DNA from: Desulfocurvus sp. | Lineage (GTDB): Bacteria; Desulfobacterota; Desulfovibrionia; Desulfovibrionales; Desulfovibrionaceae | Reading direction: 5' to 3' | NCBI GenBank assembly: GCA_020692325.1 | Contig: JAIMKR010000002.1 | Location: forward strand, 227,110 to 281,286 | Length of the DNA stretch: 54,177 nucleotides | Shown here: one piece after another, positions 1 through 54,177 of the stretch | Layout: each line of letters begins with the position of its first letter | Position numbering within the stretch: position 1 is the first letter of the stretch | Notes under the pieces: model-generated | What the model saw: the letters and a program-made list of their open reading frames with translations, nothing else | Told to the model about the DNA's origin: nothing | Database searches by the model: none | Program-made: the position numbers and the translations under genes

Positions 1-89
1 AGCCTCCAATCATGGTGGAATGTTATAGGGCGAACGCTCCGACGGAGTCCAAGGGAGCCCCCCAACTCATTCCACCGCACCCATCGATG

Positions 90-2567
<2,478 letters not shown>

Positions 2568-3731
2568 TTAGGCGTTTTCCTCGGCGTAATACGTCTCTTC
2601 CTGGATCATCATGGGCATGATGATGACGCTGTAGTTCTGGTCCTTTTCGCCGGAGACGCCGCACGGCGCCTCGGCCCCGGTAAGGGTAAGCGTCACTTCC
2701 TCGGAAGTGTAATGGTTCAATATCTCAATGAGATTGCGCGTGGGGAAGGCGATGCGCTGCAGGTCGCCCTGATAGGTGGCGGCCAGAGGCTCCTGCGCCG
2801 TTCCCACGTCCTGCCCCTGGCTGTAGAGCACCACCTCGCCCGGGCTGAACAGAAAGTACGCGCAACGGTTGGACTCGGTGTTGAAGATCAGGATGCGCTC
2901 GAGAATGTCGATGAGCTCCAGTCTGTTCACCGTGAGCCGCGACGCGCCCGGCTCCTTCAACTTGGAAAGAAAACCCTGATAGCTGGGGTACTGGTAGAAG
3001 GACAGCGGCAGGCTGAAGGTCTCGCGGTGGTCGCCCGTGCGCAGGAACATGCGCTTTTCGCCCAGGGACAGTTCAATCTCATCCGGGCCGAGCCACTTTT
3101 TGAGTTCAGAGAGGAATTTGCGCTGAATGAGCGCGCCCTCGCGCGGGAGCAGGCCGAAGATGTCGTCGTTGACGAAGGTGAACATGGCGAACTGATGGCC
3201 GTTGAGGCCGCAGACTTCGACGCGCTTACCCGCGGCGTCCTGCTCGGGCTTGAGGTACAGGCAGGCGATGGCCTCCATGCTGTCCTCATCGCTGATGCAG
3301 AACGAAATCTTGTCGATGACCTCCTGAAGGAAGTCGCCGCTCCAGAAGACCGTCTCGCCCTCGGGGAACGGGGCGAAGGGCTGAAACCATTCGGGCTCGT
3401 TGGCGGGCAGCTTGTATTTGCGGCGGCCCTGCTCGATGAGCACATTCTTGCCCTCGGCGTCGGCCTTGATGATGAGTTCACCCTTGGGAAGGTTGCGCAC
3501 CAAGTCGCAGAAGGCGCGCCCCTGCACTCCCACGCGGCCGCTCGTCTCCACCACGGCGGAATACTCACCGCAAAATTCCAGGCTGGAATCCGTGGACATG
3601 ATCTTGAGACTCACGCCCTCGGCCTCGAGCCAGATGCTGCGCAGAAACGCGGCGCCCGTTTTGGCGGGAATTATGCCGGCGGACTTCTGCAGGCCCTCGA
3701 TGATTTCGTCGCGGTTTACCTTAACAAACAT
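2568..3731 (-). CDS. dnaN: DNA polymerase III beta sliding clamp
   Basis: Processivity clamp of the replicative polymerase; it forms a ring dimer around DNA and is loaded by the gamma complex. The protein is 387 residues, slightly longer than the usual 366 or so. It begins MFVKVNRDEIIEGLQKSAGI, the expected first strand and helix of clamp domain 1, and ends in a beta-rich C-terminus (YSVIIMPMMIQEETYY) that in this family forms part of the clamp-binding pocket. The ATG is preceded by AAGGAG at a normal distance. It lies between dnaA and gyrB in the classical origin order, all on the minus strand. The spacing to dnaA (about 140 bases) leaves room for its own promoter. Confidence 0.97.
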   Translation of the reverse strand: MFVKVNRDEIIEGLQKSAGIIPAKTGAAFLRSIWLEAEGVSLKIMSTDSSLEFCGEYSAVVETSGRVGVQGRAFCDLVRNLPKGELIIKADAEGKNVLIEQGRRKYKLPANEPEWFQPFAPFPEGETVFWSGDFLQEVIDKISFCISDEDSMEAIACLYLKPEQDAAGKRVEVCGLNGHQFAMFTFVNDDIFGLLPREGALIQRKFLSELKKWLGPDEIELSLGEKRMFLRTGDHRETFSLPLSFYQYPSYQGFLSKLKEPGASRLTVNRLELIDILERILIFNTESNRCAYFLFSPGEVVLYSQGQDVGTAQEPLAATYQGDLQRIAFPTRNLIEILNHYTSEEVTLTLTGAEAPCGVSGEKDQNYSVIIMPMMIQEETYYAEENA

Positions 3732-3872
3732 ATGTATTCTCCTTGATGGCTTTTATTAGCCGCGCCGTTTTGTTCGCAACTATAACAACATGCTGAACTG
3801 ACTGAAAAAATTTGGAACATCATTTGTCGTTTCATAGGAACCACATGTTGTTTCACGCACATAAAAACAGGC
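3732..3872 (-). promoter_or_regulatory. dnaA-dnaN intergenic region with a 9-bp inverted repeat
   Basis: AT-rich spacer between dnaA and dnaN, strikingly unlike the flanking GC-rich genes. AACAACATG at 3784-3792 is matched by its exact reverse complement CATGTTGTT at 3844-3852, framing a run that includes GAAAAAATTTGG. On the minus strand TATAGT (complement of the bases at 3778-3783) is a possible -10 for dnaN. No consensus DnaA box is visible here. The repeat may be an operator or part of an origin-associated structure; the function is inferred only from position. Confidence 0.4.
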
Positions 3873-5201
3873 TCACGAAGGTTGCCGACAACGAAGCTTC
3901 AAATCTTTCAACAGCTGTTTCATATCTTTACCATCTTCTTGTAATTCTTTAATTTTTTTTACGCTATAAATGACGGTCGAGTGGTCCTTGCCACCAAAGG
4001 AACGTCCAAGCGCCGGGTACGACAGGCCGAGCATGTTCCTGCACAGGTACATTGCGACCTGCCGCGCCAGGGCGATGTTTTGCCTCCGATCCTCGCCGAG
4101 GACGTCCTTTTTATTTACCTGATAGTGCTGGCACACGGTGTCGATGACGACGTCTACGGTGATTTGCGGCTGGTCGCGTTCCTCCGTGTTGGAGAGGATC
4201 TGTTCGAAGTCGCGCGCGGAGATGTCGCGGCGTACCAATTCACGGAAGGCCAGCAGTTTGATGAGGATACCGCCAAGCGCCCTGAAATTCTGAAAACGCT
4301 GTGCCAGCGTCAGCACCTGCTCTTTGGAGAGAGGCAGTTTTTTAGCGCGCACACGTTCCTGAATGAGCGCCACGCGCACCTCCATGTCCGGCTGTTTGAG
4401 GCCAACCACGAGGCCGCCCTCCAGGCGTGAGCGCAGCGTGGGCAGCATATCGTCCCATGCGCCGATGCGATCCTGACAGGTGAAAACCATTTGCCGTCGC
4501 GCATCCAAAAATTGGTTGAAGATGACGAGCAGTTCCTGTTGCAGACGCTCGTCGCCGGCGAGCCAATGAATGTCGTCCACCATAAGGAAGCTGTGGCGGC
4601 AGATGTCCTCGCGGGCGGTGAGAATGTCGCCGGCGGAGAGGATGGTCCGCAAGCCTTCCCCCGTGGTCACGAGGATGTCCTCCGCCGGGTGGTTTTTCGC
4701 CACCTCATTGGCGATGGCCTTGAGAAGGTGGCTTTTGCCCGAGCCGGATTTGCCGCAGATGACGAAGGGGTTGAACTGAGCGCCGTCGCTTCTCGCCACT
4801 TGCCGGGCGGTCTCCAGCGGAAAATAATTTTTTGAATTGGTCAGAAAGCTTTCGAACGTATACTGCTGGCCGAAAGGAAAGGCCAGCTTGCGTGAGCGGC
4901 GGTCGTTTTCGGGAGCCTGGGGCGAACTCTCGCCGTTGCCGCCGGCGGATTTGCGCACTCCACGCCGGGTGGCCGGGGTTATGTAGCGGATGTCGCATGG
5001 CCGGCCCTGAAAACGGAACAATTCCGCTTCGAAACGGTCCTGCATGCGCCCGGCGAACCATTGAGCGAAATAGCTGTGCGGAAAAGTGACGCGCACTTCC
5101 TGTCCGTTCTCGGACAGTTCGACCTCCAGCGGATCGAACCAGCGCTTGAGTTCCTGTTCCGTGCAGCTGGCGGACAAATGTTCACGCAGGGCTTTCTTCA
5201 C
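3873..5201 (-). CDS. dnaA: Chromosomal replication initiator DnaA (divergent)
   Basis: Initiator that binds DnaA boxes at oriC and melts the origin as an ATP-bound oligomer. Domains in order: domain I (1-75, with the family-typical LKRWFDPLEVEL), a short polar linker, the AAA+ domain with Walker A GKSGSGKS (150-157) and Walker B MVDDIHWL (209-210 are the Asp pair), and the C-terminal helix-turn-helix with the signature GGKDHSTVIYSVKKI. Several normally invariant positions differ: GPVGLGKTH is GKSGSGKSH, DDIQF is DDIHW, and the sensor-2 region reads FRALGGILIKLL. I chose the GTG at 5201, with GAGG upstream. An in-frame TTG at 5228 would add nine residues but has no ribosome site and abuts the DnaA box. 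Length is about 442 residues, normal for the family. Confidence 0.95.
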   Translation of the reverse strand: MKKALREHLSASCTEQELKRWFDPLEVELSENGQEVRVTFPHSYFAQWFAGRMQDRFEAELFRFQGRPCDIRYITPATRRGVRKSAGGNGESSPQAPENDRRSRKLAFPFGQQYTFESFLTNSKNYFPLETARQVARSDGAQFNPFVICGKSGSGKSHLLKAIANEVAKNHPAEDILVTTGEGLRTILSAGDILTAREDICRHSFLMVDDIHWLAGDERLQQELLVIFNQFLDARRQMVFTCQDRIGAWDDMLPTLRSRLEGGLVVGLKQPDMEVRVALIQERVRAKKLPLSKEQVLTLAQRFQNFRALGGILIKLLAFRELVRRDISARDFEQILSNTEERDQPQITVDVVIDTVCQHYQVNKKDVLGEDRRQNIALARQVAMYLCRNMLGLSYPALGRSFGGKDHSTVIYSVKKIKELQEDGKDMKQLLKDLKLRCRQPS

Positions 5202-5231
5202 GCCAAAAACGCCTCGTGCCGACGGCAATTG

Positions 5232-5240
5232 TGTGGATAA
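5232..5240 (-). promoter_or_regulatory. DnaA box, perfect consensus
   Basis: TGTGGATAA on the plus strand is the exact complement of the consensus TTATCCACA. It lies about 30 bases upstream of the chosen dnaA start, fitting both origin recognition and autoregulation of dnaA. Confidence 0.75.
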
Positions 5241-5408
5241 ACTAGAAGATTTTTTCCGGTTCGGCCGCTGTGGGCAACACCGCGCGGCAATGCCCCTCGC
5301 TATACCCTAAATCCCACGCAAAGCCAAGCAATTTGCTCCGCGTCGATTGGTTAGCTGTTGCCAATGACGGCATTTTGGGCCATGCTGCCGCAGCTGGAAT
5401 AAGTAAGG

Positions 5409-5417
5409 TTTTCCACA
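5409..5417 (+). promoter_or_regulatory. DnaA box, one mismatch
   Basis: TTTTCCACA differs from TTATCCACA at one position. It is about 170 bases from the perfect box and in opposite orientation. Confidence 0.5.
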
Positions 5418-5533
5418 GAAAGTCCCTGTTTTTCCATATGGGTTTGAAACGCATCGGGGAGACTGGCCGGAGGGCTTCCGGGGGCGCTCCCCAGCCGGGA
5501 AGCGGACAAAGCAATCGCGGAATCATGGTCATG

Positions 5534-5719
5534 AGCGGGAAAAAAGGCAAACATGCGGCGTTCACCCTGGTTGTGGCGCCCAATGATGTGAGAGCGCGTA
5601 GGCGCATGGCTCCGGCCGGCCGCGTGATGGACGACGCTCGCCGCAGGGCTCCCCGCCGTCGGCCGGATTATCTCGCGGAAATGGACGACGCCGCCGGACG
5701 GGCGGCTGCGGAGGAATGA
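5534..5719 (+). CDS. Possible small basic protein overlapping the DUF39 gene start
   Basis: Open frame of 61 codons plus stop (MSGKKGKHAAFTLVVAPNDV...) very rich in Arg, Asp and Ala. Its TGA overlaps the ATG of the next gene in an ATGA junction, an arrangement typical of translational coupling, and the GGAGGA ribosome site of the next gene lies inside it. An alternative start is the ATG at 5525. No strong ribosome site of its own is visible and I recognise no domain. In GC-rich DNA a frame this short can be open by chance, so it may be noise within the origin region. Confidence 0.25.
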   Translation, partial: SGKKGKHAAFTLVVAPNDVRARRRMAPAGRVMDDARRRAPRRRPDYLAEMDDAAGRAAAEE

Positions 5720-6891
5720 CGGCAGTGGCAGTCAAAAACGTCAAAAGCATCGCGGAGATCAACGAGCGCATCAAAAAGGGCAAGGCCGTGGTCCTCACCG
5801 CCGAGGAAATGGTGGAGACCGTGAAGCGCCTGGGAAAGACCAAGGCGGCCAAGGAGGTCGACGTGGTCACCACGGGCACCTTCTCGCCCATGTGCAGCTC
5901 CGGCATGCTGTTCAATTTCGGGCAGGAGCCGCCGCTCATCCGCGCCAATCAGGTGTGGTTGAACAATGTTTACTGCTGCGGTGGCTTGGCGGCCGTGGAC
6001 GCCTATCTGGGCGCCACCGAGACCGCTGCCGACGATCCGCTCAACAAGGTGCATCCCGGCCGTTTCATCTACGGCGGCGGCCACATCATCGAGGATCTGC
6101 TGCGCGGCAAGCCCGTGCGTCTGCGCGCCAAGAGCTACGTCACCGATTGCTACCCGCGTCGCGACCTGGAAAAGGACGTGACGCTAGCCAGCCTCGCCTA
6201 CGCCCAGTTGCTCAACCCCCGCAACTGCTACCAGAACTACAACTGCGCCGTGAACATGAGCGGGCGCACCATCTACACATACATGGGACCCCTGCGGCCG
6301 GAGTGCCGCAACGCCAATTACGCCACGTCGGGCCAGCTTTCGCCGCTGCTCAACGATCCCTATCTGCGCACCATCGGCCTGGGCACCAAAATATTCCTGG
6401 GCGGCGGCATCGGCTACGTCATCGGCGCGGGGACGCAGCATAATCCCAAACCCGCCCGCAACGAGCGTGGCATTCCCCTTAGCGGATCCGGCACGCTCAT
6501 GCTCAAGGGCGACCTCAAACAGATGGACGCGCGCTACGTCCGCGGTCTGTCCATCGTGGGCTACGGCTGTTCCCTCAACCTCGGCGTGGGCATCCCCATT
6601 CCCATCCTCGACGAGGACATGGCTTGGTTCACCGGCGTGTCCGACGCGGATATTCAGCAGCCCATCAAGGATTATGGCTATGATTATCCCAATGGCGTGG
6701 CGCGCGTCATGGGTTACGCCACCTTCGAGGAACTCAAGAGCGGCAGCATCATGGTCAACGAACGCGCGGTGCAGACCGTGCCGGTGACCAGCTACACCAT
6801 GTCGCTTGAAATAGCGCAAACGCTCAAAAAATGGATAGAGACAGGGGCGTTCCTTTTGACGGAGCCGCAGGAAAAGATTCTGTCCATGTGA
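5716..6891 (+). CDS. DUF39 / HcyBio family homocysteine biosynthesis protein
   Basis: Cytoplasmic enzyme of the DUF39 family. In methanogens and Desulfovibrio this family is genetically linked to making homocysteine from aspartate semialdehyde with sulfide or a persulfide, bypassing O-acyl-homoserine. The 391-residue protein has the family's cysteine-containing N-terminal block (VVTTGTFSPMCSSGMLFNFG), a second cysteine pair (NNVYCCGG) and a glycine-rich block (KIFLGGGIGYVIGAGTQHN). It is a stand-alone version: no CBS pair and no ferredoxin/NIL domain follows. The electron-donor partner normally needed is not in this window. ATG is preceded by GGAGGA. A strong terminator directly follows, so it is transcribed alone or with the small frame before it. 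Confidence 0.88.
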   Translation: MTAVAVKNVKSIAEINERIKKGKAVVLTAEEMVETVKRLGKTKAAKEVDVVTTGTFSPMCSSGMLFNFGQEPPLIRANQVWLNNVYCCGGLAAVDAYLGATETAADDPLNKVHPGRFIYGGGHIIEDLLRGKPVRLRAKSYVTDCYPRRDLEKDVTLASLAYAQLLNPRNCYQNYNCAVNMSGRTIYTYMGPLRPECRNANYATSGQLSPLLNDPYLRTIGLGTKIFLGGGIGYVIGAGTQHNPKPARNERGIPLSGSGTLMLKGDLKQMDARYVRGLSIVGYGCSLNLGVGIPIPILDEDMAWFTGVSDADIQQPIKDYGYDYPNGVARVMGYATFEELKSGSIMVNERAVQTVPVTSYTMSLEIAQTLKKWIETGAFLLTEPQEKILSM

Positions 6892-6894
6892 GAC

Positions 6895-6924
6895 AAAAGG
6901 GAGGCTGCGAGCCTCCCTTTTTTT
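6895..6924 (+). terminator. Rho-independent terminator
   Basis: GGGAGGCT pairs perfectly with AGCCTCCC around a GCG loop, followed by a run of seven T; the A-run before it extends the pairing. It lies four bases after the DUF39 stop and insulates that gene from the amidohydrolase downstream. Confidence 0.95.
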
Positions 6925-6996
6925 GAGCGCGTCCGCTCGGCGGAGGCCTCCGATCATGCGGAGCGCCGGGACCGGACGCGGAGAACAGGGGGGAAG

Positions 6997-8166
6997 ATGA
7001 CGGAACTGCTGCGCGCGGCGCGGTTGGCGACCATGACGCCCGGCGCCGGCATTCTCAAGGATGCGGCGGTGGCCGTGGAGGGTGACGACATTCTCGCCGT
7101 TGGTTCCTTCTCCGGGTTGCGGCGCGAGTATTCCGGCCCCGTGCGCGATCTGGGCGACGTGTTGCTCGCCCCGGGCACATTCAACAGCCACACGCATCTG
7201 GAGATGAGCCACCTGCGTGGCAAAACGCACGGCGGCGAGGGGTTCACGCCCTGGATACGCAGCATGCTGGCGCAACCGCTTTACGATTTCGACGCCGCGT
7301 GCGTGCGTGCCGAGCTGTTCTCCAGCGAGCGGCGCGGGGTGGCCTTCGTGGCCGACATCAGCACGCGCAACGCCGTGGACATCGGGACGATTCTGGCGGG
7401 TTCCGGTCTGGGGTTCGTGTCCTTCAACGAGATCATTGGCCGCGACGTTCCGGCGAACGACGCCGACCTGCTGCCGCGCGTGCGCGAAGTCGAGGAAAGC
7501 GGCCATGGCGTCATGTCCGTGGCCGGACACGCGCTGCACAGCACCTCGGGTGAGCGGTTGCGGGCCTCCAAGCGGGCGGCGAAGGCTGCCGGCGGGCTGC
7601 CATGGTCCCTGCACCTGGCCGAGAACGTGGACGAGGAGGACATGCTTGTTCACGGCGGGGGCGCGTTTTTCGAGCTGCTCAAAAGCCGGGGCGTGATCGA
7701 AAGCTACGACGCGCCGGGCGAACGGCCCGTGCCGCTCGCCGCCAGCCTGGGCCTGCTCGACGCGGACACGCTCGCCGTGCACTGCGTCATGACGACGCGC
7801 GAGGACGCTGCCATCCTGGCCAGAAGCGGCGCGACCGTTTGTCTGTGTCCGCGCAGCAACGCGCACATCGGCGAGGGCGTTCCGCCGGTGCGGACGCTGC
7901 TGGAAGCCGGCGCGCCGGTATGTCTGGGCACGGATGGACTGTGCTCCAACGCCGATCTCGATCCCTATGGCGAGGTGGCCTGGGTACTGGAGCACGAGCC
8001 CTCGGTGTCGCTCGTCGACGCGCTCGCCATGGTCACCGCCACGCCGGCGCGTTTCTTCGGTCGCGCCGTGCCGTATGCGGCCCGGCTGGGTGTCATCGCC
8101 CCGGGCCGGCTGGCGCGCTTCTCCGTGGCGCCGCCCGCCGTTTTGGACATTCTTTCGCAGAGGTAA
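6997..8166 (+). CDS. Amidohydrolase family deaminase, possibly aminofutalosine deaminase
   Basis: Metal-dependent hydrolase of the amidohydrolase superfamily (389 residues). Metal and catalytic motifs are in the expected order: HTH in [11 protein letters not shown], His in SLHLAEN, His in AVHCVMTT, and Asp in [10 protein letters not shown]. This arrangement is that of the cytosine/S-adenosylhomocysteine/aminofutalosine deaminase branch. Since a UbiA-type prenyltransferase of the kind used for menaquinone lies 13 kb away, aminofutalosine deaminase is a reasonable reading, but SAH or methylthioadenosine deaminase would look similar. ATG follows AGGGGGGAAG. pyrB starts 58 bases downstream on the same strand, so the gene may be the first of a pyrBC transcript. 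Confidence 0.75.
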
Positions 8167-8173
8167 CCACCCG

Positions 8174-8208
8174 CCCCCACGGGGGATACGCCCGGCATTG
8201 AGGCCGGG
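8174..8208 (+). promoter_or_regulatory. Two hairpins in the pyrB leader
   Basis: CCCCC-AC-GGGGG at 8174-8185 and CCCGGC-ATTGAG-GCCGGG at 8191-8208 are both perfect. The right arm of the second runs into the purine-rich ribosome site GGGGAGGAAGG of pyrB, so folding could mask it. No T-run follows, so it is not a classical attenuator. A regulatory role is inferred. Confidence 0.3.
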
Positions 8209-8224
8209 GAGGAAGGCAGCCGAT

Positions 8225-9181
8225 ATGCAATGGAGACACAAGGATCTACTCGACGTCTCCCAGCTGAACGCGGATGAGGTGCGCCACATTCTGACCACCG
8301 CCGCGTACTTCAGGGAGATCAACAGCCGGCCGGTCAAGAAGGTGCCCACGCTCAAGGGGCGCAGCGTGGTGCTCTTCTTCGCCGAGCCCAGCACCCGCAC
8401 CAAGACCAGCTTCGACATGGCCGGCAAACGCCTCTCGGCCGACACCTTCGCCCTGGGCAAGAGCGGGTCGAGCATCGTCAAGGGCGAGAGCCTCAAGGAC
8501 ACGGCGTTGACCTTGCAGGCCATGAATCCCGACGGCATCGTCATCCGGCATTCGTCCAGCGGCGCGGCGCAGTTTCTGGCCGAACGGCTGGAGTGCAGCG
8601 TCATCAACGCCGGTGATGGCCGCCACGCCCATCCCACCCAGGCCCTGCTGGACGCGTTGACCTTTTCCCGCCGGTGGAAGGGCGATTTCGTCGGCAAGAC
8701 CGTGCTGATTCTGGGCGACATCGCCCACAGCCGCGTGGCGCGTTCCAACGTCATTCTGTTGAACATGCTCGGCGCGCGGGTGCGCCTGTGCGGGCCGCGC
8801 ACGCTGCTGCCGCCACGGCTCGATACCTGGCCCGTGGAGGTTTTTTCCGATCTTTTGACGGCCTGCCGTGGTGTGGACGCCGTCATGTGCCTGCGCTTGC
8901 AATTGGAACGCATGCACGCCGGGCTCATCCCGGACATGCGCGAGTATTCCCGGACCTTCGGTCTTGGCGCTCGGCATTTGCGGCTGGCCGCGCCCGGCTG
9001 CTGCGTGCTGCACCCCGGTCCCATCAACCGGGGCGTGGAGATAGATTCCGACGTGGCCGACAGCGCCGAGAGCCTGATACTGGAGCAGGTGGAGAACGGC
9101 GTGGCCGTGCGCATGGCGCTGCTTTTTCTGTATCTTACCCGCAAGTCGCCGGAGATGAACCAGTCCGGCATACCCGAATAG
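8225..9181 (+). CDS. pyrB: Aspartate carbamoyltransferase catalytic subunit
   Basis: Joins carbamoyl phosphate to aspartate, the committed step of pyrimidine synthesis. The 318-residue protein has the carbamoyl-phosphate loop [13 protein letters not shown], the second family motif [12 protein letters not shown], and the C-terminal [12 protein letters not shown] that contacts substrate. The length is typical of the catalytic chain alone; no PyrI regulatory chain is seen, and the downstream neighbour is the dihydroorotase, as in PyrB-PyrC complexes of other bacteria. The start is the ATG preceded by GGGGAGGAAGG. The upstream frame is open for 97 codons but lies inside the amidohydrolase. pyrC follows after only 10 bases, so the two form an operon. 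Confidence 0.97.
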
Positions 9182-9191
9182 GAGGCCGACC

Positions 9192-10562
9192 ATGACGGAA
9201 GCAATCGAGAAGGGAAAGAAGCTCGACCTCGCCGTTCGCGGGGTGTTGTGGTTCGGCGCGGTCAAGGCCGGAGGCAAGACCGGCGGCAAGGCGAAAAAGG
9301 GCGGCCGGCTCGTGGACGTGCTCGTGGCGCGTGGGCGCATTGTCTCCCTCGCCCCGGCCGGAAGCGTGGATATGCGCGCCGCGCGCGAGGTGGAGGCTCA
9401 CGGCATGGTGCTGCTGCCCAGCCTCACGGACGTGCATACGCATTTGCGCGAGCCCGGGCAGGAGTACAAGGAGGACATAGCCAGCGGTCTTGGCGCGGCG
9501 GCCTATGGCGGATTCTCCAACATCATGTGCATGGCCAACACCAAACCCGTGAACGACACGTCGAGCGTCACCGAGTTCATGCTCGACCAGGCCCGCGCCA
9601 GTTGGCCCCACGGGCCCAGGCTCTATCCCATCGGCGCGTTGACCAAGGGACTCAAGGGGGAGGATCTGGCCCCCATGGCCGAACTGGCCGAGGCCGGCTG
9701 CCGGGCCTTCTCCAACGATGGCAAACCCGTGCCGAGCACCGAGCTTTTTCGCCGCGCCATGGAGTACGCCCAGGATCTTGGCCGCGTCGTCATCGATCAC
9801 TGCGAGGATCCGTACCTCGCGCCGGCGGCGGGGATGAACGAGGGCGAGGTGTCCAGCCGCCTCGGGATGCCCGCGCAGCCGGATGTGGCCGAGGCCGTGC
9901 AGGTCGCGCGCGACGTGCTGCTCGCCGAGTATCTGCATTCGCCGGTTCATCTGGCGCACATTTCCTGCGAAAGAAGCGTGGCGCTCATCCGCTTCGCCAA
10001 GGCGCGCGGGGTGGACGTGACCGCCGAGACCTGCCCGCACTATCTCGTCATGACCGAGGCCGAGGCCGCCGGCTACAGCTCGCTGGCCAAGGTCAGCCCC
10101 CCTCTGCGCACCGGCGCGGACGTGGAGGCGTTGCTTGCGGCGCTGGAGGACGGCACCATCGACATGTTGGCCACGGACCACGCGCCCCACGCCGCCCACG
10201 AGAAGGAAGTGGAGTTCGATCAGGCCCCCTGCGGCATTTCCGGTCTGGACACGGCGCTTTCCACCACCTGGGGGCTTGTGCGCGCGGGCCGGTTGTCCTT
10301 CGAGGCGTTCCTCCGCGCCTGGACCACCGCCCCGTGCCGGCGTTTCGGCCTGCCGGTCAACGCCTTCAACCCCGGCGATCCGGCGGATTTCGTGCTTTTC
10401 GATCAGAATATTGAATGGATGGTGGACGCCGCGAGCATGAAGAGCAAGAGCAAGAACACACCGCTTTACGGCCGCTTGCTGCGGGGACGGGTGGCGGCCC
10501 ATTTCCTTGCGGGTAAAAGCGTGGTAGAAAATATTCCGGCGGGCAAGCGTCCCGGCCTGTAA
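9192..10562 (+). CDS. pyrC: Dihydroorotase
   Basis: Zinc enzyme that cyclises carbamoyl aspartate to dihydroorotate. Motifs: DVHTHLREPGQEYKED (metal-binding HxH and substrate Arg), the metal histidines in VIDHCEDP and VHLAHIS, and the catalytic ATDHAPH near the C-terminus. At 456 residues it is somewhat long for class I dihydroorotases; part of the excess is a Gly/Lys-rich insert around residues 24-36 (VKAGGKTGGKAKK) in the N-terminal beta domain. Immediately downstream of pyrB with a GGAGG site. The rest of the pyrimidine pathway is not in the window. Confidence 0.95.
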   Translation: MTEAIEKGKKLDLAVRGVLWFGAVKAGGKTGGKAKKGGRLVDVLVARGRIVSLAPAGSVDMRAAREVEAHGMVLLPSLTDVHTHLREPGQEYKEDIASGLGAAAYGGFSNIMCMANTKPVNDTSSVTEFMLDQARASWPHGPRLYPIGALTKGLKGEDLAPMAELAEAGCRAFSNDGKPVPSTELFRRAMEYAQDLGRVVIDHCEDPYLAPAAGMNEGEVSSRLGMPAQPDVAEAVQVARDVLLAEYLHSPVHLAHISCERSVALIRFAKARGVDVTAETCPHYLVMTEAEAAGYSSLAKVSPPLRTGADVEALLAALEDGTIDMLATDHAPHAAHEKEVEFDQAPCGISGLDTALSTTWGLVRAGRLSFEAFLRAWTTAPCRRFGLPVNAFNPGDPADFVLFDQNIEWMVDAASMKSKSKNTPLYGRLLRGRVAAHFLAGKSVVENIPAGKRPGL

Positions 10563-10622
10563 TTCCGAGAGAGAACAGGGTCCCCTCCCCCCACACGCGC
10601 GGGGCCCGCAAGCGGAGGAAGA

Positions 10623-11954
10623 ATGAGCCAGCCTTTCAAAGACGCCACTGGTCTGTGCAAGACCATCATGCGCAACGGCTACGACGCCTACGTCATCAAC
10701 GCTCGGTTGCAAAAGACCCTGCTGGCCGAGGCCGGCTCCCAGCTGGCCATGGACATCAGCACCGAGCTGGATTTTGAAGGTCTCAAGCGCCTGTTCCCCA
10801 GCGTGGAGCCCTCGGATGAGGAGGGCGTCGTCGCCCGCCTCCGCCAGGATGGCGCGACCTTCTTTTTTCATGCCGCAGCGGTGGAGAATGGCGGCCACCC
10901 CGAGGAGTGCGTGGCCCGGCTGACTCCCCGGCTGCTGAAGCTGCTGCAGGACAGGGGCGAGATTCCCCTCGCGGCGGCATGCCCGTATTTGCCCGCCCCC
11001 GAGGACCGCGACCACGGCTTGTCCTTCGACGGCGGCGAGGTCCGCATCAAGGGCTTCGCCGATCAGGCGCTCAAGCAGGACTACCTGCTGGCCGTGCGGG
11101 CCATCCGCTTCGCGGCCAACTACCATTTGCCCATCGAGCCAAACAGCTGGCTGGCTATCATCCGCGGCGCGCGGCGCGTGCTGGACTACTGCTCCGTCTC
11201 GGACATCATGGACGAGTGGCGCAAGGTGGAGGCCGAGAACATGCACGCCTTCGTGCGGCTGCTGCTCGAATGCCAGATTTTGCACGGCCTCATCCCGGAG
11301 ATCGCGGCGCTGGCGCGCGTCAAGCAGATCAAGAATCCGGAGGAGGGCGAGGAGACGGTTTTCGACCACACCACCGAGGTGATGCGCCATTACCCGGAAG
11401 TGCTGCCCTATGACTGGTACGGCACGCTGGCCTGCATGTTCCACGACGTGGGCAAGCTGTACACGGCCGAGTACAGCGACGGCCAGTGGAGCTTTTTGCA
11501 GCACCACCGCGTGGGCGCCAAGGTCACGCGCAAGATCCTCAATCGTCTGCACTTTCCGTCCGAGGACGTGGATCTCATCTGCACTCTGGTGCGCGACCAC
11601 ATGCGGCCGCACTTCATGCTCACGGACAAGGGCATTCGCCGGCTCATGGCCATCGACGAGTATCCGCGCATTCTGGAGATGGTCCGCGCGGACATCAAGG
11701 CCCGGAACGGTTCCTACCGTGAATTCAATCACAACCTGAAAATGCTGGAGCGCGGCGACACGCCCGAGGAGGCCCTCGAGCCGTTCCTCAATGGCCGCGA
11801 CATCATGCAGGCCACCGGTCTCAATCCCGGTCCCACGGTGGGCATCATCCGCGACGAGCTGCTCAAGGCGCAGATCGCCGGCGATGTGACGAGCATCGAC
11901 GAGGCCAAGTCCTTCGTGGTGTGCTACGCCAAGGATGAGCGGCTGGGAAACTAA
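10623..11954 (+). CDS. HD-domain protein with a degenerate CCA-adding-enzyme head
   Basis: 443 residues built like a bacterial tRNA nucleotidyltransferase/poly(A) polymerase followed by an HD phosphohydrolase. The RNA-binding neck is recognisable (KQDYLLAVRAIRFAANYHLP at 151-170, then IEPNSW) and matches the family block LLRAVRFAARL...IEP. The HD domain is intact: FDHT (His249), FHDVGK (His274-Asp275), further His at 294-295 and the RDHMRPHF helix. The nucleotidyltransferase head is not: the GGxVRD loop is NARLQK (26-31), the DxD site is reduced to one Asp (AMDIST, 42-47), and no RDFTINAL block is found. I infer an HD phosphatase or phosphodiesterase rather than a CCA-adding enzyme. It follows pyrC by 60 bases and ends at a strong terminator. 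Confidence 0.75.
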   Translation: MSQPFKDATGLCKTIMRNGYDAYVINARLQKTLLAEAGSQLAMDISTELDFEGLKRLFPSVEPSDEEGVVARLRQDGATFFFHAAAVENGGHPEECVARLTPRLLKLLQDRGEIPLAAACPYLPAPEDRDHGLSFDGGEVRIKGFADQALKQDYLLAVRAIRFAANYHLPIEPNSWLAIIRGARRVLDYCSVSDIMDEWRKVEAENMHAFVRLLLECQILHGLIPEIAALARVKQIKNPEEGEETVFDHTTEVMRHYPEVLPYDWYGTLACMFHDVGKLYTAEYSDGQWSFLQHHRVGAKVTRKILNRLHFPSEDVDLICTLVRDHMRPHFMLTDKGIRRLMAIDEYPRILEMVRADIKARNGSYREFNHNLKMLERGDTPEEALEPFLNGRDIMQATGLNPGPTVGIIRDELLKAQIAGDVTSIDEAKSFVVCYAKDERLGN

Positions 11955-11983
11955 CCCGGCCGCGCGTTTTTACGCTGGAATCG

Positions 11984-12018
11984 ACGGCGGGGGCGGAACA
12001 TGCCCCCGCCGTTTTTTT
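11984..12018 (+). terminator. Rho-independent terminator
   Basis: ACGGCGGGGGC pairs perfectly with GCCCCCGCCGT around a seven-base loop, followed by seven T. It lies about 30 bases after the HD-protein stop and ends the pyrBC-HD transcript before the convergent MFS gene. Confidence 0.95.
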
Positions 12019-12175
12019 GTGACCATCGCAGATGGTTGTGGATGGTTGCGGTTAATCTGGCTTGGGCGTCTGGCTCGGGTGGGAGGCCGAGGTCCGGCGT
12101 CGGGCTTTGGTTGGCCGCGGCGTCTCGCGAAGGCGCAGGTCCTGGACGTTATTGCGATGCGAAGATGTCAATGCG

Positions 12176-13441
12176 CTACTTCGTCGCCCGGAGAGTCGGA
12201 ACGGGTGAAGTGGTCGCCGTCAACAAGCTCTCCCGGTCACGCAGGGCCGGAAACAAACGCATCCAGGTCAGAACGACGAGCAGGGTGCATGCGCCGCCGA
12301 GCACCACAGCCGGAACCGCGCCGAACCATGCGGCGGTGACGCCGCTCTCGAATTCCCCAAGCTGGTTGGAAGTGCCGATGAACATGGAATTCACGGCGCT
12401 CACGCGGCCGCGCATGCCGTCGGGCGTTTCCAGTTGCACCAGCGAGGCGCGCACCACCACGCTGACCATGTCAGCCGCGCCGAGGACGACCAGGGAGGCC
12501 AGCGACAGGGCGAAGCTCCGCGACAGGCCGAAGGCTATGGTGCACAGACCGAAGACGGCCACGGCCGCGAACATCTTGCGTCCAGCGTTGTGGGTGATGG
12601 GAGAGCGGGCGAGCAGAAGCGACATGACCACGGCTCCGGCGGCCGGCGCGCCGCGCAGCAGGCCCAGGCCCATTGGTCCGACGTCGAGGATGTCCCGCGC
12701 GAAGATGGGCAGGAGTGCTGTGGCGCCGCCGAGCAGCACGGAGAAGAGGTCCAGCGAGATGGCCCCGAGAATTTCCGGGTGGCTTTTGATGTAAGCCACC
12801 CCACCGAGCAGGAAGTGCAGACCGGGCTTTTCAGCTGGGGCGGCGGCTGGTCTGGTCGCACGGATTGTGGCGAGTGCGCCGATGGCGAGGGCGAAGCCCA
12901 GGGCGCCGACCAGATAGACCGCCTGCGGCCCGAGGGCGTAGAGCGCCCCGCCCAGAGCCGGACCGATGATGATTCCGCATTGCCGCGCCGAGGAGCTCAG
13001 GGCCAAAGCGCGCGGCAGATCTCGGCCGGACACGAGGGAGGGCAGGTACGCCGCCATGGTGGGATGCACGAAGGCCCGCGCCGCGCCCATGACCACGGCG
13101 CAGGCCAGCATGGCCGGCTCAGTGAGCAGGCCGTGCCGGCTGCCAAGGGCGAGCGCCACGCAGGTGAGCAGCAGCGTTGTCTGGCAGACCATGATCACGC
13201 GGCGGCGTTCGAAACGATCGGCCACCTGGCCCACGACGAGGGTCAGCAGAAATTGCGGCAGGAATTGCGCCAGGCCGACAAGCCCCAGGGTCAAGGCGCT
13301 GCGCGTCAGGTCGTACACCTGCCAGCCCACGGCCACGGTGAGCATGTTGTAGGCGAGCAGGTCGTAGGTCTGCGACCAGACGAAGCGTGGGAAATGGGTG
13401 TCGCGCAGGGTGGGGGGATTGTGGGGATTCGCGTCGCGCAT
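12176..13441 (-). CDS. MFS transporter, EntS/MFS_3-like exporter
   Basis: Inner-membrane major facilitator with about 12 hydrophobic segments in 421 residues. The loop motif between helices 2 and 3 is GQVADRFERRRVIM, the family's GxxxDRxGRR signature. The sequence pattern (WSQTYDLLAYNMLTVAVGWQVYDL at the start, split over the first helix, and RGRVSAVNSMFIGTSNQLGEF late) resembles the MFS_3 branch that includes the enterobactin exporter EntS. Substrate cannot be read from the sequence; no siderophore biosynthesis genes are nearby. ATG is preceded by GGAGGAACCTC. It converges with the HD-protein gene. Confidence 0.85.
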   Translation of the reverse strand: MRDANPHNPPTLRDTHFPRFVWSQTYDLLAYNMLTVAVGWQVYDLTRSALTLGLVGLAQFLPQFLLTLVVGQVADRFERRRVIMVCQTTLLLTCVALALGSRHGLLTEPAMLACAVVMGAARAFVHPTMAAYLPSLVSGRDLPRALALSSSARQCGIIIGPALGGALYALGPQAVYLVGALGFALAIGALATIRATRPAAAPAEKPGLHFLLGGVAYIKSHPEILGAISLDLFSVLLGGATALLPIFARDILDVGPMGLGLLRGAPAAGAVVMSLLLARSPITHNAGRKMFAAVAVFGLCTIAFGLSRSFALSLASLVVLGAADMVSVVVRASLVQLETPDGMRGRVSAVNSMFIGTSNQLGEFESGVTAAWFGAVPAVVLGGACTLLVVLTWMRLFPALRDRESLLTATTSPVPTLRATK

Positions 13442-13809
13442 GAGGTTCCTCCGGTGGCGGGGGGGAACCTACATGCGCCGTGGCCGGTCGGCAAGAGGGT
13501 CGCTTTTCGCGTGGCGCGGCCGCTCGTGTTGTTTTCGGCCTCCGTCATCCGGCCGTTCGAGTTCCTTTCCGCTGATGAGGGGGAACCAGCGGTCTCCCGC
13601 CTCCCCACGAATATGGTCGCGGCGGCCGCCCCGTGGAGGGGCATCGGGCTCGCGTCGTCGTGGCGTTTGGAGTCCCCATGAAGCCCGTCGCCGCCATGCG
13701 CGAAGGAAGCCTGCGATGACGGACGAAAAGAACCGGGGGTGATCGTCGTGTGATCATGACGCGAACACATCCCTCCGGCGTTTTTCTCGATATCGTTGCC
13801 GCGCGTCGC
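13442..13809. other. 368-base spacer without a recognised gene
   Basis: Between the MFS start and the copZ stop. It must contain the MFS promoter (minus strand). Open frames on both strands are antisense-like, Arg/Pro-rich and without ribosome sites. I see no repeat, RNA gene or clear terminator for the copA-copZ transcript here. Confidence 0.5.
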
Positions 13810-14010
13810 TTAGCCGACGACCTCGAAGCCGATCTTCTCGATGGCTTTTTTGACCACGGCCGGGTCCACTGGGCTGGTCTCGTCGAAGCTGGCCTTGCCA
13901 GTGAGCAGGTCCACCTTCACGTTGGACACGCCCGGCAGGGCCGAAAGCGCCTTGGTCACGGACATGCGGCAGTGTTCGCAGCTCATGCCTTTCACGGTGA
14001 TGTTGGCCAT
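13810..14010 (-). CDS. copZ: Copper chaperone CopZ-like HMA protein
   Basis: 66-residue cytoplasmic metallochaperone with the ferredoxin-like HMA fold. The metal site is GMSCEHC, a CxxC copper-binding variant with the His that often marks CopZ proteins. It delivers Cu(I) to the P-type ATPase encoded 18 bases upstream on the same strand, so the two are one operon. The ATG is preceded by AAGGAGG. It could bind another soft metal, but the partner argues for copper. Confidence 0.92.
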   Translation of the reverse strand: MANITVKGMSCEHCRMSVTKALSALPGVSNVKVDLLTGKASFDETSPVDPAVVKKAIEKIGFEVVG

Positions 14011-14028
14011 GGTTGGCCTCCTTGTCGG

Positions 14029-16551
14029 TTAGGGGTGGAAAAAGCGCAGGCGCAGGGCGTTGCCCACCACGGTGACGGAGGAGAGCGCCATGGCCGTGCC
14101 CGCGAGCATGGGGTTGAGGGTGGGCCCGCCGAAGACGTGCAACACGCCCGCCGCCACGGGGATGCCGATGGAGTTGAAGGCGAAGGCCCAGAACAGATTC
14201 TGCCGGATGTTGCGCATGGTCGCGCGCGAGAGGGAAAGGGCGGTGAGCACGCCGGAAACGCCGCCGGAGAGCAGCACCATGTCGCCGCTCTCCACCGCCG
14301 CGTCGATGCCGCTGCCCATGGCCAGCCCCACGTCGGCCACGGCAAGCGCCGGGGCGTCGTTGACGCCGTCGCCCACCATGATCACCTTGCGTCCGCCGTG
14401 GCCGGTGGCGGCCATGCTCGCGCGCAGGCGTTCGACCTCCCTGGCCTTGCCCTCGGGCGGCACGCCGGCCGTCACCTCGCCGATTCCCGCGCGGACCGCG
14501 ATGGCCCGGGCCGTGCGCGCATTGTCGCCGGTGAGCATGATGAGCCTGAGTCCGCGCGCGCGTAGGCTGGCCAACACCTCGGGCGTTTCCGGCCGCAGCT
14601 GGTCGGCCACGCCGATGACCGCCGTGGGCACATCGTCCACCTCCAGGCACAGCGGCGTTTGGCCCTGATCGGCCAGCCGCGCCACGGCCTCGCCCAATGC
14701 TCCTGCGGCGAAACCGGCCCCGGCGAAGGATGCGTTGCCGATGCGCACCGCGCGGCCGTTCACCAGCGCCTCCACGCCCTGGCCCGGCAGCGAGGTGAAG
14801 CGTTCCGGCTCGGGAACCTCGATGCCGCGCGCCAGCGCTCCGGTCAGCACGGCCTGGGCCAGCGGATGCTCGGAGCGTCGTTCCGCGCCGGCGGCCAGCG
14901 CCACAATCTCATCCTCGGTCAGCGCGCCTTCCGGTGCGGTCACTATCTCCGTGAGTTCCGGCGCTCCCTTGGTCAGGGTGCCAGTCTTGTCGAAAATCAC
15001 CACGCTCGCCTGTCCCGCGGCCTGCAAGGCCTCGCCGCTCTTGATGAGCACGCCGAGCTGCGCGCCCCGGCCGGTGGCCACCATGATGGACATGGGCGTG
15101 GCCAGCCCCATGGCGCATGGGCAGGCGATGACGAGCACCGCCGTGAAGATGCGCAGGGCGAAGGGCGCGCCAGCGCCGGCCAGCAGCCAGGCCAGGCCGG
15201 AGAGCACGGCCAGCCCCATGACCACAGGCACGAACACCGCGCTCACGCGGTCGGCCAGATTGGCGATGGGGGCCTTGCTGCCTTGCGCCTGCTGCACCAT
15301 GTCCACGATGCGCGCGAGCATGGTGTCCTCGCCGGTCTTCTCCGCGCGGATGGTCAGCGCGCCGGCCCCGTTGAGGGTTCCGGCCGCCACCTTGTCGCCA
15401 GGCTCCTTGGCGACGGGCAGGCTTTCACCGGTGAGCATGCTTTCGTCCACGCCGCCGGAGCCGGAGAGCACCACGCCGTCCACGGCGATGCGTTCGCCCG
15501 GTCGGGCCAGCACCACGTCGCCGGGCGCGACCTCGGCCGCGGGCACCCGCGCCTCTTCCGGTCCCAGGCCGCCGTGCCGGATCACCGTGGCCGTCTCTGG
15601 CGCGAGGGAGAGCAGGGCACGCACCGCGCCGGTGGTCTTCAGCCGGCTGCGCGCCTCCAGGTACTTGCCCAGCGAGATCATAGCCAGCAGCACGGCGGCG
15701 GATTCGTAGTAGAGGTCGTGCGCGCGGACCGTCGGCGTGTCGCCGAGCAGGATCAGCAGCGTGTTCCACAAGCTGTGCAGAAAGGCCGCGCCCGTTCCCA
15801 CGGCCACCAGCGTGTCCATGCTCGGGGCATTGTGCAGCAGGGCGGGAATGCCCCGCGTGTAGAACCCGCGTCCGGCCCAGAGCACCGGCAGGGTCAACAG
15901 GAGTTGTGTGCAGGCGAAAACCGCCGGCGAGATTCGCGGATCGAGGAAGGCGGGCAGCGGCAGGCCGATCATGTGTCCCATGGACAGGACGAGCAGGGGC
16001 AGGGCGAAACCGAAGGCGGGAAGGAGTTCGCGGCGCTGCCGGGCCAGCTGGGTCTCGGCGTCGCGGCGGCGTTCCTCGAACATGGCCGCCGAGCGTGAGA
16101 CGATCTGCGAGCCGAAGCCGGCCTCGTCGATGAGGGCCATGAGCGTCGAGGGCTTGGTCGCGCGCGGATCATAGACGAGGCTTGCGCCGTCGGTGGCCAG
16201 ATTCACCGTGGCCTCGCGCACGCCGTCGGCCGCGCGCAGCACCCGCTCCAACCGGGTCGAGCACGCCGCGCAGGTCATGCCGCTGATGGCGAGGTGCAGA
16301 GTCGCCGAATCCGGGCCACCAGCCTCGGGCTTTTCGAACAGCGCCTCGAAACCGGCGTCGGCGATGGCCTGAGCCATGTCCGGCTCGTTGTCGCGTTCGG
16401 GATCGTATTCAACTTCGAGCGTTTCCGCCGCCAGACTCACGTCGGCCCGGGACACGCCCTCACGTCCGCGCAGAATGCGTTCGATGCGCGCCGAACAGGC
16501 CGCGCAATGCATGCCCTTGATGCGTGCCCGCGTCAGTATCATCTTGGCCAT
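14029..16551 (-). CDS. copA: Copper-exporting P1B-type ATPase
   Basis: Inner-membrane ATPase that exports Cu(I) from the cytoplasm. The 840-residue protein has two N-terminal HMA domains, with CAAC at 16-19 and 94-97, then transmembrane helices. The actuator motif TGES is at 374-377, the membrane copper site CPC at 477-479 ([11 protein letters not shown]), and the phosphorylation motif DKTGTLT begins at Asp521. SEHPLAQAV and [11 protein letters not shown] follow in the nucleotide-binding and hinge regions. CPC plus two HMA domains identifies the IB-1 copper class. ATG follows GGAGGATCCAGC. It is co-transcribed with copZ downstream. No CueR, CsoR or CopY regulator is encoded next to it. Confidence 0.96.
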
Positions 16552-16598
16552 GCTGGATCCTCCAGCCGGTTTTCCGGCCGTTGTCGCCCCGAGGAGCT

Positions 16599-16626
16599 AT
16601 GGTAAGGCCCTGGCGCGTTCTGTAAA
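16599..16626 (-). promoter_or_regulatory. Candidate copA promoter
   Basis: On the minus strand TTTACA (16626-16621) and TACCAT (16604-16599) are separated by 16 bases, with the -10 about 50 bases upstream of the copA ATG. The -10 matches four of six consensus positions. The surrounding GGCCTT/AAGGCC symmetry is reminiscent of MerR-type promoters, but I could not fit a CueR operator. Confidence 0.3.
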
Positions 16627-16787
16627 GGCCGCGCCGTGTTCTTTCGTAAAATGCCGGGCGGTGCGGCGCAAGCAAACAACGCATTGCCTCGTGTCGTCGT
16701 TTCGCCTATACGTAGCGCGTCCGACTTGGCGCGTTCCCTTTTTCAGGCACGCGGCGGGTGGGACCGTCAGATACTTGACTATAACGG

Positions 16788-16817
16788 TTGACTGCGGCCG
16801 GCAAAACGCAGCATAAC
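16788..16817 (+). promoter_or_regulatory. Candidate sigma-70 promoter for the 3D-domain gene
   Basis: TTGACT (16788-16793) and CATAAC (16812-16817) are 18 bases apart. A second TTGACT begins 13 bases earlier (16775), giving a direct repeat TTGACTATAACGG-TTGACT. The start codon is 110 bases downstream. AT content rises locally, as expected for a promoter. Confidence 0.4.
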
Positions 16818-16927
16818 AAGCCATGCCGCCCATTTCCCGAACCTGGAACGAACCTTGCTCGGCCCATGAGCGCGGCGGCGTATCGCGCGCTCAGCACATG
16901 GACCGCATGCTTTCCAAGGAGGCTCCC

Positions 16928-17428
16928 ATGACCCGGCATCTCACCATAATAGCCGTGCTCCTGGCTCTGGCCGCCGCCCTGGGCTGCTCTCTGGCCGCCC
17001 TGGCCGCACAGGCCACGGAACTCGACGTCCTTAAATTTACCACAGGCTCCGAATACCGCGCCGAGGTCGCCCACATCTTCGTCACCGATCAGGCCTACCT
17101 TCATCGGCTGGAGGCCCAAAGCAAACCCATCGTCGCCTCCGTCACCGTCACCGCCTACAACGCCGTCACCGCCCAGACCGACACCGATCCCAATATCGCC
17201 GCATCCATGCGGCACGTCCGTCCCGGCACCGTCGCCGTCTCCCGCGACCTCTTCGACAAGGGTTGGGTTTTCGGCCGCAAGATCCGCATCGAGGGGCTCG
17301 GCATCTTTGAGATCAACGATATCATGGCCGCCCGGCACGATCACAGCATCGACATCTTCATTGGCAACAATCAGGAGTGCCACGCCTTCGGCAAGCGCCA
17401 CACCCGCGCCGCCTTGCTGAGCATTTAA
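16928..17428 (+). CDS. Exported 3D-domain protein
   Basis: 166 residues with a cleavable N-terminal signal (hydrophobic stretch 6-27, likely cut after AQA near residue 28). ALGC at 17-20 is only a weak lipobox. The mature part carries a 3D (three-aspartate) double-psi beta-barrel domain: VTAYNA at 74-79, then VAVSRDLF, VFGRKIRIEGLGIFEINDIM and HDHSIDIFIG, with the characteristic aspartates around 109, 131 and 142. Relatives act on or bind peptidoglycan (MltA C-terminal domain, YabE, RpfB-like proteins). I chose the ATG with GGAGG eight bases upstream; an in-frame upstream extension is open but lacks a signal-peptide start. It stands alone, converging with glnA across a repeat-rich spacer. Confidence 0.8.
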   Translation: MTRHLTIIAVLLALAAALGCSLAALAAQATELDVLKFTTGSEYRAEVAHIFVTDQAYLHRLEAQSKPIVASVTVTAYNAVTAQTDTDPNIAASMRHVRPGTVAVSRDLFDKGWVFGRKIRIEGLGIFEINDIMAARHDHSIDIFIGNNQECHAFGKRHTRAALLSI

Positions 17429-17554
17429 ATAGCCTCGGTCACTGACGGGCATGCCCTCCCTGTTCGCAGGGGGGCTGGGGAGTGCGCAGCTCACTGGCCG
17501 CCGGGAGAGGCATCCATAACGCTACGACACGTGGCCTGGGACATGCTCCGCAGG

Positions 17555-17604
17555 CCCAGGGGCGCTGCCCCTGGGAACCCCGCCAAAGGGCATGCGCCCT
17601 TTGG
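17555..17604. repeat. Intergenic palindromic repeat core, copy A
   Basis: Two adjacent small hairpins: CCCAGGGGC-GCT-GCCCCTGGG (17555-17575) and CCAAAGGGC-ATGC-GCCCTTTGG (17583-17604), followed by AATCCCT. The same unit recurs at 48441-48490 with compensatory changes in the arms. I know similar AAAGGG...CCCTTTGGAATCCC elements from Desulfovibrio intergenic regions. Confidence 0.85.
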
Positions 17605-17614
17605 AATCCCTATG

Positions 17615-17664
17615 CCGAACGAAACCGCCCGGATGGCATTCGCCATCCGGGCGGTTTCGTTCGG
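17615..17664. terminator. Long perfect hairpin, probable bidirectional terminator
   Basis: 23-bp perfect inverted repeat with a 4-base loop (arms 17615-17637 and 17642-17664). The outer part of the right arm reads GGTTTCGTTCGG and the left arm carries its complement, so the GC-rich core is followed by a T-rich tract on both strands. It lies between the 3D-domain gene and glnA, which converge. Confidence 0.7.
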
Positions 17665-17725
17665 GAAGAGGCTTGCTGGGGGGCGGTGAAGGCGGGGGCA
17701 TGGAACTTTTTTCCGGCCTGGCCGC

Positions 17726-17769
17726 ACTTGAAAGGCCCCGATCGCATCCGCGATCGGGGCCTTTCAAGT
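17726..17769. terminator. Second long perfect hairpin, probable glnA terminator
   Basis: 20-bp perfect inverted repeat with loop ATCC (arms 17726-17745, 17750-17769): a GC-rich core GGCCCCGATCGC flanked by CTTGAAA and TTTCAAG. It lies about 60 bases beyond the glnA stop. Its sequence is unrelated to the hairpin at 17615. Confidence 0.7.
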
Positions 17770-17830
17770 ATGAGGGGGGGGCGGCGGGGGAATCATTTTC
17801 CCCAGGCCCCCGGAGGCATGTTCTTTCGTT

Positions 17831-19174
17831 TTATAGCACGGGCAGGTAGCGGTCGATTTCGTACTGCGTGACCTGGGTGCGGTAGCGGTCCCACTCCATG
17901 ATCTTGTTCTCGTAGAGTTTGGTGAAGATGTGGTCGCCCAGGGTTTCGCGGACGAGATCGCTTTTGCGCATTTCCTCGGCGGCTTCGTAAAGGCTGCCGG
18001 GCAGGGCGGTGATGCCGTGCTTGTCCAGGGTCGGCTGGTCCATGTGGAAGATGTCGGCCTCGACGGGGTCGGGCAGGACGTATCCGTGTTCCATGCCCTT
18101 GAGGCCGGCGGCGAGCATGATGGCGAAAGTGAGGTAGGGGTTGGCGGCCGGATCGGGGCAGCGCAGCTCCATGCGGGTGGCGGCCTCCTTGCCGGGCTTG
18201 TACATGGGCACGCGCACCAGCGCGGAGCGGTTGCGCCGGGCCCAGGCCACGTAGACGGGGGCCTCGTAACCGGGCACGAGGCGTTTGTACGAGTTGACCC
18301 ACTGGTTGGTGATGCAGGCGAACTCGCGCGCGTGCTTGAGGATGCCGGCGATGAAGCTCTTGCCCTCGTGGGACAGGTGGTACTTGTCGGAGGGGTCGAA
18401 GAAGAGGTTCTTGCCGTTTTTGAAGAGGGACTGGTGCACGTGCATTCCCGAACCGTTCTGTCCGTGGATGGGCTTGGGCATGAAGGTGGCGTAGGCCCCG
18501 TGCTTGCGGGCCACCTCCTTGACCACGACGCGGTAGGTCATGGTGATGTCGGCCATTTTGAGGGCCTCGGCGTAGCGCATGTCGATTTCGTGCTGGCTGG
18601 CGGCGGCCTCGTGGTGGCTGTACTCGATGGCTATGCCCATTTTCTCCAGGACGAAGATGATGTCGCGGCGGATGTTGTTGCCCAGGTCCAGCGGCGGGGC
18701 GTCGAAGTAGCCCCCCTGGTCCAGGGGTTCGGTGGAGTGGTCGTTGTTGAAGAGGAAGAATTCGAGTTCCGGGCCGCAGTAGTAGGTGTAGCCCTTTTCG
18801 GCGCATTTGCGCAGCACGCGCTTCAGGCAGTAGCGGGAGTCCGCGGTGTAGGGCTGGCCGTCGGGGGTGTGGATGTCGCAGAACATGCGGGCCACTGGAC
18901 GGTCGCTGGGGCGCCAGGCGGCCACCTGGAAGGTGGTCGGGTCGGGTATGGCGATCATGTCGGACTCGTCGATGCGGCAGAAGCCGAGAATGGACGATCC
19001 GTCGAAGCCCATGCCTTCCTCGAAAGCGGCCTCCAGTTCGCGCGGGGTGACCTGGAAGCTTTTGAGCGCGCCGAGGATGTCCACGAACCAGAACTGGATG
19101 AAGCTGATGTCGTATTCCTTGAGGGCCTTGAGCACGTCGTCGGCGTTGCGGCAATTGAAGACCGGGGTGTCCAT
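17831..19174 (-). CDS. glnA: Glutamine synthetase type I
   Basis: Condenses ammonia and glutamate to glutamine with ATP; the main ammonia-assimilation enzyme. The 447-residue protein shows GMGFDGSSILGF, the catalytic metal-site block GPELEFFLF, GSGMHVHQSLF and the C-terminal PGSLYEAAEEM region, where Tyr lies near the position adenylylated in enterobacterial enzymes. Length is nearer the shorter GSI-alpha subtype than the roughly 470-residue beta type, so control by adenylylation is uncertain. The ATG at 19174 has AGGAGG six bases upstream; the frame is open further up but the extension has no family similarity. No glnB/amtB neighbours. Glutamine could feed the asparagine synthase at 35 kb. 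Confidence 0.96.
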   Translation of the reverse strand: MDTPVFNCRNADDVLKALKEYDISFIQFWFVDILGALKSFQVTPRELEAAFEEGMGFDGSSILGFCRIDESDMIAIPDPTTFQVAAWRPSDRPVARMFCDIHTPDGQPYTADSRYCLKRVLRKCAEKGYTYYCGPELEFFLFNNDHSTEPLDQGGYFDAPPLDLGNNIRRDIIFVLEKMGIAIEYSHHEAAASQHEIDMRYAEALKMADITMTYRVVVKEVARKHGAYATFMPKPIHGQNGSGMHVHQSLFKNGKNLFFDPSDKYHLSHEGKSFIAGILKHAREFACITNQWVNSYKRLVPGYEAPVYVAWARRNRSALVRVPMYKPGKEAATRMELRCPDPAANPYLTFAIMLAAGLKGMEHGYVLPDPVEADIFHMDQPTLDKHGITALPGSLYEAAEEMRKSDLVRETLGDHIFTKLYENKIMEWDRYRTQVTQYEIDRYLPVL

Positions 19175-19270
19175 GGACTGCCTCCTGGATGCGGTTGGTC
19201 TTGCGGGGTTGGGACGCGCCGGGGCAGTGGCCGCACGGCGCCGCGGATGCCTGATTCTTAGCCTCGGTGC

Positions 19271-19284
19271 ACAAATTTGTAAAG
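19271..19284 (-). promoter_or_regulatory. Candidate glnA promoter/operator palindrome
   Basis: ACAAATTTGT (19271-19280) is a perfect 10-bp palindrome overlapping TTTACA (minus strand, 19284-19279), a possible -35 about 100 bases upstream of glnA; a TAAGAA lies 17 bases on. I found no sigma-54 TGGC-N9-TTGC element on this strand. Confidence 0.25.
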
Positions 19285-19425
19285 GCGTGTGGCGCGCCGG
19301 AGGGCTGCTGGCTGCATTTTCGTCGGCGCGGGCTGAGGGGACGGCCCCTCCGGGGCCGGGAATGGACGCCGAAGCCGAATGGGCGTAACTGATCCACATG
19401 GCGCACCCGCCACCGGAGGAAACGT

Positions 19426-20370
19426 TTGCGCGGACGGATCTGGAAACTGCTGCTTCTGGCGGCGCTGGGCTTCACCGCCTATATGGCGTCGTTCTTCGTC
19501 TATCCGGACGTGGGTGAGCTGGCGCGGAAGAATCCTGGCAAGACGGCCTTCATGCAGTGGCGCGAGGCCCAGTGGGAGAAAGAGGGGCTGTACGACAAGC
19601 GCATCGTGCAGCACTGGGTGCCCATCGGCAAGGTCTCGCCGTTGCTCATCAAGGCTGTTCTCATTGGTGAGGACGACAAGTTCTATCACCACGAGGGGTT
19701 CGACTACGCGGCCATGGAGCAGGCCTTCCAGAAGAATCTGAAGGAGGGGCGCTTCGCCGCCGGCGCCAGCACCATCAGCCAGCAGCTCATCAAGAATCTG
19801 TACCTTTCGCCGGAGAAGAGCCTCACGCGCAAGATCAAGGAGGCCATCCTGACCTGGCGCATGGAGCACACCCTGTCCAAGCGGCGCATCCTGGAGCTGT
19901 ATGTCAACGTGGCCGAGTGGGGCGACGGCATCTTCGGCATCGAGGCGGCCGCGCGTCATTATTACCACAAACCGGCCAGTCGGCTTTCCGGCCTGGAGGC
20001 CGCGCGGCTGGCCTCCGTGCTGCCCAACCCCATCAAGTTCGATCCGGTGGGCGGCCAGCGTTATGTGGCCTTCCGTTCGGGGCTCATCCACTCCATCATG
20101 CTGCGGCGTGGCATCGTCGTGGAGGGCTTCAAGGAGGTAATGGAGACCAAGGACGATCCTGGCATCGAGCCGGCCCCGCCCCCCACGGGCGTGGACGATT
20201 CCGCCGGCGGGGCGGACAACGCCACGGCGTCGCCGGCCGTGAAGTCCTTGGTGGAGCCGGAGAGCCCGGCCGGTCCGCCTCCCGCGCCGTCCGCGCCGTC
20301 CGCGCCGGCCCAGACGGGAGCGCCGGCCCCGGCGCAACAGTACGTCCGCGAGGAGCGCTCATGCGGTTGA
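19426..20370 (+). CDS. mtgA: Monofunctional biosynthetic peptidoglycan transglycosylase
   Basis: GT51 glycosyltransferase that polymerises lipid II into glycan strands at the outer face of the inner membrane. 314 residues: one N-terminal membrane anchor (roughly 5-22) and the GT51 motifs in order, EDDKFYHHEGFD (catalytic Glu), GASTISQQLIKN, and KRRILELYVNVAEWG. The transpeptidase domain of class A PBPs is absent. The last 65 or so residues are a Pro/Ala/Ser-rich low-complexity tail not needed for the fold. Translation starts at a TTG with CGGAGGA seven bases before it. The stop overlaps the next gene by 10 bases, so they are coupled. Confidence 0.93.
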   Translation: MRGRIWKLLLLAALGFTAYMASFFVYPDVGELARKNPGKTAFMQWREAQWEKEGLYDKRIVQHWVPIGKVSPLLIKAVLIGEDDKFYHHEGFDYAAMEQAFQKNLKEGRFAAGASTISQQLIKNLYLSPEKSLTRKIKEAILTWRMEHTLSKRRILELYVNVAEWGDGIFGIEAAARHYYHKPASRLSGLEAARLASVLPNPIKFDPVGGQRYVAFRSGLIHSIMLRRGIVVEGFKEVMETKDDPGIEPAPPPTGVDDSAGGADNATASPAVKSLVEPESPAGPPPAPSAPSAPAQTGAPAPAQQYVREERSCG

Positions 20371-20804
20371 TGTCCATGCTCATCGCCCTGGTCGCTGGAA
20401 TGCTCATGCCGGTGCAGGCCGGGGTCAACGCGCGTTTGCGCAATTTTCTTGGCGATCCGGTGCTGGCCTCGCTGGTGAGTTTCGCCGTGGGCACGGTGGT
20501 GCTGTTCGTCTACGCGTTGACCACGCGCGTTCCCTGGCCCACCGCTGCCATGGCCGCCCAGGCCCCGGTCTGGACGTGGCTTGGCGGGGCGCTGGGCGCG
20601 TTTTTCGTGGCCGTTTCAGTCATTCTGGCCTTCAAGTTGGGCGCCACGGGGCTCATGGCCTGGATCATCGCCGGGCAGCTCGTGGCCTCGGTGCTTCTGG
20701 ATCAAACGGGCGCGCTCGGCTTCGCCGTGCGGGAGATCACCTGGCAGCGGGCGGCCGGAGTGCTGCTGCTGCTCGGAGGGGCGCTGCTCGTCAACGAATA
20801 CTAG
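20361..20804 (+). CDS. DMT-family YdcZ (DUF606) membrane protein
   Basis: 147-residue inner-membrane protein with about five hydrophobic helices and no soluble domain, matching the short DUF606/YdcZ half-size branch of the drug/metabolite transporter superfamily, which probably works as a dimer. The family hallmark MPVQAGVNARLRNFLGDPV follows the first helix. Substrate unknown. It begins inside the 3-prime end of mtgA and is followed 16 bases later by a UbiA gene, so mtgA-ydcZ-ubiA form an operon, though their functions have no obvious link. Confidence 0.85.
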   Translation: MRLMSMLIALVAGMLMPVQAGVNARLRNFLGDPVLASLVSFAVGTVVLFVYALTTRVPWPTAAMAAQAPVWTWLGGALGAFFVAVSVILAFKLGATGLMAWIIAGQLVASVLLDQTGALGFAVREITWQRAAGVLLLLGGALLVNEY

Positions 20805-20820
20805 CAAGGGGTTTGGTTCC

Positions 20821-21720
20821 ATGAGTTTTTACAGCGACACCATCGCCGTGTGCCGCATGATCAAGATCGAGCACTCCGTGTTCGCGTTGCCGTTCGCCTT
20901 CACTGGCGCGTTTTTGGCCGTCGGCGTGGGGCCGGCCTGGCATGCGCCTTCCTGGCGCGTTCTGCTGCCGCTCACCATCGCCATGGTGGCCGTGCGTTCC
21001 TTCGCCATGGGCTACAACCGCTTGGTCGATCGGGACATCGACGCCATGAACCCGCGGACGCTGAAACGTCCGCTCATCACCGGCGAGCTTTCCGTGGCTT
21101 TTACCAAGCGCTTCCTGTTCGCGTGCGCCGTCGTGTTCACGGCGGCCTGCGCGGCCATGAACGCCACCTGCTTCCTGCTCGCGCCCGTGGCGCTGGCGTG
21201 GAGCGCGTTCTACAGCCACACCAAGCGTTTCTCCTCCCTGTGCCACTACGTGCTGGGCAGCGTGCTGGGCCTGGCCCCGGTGGCTGGGTGGCTGGCCGTT
21301 TCGCCCCAGCATCTGGGCTATCCGGCGGTGCTGCTGTTCGTGGGCGTCACCATGTGGGTGGCCGGATTCGACATCCTGTACTCCTGTCAGGACGTGGAGT
21401 GCGACAAGCGGTTGGGTCTGCACTCCCTGCCGGCGGACCAGGGCGTGTCGCGCGCGCTGTTCACGGCCTCGTTGACGCACGCCTGCGCGGCGTTGCTCTT
21501 CCCCATGGCTGGCCTGGCCGCCGGACAGGGTATCGTGGCGCTGTTCGTTTCGGTGGTCATCGGCGGGGTGCTGGTGTGGGAGCACAAGCTCATCAGCCCG
21601 GACGACCTTTCGCGCATCAACATGGCCTTCTTCACTTTGAACGGGGTCATATCCGTGGGCGTGTTCCTGGGGGCCTGGGCCGATCTTTTCCTCGGCTCGC
21701 CGTGGATGGTGGCGTTGTAG
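20821..21720 (+). CDS. mqnP: UbiA-family prenyltransferase, probably menaquinone (MqnP-type)
   Basis: Integral membrane aromatic prenyltransferase (299 residues, about eight helices). Both Asp-rich metal/diphosphate motifs are present: NRLVDRDIDAMNPRT (family NDxxDxxxD) and YSCQDVECDKRLGLHS (YxxxDxxxD). In sulfate reducers, which use menaquinone and have no ubiquinone pathway, the UbiA homologue that includes the HKRFSSLCHYVLGS-type stretch seen here is assigned to the futalosine pathway (MqnP). Annotation as 4-hydroxybenzoate octaprenyltransferase is a common alternative label but less likely in this physiology. ATG follows AAGGGG with the ydcZ stop 16 bases upstream; mscS follows 20 bases downstream. 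Confidence 0.85.
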   Translation: MSFYSDTIAVCRMIKIEHSVFALPFAFTGAFLAVGVGPAWHAPSWRVLLPLTIAMVAVRSFAMGYNRLVDRDIDAMNPRTLKRPLITGELSVAFTKRFLFACAVVFTAACAAMNATCFLLAPVALAWSAFYSHTKRFSSLCHYVLGSVLGLAPVAGWLAVSPQHLGYPAVLLFVGVTMWVAGFDILYSCQDVECDKRLGLHSLPADQGVSRALFTASLTHACAALLFPMAGLAAGQGIVALFVSVVIGGVLVWEHKLISPDDLSRINMAFFTLNGVISVGVFLGAWADLFLGSPWMVAL

Positions 21721-21740
21721 GCACGAAATGAGGAGTGCGC

Positions 21741-23036
21741 ATGGCTGAGATCGTCTTTTCGGGTGATCCCGGCGAGTGGGTCGGCAGGGCCTTCGACTGG
21801 GTGCTGGTGCATTTGACCGGGCGCATGGCGCTGTTGCAGGCCCTGCTCGCCGTGACGTTGATGCTCTTCGCCTACGTCACGTGCCGGGCGCTTGGGCTTC
21901 GCCGCCGTGGTGAGTCCGCTCCGGCCACGGGCTGGCGCGCCGACGCCCTCACCGCCGCATTGCTCGACGAGCTGCGCCATTGCGCCTGGGCGGGCATCTC
22001 CGGCCTGCTTCTGCTCTTTGCGGACGCGACGGCCAGGCATTTCCACCTGCCGCATCAGGTGCTGTCCATCGCCACGGCGGCGGCGTTGGCCTGGGTGGTG
22101 GCGCACGTGGCCGGCGCACTCATCAAGAGCCGTTTCCTCGGCGGCATCGTGGCGGTCATCGTGTGGCTGTTGGCCGTGTTGCACGCCCTGGGCGTGTTCG
22201 ACGTGGCGCTGGAGTTCCTCGACGACTTGACCATGTCCGTGGGCCGCACGCACATTTCGCTGCTGCTGGTGCTCAAGGGCTTCACCCTGTTCGTGGTGTT
22301 GTGGCAGGCGGCGCGCATTCTTTCCGGCGTGTTGGATGATCGTCTGCGCAAGGCCGAGGGATTTTCGCCCTCGGCGCGGGTGCTCTTCGCCAAGGGCGCG
22401 CGCATTCTGCTCTACGCCGTCGCCGTGACCGTGACGCTTTCCACCGTGGGCGTGGATCTGACGAGCCTGACCATTTTCAGCGGCGCTGTCGGCGTGGGCG
22501 TGGGCTTCGGCCTGCAGAAGATCTTCTCCAATCTTGTTTCCGGCGTCATTTTGCTGTTGGACAAATCCCTCAAGCCCGGCGACGTCATCGACATGAACGG
22601 CGTGCAGGGGCGCATCGCGCAGATCAACGCGCGCTACACCGCCGTGGAGACCCTGGGCGGCAAGGCCTATCTCATCCCCAACGAGAGCCTCATCGGCAAC
22701 GCGGTGATCAACCTCAGCTACAGCGATTCCCTGCTGTTCCTGCAGGCGGATGTCGGCGTGGCCTACTCCTGCGATCCACGCAAGGCCATGGAGCTCATGG
22801 AGCGGGCGGCCGCGAGCGTGCCGCGCGTGCTTGCCGACCCTGCGCCGCGCGCGCGTCTCGCGGAGTTCGCGGACTCCAGCGTGAATCTCTTCGTTGGTTT
22901 CTGGATACGCGATCCCGAGGCCGGCACGGCCAACGTGCTCGGCGACGTGCTGCTGGCCATCTGGGACGCCTTCCAGGAGGCGGGCGTCGAGATGCCTTTC
23001 CCCCAGCGCGAGGTGCGCCTGCTTAAAAACACCTAG
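21741..23036 (+). CDS. MscS-family mechanosensitive channel
   Basis: Small-conductance channel that opens when membrane tension rises after hypo-osmotic shock. 431 residues: several N-terminal helices beyond the MscS core (about five in total), the pore-lining glycine/alanine helix GVGVGFGLQKIFSNLVSG, then the cytoplasmic beta domain with VILLLDKSLKPGDVIDMNG and TLGGKAYLIPNESLIGNAVIN. The extra N-terminal helices place it with the YbdG/MscM-like larger members. The ATG is preceded by AGGAG; an in-frame GTG six bases earlier is less likely. It ends the mtgA-ydcZ-ubiA-mscS gene run. Confidence 0.93.
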   Translation: MAEIVFSGDPGEWVGRAFDWVLVHLTGRMALLQALLAVTLMLFAYVTCRALGLRRRGESAPATGWRADALTAALLDELRHCAWAGISGLLLLFADATARHFHLPHQVLSIATAAALAWVVAHVAGALIKSRFLGGIVAVIVWLLAVLHALGVFDVALEFLDDLTMSVGRTHISLLLVLKGFTLFVVLWQAARILSGVLDDRLRKAEGFSPSARVLFAKGARILLYAVAVTVTLSTVGVDLTSLTIFSGAVGVGVGFGLQKIFSNLVSGVILLLDKSLKPGDVIDMNGVQGRIAQINARYTAVETLGGKAYLIPNESLIGNAVINLSYSDSLLFLQADVGVAYSCDPRKAMELMERAAASVPRVLADPAPRARLAEFADSSVNLFVGFWIRDPEAGTANVLGDVLLAIWDAFQEAGVEMPFPQREVRLLKNT

Positions 23037-23132
23037 TCCGCCGAGCGGGTGTCTGCCCGCGACATTGATGTTTATGGGGGGGAGGGGTATGCACACACCT
23101 TCCGTTCCCCCCACACCTTGGAGAAGACATCG

Positions 23133-23843
23133 ATGCTCGGACCTGTGGTAAACAGCGTGTGTATAGTATTGGGCTCAGTGGCCGGCTCCGTGGCCGCGGC
23201 GTCCATCACCCCCAGCTTTCGCGCCAAGATCATGCACGTGTTCAGCTGCATCACGCTGGGCATTGGCGTGGCCATGACGGCCAAAGTCCACGCGTTGCCG
23301 CCGGTCATCCTTTCCGTGCTCGTGGGCACCTTTTGTGGCGAACTCTGCCACGTGGAGGGCGGCGTCATGGCCGGCGCGTTCAAAATCGCCGGGTTGTTTC
23401 CCCGGCGCAAGGGCGAAGCCGGTCTGCCGGAAAAGGCCTTTCGCGATCAGTTCGCCGTGGCCACCGTGCTTTTCTGCGTCAGCGGCCTGGGCATCCTCGG
23501 CGCCATGCACGAGGGCATGACCGGCGATCCCTCGCTTTTGTTCATCAAGGCCCTGCTCGATCTGCTCACGGCCATGTTGTTCTCCTCCTGCATCGGGGCC
23601 GTGGTGGGCGTGCTGGCCGTGCCGCAGTTCCTCATCCAGGCGGCCATACTGCTGGCGGCCGTGGCCATCACCCCCCTCACCACGCCGGCGATGCTGGCCG
23701 ACTTCTCGGCCTGCGGCGGCATCATCATGCTCGGCGCAGGGTTGCGCCAGAGCAGTTTGCTTGAGGTGCCCATTCTGAGCATGTTGCCCGGCATGCTGCT
23801 GGTCATGCCGATTTCCGCCCTGTGGACGCGGTTCATGGGCTGA
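23133..23843 (+). CDS. DUF554 family membrane protein
   Basis: 236-residue inner-membrane protein with six to seven hydrophobic helices, of the DUF554 (YdfK-like) family. The start MLGPVVNSVCIVLGSVAGS is typical, with a conserved small-residue GxxxG first helix, followed by a cytoplasmic loop PRRKGEAGLPEKAFRDQF. Function of the family is not established; a transporter role is a guess. ATG follows GGAGAAG. Transcription probably ends at the hairpin 24 bases downstream. Confidence 0.85.
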   Translation: MLGPVVNSVCIVLGSVAGSVAAASITPSFRAKIMHVFSCITLGIGVAMTAKVHALPPVILSVLVGTFCGELCHVEGGVMAGAFKIAGLFPRRKGEAGLPEKAFRDQFAVATVLFCVSGLGILGAMHEGMTGDPSLLFIKALLDLLTAMLFSSCIGAVVGVLAVPQFLIQAAILLAAVAITPLTTPAMLADFSACGGIIMLGAGLRQSSLLEVPILSMLPGMLLVMPISALWTRFMG

Positions 23844-23866
23844 TCCGCGCGCCGCGCGCAAAGAAA

Positions 23867-23910
23867 AAGGGCCGGGCGCACAAACATGCGTCCGGCCCTT
23901 GTCGTTTTTC
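23867..23910. terminator. Bidirectional rho-independent terminator
   Basis: AAGGGCCGGGCGCA (23867-23880) pairs with TGCGTCCGGCCCTT (23887-23900) with one mismatch-type G-T pair. On the plus strand GTCGTTTTTC follows; on the minus strand TTTTTCTTT follows. It separates convergent DUF554 and nfnB. Confidence 0.9.
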
Positions 23911-23919
23911 GCGTCGTGT

Positions 23920-25380
23920 CTAGAGTTCGGTGCCGAGCAGGCGTTTGGCGATCTCCTTGGCGGCGCGGCGGCCCGCGCCCATGGCGCTGATGACCGTCGC
24001 GGCTCCGGTGACGATGTCGCCGCCGGCGAAGACGTTGTGGATGCTCGTCTCGCCCGTTTCGGGGTTGGCCTCGATGTAGCCGCGCTTGGTGAGGGCGAGG
24101 CCCTGCGTCGCCTCCAGCAGGATGGGATTGGGCCGCGTGCCCACGGCGATGATCACCAGCTGGCAGGGGATTTCCCGCGTCGCGCCCTCGATGGGCTCGG
24201 GCCGGCGGCGGCCAGAGGCGTCGGGTTCGCCCAGCTTCATCTGCTGCGCGGTCATGCCGACCAGCCGTCTTCCCTCATCGGCGTTGAGGGCTATGGGCGC
24301 GCTGAGCAGCTCCAGCTTGACGCCCTCTTCGATGGCGTGCTCCAGTTCCTCCGCGCGGGCAGGCATTTCGGCCTTGGTGCGGCGGTAGACGATGGAGACC
24401 TTTTTCGCGCCCAGACGCAGGGCCGTGCGCGCGGCGTCCATGGCCACGTTGCCGCCGCCCACCACGCAGACCTCCTCGGCCTTGAAGGTGGGCGTGTCGT
24501 GGTTGGGGAAGTCGTAGGCGCGGCCCAGGTTCGCGCGGGTGAGGTACTCGTTGGCGGAGAACACGCCGATGTCGTTCTCGCCGGGAATGTGCATGAACTG
24601 CGGCAGACCCGCGCCGACGCCGAGGAACACGGCCTTGAAGCCCTGCTCCTCCATCAGCTCCTTGACGGTGAAGCTTTTGCCGCCCACCCAGTTGGTGCGG
24701 AACTCCACGCCGAGTTCGCGCATGGCGTCCACCTCGCGGCGGACGATGTCCTTGGGCAGACGGAATTCGGGAATGCCGTAGATGAGGACGCCGCCCACCT
24801 CGTGCAAGGCCTCGAACACAGTGACCTTGATGCCCAGGCTGGCCAGGTAGCCGGCCACGGTGAGCGACGATGGCCCCGCGCCGACGCAGGCGACGGTCAG
24901 GTCGTCGCGCGTCATGCGGCAGGCGGCCTCGCCGGTGATCTGCTGGCAGGCCGCGTCGCCGCCGGCCAGGCGCTTGGCGAAGGTGTCGGCCACGAAGCGC
25001 TCCAGCCGGCCGATGGCCACGGGGCCGCCGGTTTTTTCCGGGTTCTTGCCCATGACGCACATGCCCTCGCACTGGTTTTCCTGCGGGCACACGCGGCCGC
25101 AGACCGAGGGCAGGGAGTTGTACTCGCGCAGAACCTTGTAGGCCCCGGGCACGTCGCCTTTCTGCAGTTGGCCGATGAAGCCCTTGATGTCGATCTCCAC
25201 CGGGCAGCCCTGCCGGCAGCTGGGCTTTTTGCATTGCAGGCAGCGGGAGGCCTCGGTCAGGGCATCCTCCTCGGAGTAGCCGAGGGCGACCTCCAGGTAG
25301 TTCTGGATGCGGACCAGCGGCGGCTGCACGGGCATTTCCGTGCGGGGACGCCGGATGGTTTTGGCGGCTTTCTCGGTCAT
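23920..25380 (-). CDS. nfnB: NADPH-side large subunit of NADH-dependent ferredoxin:NADP+ oxidoreductase (NfnB/GltA-like)
   Basis: 486-residue iron-sulfur flavoprotein related to the glutamate synthase small subunit. N-terminal cysteine clusters ASRCLQCKKPSCRQGCPVEID and CGRVCPQENQCEGMC bind two [4Fe-4S]; then a FAD-binding site (VGAGPSSLTVAGYLASLG), a second nucleotide-binding site (VVGGGNVAMDAARTALRLGAKKV) and the FAD motif GIYNVFAGGD-like IHNVFAGGDIVTGAATV. It pairs with the ferredoxin-NAD reductase-like protein encoded one base upstream. That pairing, without a glutamate synthase large subunit, identifies the Nfn complex, which couples NADPH to NADH and ferredoxin by electron bifurcation. 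The ATG at 25380 overlaps nothing; older annotations may call it GltD/SudA. Confidence 0.92.
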   Translation of the reverse strand: MTEKAAKTIRRPRTEMPVQPPLVRIQNYLEVALGYSEEDALTEASRCLQCKKPSCRQGCPVEIDIKGFIGQLQKGDVPGAYKVLREYNSLPSVCGRVCPQENQCEGMCVMGKNPEKTGGPVAIGRLERFVADTFAKRLAGGDAACQQITGEAACRMTRDDLTVACVGAGPSSLTVAGYLASLGIKVTVFEALHEVGGVLIYGIPEFRLPKDIVRREVDAMRELGVEFRTNWVGGKSFTVKELMEEQGFKAVFLGVGAGLPQFMHIPGENDIGVFSANEYLTRANLGRAYDFPNHDTPTFKAEEVCVVGGGNVAMDAARTALRLGAKKVSIVYRRTKAEMPARAEELEHAIEEGVKLELLSAPIALNADEGRRLVGMTAQQMKLGEPDASGRRRPEPIEGATREIPCQLVIIAVGTRPNPILLEATQGLALTKRGYIEANPETGETSIHNVFAGGDIVTGAATVISAMGAGRRAAKEIAKRLLGTEL

Positions 25381-25381
25381 G

Positions 25382-26233
25382 TTACTTGCCCTCCGCGCAG
25401 TGGCACTTGTGCTGGAACAGCTCCATGGACTGCTTTTCCTGGTCGCGGAACTGCCCGAGGCGCAGGCGCAGTTCGCCGAAGTCCACCTTGTGGCCGTCGA
25501 ACTCGGGACCATCGACGCAGGCGAACTTGGTCTCGCCGCCGACGGTGCAGCGGCAGGCGCCGCACATGCCGATGCCATCGACCATGATGGCGTTGAGGCT
25601 CACCGTGGTCTTGACGCCGAAGGGCTTGGTGACTTTGCTCACGGCTTCCATCATGGGCACGGGGCCGACGGCCACGACCTCGGAGACGTCCTTGTCCTGC
25701 TCCAGGCGCTCCTTGAGCACGTCGGTGACGAAGCCGTGGTGCCCCATGCTGCCGTCGTCGGTGGCGATGAGCACCTCGGGGCAGAAGCTGCCGAGCTCGT
25801 TGCAGAACAGAAGCAGATCCTTGTTGCGCGCGCCCACGATGGCCACCACATGGTTGCCGATGGCCGCATGGCCCTTGGCGATGTGGTGCATGGCGGCCAC
25901 GCCGGTGCCGCCGCCCACGCAGATGACGGTTCCCTGCTTCTCGATGTGGGTGGGACGGCCCAGGGGCCCGCAGACGTCGTGCAGGCTCTGGCCTTCCTCG
26001 AAGGTGTTCATTTCGGCCGTGGTTTTGCCCACCACGAGGAACACGATGGTGATGGTGCCGGCTTCCGGGTCGCAGTCCGCGATGGTGAGCGGGATGCGTT
26101 CGCCCTTTTCGCTGGTGCGCAGGATGACGAAGTTGCCTGGTTTGGCTTTTTTCGCCACATGCGGCGCGTCGATGACCAGGAGTGAGGTCTGTCCCGGTAT
26201 CAACACGGTCTTTTTTAGGATGCGATACTTCAT
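25382..26233 (-). CDS. nfnA: Ferredoxin-NADP reductase-like FAD/[2Fe-2S] subunit of Nfn
   Basis: 283-residue flavoprotein of the dihydroorotate dehydrogenase electron-transfer (PyrK/SudB) family; the NADH-side subunit of the Nfn transhydrogenase. An N-terminal FAD barrel (ILRTSEKGERIPLTIAD) is followed by an NAD-binding domain (VICVGGGTGVAAMHHIAKGHA) and a C-terminal [2Fe-2S] cluster site in GMCGACRCTVGG with the last Cys in FACVDGP. The first gene of the pair, with GGAAGG before the ATG; one base separates its stop from the nfnB start, so translation is coupled. In sulfate reducers the complex balances NADPH, NADH and ferredoxin pools. Confidence 0.92.
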   Translation of the reverse strand: MKYRILKKTVLIPGQTSLLVIDAPHVAKKAKPGNFVILRTSEKGERIPLTIADCDPEAGTITIVFLVVGKTTAEMNTFEEGQSLHDVCGPLGRPTHIEKQGTVICVGGGTGVAAMHHIAKGHAAIGNHVVAIVGARNKDLLLFCNELGSFCPEVLIATDDGSMGHHGFVTDVLKERLEQDKDVSEVVAVGPVPMMEAVSKVTKPFGVKTTVSLNAIMVDGIGMCGACRCTVGGETKFACVDGPEFDGHKVDFGELRLRLGQFRDQEKQSMELFQHKCHCAEGK

Positions 26234-26533
26234 GTCTCACCTTCCGGAATTTGAGGATGTCCTGGTTTAGCTCGCCGGAAAAGTGATTGCAAGGCTTGCG
26301 GATTTTTCAAACACGCGGCTCTTGCCATGACGACGCGGACTGGTTACACACGATGTGTGGTGTGTTCCCGCCGTGGGCGTGGGCGCGCCCGGCCTTCCAC
26401 GGACGGAAGACGCCATTGCCGACGCCCCCGCGGGAATGCGGGACGGCGCGAGTGCCGATGAGGCGCGCGCTGGCGGCGGCTGAAGCGGCTTTCGGTCTTT
26501 TGGACCGGACGCCCGGGCAATCCGGAGCCGGCC
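26234..26533. other. 300-base divergent spacer upstream of nfnA
   Basis: Should hold the nfnAB promoter (minus) and one for the plus-strand unknown gene. The visible element is an imperfect repeat of CACAC/GTGTG around 26346-26362 (TTACACACGATGTGTGGTGTG), a possible operator about 115 bases from nfnA. I could not match it to a Rex or CRP consensus. Frames here look non-coding. Confidence 0.35.
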
Positions 26534-27274
26534 ATGTCCGTTTCCATAGACGCCGCCAGCCCCCAGAGCCATGGCCTCACCGAGGCCATGGACGCGGTGA
26601 GGCCGCAGGTGCGTTCGCGCCGGCTGTCCTTCAAGCTCGGGCCGCTCGGCGTCAGCTACGCCTCGGACCAGGTGCTGTGGGGCGCAGCTGCCGGCGCAAC
26701 GGGCGCCGCTTCCCTCGCCGCATCCGAAGCCTCGGATGCAGGCTTTTCCACTGTTTCCGAAACGCTTCCCGGCGCGGACGCCGACGACACGGCCCAGGCC
26801 CGGCGGGCCGAGTCCGAGCGCGCGGCGTTGACCCAGGCCGGGCAGGTCGCGGTCCAGCAGGCGGCCGCGCAGCGGGCCTCCATCGAGGAGACAGCGTCCT
26901 CGGGCCGCAGTTTTGATAGCGAGATGTTCGCGGCCTGGCGGCGGCAGGTCGGTCAGCGCGTGTCGGGGGACGTCACCTATGGCCCGGACGGCGCGCTGCG
27001 GGGAGCGCAGGCCCTTGACGGTGCGAGGAAGCCTGGCTCCATGGCCGGCGCTGCGCCCGGTGGCGCGATCGAAAAAACGGAGGAGGGCGTCGGGGAGCCG
27101 GCTGCGGATGCCGCCTCGGTTTCGGCCGCCGGAATGGCCGGGCCAATGACGGACGCATCGACGCAGGGGGCGGGCGGCTTTTCCACTTCGCGGATGCGCC
27201 GGGCCATCGCGGCCTATCTTTCCTGCGCCGCCGTCGGGAGTTCCGGCGGCTCCATGCTCACGGCCGTGGCTTAG
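26534..27274 (+). CDS. Ala-rich protein of unknown function
   Basis: 246 residues, no recognised domain. The start contains a short block that looks structured (RRLSFKLGPLGVSYASDQVLW), a polar helical stretch follows (RRAESERAALTQAGQVAVQQAAAQR), then a region around SFDSEMFAAWRRQVGQRVSGDVTYGPDG and a long Gly/Ala/Ser-rich disordered part. The end, RRAIAAYLSCAAVGS, is the most protein-like segment after that. No signal peptide. ATG has CCGGAG seven bases before it. It converges with a small minus-strand gene four bases away. Codon use fits the neighbours, so it is probably real, but the function is unknown. Confidence 0.5.
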   Translation: MSVSIDAASPQSHGLTEAMDAVRPQVRSRRLSFKLGPLGVSYASDQVLWGAAAGATGAASLAASEASDAGFSTVSETLPGADADDTAQARRAESERAALTQAGQVAVQQAAAQRASIEETASSGRSFDSEMFAAWRRQVGQRVSGDVTYGPDGALRGAQALDGARKPGSMAGAAPGGAIEKTEEGVGEPAADAASVSAAGMAGPMTDASTQGAGGFSTSRMRRAIAAYLSCAAVGSSGGSMLTAVA

Positions 27275-27278
27275 CGCG

Positions 27279-27488
27279 TCAGCAGGACCGGAAGTCCTTG
27301 CTGATGTAGAGCATCAGGTCGAAAAGGTTGTTGGCCATCTCGTCGGCCAGTTCGGGCGGCCCGGCCTGGGCTCCGCTGGCGGTGCGGTTGATGATCTTGG
27401 AAAAGAGCAGGCCCACGAGTTGATCGTCGTTCGGCGTCCAGGGCGCACTGCCCGAAGCAAATTTCTTTTGGAATCCGTGATAGTACAT
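27279..27488 (-). CDS. Small protein of unknown function
   Basis: 69 residues beginning MYYHGFQKKFASGSAPW and ending MLYISKDFRSC. Aromatic and charged residues are evenly distributed and one amphipathic helix (ADEMANNLFDLMLYISKDF) is predicted by eye, so it reads like a folded small protein and not a shadow frame. GGGAG precedes the ATG by about six bases; the open frame extends further upstream (to 27581) but that part is Ala/Pro-rich. It is divergent from the response-regulator gene 147 bases away and could share its regulatory region. No known family recognised. Confidence 0.5.
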   Translation of the reverse strand: MYYHGFQKKFASGSAPWTPNDDQLVGLLFSKIINRTASGAQAGPPELADEMANNLFDLMLYISKDFRSC

Positions 27489-27634
27489 GCCCACTCCCGA
27501 TGGTCGGTCGGTTCTCACCGCCGGTTGCGCCGCGGGTTGCGCGCTCGCGGCCGCGGAGATATGCTCCGGCGACACTGGCAATATCGGTCCAACCGAGCGG
27601 CGACTTTACACTTCTCCCACGCATGGAGGCGTCC

Positions 27635-28339
27635 GTGTCGCAAAAAACGATTCTCGTCGTCGAGGATCATCCCGAAACACGGGAGTTGTTGTCCTACCAT
27701 CTCAAAGCCGCGGGCTTTCAGGTCCGCTCCGCCGGCACGGGCGAGGCCGGGCTGGAGCTGGCCTCGCGCGGCCTGCCGGATCTCGTCCTTCTGGACGTGA
27801 TGCTGCCCGGCGGCATGGATGGGCTGGAGGTGTGCCGCCGGCTCAAGCAGGATCAGCGCACGCGGCGCGTGCCGGTCATCATGCTCACGGCCCTGGGCGA
27901 CGAGGTGGACCGCATCGTGGGGTTGGAACTGGGGGCCGAGGACTACGTGTCCAAACCCTTCAGCCCGCGCGAGCTGCTTTTGCGCGTCAAGGCCGTGCTG
28001 CGCCGCGCCGCCCCGCAGGAGAGCGAGGCCGAGGGCTTCGCCGAGGAGGGGCTGGCCATCGACTTCGAGGCGCATACCGTGCTTGTGGACGGCCAGGACG
28101 CCGGACTCACCGCCACGGAGCACAAGATTCTGAAGGAGCTCGTTGCTGCCAGGGGGCGCGTGCTTCCCCGCGAGCGTCTGCTCGACACGGTGTGGGACAC
28201 GGACTTCGAGGGCACCTCGCGCACGGTGGATACGCACATGCGCCGCCTGCGCGGCAAGCTTGGCCCCTATGCCGAGTGGATCGAGACGGTGCGGGGTGTT
28301 GGCTATCGCTTCAATCCGCCGCACAAGACGTCTGATTGA
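27635..28339 (+). CDS. OmpR/PhoB-family response regulator (orphan)
   Basis: 234-residue two-domain regulator. Receiver 1-124: acidic pocket Glu10-Asp11, phospho-acceptor Asp54 (LVLLDVMLPGG), Thr85 and Lys107 (VSKPF). One extra glycine sits in the loop after the Asp (PGGMDG instead of PGMDG). C-terminal winged helix-turn-helix with LTATEHKILKELVAARGRVL, TVDTHMRRLRGKL and ETVRGVGYRF, the PhoB-type DNA-binding domain. I chose the GTG with GGAGG five bases upstream; an ATG twelve bases earlier overlaps that site. No histidine kinase is adjacent, so its partner is elsewhere. Targets unknown. Confidence 0.9.
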   Translation: MSQKTILVVEDHPETRELLSYHLKAAGFQVRSAGTGEAGLELASRGLPDLVLLDVMLPGGMDGLEVCRRLKQDQRTRRVPVIMLTALGDEVDRIVGLELGAEDYVSKPFSPRELLLRVKAVLRRAAPQESEAEGFAEEGLAIDFEAHTVLVDGQDAGLTATEHKILKELVAARGRVLPRERLLDTVWDTDFEGTSRTVDTHMRRLRGKLGPYAEWIETVRGVGYRFNPPHKTSD

Positions 28340-28408
28340 TCTTATATCGTATGGCTATCGATAGTGTGATTTGTAATATTTTCAAGATGTAGCGATATAA
28401 TCGTAAAG
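28340..28408. other. AT-rich convergent spacer
   Basis: 69 bases, strikingly AT-rich for this chromosome. TTATATCG near its left end and CGATATAA near its right end form an 8-bp inverted repeat around a 40-base interior, with a further TATCGATA palindrome inside. It lies between convergent response-regulator and glycosyltransferase genes, and no GC-rich terminator stem is present. Confidence 0.5.
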
Positions 28409-29602
28409 CTAACAGCGCCCTGCGGCGATCGCCTCGAAATGCGCCGCCCAGCGCGCCGTCGCCGCGTCGAGGCCATAGTGCGCGGCCACGTGTTCCCGCC
28501 CCATCCGGCCCATTTCCTCCCGCTGCGCGCGTGGCATGTTTAGTAGCGCCGCGATTCGTTCCTCCAGGGTGGCCACCCGCGTCGTCTCGTCGTCCGCCGC
28601 CGGGGCCGTGGCGAGCATTCCGCCGGGGCCGGCCACGAGGCGCGCGTCGCCGGCTTCGAGTCCGGTCACGGGCACGCCGCAGGCCAGCGCCTCGGCCACC
28701 ACGTTGGGGAAGCCCTCCCCGCGCGAGGCGAGCGCCAACCCGTCCAGCGCGGCCAGCACGGCCCACGGGTCGGCGCGCTGGCCTAGGCGGATGACGGCGT
28801 TCTTCAAACCATTTTCCGTCACCAACTCATCCAGTTCAGCCGCGCCGGGCCGCGTGGCCGTGCCGCAAAACAGCAGCCGCGCTTCGGGGTGGCGCCGCAG
28901 CGCGAGCTTCCCCGCCCGGCAGAACGTGTCCTGTCCCTTCATGTGGTCCATGCGCGCGAGTAGGCCCAGCACGGGCGTTTCGTCGTCGACGCCCCACTCG
29001 GCGCGCAGGCGCGTCCGGGCCGTGGCGTCCGGGTGGAAGCGCAGCGTGTCCACGCCGTTTGTCAGCACCACCAGCCGACGCGGCCTGTAGCCCAGCGCCA
29101 AATGGTGCGCCGCGCCCGCGTGGGAGTTGGCGGTCACGGCCTCGGGCCAGCGCGAGAGCGAGGCGCAGGCCCGCACCACGAGCCGCGAGCCCGCGCCGTA
29201 GGCGGCGAAGTCCATGAACGCGCAGCGCAGGCCCCAGCTCACGGCCGTGCCGCAACCGCTCAGCCGCGCGGCGAGCAGTCCCAGCAGATCCGCGTGATAC
29301 AGCCACGTCTGGACCACCTGGGGCCGGAAGGCGCGCATTATTTTCATCAGCCGCCACAGCGCGCCGGCCGCGTCGAAGCCACCGAAGGTCCGGTCCCGGC
29401 GTAGGCCCAGACCGTCCACGGGCACGCCCAGCGCGTGGATGGGGCCGGCCAGCGCGCCGGACTCGCCGACGGGATCGAGCAGGCTGACCACGCGGCAGTC
29501 GAAGCGTTCGGCCGGCAGGCGCGAGAGCAGGCGGAGCAGCCATGTTTCGGTTCCGCCCAGGCCCAGCCCGGTGATGACGTGCAGCACGCGCAATCTGGTC
29601 AT
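28409..29602 (-). CDS. GT4-family glycosyltransferase
   Basis: 397-residue GT-B fold enzyme transferring a sugar from a nucleotide donor, cytoplasmic and probably membrane-associated. N-terminal Gly-rich acceptor loop (ITGLGLGGTETWLLRLLSRL) and C-terminal donor site (SRGEGFPNVVAEALACGVPVTG, the EGFPNVxxEA variant of the E-x7-E motif). The protein is clearly a paralogue of the enzyme at 38205-39314: the two share NGVDTxRFxP, LxARxDxMKxxxTF and GEGFPNVxAEALACG. It lies downstream of lutC but behind a strong terminator, so it is probably transcribed separately. Acceptor unknown. Confidence 0.88.
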   Translation of the reverse strand: MTRLRVLHVITGLGLGGTETWLLRLLSRLPAERFDCRVVSLLDPVGESGALAGPIHALGVPVDGLGLRRDRTFGGFDAAGALWRLMKIMRAFRPQVVQTWLYHADLLGLLAARLSGCGTAVSWGLRCAFMDFAAYGAGSRLVVRACASLSRWPEAVTANSHAGAAHHLALGYRPRRLVVLTNGVDTLRFHPDATARTRLRAEWGVDDETPVLGLLARMDHMKGQDTFCRAGKLALRRHPEARLLFCGTATRPGAAELDELVTENGLKNAVIRLGQRADPWAVLAALDGLALASRGEGFPNVVAEALACGVPVTGLEAGDARLVAGPGGMLATAPAADDETTRVATLEERIAALLNMPRAQREEMGRMGREHVAAHYGLDAATARWAAHFEAIAAGRC

Positions 29603-29630
29603 GGCGCATTCCTAGCGCATCCGGCGCGCG

Positions 29631-29668
29631 AAAAAAAGCGCCCCCGCCCGGCGTGGGCGGAGGCGCTT
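29631..29668 (-). terminator. Rho-independent terminator of lutABC
   Basis: On the minus strand AAGCGCCTCCGCCC pairs with GGGCGGGGGCGCTT (one T-G pair) around a 5-base loop and is followed by a run of T. It is about 25 bases after the lutC stop. Confidence 0.93.
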
Positions 29669-29693
29669 GGATGGAGGAGGATCGGAAACGGCG

Positions 29694-30359
29694 TTAGAAA
29701 TCCCAGTCCAGACCGACGATGGTCAGGCTGGCCGGGCCATGCACGCCGCGCACAAGCACGAGTTCGATGTCCGCCGTGCTGGATGGACCGGAGATGAGGT
29801 TCACGCAGGCCGGCGCGCGTCCGCCCGCCGTGAGCTTGGCGAGGAGCTCGGGCAGTTTGCCCACGTCCTCCAGCAGCGCCTTGCGGGGGGCCAGGATGAT
29901 GCTTGACGGCGGCAGCAGCGAGGCCGCGCGGTGACGGCCCGGGCCGGCGGCCAGCACCATGGTGCCGGATTCCACGAGCACGCCGTGGGCCAGGGCGATG
30001 CCCAGGTCGATCTTGCTGAGGTCCCGGCAGGGCGCGGCCTCGGCGCGGGTCAGACCGGAAAGGGCCTCGTCGATGCCCAGACCGTCGAGGGATTCCCCCC
30101 AGCGGGTGTAGCTCGTCGCCTTGCGTTCGCGGGCGATGTCGGCCACGAGGGCGGCCGCCTCGGCGGGATTCCCCGCCAGACGCAGGGGCACGGAAAGAGG
30201 CGTCAGCACCTCGGCGAGTTTGGCCCATGGGTCGGGAGTGATGGGCTCGGGCGCGGGCCGGGCTGGCGGAGAAGGCACGATGAGGGGCGCGGCGGCCAGT
30301 CCCCGGCGCAGGGTCCCGAGGATGTCCTCGCGGGCGTGGCGTTCGGTTTCGGCGGACAT
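29694..30359 (-). CDS. lutC: LUD-domain protein LutC
   Basis: 221-residue LUD (lactate utilisation) domain protein, third component of the LutABC iron-sulfur lactate dehydrogenase system, cytoplasmic. The C-terminal glycine block LVESGTMVLAAGPGRHRAASLLPP and ending VLVRGVHGPASLTIVGLDWDF are typical. Its ATG overlaps the lutB stop (TGATG), so the two are translationally coupled; a GTG one codon earlier is an alternative start. In sulfate reducers this operon oxidises lactate to pyruvate, commonly next to lactate permease genes, none of which is present here. Confidence 0.9.
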   Translation of the reverse strand: MSAETERHAREDILGTLRRGLAAAPLIVPSPPARPAPEPITPDPWAKLAEVLTPLSVPLRLAGNPAEAAALVADIARERKATSYTRWGESLDGLGIDEALSGLTRAEAAPCRDLSKIDLGIALAHGVLVESGTMVLAAGPGRHRAASLLPPSSIILAPRKALLEDVGKLPELLAKLTAGGRAPACVNLISGPSSTADIELVLVRGVHGPASLTIVGLDWDF

Positions 30360-31747
30360 CACGAGCGCTCCTTTTTGGCCGCGCTGCGGCGGCGGGCAGT
30401 GAAGGATTTTTTGAGTTCCGGCGGCCGGCGGGCCTCCACGAACCCGGTCAGCCCGGATAGGCCTGGCAGGCGTGGCAGCAGGTCCAGCTGCGGATCCACT
30501 GCGCGGGCCGTGCCCACGGCCGCGCGATAGGCGTGCGGATGCCGGGCCAGCAGGGAATGCGCCCGGCCGAGGATGCTGCCGCCCTTCTCTCGCGCGCGCA
30601 GGGTGAGCAGCGCCTGCGGATGGTTGATGGACAGCGGGCAGGTGCGGTGGCAGGCCCCGCAGAGGGTGCAGCCGTAGGGCAGGTCGCGGGTCTTGTCCTC
30701 GGGCAGGAGCAGCGTTGACAACAGCGCGCCGATGGGGCCGGGGTAGATCCAGCCGTAGGCGTGGCCGCCGATGGTCTGGTACACGGGGCAGACGTTGAGG
30801 CAGGCCCCGCAGCGCACGCAGGCCAGCGTCTGGCGCAATTCCGGATCGCCGAGCACGCGGGAGCGGCCGTTGTCCAGAATGACAATGTGCGTCTCTTGCG
30901 CGCCGTCGGTCTCGCCCTCCAGCCGGGGGCCGGTGAGGACGGAGACGTAGGAGGACATGCGCTGGCCCGTGGTGCTGCGTGGCAGCACGCGCAGGATGTC
31001 GGCCACGGCCTCGAAGTCGGCCACGACCTTCTCGATGCTCATGATGGCCACATGGACGCGCGGGCAGGTGGTGCTCATGCGGATGTTGCCTTCGTTCTCC
31101 ACGAGGACGACGCTGCCGGTGCTGGCCACGGCCATGTTCGCGCCGGTTATGCCCATGTCGGCGGTGAGAAACTTCTCGCGCAGGGCGTGCCGGGCCAGCA
31201 TGGTCAGCTCGGGAATGGCCTCGCCGTGCAGGTTCAGCTTCTCGGCGAAGAGCTTGACCACATCCTCGCGCGATTTATGCAACGCTGGCGCGATGATGTG
31301 TGAGGGCGGCTCGCCGGCCAGCTGCACGATGAATTCGCCGAGGTCGGTCTCCCAGACCTCCGCGCCCATGGCCTCCAGCGCGGGGTTCAGGGCGATCTCC
31401 TCGGTGATCATGCTCTTGCCTTTGACGATGACCTTGGCGTTCGCCGCCTTGGCGATGCCGGTGACGATGTCGCGGGCTTCGGCCGCGTCGTGTGCCCAGT
31501 GGACCTTGGTGCCCAGGGCTGTGGCGTTCTTCTCCAGCTCCTCCAGCAGCTCCGGCAGATGCGCGAGGGCGTTGAAGCGCGCGGCGCGGGCGCGGGCGAA
31601 GTATTCCTCGCGGTGGGGCAGGGCGTCCATGGAGGCCTGACGGCAGCGCTGAAAATGACGGGTGGCGTGGTCCAGCACGCCGCGCAGCCTCTTGTTGGCG
31701 CTGGCGCGTTCGGCCAGGGAGCGGAAATTCTGGGTGTTCACTTCCAT
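30359..31747 (-). CDS. lutB: LutB-like iron-sulfur protein
   Basis: 462-residue protein with an N-terminal LUD domain (VIVKGKSMITEEIALNPALE, GITGANMAVASTGSVVLVENEGN) and two [4Fe-4S] motifs, CVRCGACLNVCPVY and CTLCGACHRTCPLS, near residues 320-385. It passes electrons from lactate oxidation within LutABC. The frame stays open far upstream, but the family starts near MEVNTQNFRSLAERA, so I used the ATG at 31747; that start overlaps the end of lutA by 10 bases. The C-terminal 60 residues are basic and poorly conserved. Confident by motifs and operon order. Confidence 0.93.
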   Translation of the reverse strand: MEVNTQNFRSLAERASANKRLRGVLDHATRHFQRCRQASMDALPHREEYFARARAARFNALAHLPELLEELEKNATALGTKVHWAHDAAEARDIVTGIAKAANAKVIVKGKSMITEEIALNPALEAMGAEVWETDLGEFIVQLAGEPPSHIIAPALHKSREDVVKLFAEKLNLHGEAIPELTMLARHALREKFLTADMGITGANMAVASTGSVVLVENEGNIRMSTTCPRVHVAIMSIEKVVADFEAVADILRVLPRSTTGQRMSSYVSVLTGPRLEGETDGAQETHIVILDNGRSRVLGDPELRQTLACVRCGACLNVCPVYQTIGGHAYGWIYPGPIGALLSTLLLPEDKTRDLPYGCTLCGACHRTCPLSINHPQALLTLRAREKGGSILGRAHSLLARHPHAYRAAVGTARAVDPQLDLLPRLPGLSGLTGFVEARRPPELKKSFTARRRSAAKKERS

Positions 31748-32478
31748 GGCGGCGTCTCCTTGCGCAGGCCGGCGGCCAGCACCTGCGCCACGTGCAGGGC
31801 GGGCAGGGGTTTGCCCAACCGGGCCAGATGACCGCCGATGTTCATGAGGCAGCTGGGCTCGGCCGCGACCACGAAATCCGGCTCCAAGGCCAGGATCTCG
31901 CGGCATTTGTCCTCCACCAGCGCCTCGGACACGGAGGTGAATTGCAGACTGAACACGCCGCCGAATCCACAGCAGCGATCCGGCCGTTCCGCCTCCACGA
32001 GGTCCAGGCCGCGCACGCCGCGCAAAAGTTCGCGCGGGGCGTCCTGCCCCGGCAAACCCTGCAACTGACACGAGCCGTGGTAGCAGGCGCGGGCGCGCAA
32101 ATGCGCGCCCATCCGTTGCGTCGCGGGCAGGCCGGAGATGAAGTCGCAGAATTCGAAGGTGCGGGCGGCGAGCTCCACGGCGCGTTTGTGCTCGGGCTCG
32201 TCGGGGTTGAAGAGTCCCGGATAGTTGTGGACCATCTTCACGCACGAGCCGGAGGGGCAGACCACCGGGTCGGGCGCGGCGAAGATCTCCAGGTAGCGGG
32301 CGGCGAGACGGCGGGCGTTTTTCAGATCGCCGGTCTTGTAAGCCAGCTGGCCACAGCAGGTCTGGCCCGACGGGTGACGGACCTCGACGTCCAGGTGTTC
32401 GAGGACTTCCACGACGGCTTCGGCCGTTTCGGGCTGGCAGTCCTCCACCAGGCAGGGGATGAAGAGTTGTGCGCGCAT
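31738..32478 (-). CDS. lutA: LutA-like (Fe-S)-binding oxidoreductase, CCG family
   Basis: 246-residue protein with two cysteine-rich CCG domains (HPSGQTCCGQLAYKTGD and RPDRCCGFGGVFS), the fold shared with GlpC and heterodisulfide reductase HdrB, which bind Fe-S clusters. It is the first gene of the lutABC operon. Start at the ATG at 32478 (MRAQLFIPCLVEDCQPETA), because the family begins there; the longer frame upstream is Arg/Pro-rich and unlike the family. The ribosome site is only a weak AAGG. Lactate to pyruvate oxidation in this bacterium is the expected role. Confidence 0.92.
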   Translation of the reverse strand: MRAQLFIPCLVEDCQPETAEAVVEVLEHLDVEVRHPSGQTCCGQLAYKTGDLKNARRLAARYLEIFAAPDPVVCPSGSCVKMVHNYPGLFNPDEPEHKRAVELAARTFEFCDFISGLPATQRMGAHLRARACYHGSCQLQGLPGQDAPRELLRGVRGLDLVEAERPDRCCGFGGVFSLQFTSVSEALVEDKCREILALEPDFVVAAEPSCLMNIGGHLARLGKPLPALHVAQVLAAGLRKETPPWK

Positions 32479-32655
32479 GGGCAACGGCCTTACCCCCCCT
32501 GCTCGCGGCTGGCAAGGCTTGATGCGGGCGCGTCGCCGGGCCATCGCCGGGAGACGTGCGAGCGCCCGCACACATTGAAGCGCGGCGGGAAATCCCGTAC
32601 CAGGGGCCATGGGCGAACGGGTGGCGAACATGAAATCAACGGGCCGGGGGCGTGC

Positions 32656-34233
32656 GTGAGCGCTGGACTTTTATCGCGTCTGCGGGCCGAGGCCTCCTCG
32701 CGCCTCGCGCGGGACACGCTCACCGTGTTCGTCTTCAGCGGGCTGGGGCGCGTGGTCGCCCTGGGCAAGGAGATGCTCGTGGCCGCGCTGTTCGGCGCGG
32801 GTGGGAGCCTCGACGCCTACGTGCTGGCCTTCCTCATCCCCTCGCTTCTGGTGAACATCTTCGGCGCGGCCTTCGCCTCGGCGTTGGTGCCCGCGCTTGG
32901 CCGTGTCGCGGCTTCCCGAAGTGTTGGAACCATCGAAAGGGGCGTGGCCCCGCGTCGGCTGCTTCACGTCGGGCTGGCGCTCCAGGCCGGGTTGCTCGTC
33001 CTGGCCGCCCTGGGCCTCTCCGCGTTGCCGGTCGCCGCGCTGCGGCCCCTGGCCCCGTTGCTCGCGCCGGAGCGCCTCTCTCTTGTCAAAAACCTGCAAA
33101 CGGCATTGCTGCCGCTCTTCGTACTGGCCAGCCTTTCGCAGACCATGGCCGCGTGCGTGAATTTCCGGGGGGGATTCCGGGGGCCGGCGGCGGCCTCCAC
33201 GCTGGGCGCGGTGGCGACCATCGCCGTCATCGTCTCCTCGCACGGGGCGTTCTCCCGCGACGGGCTCGATCTCTACGCCCTGGTGGCCGGCGTCAACGCC
33301 GGGGCCGGCCTGGAGTTCTGTCTGCTCGTCTGGATGCTGCGCCGGGCCTGGGCGGATGCGTCTTCTGCCGCGCCGGATCATGCCTCGACGCACACGCTTC
33401 TCCGCGCGGGGGAGCGGGCGGAGACCACGGCCGTCGTGTCCGGCGCGGCGAGCGAATGTGGTCTTCCATTAGACGCCAGCCGGGCGTTTCACACCGGTCA
33501 GCACGCTGACGCGCCCGCTGGTCTGGTTGGCCAGGTCCGGCGGTTCGGGCCCGGCGCAACGCCCCCCGTGGAGCCGCGCATCCCCTTGCGGCCGTTGTTG
33601 CGCGACTGGTCGCTGCTGGCGTTGGGCGCGGGCACGCTGGCCCTGTCCTCGTTCATCGACAACGCCGTGGCCTCCATGTTGGGCGAGGGCGCGGTCTCGG
33701 CGCTGAGCTACGCCTGGAAACTGCCGGCCGGCTTCGCCACACTGCTCGGGCTCACGCTCTCCACCGTGCTGCTGCCGTATTTCACCGATCTGGCCAACAA
33801 CGCCCCGGCGTCCGCGATGCTGCGCTCCTGCCGGCGGGTGGTGGCGCGTTTACTGGCCCTGGTCGCGCCCTTGGCCGTGGTCTGCGCTCTGGCCTCGCCG
33901 CTCCTCGTGGCGCTGTTGTTCCAACGCGGCCGCTTCGACGCCCAGGCGGCGGGGCTGGTGGGCGTCACGCAGGCCTGCTATTTCGTTCAGCTGCCCTTCT
34001 ACCTGCTGTGCATCGTGACCCAGCGCATGTTGCAGGCGCTTTCGCGCTTCCGCTTCCTGTTCCGCCTTCAGGCCGCGTTGGTGGCGTTCAACGCGTTCAC
34101 CTGCTACGCCCTGGGCCGCGCGTTCGGCGTGGCGGGCATCGCGGCGTCATCCACGCTCATGTACGCCCTCATGGCTGGAATTTCGCTGCTTGTTCTACGC
34201 CGGCGGCTGTTGGCGCGCGGGGAGGCCGCGTGA
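32656..34233 (+). CDS. MurJ/MviN-like lipid flippase with a large loop insertion
   Basis: 525-residue integral membrane protein of the MOP exporter superfamily, with about 14 hydrophobic helices. The first block (TLTVFVFSGLGRVVALGKEMLVAALFGAG) matches the MviN start, and AFASALVPALGR resembles the MurJ helix with the conserved FRRLFAEGA-like region. An insertion of roughly 80 residues (about 232-310), rich in Ala, Gly and His, sits between two helices. GTG start with GGGGG upstream. The stop overlaps the next gene by four bases. It heads an envelope cluster, so it may flip an O-polysaccharide lipid carrier and not lipid II itself. Confidence 0.8.
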   Translation: MSAGLLSRLRAEASSRLARDTLTVFVFSGLGRVVALGKEMLVAALFGAGGSLDAYVLAFLIPSLLVNIFGAAFASALVPALGRVAASRSVGTIERGVAPRRLLHVGLALQAGLLVLAALGLSALPVAALRPLAPLLAPERLSLVKNLQTALLPLFVLASLSQTMAACVNFRGGFRGPAAASTLGAVATIAVIVSSHGAFSRDGLDLYALVAGVNAGAGLEFCLLVWMLRRAWADASSAAPDHASTHTLLRAGERAETTAVVSGAASECGLPLDASRAFHTGQHADAPAGLVGQVRRFGPGATPPVEPRIPLRPLLRDWSLLALGAGTLALSSFIDNAVASMLGEGAVSALSYAWKLPAGFATLLGLTLSTVLLPYFTDLANNAPASAMLRSCRRVVARLLALVAPLAVVCALASPLLVALLFQRGRFDAQAAGLVGVTQACYFVQLPFYLLCIVTQRMLQALSRFRFLFRLQAALVAFNAFTCYALGRAFGVAGIAASSTLMYALMAGISLLVLRRRLLARGEAA

Positions 34234-35042
34234 CTCAGGTCAGCCCGGAGGTCGAGGACAAGGCCGGCCGCGCGCACTGGGACGCGGCGTGGCTGCGTGA
34301 CACGCCAGCGCCCGTGGACGCCGACGATCGGCGACTGCGCAACCACGTGAATCTGCGCCTCGTTCGTCTGTTGGACGGGTTGCTGCCGCGTCCGGCGCGG
34401 CCCGGAATGATGCTTGTCGAGGCCGGGTGCGGCGGCTCGGCCTGGTTGCCGCTGTTCGCCACGCGCTACGGCCACAAGGTGGCGGGCGTGGACTTTTCCG
34501 AGACCGGTTGCGGGCTGGCCCGGGCCACGCTCGAACGCGCGGGCGTTCCCGGCCGCATCGTGCGCGCCGATCTCTTCGATCCGCCGGCGGAGCTGGCCGC
34601 GTGCGCGGACGTGGTCTTCAGCCAGGGCCTGGCCGAGCACTTCACCCCCACCAGCGCGCTGACACGCCGGCTGGCCTGGCTGCTCAAGCCTGGCGGTCTG
34701 GCCGTGACCCTCGTGCCGAACATGCGCGGGCTCACCGGGCTGCTGCAGCGCGTCTGCGACCGCCGCGTCTTCGATCTGCACGTGCCGCTCACTCCCTCCG
34801 CCCTCGCCGATGCCCATGTCGAGGCCGGATTGACGCCCGTCGCAAGTGGCTGGCTGGGCACGCTGAATCTTGGCGTGGTCAATCTCGCCGGCCTGCCGCG
34901 CGTCGTGGGCCGTCCCCTGTCCAAGGCCTTCGCCGCCGTCTCCATGGCCGTGTGGGCGCTGGAGCGGACTTTGGGCGCGGAGCTGCCGGGCCGTCTCAAT
35001 TCGCCCGTGGCCTACTGCGCGGCGCGCAAGCCGTCCGCCTGA
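34230..35042 (+). CDS. SAM-dependent class I methyltransferase
   Basis: 270 residues with a Rossmann methyltransferase core: motif I LVEAGCGGSAWLPLFATRYG, the acidic end of strand 2 VAGVDFSE, and post-motif residues RADLFDP and FSQGLAEHFT. The C-terminal part (NLAGLPRVVGRPLSKAF) may form a lid. Substrate unknown; because it lies between a flippase and an asparagine synthase it probably methylates a sugar or lipid-linked intermediate. The GTG start overlaps the flippase stop (GTGA), a coupled junction. Confidence 0.85.
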   Translation: MTQVSPEVEDKAGRAHWDAAWLRDTPAPVDADDRRLRNHVNLRLVRLLDGLLPRPARPGMMLVEAGCGGSAWLPLFATRYGHKVAGVDFSETGCGLARATLERAGVPGRIVRADLFDPPAELAACADVVFSQGLAEHFTPTSALTRRLAWLLKPGGLAVTLVPNMRGLTGLLQRVCDRRVFDLHVPLTPSALADAHVEAGLTPVASGWLGTLNLGVVNLAGLPRVVGRPLSKAFAAVSMAVWALERTLGAELPGRLNSPVAYCAARKPSA

Positions 35043-35131
35043 ACCCTTCGCCCCTTCCGCCGGATTCGTCGGTCCGGGCCGTCCGTCCCGGCGGGAAATC
35101 CCCTGGGTGCGGAATAGCCCGCACCTCCCCC

Positions 35132-35160
35132 TTGAGAACGCCCCACGTGTGTGGGAGTAT
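35132..35160 (+). promoter_or_regulatory. Candidate promoter upstream of asnB
   Basis: TTGAGA (35132-35137) and GAGTAT (35155-35160) with 17-base spacing. A CCCAC/GTGGG inverted repeat fills the spacer and a hairpin GGTGCGG/CCGCACC lies just upstream (35106-35125). The 173-base gap before asnB is the only sizeable one inside the envelope cluster, so a second transcript may start here. Confidence 0.25.
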
Positions 35161-35215
35161 CCAAAGTTCGCGGCGCGCGGGTGCGGCCGGGAAACCTCGT
35201 GGCAAAGGAGCGGAC

Positions 35216-37354
35216 ATGTGCGGCATCTGCGGAATTTTCGCGCCCGGGCGTGACGGGGCGCTGGCGCCGCTTTCCGCCATGACGGATTCGCTGGCCCACC
35301 GCGGGCCGGACGCCGCCGGTCTGTGGAACGACGCCGCCGCCAGCCTCGGTCTGGGGCACCGCCGCCTGTCCATCCTCGATCTCTCGCCCCTGGGGGGGCA
35401 GCCCATGCTCTCGACCTCGGGCCGGTTCGTCTTGTCCTACAATGGCGAGGTCTATAACCACGCGGCCCTGCGCGGGGAGCTGGCCGCTGTCGGGTGCCGC
35501 TTCAAGGGCGGATCGGACACCGAGGTGCTGCTGGCGGCCATTGAGGCCTGGGGGCTCGTCCGCGCGCTGTCGCGTTGCGTGGGCATGTTCGCGCTGGCCT
35601 TGTGGGATCGCCGGGAGCGCCGGCTCTCCCTCGCGCGCGACAGACTGGGCGTGAAGCCGCTCTTTTACGGATCGCTGGCCGGCGGCGGCGTGGTCTTCGG
35701 CTCGGAACTCAAGGCCCTGCGCCGGCATGACCGCTTCAACGCGGCGCTGGACCGGGGGGCGCTGGCCCTCTATTTTCGGCACAACTACATTCCCGCCCCG
35801 CACTGCGTGTACGCCTCGGCGCGCAAGGTCCGGCCGGGCCGTGTCGTGACCTTCGACGAGGCCGCCGCGCGCGGTCTGCGTCCCCCCCGGGAGGAATGCT
35901 ACTGGGACGCCGAGGCCGTGTGGCGCGAGGGCTTCGACGAGCCGAGGACCTTGGGCGACGAGGAGGCGGCGGACGCGCTGGAGCGTCTGCTGACCGAGGC
36001 TGTGCGCCTGCGCATGGTGGCCGACGTGCCCGTGGGCGCGCTGCTCTCCGGCGGCGTCGACTCCAGCCTGGTGACGGCGTTGATGCAGGAGCAAAGCGCC
36101 CGGCCCGTCTGGACTTTTTCCATCGGCTTCGAGGACGCGGCGCTCGACGAGGCCCCGTACGCGGCCGCCGTGGCCCGGCGTCTGGGCTGCGAGCATACGG
36201 AACTCGTGGTGACCGGCCGCGACATGCTCGCCCTCGTGCCCGACCTGCCGCGTCTGTGGGACGAGCCCTTCGCCGACTCCTCACAGCTGCCCACGGCCAT
36301 CCTCTGCCGGCTGGCGCGGCGGAGCGTCACCGTGGCCCTCACCGGCGACGGCGGCGACGAGCTGTTCTGCGGCTACGGGCGCTATCCCTGGACCCTGCGC
36401 GCCCACGGCCTGCTCGCGTCCGTTCCGGCGCCGCTGCGGCGGCTGGCGCAAGGCGTCTTGCGCACCCTGCCCGCGTCCTTGTGGGATGTGTTGCCGCGTG
36501 GGCGCAAGCTGCGTTGGCGGCTGGACGCCCTGGGTGTCGCCGGTTTCGAGGCGTTGTACCGGCATTTCGTCTCGCATTTGAAGGACCCGCGCGTGCTGTT
36601 GCCGGGCGCGGTCGAACCTGCGGACATGGCGAAGTGGCCGTCGGCCATGGGCGATACCCCGGACGCCCGCCGGGCCTGGATGTGTCTCTACGACATCTTG
36701 CGCTATCTGCCCGATGATATTCTGGTGAAGACGGACCGCGCGAGCATGGCCGTCGGCCTGGAGGCGCGCTCCCCCCTGCTGGACCACCGCGTGGCCGCGT
36801 TCGCCGCGCGCACGCCCATGGGGCTCAAATGGCGCGATGGACAGGGAAAATGGCTGCTGCGGCGGGTTTTATACAGGCATGTGCCGCGCGAACTGGTGGA
36901 CCGGCCCAAGATGGGGTTCGGCGCGCCGATTCCGGCCTGGCTGCGTGGGGAGCTCAAAACCTGGGCGGAGGATCTGCTCTCGCCGGCGTCCCTCCGCGCG
37001 CGCGGTTTGCTCGACGCCGGGTTCGTCGCACGCATGTGGCGTGAGTTTCTGGCCGGCGAGGACAACTGGAGCCACTGCCTCTGGGACGTGCTCATGTTCC
37101 AGTCCTGGCTGCTCGCGGACGAGTGGGGCGGCGCTGCGGGCTTGTCCGGCGCGATGGAGCCGACGGTGGGTTCGATGGGGTCGGTGGGTAAGACGGAAGC
37201 GGTGGACGCGGGAGGCGCGGCGGCCAGTCCGGCTGGCCCGAGCGTTTCGAGCGATTCGGACAGTCCGAGCGGACCGGCCAACGAGATCAATCCGTCGGGA
37301 ACGGCCAAAACGCCCGGCGCATCCATGACCGACGGAGCGGGAGGCGCGGCGTGA
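35216..37354 (+). CDS. asnB: Asparagine synthase (glutamine-hydrolysing)
   Basis: Converts aspartate, or an aspartate-like acceptor, to its amide with glutamine and ATP. The N-terminal class II glutaminase begins MCGICGIF, with the catalytic Cys2 after Met removal, then LGHRRLSILDLSPLGGQPM. The synthase domain has the pyrophosphate loop SGGVDSSLVTALM. The core is about 637 residues; a further 75-residue tail rich in Gly, Ala, Ser and Pro follows and is not part of the family. AAAGGAG precedes the ATG, and the stop overlaps the next gene (GTGA). AsnB homologues in polysaccharide clusters amidate uronic acids, so a role in modifying the polymer is likely here. Confidence 0.93.
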   Translation: MCGICGIFAPGRDGALAPLSAMTDSLAHRGPDAAGLWNDAAASLGLGHRRLSILDLSPLGGQPMLSTSGRFVLSYNGEVYNHAALRGELAAVGCRFKGGSDTEVLLAAIEAWGLVRALSRCVGMFALALWDRRERRLSLARDRLGVKPLFYGSLAGGGVVFGSELKALRRHDRFNAALDRGALALYFRHNYIPAPHCVYASARKVRPGRVVTFDEAAARGLRPPREECYWDAEAVWREGFDEPRTLGDEEAADALERLLTEAVRLRMVADVPVGALLSGGVDSSLVTALMQEQSARPVWTFSIGFEDAALDEAPYAAAVARRLGCEHTELVVTGRDMLALVPDLPRLWDEPFADSSQLPTAILCRLARRSVTVALTGDGGDELFCGYGRYPWTLRAHGLLASVPAPLRRLAQGVLRTLPASLWDVLPRGRKLRWRLDALGVAGFEALYRHFVSHLKDPRVLLPGAVEPADMAKWPSAMGDTPDARRAWMCLYDILRYLPDDILVKTDRASMAVGLEARSPLLDHRVAAFAARTPMGLKWRDGQGKWLLRRVLYRHVPRELVDRPKMGFGAPIPAWLRGELKTWAEDLLSPASLRARGLLDAGFVARMWREFLAGEDNWSHCLWDVLMFQSWLLADEWGGAAGLSGAMEPTVGSMGSVGKTEAVDAGGAAASPAGPSVSSDSDSPSGPANEINPSGTAKTPGASMTDGAGGAA

Positions 37355-38220
37355 GCTGGGAGGGCGAGATGCGCCGGGGCGAGCGGTTCGCCTTCGGAGC
37401 CAACTGGCGGGACTTTCTGCGTCGGCTCACGCCCGCGCGCGTGGCCGCGGCGGAGGAGTCGCTGCGCGACCTGTTGGGCCGCGACGATTTTTGTGGTCTG
37501 CGTTTCCTGGACATGGGCTCGGGTTCGGGGCTGTTCTCGCTCGTCGCGCGGCGGCTGGGCGCGGAGGTGGTTTCCTGCGACTTCGACCCCGATTCCGTGG
37601 CCTGCGCCGGTGCCCTGCGCGAGGCGCTCCGGCCGGGAGATCCCGGCTGGACGGCACTGCGCGGCTCCGTGCTGGATCGCGAGTTCCTGGCCGGGCTGGG
37701 AACCTTCGACGTCGTCTACAGCTGGGGTGTGCTGCACCACACGGGCGACCAGTGGATGGCGCTTGGCAATCTGTGCGGCCGCGTGGCCCCGGGCGGGCGG
37801 CTCGCCGTGGCCTTGTACAACCACCAACCTTTTTTCACGCCCCTGCACACGGCCATGAAGCGTGCGGCCTGCCGCTGGCCGCTCCTCGGCCGGTTGGTCA
37901 TCGCGTCGGTTTATGGCTTGGGCGTGGGCGCTGCGCTGGCCCTGGCCGACGTTCTGCGCGGTCGCGATCCCCTCGTCCGGCATCGCGGGAACGGTTCGCC
38001 GCGCGGCATGAGCTTCTGGCACGACGTGCGCGACTGGGTGGGCGGCTGGCCCTTCGAGACGAGCTCGCCGGAACAGGTCTTCGACTTTTGCCGGGCGCGC
38101 GGCTTCGAGCTGCGCCGGCTGCGCACCGTGGGCGGCAAGTCCGGTTGCAACGAGTTCGTGTTCGAGCTGCCCGCGCGGCCGTCCTCCGTTTTCCCGGAGC
38201 CGCCATGCGCCTTGTGCTGA
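37351..38220 (+). CDS. SAM-dependent class I methyltransferase
   Basis: 289 residues. Motif I is LRFLDMGSGSGLFSLVARRLGAE, strand 2 ends in CDFDPDSV, and motif IV is VVYSWGVLHHTGDQW. The middle (PFFTPLHTAMKRAACRWP to SVYGLGVGAALALADVL) is unusually hydrophobic and may associate with the membrane or a lipid substrate. The end carries WPFETSSPEQVFDFCRARGFEL, commonly seen in sugar/lipid methyltransferases of polysaccharide loci. The GTG start overlaps the asnB stop by four bases and the 3-prime end overlaps the next gene by 16, so all three are coupled. Confidence 0.87.
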   Translation: MSWEGEMRRGERFAFGANWRDFLRRLTPARVAAAEESLRDLLGRDDFCGLRFLDMGSGSGLFSLVARRLGAEVVSCDFDPDSVACAGALREALRPGDPGWTALRGSVLDREFLAGLGTFDVVYSWGVLHHTGDQWMALGNLCGRVAPGGRLAVALYNHQPFFTPLHTAMKRAACRWPLLGRLVIASVYGLGVGAALALADVLRGRDPLVRHRGNGSPRGMSFWHDVRDWVGGWPFETSSPEQVFDFCRARGFELRRLRTVGGKSGCNEFVFELPARPSSVFPEPPCALC

Positions 38221-39314
38221 GCATCCCCGGCCTGGGGCGCGGCGGGGCGGAGCGCCAGTTCGCGGCCCTGGCCGCGGGGCTCGCCGCGCGTGGGCACGAG
38301 GTCGTGGCCGTGACTCTCGGCCCGGGCGGTCCGCTGGCGGCCGACATCGGCGGAGCGCGGCTCGTGACCTTGAACAAGACCTCGCGCCGGGACAATCCCC
38401 GCGTGGCGCTGGCCCTGCTGCGCCTGCTGCGCGTGACGCGGCCCGCGATCCATTACGCCTTTCTGCCGAGCTGCTGCGTTTTGGGCGGCCTGTTCGCCCC
38501 TCTGCTCCCGGACGTGCGGCTGGTCATGGGGGTGCGCGCGAGTTCGCTCCCCGGCCTGTCCCCGGCCGCGCGCCTGTTGCTGTGGTTGGAGGCCTGGCTC
38601 TCGCGGCGGGCGGCGCTCGTCGTCGCCAACGCCGAGGCCGGCCTGCGCGACGCGCTGGCTCGCGGATTCGCGTCCCGGCGCGCGGAGGTCGTTCCCAACG
38701 GGGTGGACACGGCGCGCTTCCGGCCGGATCGCGCCCTTGGCGCGGCCCTCCGTTGCGAATGGGGGGCGGACGCCTCGACGACGCTCATCGGCCTGCCCGC
38801 CCGGCTGGATCCCATGAAGGACCACGCGACGTTCCTCGACGCGGCCGCGCTGTTGTCGCGCCAGCGGCCGGACGCGCGTTTCGTCTGCATCGGCGGCGGA
38901 CCGGAGAACTACGCCAGGGAGCTGCGCGCCCACGCCGGCGCGCTGGGCTTGGCCGGACGGCTGGTCTGGGCGGGGGAGATGTCGGACATGCCCGCCGTGT
39001 TCAACGCGTTGGACGTGTGTTGCCTGTCATCGGTCCACGGCGAGGGCTTTCCCAATGTTCTGGCCGAGGCGCTGGCCTGCGGCGCGCCCTGCGTGGGCAC
39101 GGACGTGGGCGACGCGGCGGCCGTGCTTGGAAATGTGGGCGTTGTGGTTCGGCCGGGCGACGCGGCGGCCCTGGCCGGAGCGCTTTGCGCGGTGCTCGGG
39201 CGGATGCGAAGGGAGGGACCGGCGTTTTCCGCAGCGTGCCGGGCGCGTGCCGAGGCCAGGTTCTCGTTGGAAAATATGGTGGGGCGGACCGAGGCGTTGC
39301 TCGCGGGGTTGTAG
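38205..39314 (+). CDS. GT4-family glycosyltransferase
   Basis: 369-residue GT-B glycosyltransferase starting MRLVLSIPGLGRGGAERQFAALA, with a donor site GEGFPNVLAEALACGAPCVGTD. It is a paralogue of the enzyme at 28409-29602. It ends the flippase-methyltransferase-asnB-methyltransferase-GT run, all with overlapping stops and starts, and is thus probably the sugar-adding enzyme of the same pathway. The ATG lies inside the preceding gene. Specificity cannot be inferred. Confidence 0.9.
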   Translation: MRLVLSIPGLGRGGAERQFAALAAGLAARGHEVVAVTLGPGGPLAADIGGARLVTLNKTSRRDNPRVALALLRLLRVTRPAIHYAFLPSCCVLGGLFAPLLPDVRLVMGVRASSLPGLSPAARLLLWLEAWLSRRAALVVANAEAGLRDALARGFASRRAEVVPNGVDTARFRPDRALGAALRCEWGADASTTLIGLPARLDPMKDHATFLDAAALLSRQRPDARFVCIGGGPENYARELRAHAGALGLAGRLVWAGEMSDMPAVFNALDVCCLSSVHGEGFPNVLAEALACGAPCVGTDVGDAAAVLGNVGVVVRPGDAAALAGALCAVLGRMRREGPAFSAACRARAEARFSLENMVGRTEALLAGL

Positions 39315-39373
39315 GACCGTCCCGTCCGCTTGGCCTTCGAAATGCGCGTGGAGGGGGCGGTTGGCCTTTGGAC

Positions 39374-39408
39374 AAAAAAGAGCCGGGCAGGCCCCCCACC
39401 TGCCCGGC
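39374..39408 (-). terminator. Rho-independent terminator on the minus strand
   Basis: GCCGGGCAGG (39399-39408 read on the minus strand, complement of CCTGCCCGGC) pairs perfectly with CCTGCCCGGC around a 7-base loop, then TCTTTTTT follows on the minus strand. On the plus strand no T-run follows, so it does not serve the glycosyltransferase gene. Confidence 0.85.
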
Positions 39409-39462
39409 AGACACGTCGGTCCGACCGACGCGGCCGCCGGAAACGTTGCCGCCCGGCGCACG
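39374..39462 (-). ncRNA. Candidate small RNA gene
   Basis: About 89 bases of minus-strand transcript predicted between a promoter (39469-39498) and an intrinsic terminator (39374-39408). It would hold one internal hairpin, CGTCGGT-CGG-ACCGACG (39430-39414), plus the terminator stem. The minus-strand frames have no start codon with a ribosome site, so it is not an evident small protein. The 5-prime end is estimated as 7 bases after the -10. It is divergent from the sigma-54 activator gene. No known RNA family recognised. Confidence 0.5.
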
Positions 39463-39468
39463 TCCCGA

Positions 39469-39498
39469 TTTAAACAATATCCGTACCAAATATGTCAA
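39469..39498 (-). promoter_or_regulatory. Promoter of the candidate small RNA
   Basis: Minus strand: perfect TTGACA (39498-39493), 18-base spacer, TTTAAA (39474-39469). It is within an AT-rich block (39465-39545) of otherwise GC-rich sequence and is the best sigma-70 -35 I found in the window. Confidence 0.55.
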
Positions 39499-39582
39499 GT
39501 CCCAATATTTCAATATATTGCATGGAATAGGTGAATATTTATCCCGTCGGGACTAGTCAAAAAGCTCGGTCGGGAGTACGTA

Positions 39583-39613
39583 TTTCCCAGAAACTTTCTG
39601 TTTTTCCCGGAAA
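39583..39613 (+). promoter_or_regulatory. Tandem TTTCCCRGAAA operator candidates
   Basis: TTTCCCAGAAA (39583-39593) and TTTCCCGGAAA (39603-39613) are imperfect palindromes with centres 20 bases apart, two helical turns. The second ends 24 bases before the sigma-54 activator ATG. A related TCCCGTCGGGA lies at 39542-39552. The geometry suggests a dimeric regulator binding in pairs, possibly the encoded activator itself. Confidence 0.45.
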
Positions 39614-39637
39614 ACAAGTCAGCGAGGAAATGCGCAG

Positions 39638-41143
39638 ATGCCGACAGTGCTTGTTGTGGACGACGACGATCTGTTCCGTGAGCTCCTGTGCACCTCCGTG
39701 GCCCGGCATGGGCACGAGGCCGCCGGAGCCGCCAGCCTGGAGCAGGCCCGGCGGGAACTCGCCGCCCGCAGTGTGGATGTGGTCTATCTGGACGTGCGCC
39801 TGCCCGACGGCTCCGGCATCGAGGCGTTGGAGGAGTTGCGCGCCGGGCAGGACCCTCCCGAAGTCATCATCATCACCGGACGGGGCGATCCCGATGGCGC
39901 GGAGCTGGCTCTGCGTTGCGGCGCCTGGGATTACATCGAGAAGCCGACCTCGGTGGACCGGATGCTGCTGCCCATGCTGCGCGCCCTGTCCTATCGGGCC
40001 GAGAAGCGCCGCCGCCGCCCCCTCGCCCTGCCCGGTGACTGCGGCATCGTGGGCAAGAGCCCGAGGCTGGCCGCCAGTCTGGCCCAGGCGGGCATGGCCG
40101 CCGCCAGCGGCACGGACGTGTTCATCACCGGCGAGACGGGCACCGGCAAGGAGGTTTTCGCCCGGGCCATCCACGCCGCGGGCGACCGGGCGAACGGTCC
40201 CTTCGTGGTGGTGGACTGCACGACGCTGCCGGGGCCGTTGGCCGAAAGCATGCTTTTTGGCCACGAGCGCGGCTCCTTCACCGGAGCCGATCGCCGGCAG
40301 ATCGGGCTCATCGAGCAGGCCGACGGTGGCTCGCTGTTTCTTGACGAGGTGGGCGAGTTGCCGCTGGGGATGCAAATGAAATTCCTGCGCGTGCTGCAGG
40401 AACGCAGTTACCGGCCCGTGGGCGGCGGCCATGTGCGCAAAAGCGATTTTCGCCTGCTGGCGGCCACCAACCGTGATCTCGCGGCCATGGCCGAGCGGGG
40501 CGAGTTCCGTCACGACCTGCTCTACCGGCTGGGGGCCTTCCGGCTGGAGCTGCCCCCCCTGCGCGAGCGCGAGGGCGACGTGGAGGCCCTGCTCCAATGG
40601 CGGTTGACCGCCATGACCGAACGCACGGGGACTCCGGCGCCGGCGCCCAGCCCGGAGTACCTGGATGTTTTGCGCTCGCACCGTTGGCCGGGCAACGTGC
40701 GCGAGCTGTTGCAAACCGTGGACATGAGTCTTGTGGCGGCCCACGGCGAGCGAGTGCTGCTGCCGCAGCATCTGCCGTTGGAGCTGCGCGTGCATCTGCT
40801 GCGCGGCCAGGTGGGAGCCCATGCCGCGGCCATGGCCAAGGGGAGGGACGAGCGCGCCCCTTCGGCCGTTCCGGCGGGGCCGGGGGCCTTGGAATCGTCC
40901 GGTCCGGCCATGGTGGATGCGCCGGCCATGGCCCAGGGAGCCCCGCTGCCCTGGCGTGAGCATCGTTCCGAAGTTTTGGACAAAGCGGAACGCGAGTATT
41001 TCACGTCGCTCATGGCCGCCGCCAATGGCGACGTTGTCCGGGCGGCGGACATCGCTGGCCTCAAGTCCGCGCGGCTGTATGAGCTGCTCGGCAAGCACGG
41101 GCTTGTGCGCGGGCGGCGGAGTATTCCGGAAAAAGCGGAATGA
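39638..41143 (+). CDS. Sigma-54-dependent response regulator (NtrC family)
   Basis: 501 residues. Receiver 1-115: Asp9/Asp10 pocket, phospho-acceptor Asp52 (VVYLDVRLPDGSG), Thr80, Lys102. AAA+ domain: Walker A GETGTGKE (165-172), sigma-54 contact loop GSFTGA (212-217; usually GAFTGA), Walker B GSLFLDEVGE, arginine fingers in RHDLLYRL. C-terminal Fis-type HTH near 453-490, with DIAGLKSARLYELLGKHG as recognition helix. It activates sigma-54 promoters after phosphorylation. It heads a signalling cluster; the nearest kinase is the large hybrid kinase 0.6 kb downstream. A 50-residue Ala/Pro-rich linker separates AAA+ and HTH. The ATG is at 39638. Confidence 0.95.
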   Translation: MPTVLVVDDDDLFRELLCTSVARHGHEAAGAASLEQARRELAARSVDVVYLDVRLPDGSGIEALEELRAGQDPPEVIIITGRGDPDGAELALRCGAWDYIEKPTSVDRMLLPMLRALSYRAEKRRRRPLALPGDCGIVGKSPRLAASLAQAGMAAASGTDVFITGETGTGKEVFARAIHAAGDRANGPFVVVDCTTLPGPLAESMLFGHERGSFTGADRRQIGLIEQADGGSLFLDEVGELPLGMQMKFLRVLQERSYRPVGGGHVRKSDFRLLAATNRDLAAMAERGEFRHDLLYRLGAFRLELPPLREREGDVEALLQWRLTAMTERTGTPAPAPSPEYLDVLRSHRWPGNVRELLQTVDMSLVAAHGERVLLPQHLPLELRVHLLRGQVGAHAAAMAKGRDERAPSAVPAGPGALESSGPAMVDAPAMAQGAPLPWREHRSEVLDKAEREYFTSLMAAANGDVVRAADIAGLKSARLYELLGKHGLVRGRRSIPEKAE

Positions 41144-41213
41144 CGCTTCGTCCGATTCCCTCGGCTATCCGTCCGAAAGTCCCGGGTGGCGGCCTCCGGT
41201 CGAACGCGGCGTT

Positions 41214-41240
41214 TGGAACGGAAATTGATGGTTGATCAAC
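41214..41240 (+). promoter_or_regulatory. Weak sigma-54-like element and palindrome
   Basis: TGGAAC-N5-TTGAT (41214-41229) resembles TGGCAC-N5-TTGCT but has A for C in both the -24 and -12 elements. The perfect palindrome GTTGATCAAC (41231-41240) follows. It lies about 45 bases upstream of the CheY-like gene. Weak on sequence alone, and mentioned because the gene upstream encodes a sigma-54 activator. Confidence 0.2.
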
Positions 41241-41285
41241 ACGCGGACTTCGGGGAACGCCGACCGCGAGGGGAGGATTGTGACG

Positions 41286-41651
41286 ATGTTCAAAGTTCTC
41301 ATCGCCGAAGACGATCCCATTTCCCAGCGTTTCGTCTCCGCCATCGTGGAGCGCATGGGCCATTGCCCAGTGGTGAGCCCCAACGGCCGTCACGCCTGGG
41401 AGACCCTGTGCGCGGAAAATCGTTTTGGCCTGCTCATCACCGACATAATGATGCCCGGCATGGACGGCACCACCCTCATCCGCACCCTGCGGGCGGATGA
41501 GCGTTTCCGTGACCTGCCCGTGGTGGTCATGTCCGCCTTCGTCGGCGTCAGCGAGATTTCCGGTCTGCTTGGCCTCGGGGCCACGTGGTTCATGCCCAAG
41601 CCCGTGGAGCGGACCGTTCTGGAGGACTACGTCAAACGGGCCCTGGGCTAG
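41286..41651 (+). CDS. CheY-like single-domain response regulator
   Basis: 121 residues, receiver only: Glu8-Asp9-Asp10 pocket, phospho-acceptor Asp53 in LLITDIMMPGMDG, Ser83 in the switch position and Lys105 (FMPKPVE). No output domain, so it acts by protein contact or as a phosphate shuttle or sink between kinases. It lies between the sigma-54 activator and the hybrid kinase. The ATG has GGAGG upstream (spacing 9); an in-frame GTG two codons earlier has a spacing of three and is less likely. Confidence 0.92.
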   Translation: MFKVLIAEDDPISQRFVSAIVERMGHCPVVSPNGRHAWETLCAENRFGLLITDIMMPGMDGTTLIRTLRADERFRDLPVVVMSAFVGVSEISGLLGLGATWFMPKPVERTVLEDYVKRALG

Positions 41652-41718
41652 CCGCGGCGGAAGTCACGTGCGCGTGGAATCGATCGGTGCTGCTGTCAGG
41701 CGATGTGGACGGCGCGGA

Positions 41719-44700
41719 ATGCGTCGTCTTCGAACGCGCGTCGCGCTCGCGTTCGCGTTCGGCATCGCTGTTTGCTGGTTCGCCTCCGTGGCGTTGGCGA
41801 TTCCGTCGCCCCCCTCCCCCGTCCGCCCGGCGGTCCAGCAGCCCATCCGACAGGATCTGCTGACCGTCGTTGTGCCGACCAGCCTGCCGCCGATCTATGA
41901 AAGGGGACTGGACGGCAGACCCACCGGCTTCGTTGTGGAGCTGTTGCGGCAGGTGGCCGCCCGCGCCGGGTACCACCTGCGTTTCGTCCTTGCTCGCGAT
42001 TCCGGCCAGGCGTACCGGATGCTCGTTCGCGGCGACGCCGATGTGCTCCCCGGCATAGCCGTGAGCGACGCCCGCGCCCAGACCGTCGATTTCACCCGCC
42101 CCATCGAGTCGCAGCCGATCTATGTCTACACCCGCTCCGGCGCGCCCCGGCGCGAGACCCTGGCCGATCTCGCCGGGTTGCGCGTTTCCGTGCTGGAGGG
42201 GAGCCTGGCCGCGTCGATGGCGGCCGCGACGCCCGGCGTGCGCGTACACTCGGTCCAGTCCCTGCCGCAGGCCCTGCTCGATCTCGTGTCCGGCGATGTT
42301 GACGCCATGCTCATGCAGGGACCGCTGGTGGCGCAGGCGGCCCGGGCCTCGGGGCTGGAGGACAGGCTGGCGCGCGGCGCTCGTCCTGTGACCGAGGTGC
42401 GCAGCGCCATCGCCGTGGCGCCGGGCCGGGACGACATCCGACGCCGACTCGACGCCGCGTTGGCCGCCTATCGCGGTTCACCGGATTTCCACGCCCTGTA
42501 CCGCCGCTGGCATCCGGTGTCGCCGTCACCCGGGCTTTCGCCGGCCCTTCTGTGGGGATTCGCCGGGGCGTTGACCGCGCTCGCCGGGTTGCTGTTGCTG
42601 TGGCGTTACGTCTCCCTGCTGCGTGTGAACCGGCGGCTGGTGGCCGTGCTGGCCGCGCGCGATCAGGCGCTGGCCGATCTGCGGCTGAATCAGGAGCGCA
42701 TGGAGGCGCTGCTCCGTCTGACGCGCATGGGCCAAAGCGACACCGCGAGCGTTATCGACTTCGCCCTCAAGGAGGGGGTGCGGCTCACGGGCAGCGGTCT
42801 GGGCTGTCTGTTTTTTCTTGAGGACGGCGCGCCGGTCCCCGGCAGGGCGCACTGGCTGGTCGAGCCCGCGCGGGCGGTGGCCGGGGATGATTCGCCGGAG
42901 GGCGGGACGGCGATCTGGGCGGATTGCGCGCGCACCGGCGCGCCTGTTTTGGACAACGCCGCCTCCGGGGCCGTCCGGCGCATCATGGCCGCGCCATTGC
43001 TGGAGCATGGCCGCGTGATGGCCGTGCTTGGCGTGGCCGACAAGGCCGCCCCATATGACGAGGCCGATCTGCGTCAGCTGCAATTGTTCATGGCCGGACT
43101 GGGGCATGTGCTGGCCGCCCGGCGTGACGCCGAGTCCCTGCGCCGCGCGCGCGACTACGCCGAGGGCCTTGTCGAGGGGGCCAACGCCATGCTCGTGGGG
43201 CTCGATGCCGAAGGCCGCGTCACCGTGTTCAACGCCGCCGCCGAGGCCGCCACCGGCTATCCGCGCGACGAGGTGCTCGGCCGGCCCTGGCACGAGATCC
43301 TGCTGCCGGAGGAACTCGCGGCTCGGGCCGCGGCGCGCTTCACCGACTTCATGGCCGGCCGCGCGTCCCTGCCCCGTCGCCACGAGGGTCCGTTGCGCGT
43401 CAAGAATGGCGGCCTGCGGCGCATAGCCTGGCAGAACAGTCTGCTGCGGCATGATGGCGGCGTTTTGGGAGTCTTGTCCTTCGGCATCGACGTGACCGGC
43501 CATCGCGAGGCCTCGGCCGCGCTGCGCCGTCTGCATCTGGCCATCGAACAGGCCGCGGAGGGCGTGCTCATCGCCGACGGGGCCGGCGTCCTGCTCTACG
43601 CCAATCCGTCCATGCGTCGGCTGGCCGGTCTGCCCGATGACTGGCCGGCGCATCCGCACACCGTGTATGATCTGAATCTCGACCTCGTCGAACACCACAG
43701 CTCCGTCTGCTCCGGCGAGGGGCAGGACGACTCCTGGCGCGGCACCTGCGTCTTCACCCGGTCGGACAGCGCGCCGGCCGAGGTGGAGTTCACGGTCTCC
43801 GCCGTTCGCGACAAGACGGAGGACGCCCTGAGCTTCGTGGCTGTGTGCCGCGATGTGACCGAGCGTCGGCAGCTGGAGCATCAGCTCTGGCAGGCTCAGA
43901 AAATGGACGCCCTGGGCATGCTTGCCGGAGGCATCGCCCACGATTTCAACAACTTGCTCGCGTCCATCATGGGGTTTGCGGAACTCGCGCGCGACGAGTT
44001 CGCCGAGGGGGCGCGCGGGCGTGGTTTTCTGGACCGGGTGCTCGGGGCCAGCCTGCGCGCGCGGGAGCTGGTGCGGCAGATTCTCTCCTTCAGCCGCCGC
44101 AGCGAGCACAAGTTGTGCCTGCTCACCGCCGACGCCGCCGTTGCCGAGGCGCTGGCCCTCCTCGAGGCCTCCCTGGCCAGGAACATCGAGATCGTCTCCG
44201 ACCTGGCCTCCGGGGCCACGGTGTTGGCCGATCCGTCGCAGCTCAATCAGATCGTCATGAACCTGTGCACCAACGCGGCCCAGGCCATGCCAGAGGGCGG
44301 CCGCATCACCGTGCGCACGTCGTCAGGGCCCCTCCCCGCGGAGGTGGGCTCCCGCCACCGGCTGCAGTCCGGCGAATATTTCTCCCTCGGCGTGGAGGAC
44401 CAGGGGCCGGGCGTTCCGCCGGAACTGATGGAGCGCGTTTTTGACCCGTTTTTCACCACCAAGGCCCCGGGGAAGGGAACGGGCCTTGGCCTTGCCGTGG
44501 TGCATGGCATCGCCGCCAGCCTGGGCGGCGTGGTGTGGGCCGAGAACCTGCCCGGCGGTGGCGCGCGGTTCTGGCTGCTGCTCCCCGCGCAACGCGCCGC
44601 CCAGGAATCGGCCTCGGCTCCCCGTGCGGCGGTGGACTCGTGCGGCGGCGAGCGCATTCTGTTGGTGGATGACGAACCCGATCTGCTCGAATTCGGGCGA

Positions 44701-45051
44701 CAGGCCCTGGGGCCGCTGGGCTATCGCCTGGAGGCGGAATCCTTGCCCGAGGCGGCGCTCAAGCGTGTGCTCGAAGCGCCGGGAATATTCGATCTCGTCA
44801 TCACGGACATGCACATGCCCCGGCTTTCGGGGCTGCAACTGGCTGCGGGGGTGCGCTCCGTGCGTCCCGATCTGCCCATCATTCTTATCAGCGGCTCCGG
44901 CGTTGTCGTTCCCCCCGAGCGCCTGGAATCCCTTGGCGCGATTCGGCTGTTGTCCAAGCCGTTTTCCACGGACGAACTGGTCCAGGTCGTGCGCCGGGCC
45001 CTTCATCCGCAACAGGGGGGAGAATATGAACAAGTGCATTCTGGTGGTTGA
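41719..45051 (+). CDS. Hybrid sensor histidine kinase with periplasmic solute-binding domain
   Basis: 1110 residues. Signal/anchor helix 8-28; periplasmic SBP_bac_3-type domain about 45-265 (LTVVVPTSLPPIYERGLDGRPTGFVVELLRQVA, PIYVYTRSG); second membrane helix 278-296; coiled linker; GAF-like domain about 340-470; PAS domains about 485-600 and 605-715; HisKA with phosphorylated His741 (GGIAHDFNN); HATPase with MNLCTNAAQAM, VEDQGPGVP and GTGLGLAVV; C-terminal receiver with Asp1030 (DLVITDMHMP) and Lys1080. It probably senses a small solute, perhaps an amino acid, and relays phosphate internally. I chose the ATG at 41719 for its signal-like start; a GTG at 41668 is possible. It overlaps the next gene by 26 bases. 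Confidence 0.93.
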   Translation: MRRLRTRVALAFAFGIAVCWFASVALAIPSPPSPVRPAVQQPIRQDLLTVVVPTSLPPIYERGLDGRPTGFVVELLRQVAARAGYHLRFVLARDSGQAYRMLVRGDADVLPGIAVSDARAQTVDFTRPIESQPIYVYTRSGAPRRETLADLAGLRVSVLEGSLAASMAAATPGVRVHSVQSLPQALLDLVSGDVDAMLMQGPLVAQAARASGLEDRLARGARPVTEVRSAIAVAPGRDDIRRRLDAALAAYRGSPDFHALYRRWHPVSPSPGLSPALLWGFAGALTALAGLLLLWRYVSLLRVNRRLVAVLAARDQALADLRLNQERMEALLRLTRMGQSDTASVIDFALKEGVRLTGSGLGCLFFLEDGAPVPGRAHWLVEPARAVAGDDSPEGGTAIWADCARTGAPVLDNAASGAVRRIMAAPLLEHGRVMAVLGVADKAAPYDEADLRQLQLFMAGLGHVLAARRDAESLRRARDYAEGLVEGANAMLVGLDAEGRVTVFNAAAEAATGYPRDEVLGRPWHEILLPEELAARAAARFTDFMAGRASLPRRHEGPLRVKNGGLRRIAWQNSLLRHDGGVLGVLSFGIDVTGHREASAALRRLHLAIEQAAEGVLIADGAGVLLYANPSMRRLAGLPDDWPAHPHTVYDLNLDLVEHHSSVCSGEGQDDSWRGTCVFTRSDSAPAEVEFTVSAVRDKTEDALSFVAVCRDVTERRQLEHQLWQAQKMDALGMLAGGIAHDFNNLLASIMGFAELARDEFAEGARGRGFLDRVLGASLRARELVRQILSFSRRSEHKLCLLTADAAVAEALALLEASLARNIEIVSDLASGATVLADPSQLNQIVMNLCTNAAQAMPEGGRITVRTSSGPLPAEVGSRHRLQSGEYFSLGVEDQGPGVPPELMERVFDPFFTTKAPGKGTGLGLAVVHGIAASLGGVVWAENLPGGGARFWLLLPAQRAAQESASAPRAAVDSCGGERILLVDDEPDLLEFGRQALGPLGYRLEAESLPEAALKRVLEAPGIFDLVITDMHMPRLSGLQLAAGVRSVRPDLPIILISGSGVVVPPERLESLGAIRLLSKPFSTDELVQVVRRALHPQQGGEYEQVHSGG

Positions 45052-45427
45052 CGACGACGGCGACGTGCGCGAATTGATGTGCCGGATGCTTGAGCGGGAA
45101 GGCTACCGCACCGTGTCCGCGAAGGATGGCCGTGAGGCCCTGGAGACGGTTGGCCGCCTCGTCCCCGATCTCGTCGTCACCGACGTGATCATGCCGGGGA
45201 TGGACGGCTTGGCGATGCTGCTGGAATTGCGCCACCGCGCTCCGGAGTTGGGAACCCTCGTGGTCACGGGCGGGGGGCGCGCCGGGGCGGATGCGCATCT
45301 GGAAACCGCGCGTCGACTGGGCGCGCGCGCCGTGCTGCGCAAGCCTTTCACCCGGGAGGAGATGCTCGATGCCGTGCGCCGGGCCCTCGCCCCACGTTCG
45401 CGTTTTGAAACCGAAAACCAGGAGTAG
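45026..45427 (+). CDS. CheY-like single-domain response regulator
   Basis: 133 residues, receiver only: Asp10-Asp11 pocket, acceptor Asp53 in VVTDVIMPGMDG, Thr81, Lys106 (LRKPF). A charged 15-residue tail follows. It starts within the end of the hybrid kinase gene (GGGGGGAGAATATG, good ribosome site), so it is coupled to it and is the likeliest external phosphate acceptor of that kinase, or a competitor of its own receiver. Confidence 0.92.
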   Translation: MNKCILVVDDDGDVRELMCRMLEREGYRTVSAKDGREALETVGRLVPDLVVTDVIMPGMDGLAMLLELRHRAPELGTLVVTGGGRAGADAHLETARRLGARAVLRKPFTREEMLDAVRRALAPRSRFETENQE

Positions 45428-45434
45428 CCCCTCC

Positions 45435-45914
45435 ATGCCGTCCGAAAACGCCCCCCTCGCCGAAGCCTTCCTGCGTCAGTCCGTGGCCGCCGCGAAAAAC
45501 CACATTCGCGCGCAAAAAGCCGCGCAGGAGGGAACTTCCGCGCGGACCTTGTTTCTTGGTCTGGCCATGGGGCAGGAGGCGCAGGCGAAAAAAGCTTTGT
45601 TTTTGCTGCGCGGTCGCGTCGGCGCCACCGACGTGAATCTCGCCGAGGCCTTGCAGGAAACGCGCGAGCTGGCCGTGGACGCCCTCGCCTGGACGGATCG
45701 GGCCCAGGTTGGAGGCGATCGCGCCGCCGGCGCGTTGCTGATGCAGATGGCGCGCGTCCAGGCCAGCCATCTGGCCGCCTACGAGCGGGAGGCCAAAGGC
45801 GAGACCGTGTTCCACGTTTGCCCCATTTGTGGCTACATCCATGCCGGCGGAACCCCAGGACGTTGCCCTGTGTGCAACGCCCTGCCGGAGAAATTCGTCG
45901 AGGTGTGCATTTAA
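45435..45914 (+). CDS. Rubrerythrin-like protein with altered diiron ligands
   Basis: 159 residues: a four-helix ferritin-like domain (1-120) and a C-terminal rubredoxin-like [Fe(SCys)4] domain with Cys129, Cys132, Cys144 and Cys147 (CPICGYIHAGG...CPVC). The shape and spacing match rubrerythrin, but several metal ligands differ. Where rubrerythrin has the first-helix Glu, this has Gln15; the ExxH of helix 2 is QxxQ (47, 50; Glu48 is near); ExxE of helix 3 is intact (Glu75, Glu78); the last ExxH is QxxH (109, 112). So a normal diiron peroxidase site is unlikely, while the rubredoxin site is intact. It is in a signalling operon, seven bases after a receiver gene. A redox-sensing or electron-transfer role is inferred. 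Confidence 0.85.
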   Translation: MPSENAPLAEAFLRQSVAAAKNHIRAQKAAQEGTSARTLFLGLAMGQEAQAKKALFLLRGRVGATDVNLAEALQETRELAVDALAWTDRAQVGGDRAAGALLMQMARVQASHLAAYEREAKGETVFHVCPICGYIHAGGTPGRCPVCNALPEKFVEVCI

Positions 45915-45952
45915 ACGCCGCCGGCTTCGCATGACCGGCCATAGGAGGGCTG

Positions 45953-46783
45953 ATGCTTCTGGAGGCTTTGCACTACGCATGCGCCCGCCTTGGCGGCGAG
46001 CCCAATCCCCACGGCCATTTGACTGAGCTTGTGGGTATCTGGGCGCGTCTGCGCCGGCAGCGCTTGGCCTGGACCGCGCATTTGGCGCGAGCGCGGGCCA
46101 TCTGCCTTGCGGCGGCCGGGGCCCTGCCCCCGGAGCGCCGGCGCGTCGCCGTGGTTTACGGAGCGGGTGCGCTCAACGACGTGCCCCTCGAACGCCTCGC
46201 CGCACGTTTCTCCCGCATTGTTCTTGCCGATATGGCCTTTCTGCCCGCCACCAAGCGGCAGGCGCGGACCTTGGGCAACGTGGAGCTGCGCCATGTGGAT
46301 CTTACCGGCGCGCTCGACGCCCTTCCCAAACCCGAGGCCCTGGCCGCCGGAGCCGGCGCGCCGGTGGTGGATTTGACCTTGGGGCTGAATGAGCTGGACT
46401 TCGCGTACAGCGCCAACGTGCTCTCCCAGTTGCCGCTGGCCGTCGTGTTCGAGCTGGGGCGTCGTCACCCGGCGCCCGAGTTGTCCTGGCTGCGGGACTA
46501 TGCCGCGTCCATCGTGCGCGCGCACTTGGATGCCCTAGCGACGCTGCCCTGCCCGGTTTGTCTGGTGACGGACGTGCGGGAGCGCGGCTTGGACCACGGG
46601 AGCGCACATTACGAAGAGGATTTGCTCTACGGCGAGACGCCGGATGTGGCCGATTCACCGCACGAGACGTGGATATGGCGGCTGGCTCCGCGCGGCGAGG
46701 CGCATCCGCATCTGGACATCGAGCGCGATGTGCTCGGGCTTTTGGACGCCCGCGATGCGCTCGGGGGGGGCGGTCATGGATGA
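45953..46783 (+). CDS. Methyltransferase-like protein of unknown function
   Basis: 276 residues. VAVVYGAGALNDVPLERLAARFSRIVLADM (split, about 66-95) resembles a Rossmann motif I with an acidic end to strand 2, followed by GNVELRHVDLTGALDAL, so a SAM-methyltransferase-like fold is plausible. No catalytic motif IV is obvious, and the name methyltransferase is only structural inference. A tyrosine- and acid-rich segment (HYEEDLLYGETPDVADSPHETW) lies near the C-terminus. The ATG follows AGGAGG. It overlaps the second kinase by eight bases and so is coupled to it; a role in the signalling module is likely. Confidence 0.6.
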   Translation: MLLEALHYACARLGGEPNPHGHLTELVGIWARLRRQRLAWTAHLARARAICLAAAGALPPERRRVAVVYGAGALNDVPLERLAARFSRIVLADMAFLPATKRQARTLGNVELRHVDLTGALDALPKPEALAAGAGAPVVDLTLGLNELDFAYSANVLSQLPLAVVFELGRRHPAPELSWLRDYAASIVRAHLDALATLPCPVCLVTDVRERGLDHGSAHYEEDLLYGETPDVADSPHETWIWRLAPRGEAHPHLDIERDVLGLLDARDALGGGGHG

Positions 46784-48149
46784 GACGCGCGCGGGGCTGC
46801 TGCCCTTCGATCCGACCCAGTGCCTGGAGACCGACGTCGTGCGTCTGCGCGGGTTGGAGCGGCGTGTGCACCAGAAAATCGAGGACGCCGATGGCTATGG
46901 CTTCTCCCTGGAGCAGCAGCGGATGCTCAACATCTTTTTCGATCTCGCCGAGGAATACGACTCCCGTCGTGACCTGCTGACCCTGAGCGTGGTCCTGCCA
47001 CGCATTTTCTTCGGCCACGAGCTGCGCGTGTATTTGCGCTGCGGCCCCGGGCAGTGGCGCTTGGCCCGGTGTCTGTCCCTGCCGTGCCGTCCACCGGCAA
47101 CCGAGCCGCCCGCCGTCCCCGCCGTCATCGAGGGGCGTTTTTTCGCGCCCATTCTCGGTCGGCAGGACACCTCGGAACTGTTGGACTTTCCGCTGCCCGG
47201 GGGGGTGCTCGGCTGGGTGGAGTTGGAGAACGCCGCCGCGCTCACCGACGTGCATCGCCTGTACTATGAGAAGTTCGCCGGGCGCATCGGGCATCAGCTG
47301 CACACGCGCCTCGTGCGGGCCAAGAACCGCGAGCATTTGGCCTTCATCCAGAACCTCGTGGCCGACATTGGGCACAACGTCATCGTGCCCAACATGACCT
47401 TCAAACTTTTCTTCAATCGTTTGCGTGGTTCCATCTCCTCGCTGGAGCGGGTGTTGCGCGAGGCTCCGGGTGACACTCCCCCCGCCTTTCTGCGGGAACT
47501 CGACGCGCTCCACGCGCGCATGCGCGTCCAGTATGAGGAGATCAATCGCCACTACGAACAGACCAGCCTGTTCCTCGAGACCCTGCTGCGCCGTCGCCAT
47601 TTCGAGGAGGGGCGCTACGTGCTCGAAAAGCGGCGGGTGAATCTGCGCCAGCAGGTGGTGGAGCCGCAGGTGCAGCGTTTCCGCTCGCGTCTGGCCGACC
47701 GTGGCGTGAGCATCGACCTCTCCATGGGCGGCATTCCCGACAAGCCCGTCATGCTCATGGCCGACCTCGGCCTTATCGCCCAGGTCTACTCCAACCTGTT
47801 CTCCAACGCCGTGAAGTACACGCGTGAGGTCTTCGATTCCGAGGGCCGAAGCCGCAAGTTCATGGCCTATGGCTGGAGCGTGCTGCCCGATGCCTTCGGC
47901 CCCGGCCGCGATGGCGTGAAGCTCAACGTCTTCACCACAGGGGCCGTCATCCCCGAGGATGAGCGGGGCGAGCTCTTCCGGCCCGGCTTTCGCGCCAGCA
48001 CCGCCGGATCGGTGCGCGGCACGGGCCAGGGGCTGGCCTTCGTGAGCCAGGTCGTGGCCCTGCACGGCGGCCGCGTGGGCTACGAGGCGGATGCGCTCGG
48101 CAACGACTTCTTCCTCATCCTGCCGCTGGAGCCGGAAGCCACGGATTAG
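46776..48149 (+). CDS. Cytoplasmic sensor kinase with an atypical ATP site
   Basis: 457 residues with no membrane helix. N-terminal sensory region (1-180), with a GAF-like stretch (FGHELRVYLRCG, then LGWVELENAAALTDVHRLYYEKFAGRIGHQL), then a dimerisation helix with DIGHNVIVPN (His200) in place of the usual HELRTPL. A long coiled region follows. HATPase-like part: N-box SNLFSNAVKYT (339-349) and G2 GTGQGLA (415-421) are present, but the G1 position reads VFTTGAVIPED where DxGxGI is expected, so the adenine-contacting Asp is missing (Thr387-Thr388). It may be a low-activity kinase or a binding partner. It overlaps the upstream gene and is the last of the cluster. Confidence 0.75.
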   Translation: MDETRAGLLPFDPTQCLETDVVRLRGLERRVHQKIEDADGYGFSLEQQRMLNIFFDLAEEYDSRRDLLTLSVVLPRIFFGHELRVYLRCGPGQWRLARCLSLPCRPPATEPPAVPAVIEGRFFAPILGRQDTSELLDFPLPGGVLGWVELENAAALTDVHRLYYEKFAGRIGHQLHTRLVRAKNREHLAFIQNLVADIGHNVIVPNMTFKLFFNRLRGSISSLERVLREAPGDTPPAFLRELDALHARMRVQYEEINRHYEQTSLFLETLLRRRHFEEGRYVLEKRRVNLRQQVVEPQVQRFRSRLADRGVSIDLSMGGIPDKPVMLMADLGLIAQVYSNLFSNAVKYTREVFDSEGRSRKFMAYGWSVLPDAFGPGRDGVKLNVFTTGAVIPEDERGELFRPGFRASTAGSVRGTGQGLAFVSQVVALHGGRVGYEADALGNDFFLILPLEPEATD

Positions 48150-48440
48150 CCGGAGTGGCGTTTCCCGTTTGTGGTGGTGATTGCCCCGCGGCGGGTCCAT
48201 GGCGATCGGGGCCGTGTGTCGTCGTCGCGCTGGGTATGCGCGCTCAGCGCTTGCCCGCCCGTGTGATGCCGGCGCGTGTTGGCGGCGAAGGGACGGAACT
48301 GGCGGTCTGACAGTGGTGGAACGATGCCTCCCCGCTTTTGTTTTAGTCGGGGCCGGGAGAGCTGCCAGTCTTTGGCCGTCCGTGACCTGTACGGACTTCT
48401 GCCGTTGCCGGAAAACATGGGGGCTCCGCCCCGCGCCCCG
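48150..48440. other. Spacer after the signalling cluster
   Basis: About 290 bases with no gene, terminator or RNA that I can support; frames on both strands are Arg/Pro/Ala-rich. It leads into the repeat-rich block at 48441-48704. Confidence 0.5.
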
Positions 48441-48490
48441 CTCAGGGGCGCTGCCCCTGAGGACCCCGCCAAAGGGCGTTCGCCCTTTGG
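48441..48490. repeat. Intergenic palindromic repeat core, copy B
   Basis: CTCAGGGGC-GCT-GCCCCTGAG (48441-48461) and CCAAAGGGC-GTTC-GCCCTTTGG (48469-48490), followed by AATCCCT. Same order, spacing and loop lengths as copy A at 17555-17604, and stem differences are compensated on the opposite arm. GGGGGCTCCGCCCC just upstream (48419-48432) looks like a further hairpin of the unit. Confidence 0.85.
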
Positions 48491-48500
48491 AATCCCTCAT

Positions 48501-48544
48501 TCGTACGTGTTCTCCGGCGGCTTCGCGCCGGAGAACACGTACGA
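48501..48544. repeat. Long perfect hairpin after repeat copy B
   Basis: 19-bp perfect inverted repeat with a 6-base loop GCTTCG (arms 48501-48519 and 48526-48544), starting four bases after the core repeat, at the position equivalent to hairpin 17615-17664 in copy A. It has no T-tract, so it is not an evident intrinsic terminator. Confidence 0.75.
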
Positions 48545-48620
48545 CAGGTGCGGGGGCCGGGAAACGCTGGTTGGAGGCAGAGGGGAGCGCCCGGCTGCGA
48601 GAAGGGGAATTGGCGTCGCC

Positions 48621-48668
48621 GCGAGAGAAAGGGCCTGAACGCGAATGCGTTCAGGCCCTTTCTCTCGC
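48621..48668. terminator. Long perfect hairpin, probable bidirectional terminator
   Basis: 22-bp perfect inverted repeat with loop GAAT (arms 48621-48642, 48647-48668). A GC-rich core is flanked by GAGAGAAA and TTTCTCTC, giving T-rich tracts on either strand. It lies 66 bases beyond the nrdJ stop. A smaller CCGGGAGGGC/GCCCTCCCGG hairpin at 48681-48704 is between it and nrdJ. Confidence 0.75.
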
Positions 48669-48733
48669 CATCGGGAGGGTCCGGGAGGGCGTATGCCCTC
48701 CCGGCCGCCAGAGGCGTTCTCTTTTTCTCGTCT

Positions 48734-51004
48734 CTATCCGCCGCACTTGGTGTAGCCGCACTGCTTGCAGCACTGGCAGCCTTCCTCGAAGGTGAGGTCG
48801 CCGCCGCATTCGGGGCAGGTGTCGTGGGTGAGCCCGTTGGCATGGACGTTGGCGTGCTGTTCGGCGGACATGTAGCGGTTTTCGAGCACCCAGGCCACGG
48901 CGTCGGGGATGGACTGGAGCAGGATCTTTTTCTGGAACTTCGGGTGGTCGCCGCCGATGCCCTTGAGTTGTTCGACGATGTCGCGCACCTCGATGCCGCT
49001 GCGCAGAGCCAGCGACACGAGCCGGCCGATGGCCTCGGCCTTGGCGGTGATGGACTTGCCGGACTTGCCGATGGTGGCGAAGACCTCGAAGGGTTTGCCG
49101 TCCACCTCGTTGATGGTGAGGTAGAGCGCACCGAGCCCGGTATCGACCTTCTGGGTGAAGCCGTAGACGATGTCCGGCCGCTTGCGCACGCGCGGGGCGG
49201 GGGGGATGGTCGGTCCCTCCTTCTTTTCCTGGCCGTCGCCGGTGCAAAGCACCTGGCTGGCCTTGCAACCGTCGCGGTACACGGTGACGCCCTTGCAGCC
49301 CAGCTCGTAGGCCTTCCAGTAAATCTCCCAGATGTCCTCCTGAGTGGCGGAGTTGGGCAGGTTCACGGTTTTGGAGACGGCGTTGTCGGTGAATTTCTGG
49401 AAAGCTGCCTGCATCTTGAGGTGCCAGATGGGTTCGATGTCCATGGAGGTGACGAACACGCGGCGGATTTCGAGGGGGAGGAACTCCATCTCGCGGATGC
49501 TGCCGTGTTTGGTCACCTCCTCCATGAGGTTGGGGCTGTAAGCCTCGGCCTTTTTGAGGGCTGCCTCGAAGTAGGGGTTCACCTCCACGAGCTTGTCGCC
49601 GTCCATGACGTTGCGCACGAAGGACAGGGCGAAGAGCGGTTCGATGCCGGAGGAGCACCCCGCGAGGATGGACAGGGTGCCGGTGGGCGCGATGGTGGTG
49701 GTTGTGGCGTTGCGGTAGGGACCCTGGTGCTTGGCGGCGTACACGCTGCCCTCGTAGGCGGGGAAGGGGCCGCGTTCGTCGGCGAGCTCCTTGCTGGCCT
49801 TCTTGCTCTCGTCCTGGATGAAACTCATGAGCTTCTCGGCGAGGTCCACGCCCTCCTGGGAGTTGTAGGCCACGTCCAGCTGGTAGAGGAGGTCGGCGAA
49901 GCCCATGAGGCCCAGGCCGATCTTGCGGTTGGTCCGCACCATGTCGGTGATCTGCGGCAGGGGGTAGACGCTGGCCTCGATGACGTTGTCCAGGAAGCGC
50001 ACGCTCTGATGGATGACGGTGCGCAGGCCCTCCCAGTCGATGCGCTCGGGCGCCGCCTCGTCGTAGAAGCGGGCGAGGTCGATGGAGCCGAGGTTGCAGG
50101 CCTCGTAAGGCAGGAGGGGCTGCTCGCCGCAGGGGTTGGTGGCTTCGATTTGACCGAGCTGCGGGGTGGGGTTGTCGCGGTTGATGCGGTCGAGGAAGAC
50201 CATGCCGGGATCGCCGGATTCCCAGGCCTTTTGCACGAGCATTCCGAAGACCTCGCGGGCGCGCAGGCGCTCTTTCACCTCGCCGCTGTTGGGCGCGACG
50301 AGATCGTATTCCTCGTCCTTGTCCACGGCCCGCATGAATGCCTCGGTGAGGCCCACGGACAGGTTGAAATTGTTGAGTTCGCCGTCCTTTTCCTTGGCGC
50401 GGATGAATTTGATGATGTCGGGATGGTCGATGCGCAGGATGCCCATGTTGGCCCCGCGCCGGGTGCCGCCCTGCTTGATCTGCTCGGTGGCGGTGTTGAA
50501 AATGCGCAGGAAGGATAGCGGACCGGAGGCCACGCCGCCAGTGGAGCCCACGCGCGACGCGGCAGGGCGCAGACGCGAGAAGGAGAACCCCGTGCCGCCG
50601 CCGGACTTGTGGATGAGCGCGGCGAACTTCACCGCGTCGAAAATTTCCTCGATGCTGTCGCCGATGGGCAGAACGAAGCAGGCTGCCAGCTGGCCGAGTT
50701 CGGTGCCGGCGTTCATGAGCGTGGGCGAATTGGGCAGGAACCTGAAGCTGGTGAGCAGGTCGTAGAACTCGCGCGCCAGCGGCTCCACCCGGGCCTCGCC
50801 GCCCTTGAATTTGGCCTCCTGCGCGGCGATTTTGGCGGCCACACGCCAGAACAGTTCGCGAGGGAGCTCGAAGGGTTTGCCGTCCGGGCCCTTGCGCAGA
50901 TAGCGGCGCGTAAGCACCACCTTGGCGTTCTCGTTCAACTCCACATCGGGCAGGCCGTCGGGCATGGGTGGCAGAATTTCGGTCATGGGCGCATCCTTGG
51001 ACAT
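48734..51004 (-). CDS. nrdJ: B12-dependent (class II) ribonucleotide reductase
   Basis: Adenosylcobalamin-dependent reductase making dNTP precursors with no oxygen requirement. 756 residues. Active-site motif NPCGEQPLLPYEACNLGSI, substrate loop PTLMNAGTELGQLAACFVLP, the TGTLSILAGCSSGIEPLFAL block, and a C-terminal zinc-ribbon-like tail CPECGGDLTFEEGCQCCKQCGYTKC that carries redox cysteines. The start ATG at 51004 has GGAGGGG upstream; an internal ATG six codons later is possible. Stands alone on the minus strand, with a terminator on its 3-prime side. It implies a need for B12 or its synthesis; no riboswitch is visible upstream. Confidence 0.96.
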   Translation of the reverse strand: MSKDAPMTEILPPMPDGLPDVELNENAKVVLTRRYLRKGPDGKPFELPRELFWRVAAKIAAQEAKFKGGEARVEPLAREFYDLLTSFRFLPNSPTLMNAGTELGQLAACFVLPIGDSIEEIFDAVKFAALIHKSGGGTGFSFSRLRPAASRVGSTGGVASGPLSFLRIFNTATEQIKQGGTRRGANMGILRIDHPDIIKFIRAKEKDGELNNFNLSVGLTEAFMRAVDKDEEYDLVAPNSGEVKERLRAREVFGMLVQKAWESGDPGMVFLDRINRDNPTPQLGQIEATNPCGEQPLLPYEACNLGSIDLARFYDEAAPERIDWEGLRTVIHQSVRFLDNVIEASVYPLPQITDMVRTNRKIGLGLMGFADLLYQLDVAYNSQEGVDLAEKLMSFIQDESKKASKELADERGPFPAYEGSVYAAKHQGPYRNATTTTIAPTGTLSILAGCSSGIEPLFALSFVRNVMDGDKLVEVNPYFEAALKKAEAYSPNLMEEVTKHGSIREMEFLPLEIRRVFVTSMDIEPIWHLKMQAAFQKFTDNAVSKTVNLPNSATQEDIWEIYWKAYELGCKGVTVYRDGCKASQVLCTGDGQEKKEGPTIPPAPRVRKRPDIVYGFTQKVDTGLGALYLTINEVDGKPFEVFATIGKSGKSITAKAEAIGRLVSLALRSGIEVRDIVEQLKGIGGDHPKFQKKILLQSIPDAVAWVLENRYMSAEQHANVHANGLTHDTCPECGGDLTFEEGCQCCKQCGYTKCGG

Positions 51005-51085
51005 GATGTTTGTCCCCTCCGGCGGATCATGGGCGCAGTTGTGGGGAATATTGGGGGAAGTTCGACTATGTCGATTTATTATCAA

Positions 51086-51109
51086 GATTCTCTAGAAGAA
51101 TCCAGAATC
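51086..51109 (-). promoter_or_regulatory. Repeated GATTCT sites upstream of nrdJ
   Basis: GATTCT at 51086-51091 faces AGAATC at 51097-51102 (inverted repeat), and a second AGAATC follows at 51104-51109 (direct repeat of the latter). They lie about 80 bases upstream of nrdJ in an AT-rich spacer. A possible operator; I could not match it to an NrdR box. Confidence 0.3.
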
Positions 51110-51202
51110 AGAAAACCGAAGCGGAATAAGATATTACAGCGAGAATTCGCGCTGGACAAGGGCTCCGGGGCGCGCATTTTTTTGCGGTTCGCCAACCGCC
51201 CG

Positions 51203-52387
51203 TCACTCCTCGAATTCCAGAGCGCGAATAATTCCGTTTGAAACAAGCATTCCGTCGCGCGTGAGGCGCAAACGCCCGGCCGCGAGCTTGGCCAGACCGG
51301 CACGGCCTAGCTGATCGAGCAGCTCCGCGCGTTCATCGGGGAGGTTCTCGCCGAAGCGGGCGCGGTGGGCGGCCACATCCAGTCCCTCGGTCGTGCGGAG
51401 CGCCAGCATGACGGCCTCTCGGGCGCGCACACGCGACGACAGCTCCTCGCGGCCGGCGCTTCCGGCCCGGCCAGCGAGCGCGAGCGCCTCCCAGGCGTTG
51501 AGGTCCGGCGGATTGGTCCAGCGCAGACCGCGCGCGCCATTGGGCGGCAGGCTCATGGTGGACACCGCCGCGGGGCCCAGCCCCAAAACGTCCTCACCGC
51601 GCCAGCAGGACGCATTGTGCCGGCAACGCCTGCCCGGCCGGGCGAAGTTGGAGATTTCGTAGTGCTCGTATCCGGCGGATTCGAGCAGCTCCGCGCCCGA
51701 GAGGAACATTTCGGCTTGCGCATCGTCGTTCGGCAGAGCGGCCAGGGCTGCGGCGTCCGCCGCGAGGGGCGTGCCGGGTTCCACGCCCAGCCCGTAGCAG
51801 GACAGATGCTCGGGCGTGAGCGCGACGGCCTTGCGCAGGGTCGCGAGCCAGGCCGTGGGCGTCTGCCCTGGCAGGCCGAAGATGAGGTCCAGGCCGAGGT
51901 TGTCGAAGCCGGCGGCTCGCGCGGACCACACTGCGTCCTCCACGGCCTGGGCGTCGTGGACGCGGCCGAGGGCGGCGAGGTCGCGATCGTCGAGGCTCTG
52001 CGCGCCCAGGCTCAACCGGTTGAAGCCGAGGGCGCGGGCGGTGTGGAGCAGCTCCGGTGTGGCGGATTCGGGGTTGGCCTCTAGCGTGATTTCGGCGTCG
52101 TCGGCCAGAAGGAAATGCGCGCGCACCACGGCCATGACCCGGGCGAGTCCCGCCGGGCCGAGGAGACTCGGCGTGCCGCCGCCGAAGAACAGGCTGGCCG
52201 CAGGGCCGATGGCTTCCCGCCAGTTTTGGGCGAGAACCCGCGCCTCGGCCTCCAGTGCGGCCACGTGACGGTCAAGAACGGCGGGAGCGACGCCTTTCGC
52301 TCCAACGGGCGTGGAGAAGAAGGCGCAATAGCGGCACTTCGCCCTGCAAAAAGGGGTATGGACGTAGAGCGTCGGGGGGCGGCGCAT
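51203..52387 (-). CDS. hemW: Radical SAM heme chaperone HemW
   Basis: 394-residue radical SAM protein of the HemN/HemW family. The cluster motif is CRAKCRYC in TPFCRAKCRYCAFFS, followed by GGGTPSLL, the SAM-binding GAQSLDD and the GLPGQT block. HemW transfers heme to target proteins such as respiratory cytochromes, and is often misannotated as coproporphyrinogen III dehydrogenase; the true dehydrogenase needs further N-terminal and C-terminal residues that are absent. The C-terminal winged domain ends with MLVSNGIIRALEFEE. The gene starts three bases after the stop of an NlpC/P60 gene, so they are co-transcribed. Confidence 0.92.
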   Translation of the reverse strand: MRRPPTLYVHTPFCRAKCRYCAFFSTPVGAKGVAPAVLDRHVAALEAEARVLAQNWREAIGPAASLFFGGGTPSLLGPAGLARVMAVVRAHFLLADDAEITLEANPESATPELLHTARALGFNRLSLGAQSLDDRDLAALGRVHDAQAVEDAVWSARAAGFDNLGLDLIFGLPGQTPTAWLATLRKAVALTPEHLSCYGLGVEPGTPLAADAAALAALPNDDAQAEMFLSGAELLESAGYEHYEISNFARPGRRCRHNASCWRGEDVLGLGPAAVSTMSLPPNGARGLRWTNPPDLNAWEALALAGRAGSAGREELSSRVRAREAVMLALRTTEGLDVAAHRARFGENLPDERAELLDQLGRAGLAKLAAGRLRLTRDGMLVSNGIIRALEFEE

Positions 52388-52390
52388 GGC

Positions 52391-53200
52391 CTAGCGGATG
52401 TATCGGCGCGCGCCGAGATACCGCGAGGACCAGTAGGGATCGTTCATGTCGGATTCGGAGATGCCGCGCCCGGGCCTGGGGCTGTGCACGAACACTCCGT
52501 CATCCATGTAGATGCCCACGTGCCAGCGCCGTTTGTTGATCTTGTAGAAGACAAGATCGCCGGGGCGCAGCTGGCTGCGGGGGATGGTCCGGCCTTCGGA
52601 GTACTGCTCGGACGCGCTGCGCGGCAGTCTGATGCCATGCTGGTGGAAGGTCCACTGGGTGAAACCGGAACAGTCGAACCCTGTGGCCGGAGAGGCGCCG
52701 GCGCGGCGGTAGCGGCGGCCCTTCTGGGTCAGGCCGGTGCGGACCACGTCGAGGCCGAGGGAGGGCGGCAGTTTGGCCAGCCGTTCCAAACGGGCCTCCA
52801 CCTCCAGGTCGTCCAAGGTGGGGAATTCGGGAATGTCCGTGGCTTTCGGCGGGGTTTCGGCCAATCCGGGCAGACGCAGGGTTCCGGCGCGTCCGGGCGG
52901 GGTCAGGGGCACCTTTCCCGGCAGAGGGCTGGGCAGCTCCGTGGTCAGGGGAATGTTGAGCGGGCTTTCCGCCGTGGGCAGCTGTTGCTCGGAGAGCATG
53001 TCGGAATTTTCGGCGCTGATGGGATCGGGCTCGGCGGAGACCACTGGATGGGCCATGGATGCGGCCAGGGACGTGCTGGGATGCATGAGCGCGCAGGCGG
53101 CGCAGAGCACCATCCCGGCCATGCCTAGGATGCGCGTGGCCGGGATGCGGCCGGATTGCTTGCGGCTGCGGGCGCGCTGCCCGCGCTTGTGCTCCGTCAC
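52391..53200 (-). CDS. NlpC/P60 (C40) cell-wall hydrolase
   Basis: 269 residues from the GTG at 53200. N-terminus: charged segment then hydrophobic MAGMVLCAACALM and a likely cut after the SLA of PSTSLA, so it is exported; Pro-rich linker; then the C40 peptidase domain with catalytic Cys (GFDCSGFTQW), His (WHVGIYMDD) and a third polar residue (VHSPRPG). It hydrolyses peptidoglycan peptide cross-links or stems. The frame is open to 53350 but the added residues lack a signal; the GTG is 12 bases after AAGGAG, a little far, so the start is uncertain. Located immediately upstream of hemW. Confidence 0.85.
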   Translation of the reverse strand: MTEHKRGQRARSRKQSGRIPATRILGMAGMVLCAACALMHPSTSLAASMAHPVVSAEPDPISAENSDMLSEQQLPTAESPLNIPLTTELPSPLPGKVPLTPPGRAGTLRLPGLAETPPKATDIPEFPTLDDLEVEARLERLAKLPPSLGLDVVRTGLTQKGRRYRRAGASPATGFDCSGFTQWTFHQHGIRLPRSASEQYSEGRTIPRSQLRPGDLVFYKINKRRWHVGIYMDDGVFVHSPRPGRGISESDMNDPYWSSRYLGARRYIR

Positions 53201-53441
53201 GATGCGGTGTTGCTCCTTGAGGCCGCGCCGCAGCGGGTTTCGGTGTTCCGAAATCGCCGCGATGAGGGGGAAAATGGGGGCGCGGGCGGCCGAGTGCCGG
53301 GATCCGGGAGCGTCACCCGTCGTCGAACGGCGGAAGAATGGGCGCGTCACCGGAGCACGGTTCGAATGCTATAGCCCAAACTCGACCGCCGCGCCAAGGG
53401 AAAATCGGCGCTTGTCGCGCTGCGAGCGTTCGCCCGCGGGC

Positions 53442-53481
53442 TTGACCGGCGGCTGACGAACACGTATCGTAAGTTTACTTA
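53442..53481 (+). promoter_or_regulatory. Promoter and operator of the MerR-like gene
   Basis: TTGACC (53442-53447) and TATCGT (53465-53470) at 17-base spacing. TAAGT-TT-ACTTA (53470-53481) is a 12-bp palindrome starting at the last base of the -10, suitable for repression. TATAACAACA follows at 53487-53496. The start codon is 75 bases further on. Confidence 0.45.
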
Positions 53482-53554
53482 GCCATTATAACAACAGGTT
53501 GAATGTTCTGTCGGTAAGCGTGTCGCTTCCACACCGATGTGATGGAGATGGCGT

Positions 53555-54177
53555 ATGGATGAACGGACATATACGCATCGCGACTTGGCGCGGGAGCTTG
53601 GCGTTTCCGAGACGACCATCAAAAGCTATCGCAGCAAGTTTCCCGCATTCCTGCCCGTCGCGAGGGAGGGGAAGCCCGTGCGGCTGCACGCGGAGGCTTT
53701 CGATGTCTGCCGCCGCATTCGCGATCTGTTCGACGATGGCTTGTCGATTTTGCAGGTGCAAGAATCATTACGTACTGAATTCAAAGAATATCCATTTAAT
53801 CGTCGCTTGCCGATGATGAAGAACGTTGCCACGGAAAGCGTATCTTTGGCCGAAGCCGATCCGTCGGTCGGCTCCGTGAGTGAGGCGCTGACCGCGCGCA
53901 TTGAGGCGCTGGCTCGGGGACAGGAGGCTGCGCGCGCGCGCATGGAACAGCTTGAGATCGAGGTGCGCAACTTGGCCACCATGGAGGCCGCGTCCAAGAC
54001 CATGATGGCCGAGCTGGTGGCGGAACTGCGCGCCGCACGCGACTCCGCCGTCGAGTCCGCGTCGCGGACCGCGTCTTCGAGTGGGACGCGCCCGGTTTTG
54101 CCCGATCCTTCTGACTCTTCCGGTTCTCTCGATTCGCTGGACCCGGGCGTGGCGGATTCCTCCTCGTCCGGTTCTTC
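53555..54177 (+). CDS. MerR-like HTH protein with coiled coil, truncated by the window edge
   Basis: At least 207 residues, no stop before the window ends. The N-terminal helix-turn-helix (YTHRDLARELGVSETTIKSYR) is followed by a MerR-like wing and helix (REGKPVRLHAEAFDVCRRIRDLFDDGLSILQVQESLR); then a coiled coil (about 105-170, EALTARIEALARGQEAARARMEQLE) and a Ser/Asp-rich tail. The ATG follows GATGGAG. The layout (MerR-type DNA binding plus coiled coil, no effector domain) resembles phage- or nucleoid-associated regulators. The tail is low complexity. Function unknown; the rest of the gene would help. Confidence 0.7.
   Translation, partial: MDERTYTHRDLARELGVSETTIKSYRSKFPAFLPVAREGKPVRLHAEAFDVCRRIRDLFDDGLSILQVQESLRTEFKEYPFNRRLPMMKNVATESVSLAEADPSVGSVSEALTARIEALARGQEAARARMEQLEIEVRNLATMEAASKTMMAELVAELRAARDSAVESASRTASSSGTRPVLPDPSDSSGSLDSLDPGVADSSSSGS

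Follow-up and report, generated by a model that had tools for sequence, protein, structure and literature searches.

The Qrr RNAs of Vibrio are sigma-54 small RNAs under the NtrC-type regulator LuxO, sometimes encoded beside the regulator, and base-pair through an open seed in an Hfq-dependent manner. RepG of Helicobacter pairs with G-tracts via the low-complexity, C/U-rich loop of its terminator. CrcZ and CrcY of Pseudomonas are longer than the ~88-nt small RNA described here. They are sigma-54-dependent sRNAs that are activated by the NtrC-type CbrAB regulator and antagonise Hfq-Crc (PMC8657755). For D. vulgaris, Kazakov 2015 (PMC4641369) names four sigma-54-controlled ncRNAs, the targets of DVU0653, DVU0679, DVU1419 and DVU2359, and two of the four lie downstream of their own response regulator genes. 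According to Rajeev 2011 (PMC3333781), DVU0679 targets Dv_sRNA2, whose function is given as unknown.

Here we describe a very probable small RNA gene in a 54,177-nt stretch of DNA from Desulfocurvus sp. (contig JAIMKR010000002.1), referred to below as the window. The likeness to the D. vulgaris ncRNAs lies in the host group (Desulfovibrio and relatives), in the combination of an enhancer-binding protein (there three response regulators and one single-component regulator) with a sigma-54-controlled RNA, and in two of the four adjoining the regulator gene, a comparison of arrangement and not of RNA sequence. There, two RNAs (those of DVU0653 and DVU0679) come after the regulator, whereas the RNA described here is divergent from its regulator and the downstream operon has a sigma-54-type promoter of its own. 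CrcZ/CrcY share the NtrC-type regulator and sigma-54 promoter but differ as antagonists of Hfq-Crc, there being no Hfq match here. LuxO is among the activator's solved relatives, whereas the RNA is almost fully paired, unlike Qrr, and RepG has a similarly low-complexity terminator loop, which is G-rich here. Since D. vulgaris has sigma-54-controlled ncRNAs, this kind of RNA is already known. The arrangement is of a known type and the RNA itself is one for which we found no description: titles and abstract openings, excluding supplements and most subscription journals, yielded no paper on it.

Conservation and fold of the probable small RNA gene

The small RNA gene (39461-39374, minus strand, ~88 nt) is delimited by its conservation within the genus, its structure and covariation. 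When 59 related genomes were searched at the DNA level, it was found in 12 of the 15 genomes of the genus, its own included, with E-values of 9e-26 or better, while the other matches, present in most other genomes, had E-values of 0.0028 or worse and were taken as chance. Chance is ruled out for the RNA because it is kept in 12 of 15 genomes. Mean pairwise identity of the 12 copies is 0.933. Identity falls to 0.425 (0.196 when shuffled) over the 95 bp ahead of the -24 box, the 95 bp beyond the terminator resemble each other no better than shuffled sequence does (0.203 vs 0.227), and the activator gene next door is 0.53-0.64 identical to the window at third codon positions. As its identity far exceeds that of the flanks and of these codon positions, the RNA appears to be held by selection.

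A covariance model built from the 12 sequences (R1) recovered the same 12 genomes among 288 genomes of the family and 348 of the order, two overlapping sets, with scores of 97.6-113.1 bits within the genus. These searches used stricter filters and, in each genome, scored 12-15 candidates out of as many as thousands; distant relatives could therefore be missed. Outside the genus, R1 matched nothing in either set apart from two weak hits in L044 and L045 (28.6 and 28.9 bits), which we rejected as chance hairpins on inspection by eye. The L044 match (1501-1592) is a GC-rich double hairpin (GGCGGCCAAAGGGG...CCCCUUUGG) and could, at a guess, be a repetitive element in the family. The best R1 score at 18 loci around activator homologues in other genera (L086-L103) was 15.9 bits. 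The exact 27-base pattern of the terminator occurs in 10 records in contigs of 84,980 species and nowhere in the viral contigs scanned. These records correspond to 10 of the 11 other RNA-bearing genomes of the genus (G009 is missing); three are labelled Humidesulfovibrio and the rest Desulfovibrio sp., Desulfovibrionaceae or broader. Rfam covariance models gave no match at gathering score anywhere in the window, and the only hits on 39315-39637 were RF02956 (13.9 bits, 81.3 needed) and RF01012 (14.2 bits, 75 needed).

The 90-nt minus strand folds into three hairpins (-54.3 kcal/mol): hairpin 1 with a GCAA loop (39458-39435), hairpin 2 (39432-39412) and a terminator hairpin (39408-39382) followed by a U-rich tail (39381-39374). 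The terminator stem has 11 pairs, 10 of them invariant, and is followed by the tail TCTTTTTT. This bears out the original prediction, made from the window alone, of a terminator on this strand with a 10-bp stem and a T tail. The internal hairpin that it placed at 39414-39430 is the core of hairpin 2, and the first hairpin had been overlooked. The stability of the fold has a z-score of -2.76 (2 of 200 shuffles were equally stable), and 1.2 kb contains two terminator-like sites against 0.9 expected. On such single-sequence statistics alone the case for a small RNA would be weak to modest.

Comparison of the 12 genomes adds to this picture, with standard pairs in 99.4% of 348 alignment cells. Both partners have changed at four pairs, every one of them belonging to hairpin 2. 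A count this high arose in 2 of 500 shuffles, a kind of test that overstates the signal on related sequences, and slid controls give 0 or 1. Covariation events are few, because the four pairs stem from three sequences (two pairs from L006, one each from L003 and L010). Invariant pairs make up 10 of 11 in hairpin 3 and 6 of 9 in hairpin 1; these two hairpins are nearly invariant and covariation is therefore uninformative there, and their constancy of sequence suggests a role beyond pairing. The site is very probably a genuine gene for a regulatory RNA of ~88 bases, for which transcription is predicted from the sequence. Conservation, some covariation, the near-invariant terminator stem and the fixed start strongly support the main proposal of the original prediction, namely that a gene for a small RNA stands divergently to that of a sigma-54 activator.

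Proposed mode of action

Built on the observed sequence elements, conservation, co-occurrence and synteny, the explanation that we consider likely is that the divergent activator drives both a sigma-54 small RNA and a second promoter, with the RNA pairing in trans independently of Hfq. The intergenic RNA of ~88 nt would be transcribed leftward from a sigma-54 promoter at 39488-39474. When phosphorylated, the divergent NtrC-type response regulator (39638-41143) would bind palindromic sites at 39576-39612 and activate this promoter. The same regulator would activate a second sigma-54 promoter (41214) for an operon of a response regulator and a sensor kinase, joining signal reception, feedback and RNA in one module. 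mRNAs would then be the trans targets of the RNA, which would base-pair with them through an exposed loop and without Hfq; the best candidate for pairing is the G-rich loop of the terminator. Regarding how the RNA may act, we favour trans pairing without Hfq first, giving it about one half of our confidence, and titration of a protein next, with about one quarter.

No match to the Hfq model PF17209 was found in the RNA's own genome (5 of 14 control genomes have one), which encodes one CsrA. In the predicted fold, unpaired sequence is scarce and the largest hairpin loop is the G-rich terminator loop; so little unpaired sequence is unusual for a base-pairing RNA. Four consensus segments of the RNA, tried against both local leaders of 11 RNA-bearing genomes out of 12, paired on average no better than shuffled sequence (mean z-scores of -0.42 to 1.12), and single leaders reached z-scores of -3.2 and -2.3 with the terminator loop. 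Auto-regulation through pairing with the local leaders is thus unsupported, as the average over 11 genomes is no better than shuffled.

The same control could serve an RNA that titrates a protein (CsrA or another), like CrcZ or CsrB, instead of pairing with mRNAs. Such titration shares the control half of the explanation above and is not exclusive with that half. The very stable stems, the nearly invariant sequence of hairpins 1 and 3, the scarcity of free sequence, a genome with CsrA and no Hfq match, and a GGA at the loop of hairpin 2 in 11 of the 12 genomes are all in keeping with it. However, there is a single loop GGA per RNA, and none in L012, whereas CsrA-sequestering RNAs carry several GGA loops. 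A CsrA sponge in particular is weakened by this, with one loop GGA in 11 of 12 copies where several would be expected.

Promoter and activator sites

The promoter element proposed for the RNA is of the sigma-54 -24/-12 type (TGGTACG-GATA-TTGT, 39488-39474, minus strand) and is present in 12 of 12 genomes. The pattern TGGNAYG-NNTN-TTG[A/T]T, followed after exactly 11 bases by GTGCGC, is found in all 12, and the reversed control has no matches. TGGNAYG-N4-TTG[A/T] occurs at two sites in the window against 0.21 expected (3 of 100 shuffles have two or more), and these are just the small RNA promoter and the promoter at 41214. Transcription from sigma-54 promoters starts 12 bases past the -12 position. 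By this rule we take the start of the small RNA to be 39462-39461, which is at the border of the conserved block. The genome encodes RpoN. The -12 element reads TTGA or TTGT and never the consensus TTGC at both the small RNA promoter (12 genomes) and the operon promoter (11 genomes); the Desulfovibrio sigma-54 consensus is tGGcacg / tTGCt (PMC4641369). TGGCACG-N4-TTGC is carried by 6 of 18 other activator loci of the genus (L068-L085), which indicates that the usual -12 form is in use at other activator loci.

The original prediction had instead assigned the RNA to a leftward TTGACA and TTTAAA with an 18-base spacer. The motifs are there (TTGACA at 39498-39493, TTTAAA at 39474-39469, minus strand), and the sigma-54-type element overlaps their spacer and -10. 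The pair is the only match in the window with at most two mismatches (0.30 expected), and such a match turns up in 27 of 100 shuffles, a figure that gives no weight to TTGACA being exact. A standard sigma-70 scan missed it because TTTAAA lacks the required A and T. The same small RNA might be made from this sigma-70 promoter independently of the activator, and the exact TTGACA and TTTAAA in the window, with TTGACT in two close relatives, would fit. We consider this improbable, since 9 of the 12 genomes are without TTGAC at that place (by eye), the 18-base spacer comes with a poor -10, and the sigma-54 element is the same in position and pattern in all 12. TTGACA itself is intact in one of the 12 (the two TTGACT copies were read by eye) and, not being conserved, was rejected as the promoter; the TTGACA-18-TTTAAA element (39498-39469, minus strand) is present and probably not a working promoter. 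Transcription of the small RNA is more plausibly dependent on sigma-54. The observation behind the original prediction is confirmed, all its elements lying on the minus strand where it put them. Its interpretation is partly supported: the hairpins and the terminator are kept across the 12 genomes and the TTGACA promoter is not. Because the sigma-54 element is kept in all 12 genomes at a fixed distance, it is probably through the neighbouring activator that the RNA is controlled, a point that the original prediction did not make.

Upstream of the small RNA promoter is a palindromic pattern, TTCYGG-N5-NYRGAA. The putative upstream activator site TTCCGG-GAAAA-ACAGAA (39612-39596, minus strand) lies 108 bp upstream of the -24 box. 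Eleven of the 12 RNA-bearing genomes carry an extended pattern of the site here, none of the three others does, and two further matches lie elsewhere, against one match of the reversed control in 15 genomes; the twelfth genome (L003) reads TTCCAG there (by eye). A second, weaker activator-like site, TTCTGG-GAAAT-ACGTAC (39592-39576, minus strand), is located 20 bp from the first; read by eye, all 12 genomes retain its TTCYG and CRTA. A further candidate, TTCCGG-N5-GCGGAA (41124-41140, plus strand), precedes the downstream operon and overlaps the activator's last codons. It is present in 11 of the 11 genomes readable there, one of them with CTCCGG (by eye). A looser palindrome occurs three times in the window against 0.33 expected (0 of 100 shuffles have three), and the third copy, at 48397, has no sigma-54 pattern nearby. 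We infer from these patterns that the activator binds at the palindromic sites. In a regulon search, the palindrome pattern, which misses the window's own two sites, was rarer than its reversed control in all 15 genomes, and no regulon is therefore claimed.

The activator, its neighbourhood and related loci

The divergent gene (39638-41143, plus strand) encodes a response regulator and sigma-54 activator (Pfam PF00072 and PF00158) with a REC domain, an AAA+ domain with GSFTGA and a Fis-like C-terminus. The GSFTGA, the phospho-acceptor aspartate and the Fis-like tail were read by eye, and no DNA-binding domain was matched by Pfam even at an E-value of 1. Its solved relatives are NtrC-family regulators, including LuxO and FleQ. 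A close orthologue is found in the same 12 genomes as the RNA (its own genome being the query), with identities, own genome aside, of 67-80% in the matched stretch and 64-76% in the synteny comparison. G006, G013 and G014, the genomes of the genus without the small RNA, are also without a close orthologue: their top-scoring matches share 47-49% identity with the activator, and the highest identity among the matches listed is 52%. One of the three is 99% complete and two are 82-83% complete. They may be a separate branch, in which case the co-occurrence of RNA and activator may count as one event.

The activator adjoins the small RNA in 12 of 12 stretches. It is followed by the second sigma-54-type promoter (TGGAACG-GAAA-TTGA, 41214-41228, plus strand), present in 11 of the 11 genomes readable there, and then by a response regulator and a hybrid sensor kinase in all 11 genomes where the contig reaches. 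The single-domain response regulator (41286-41651, plus strand; PF00072 on 41232-41651) likely starts at the ATG at 41286, judged by eye. The hybrid sensor histidine kinase (41644-45051, plus strand, start approximate) has an SBP_bac_3 sensor, PAS and GAF by Pfam; it is 38-57% identical between genomes and is in two pieces in five of them, a contig end cutting one.

On the other side of the RNA, a convergent glycosyltransferase gene lies beside the terminator in 10 of the 12 genomes. The terminator thus sits between convergent units and could simply stop leftward transcription, the other motifs being there by chance. This is very unlikely, as hairpins 1 and 2 and the promoter-to-RNA distance are also conserved, and the stem is unchanged in L150 and L151, where the glycosyltransferase was not found. 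That the transcript, ~88 nt with a GTG at its start, encodes a small protein is scarcely credible, since ATG is absent from the window's copy (hairpin 2 contains one in some relatives), L007, L011 and L012 differ from the others by one-base gaps, and sequence changes follow the pairing.

In two other genera, activators ~50% identical to the one described here are followed by a sigma-54-type promoter and, past it, a different small RNA (L091, 3135-3245; L087, 3145-3258; L092, minus strand, promoter at 1158). This RNA comprises a hairpin with an ACCUCC(C) loop, a CU-rich stretch and a terminator; the letters of the hairpin stem differ between genera and still pair. It matches in 19 of 288 genomes of the family, two of them weakly, adjoins the activator in L091, L087 and L092, and is ~5 kb apart from it in G288. 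Its fold has z-scores of -3.61 and -2.55, and no Rfam match was found in the three loci L158, L161 and L087. By its sequence it looks like an RNA that targets ribosome-binding sites. The presence of a second, unrelated RNA, here downstream of related regulators from other genera, hints that sigma-54-driven RNAs may have been gained by regulators of this type on repeated occasions. In L095 and L101, a sigma-54-type promoter downstream of the activator homologue is followed by an apparent gene for a Tat-exported molybdopterin oxidoreductase (by eye).

The small RNA adds a family absent from Rfam, within a complete control module of sensor, response regulator, sites, two promoters and RNA, in a group whose list of sigma-54-controlled RNAs is short (four in D. 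vulgaris). More tentatively, the locus may represent a genus-restricted class of RNA with two matched sigma-54 promoters, both having the unusual -12 element TTGA/TTGT, and a closed three-hairpin RNA whose action is protein-mediated or loop-loop. If so, sulfate reducers in which no Hfq is recognisable would have a new RNA class that is tied to a phosphorelay of its own and acts without an open seed, through nearly invariant stems, a GNRA loop and a G-rich terminator loop.
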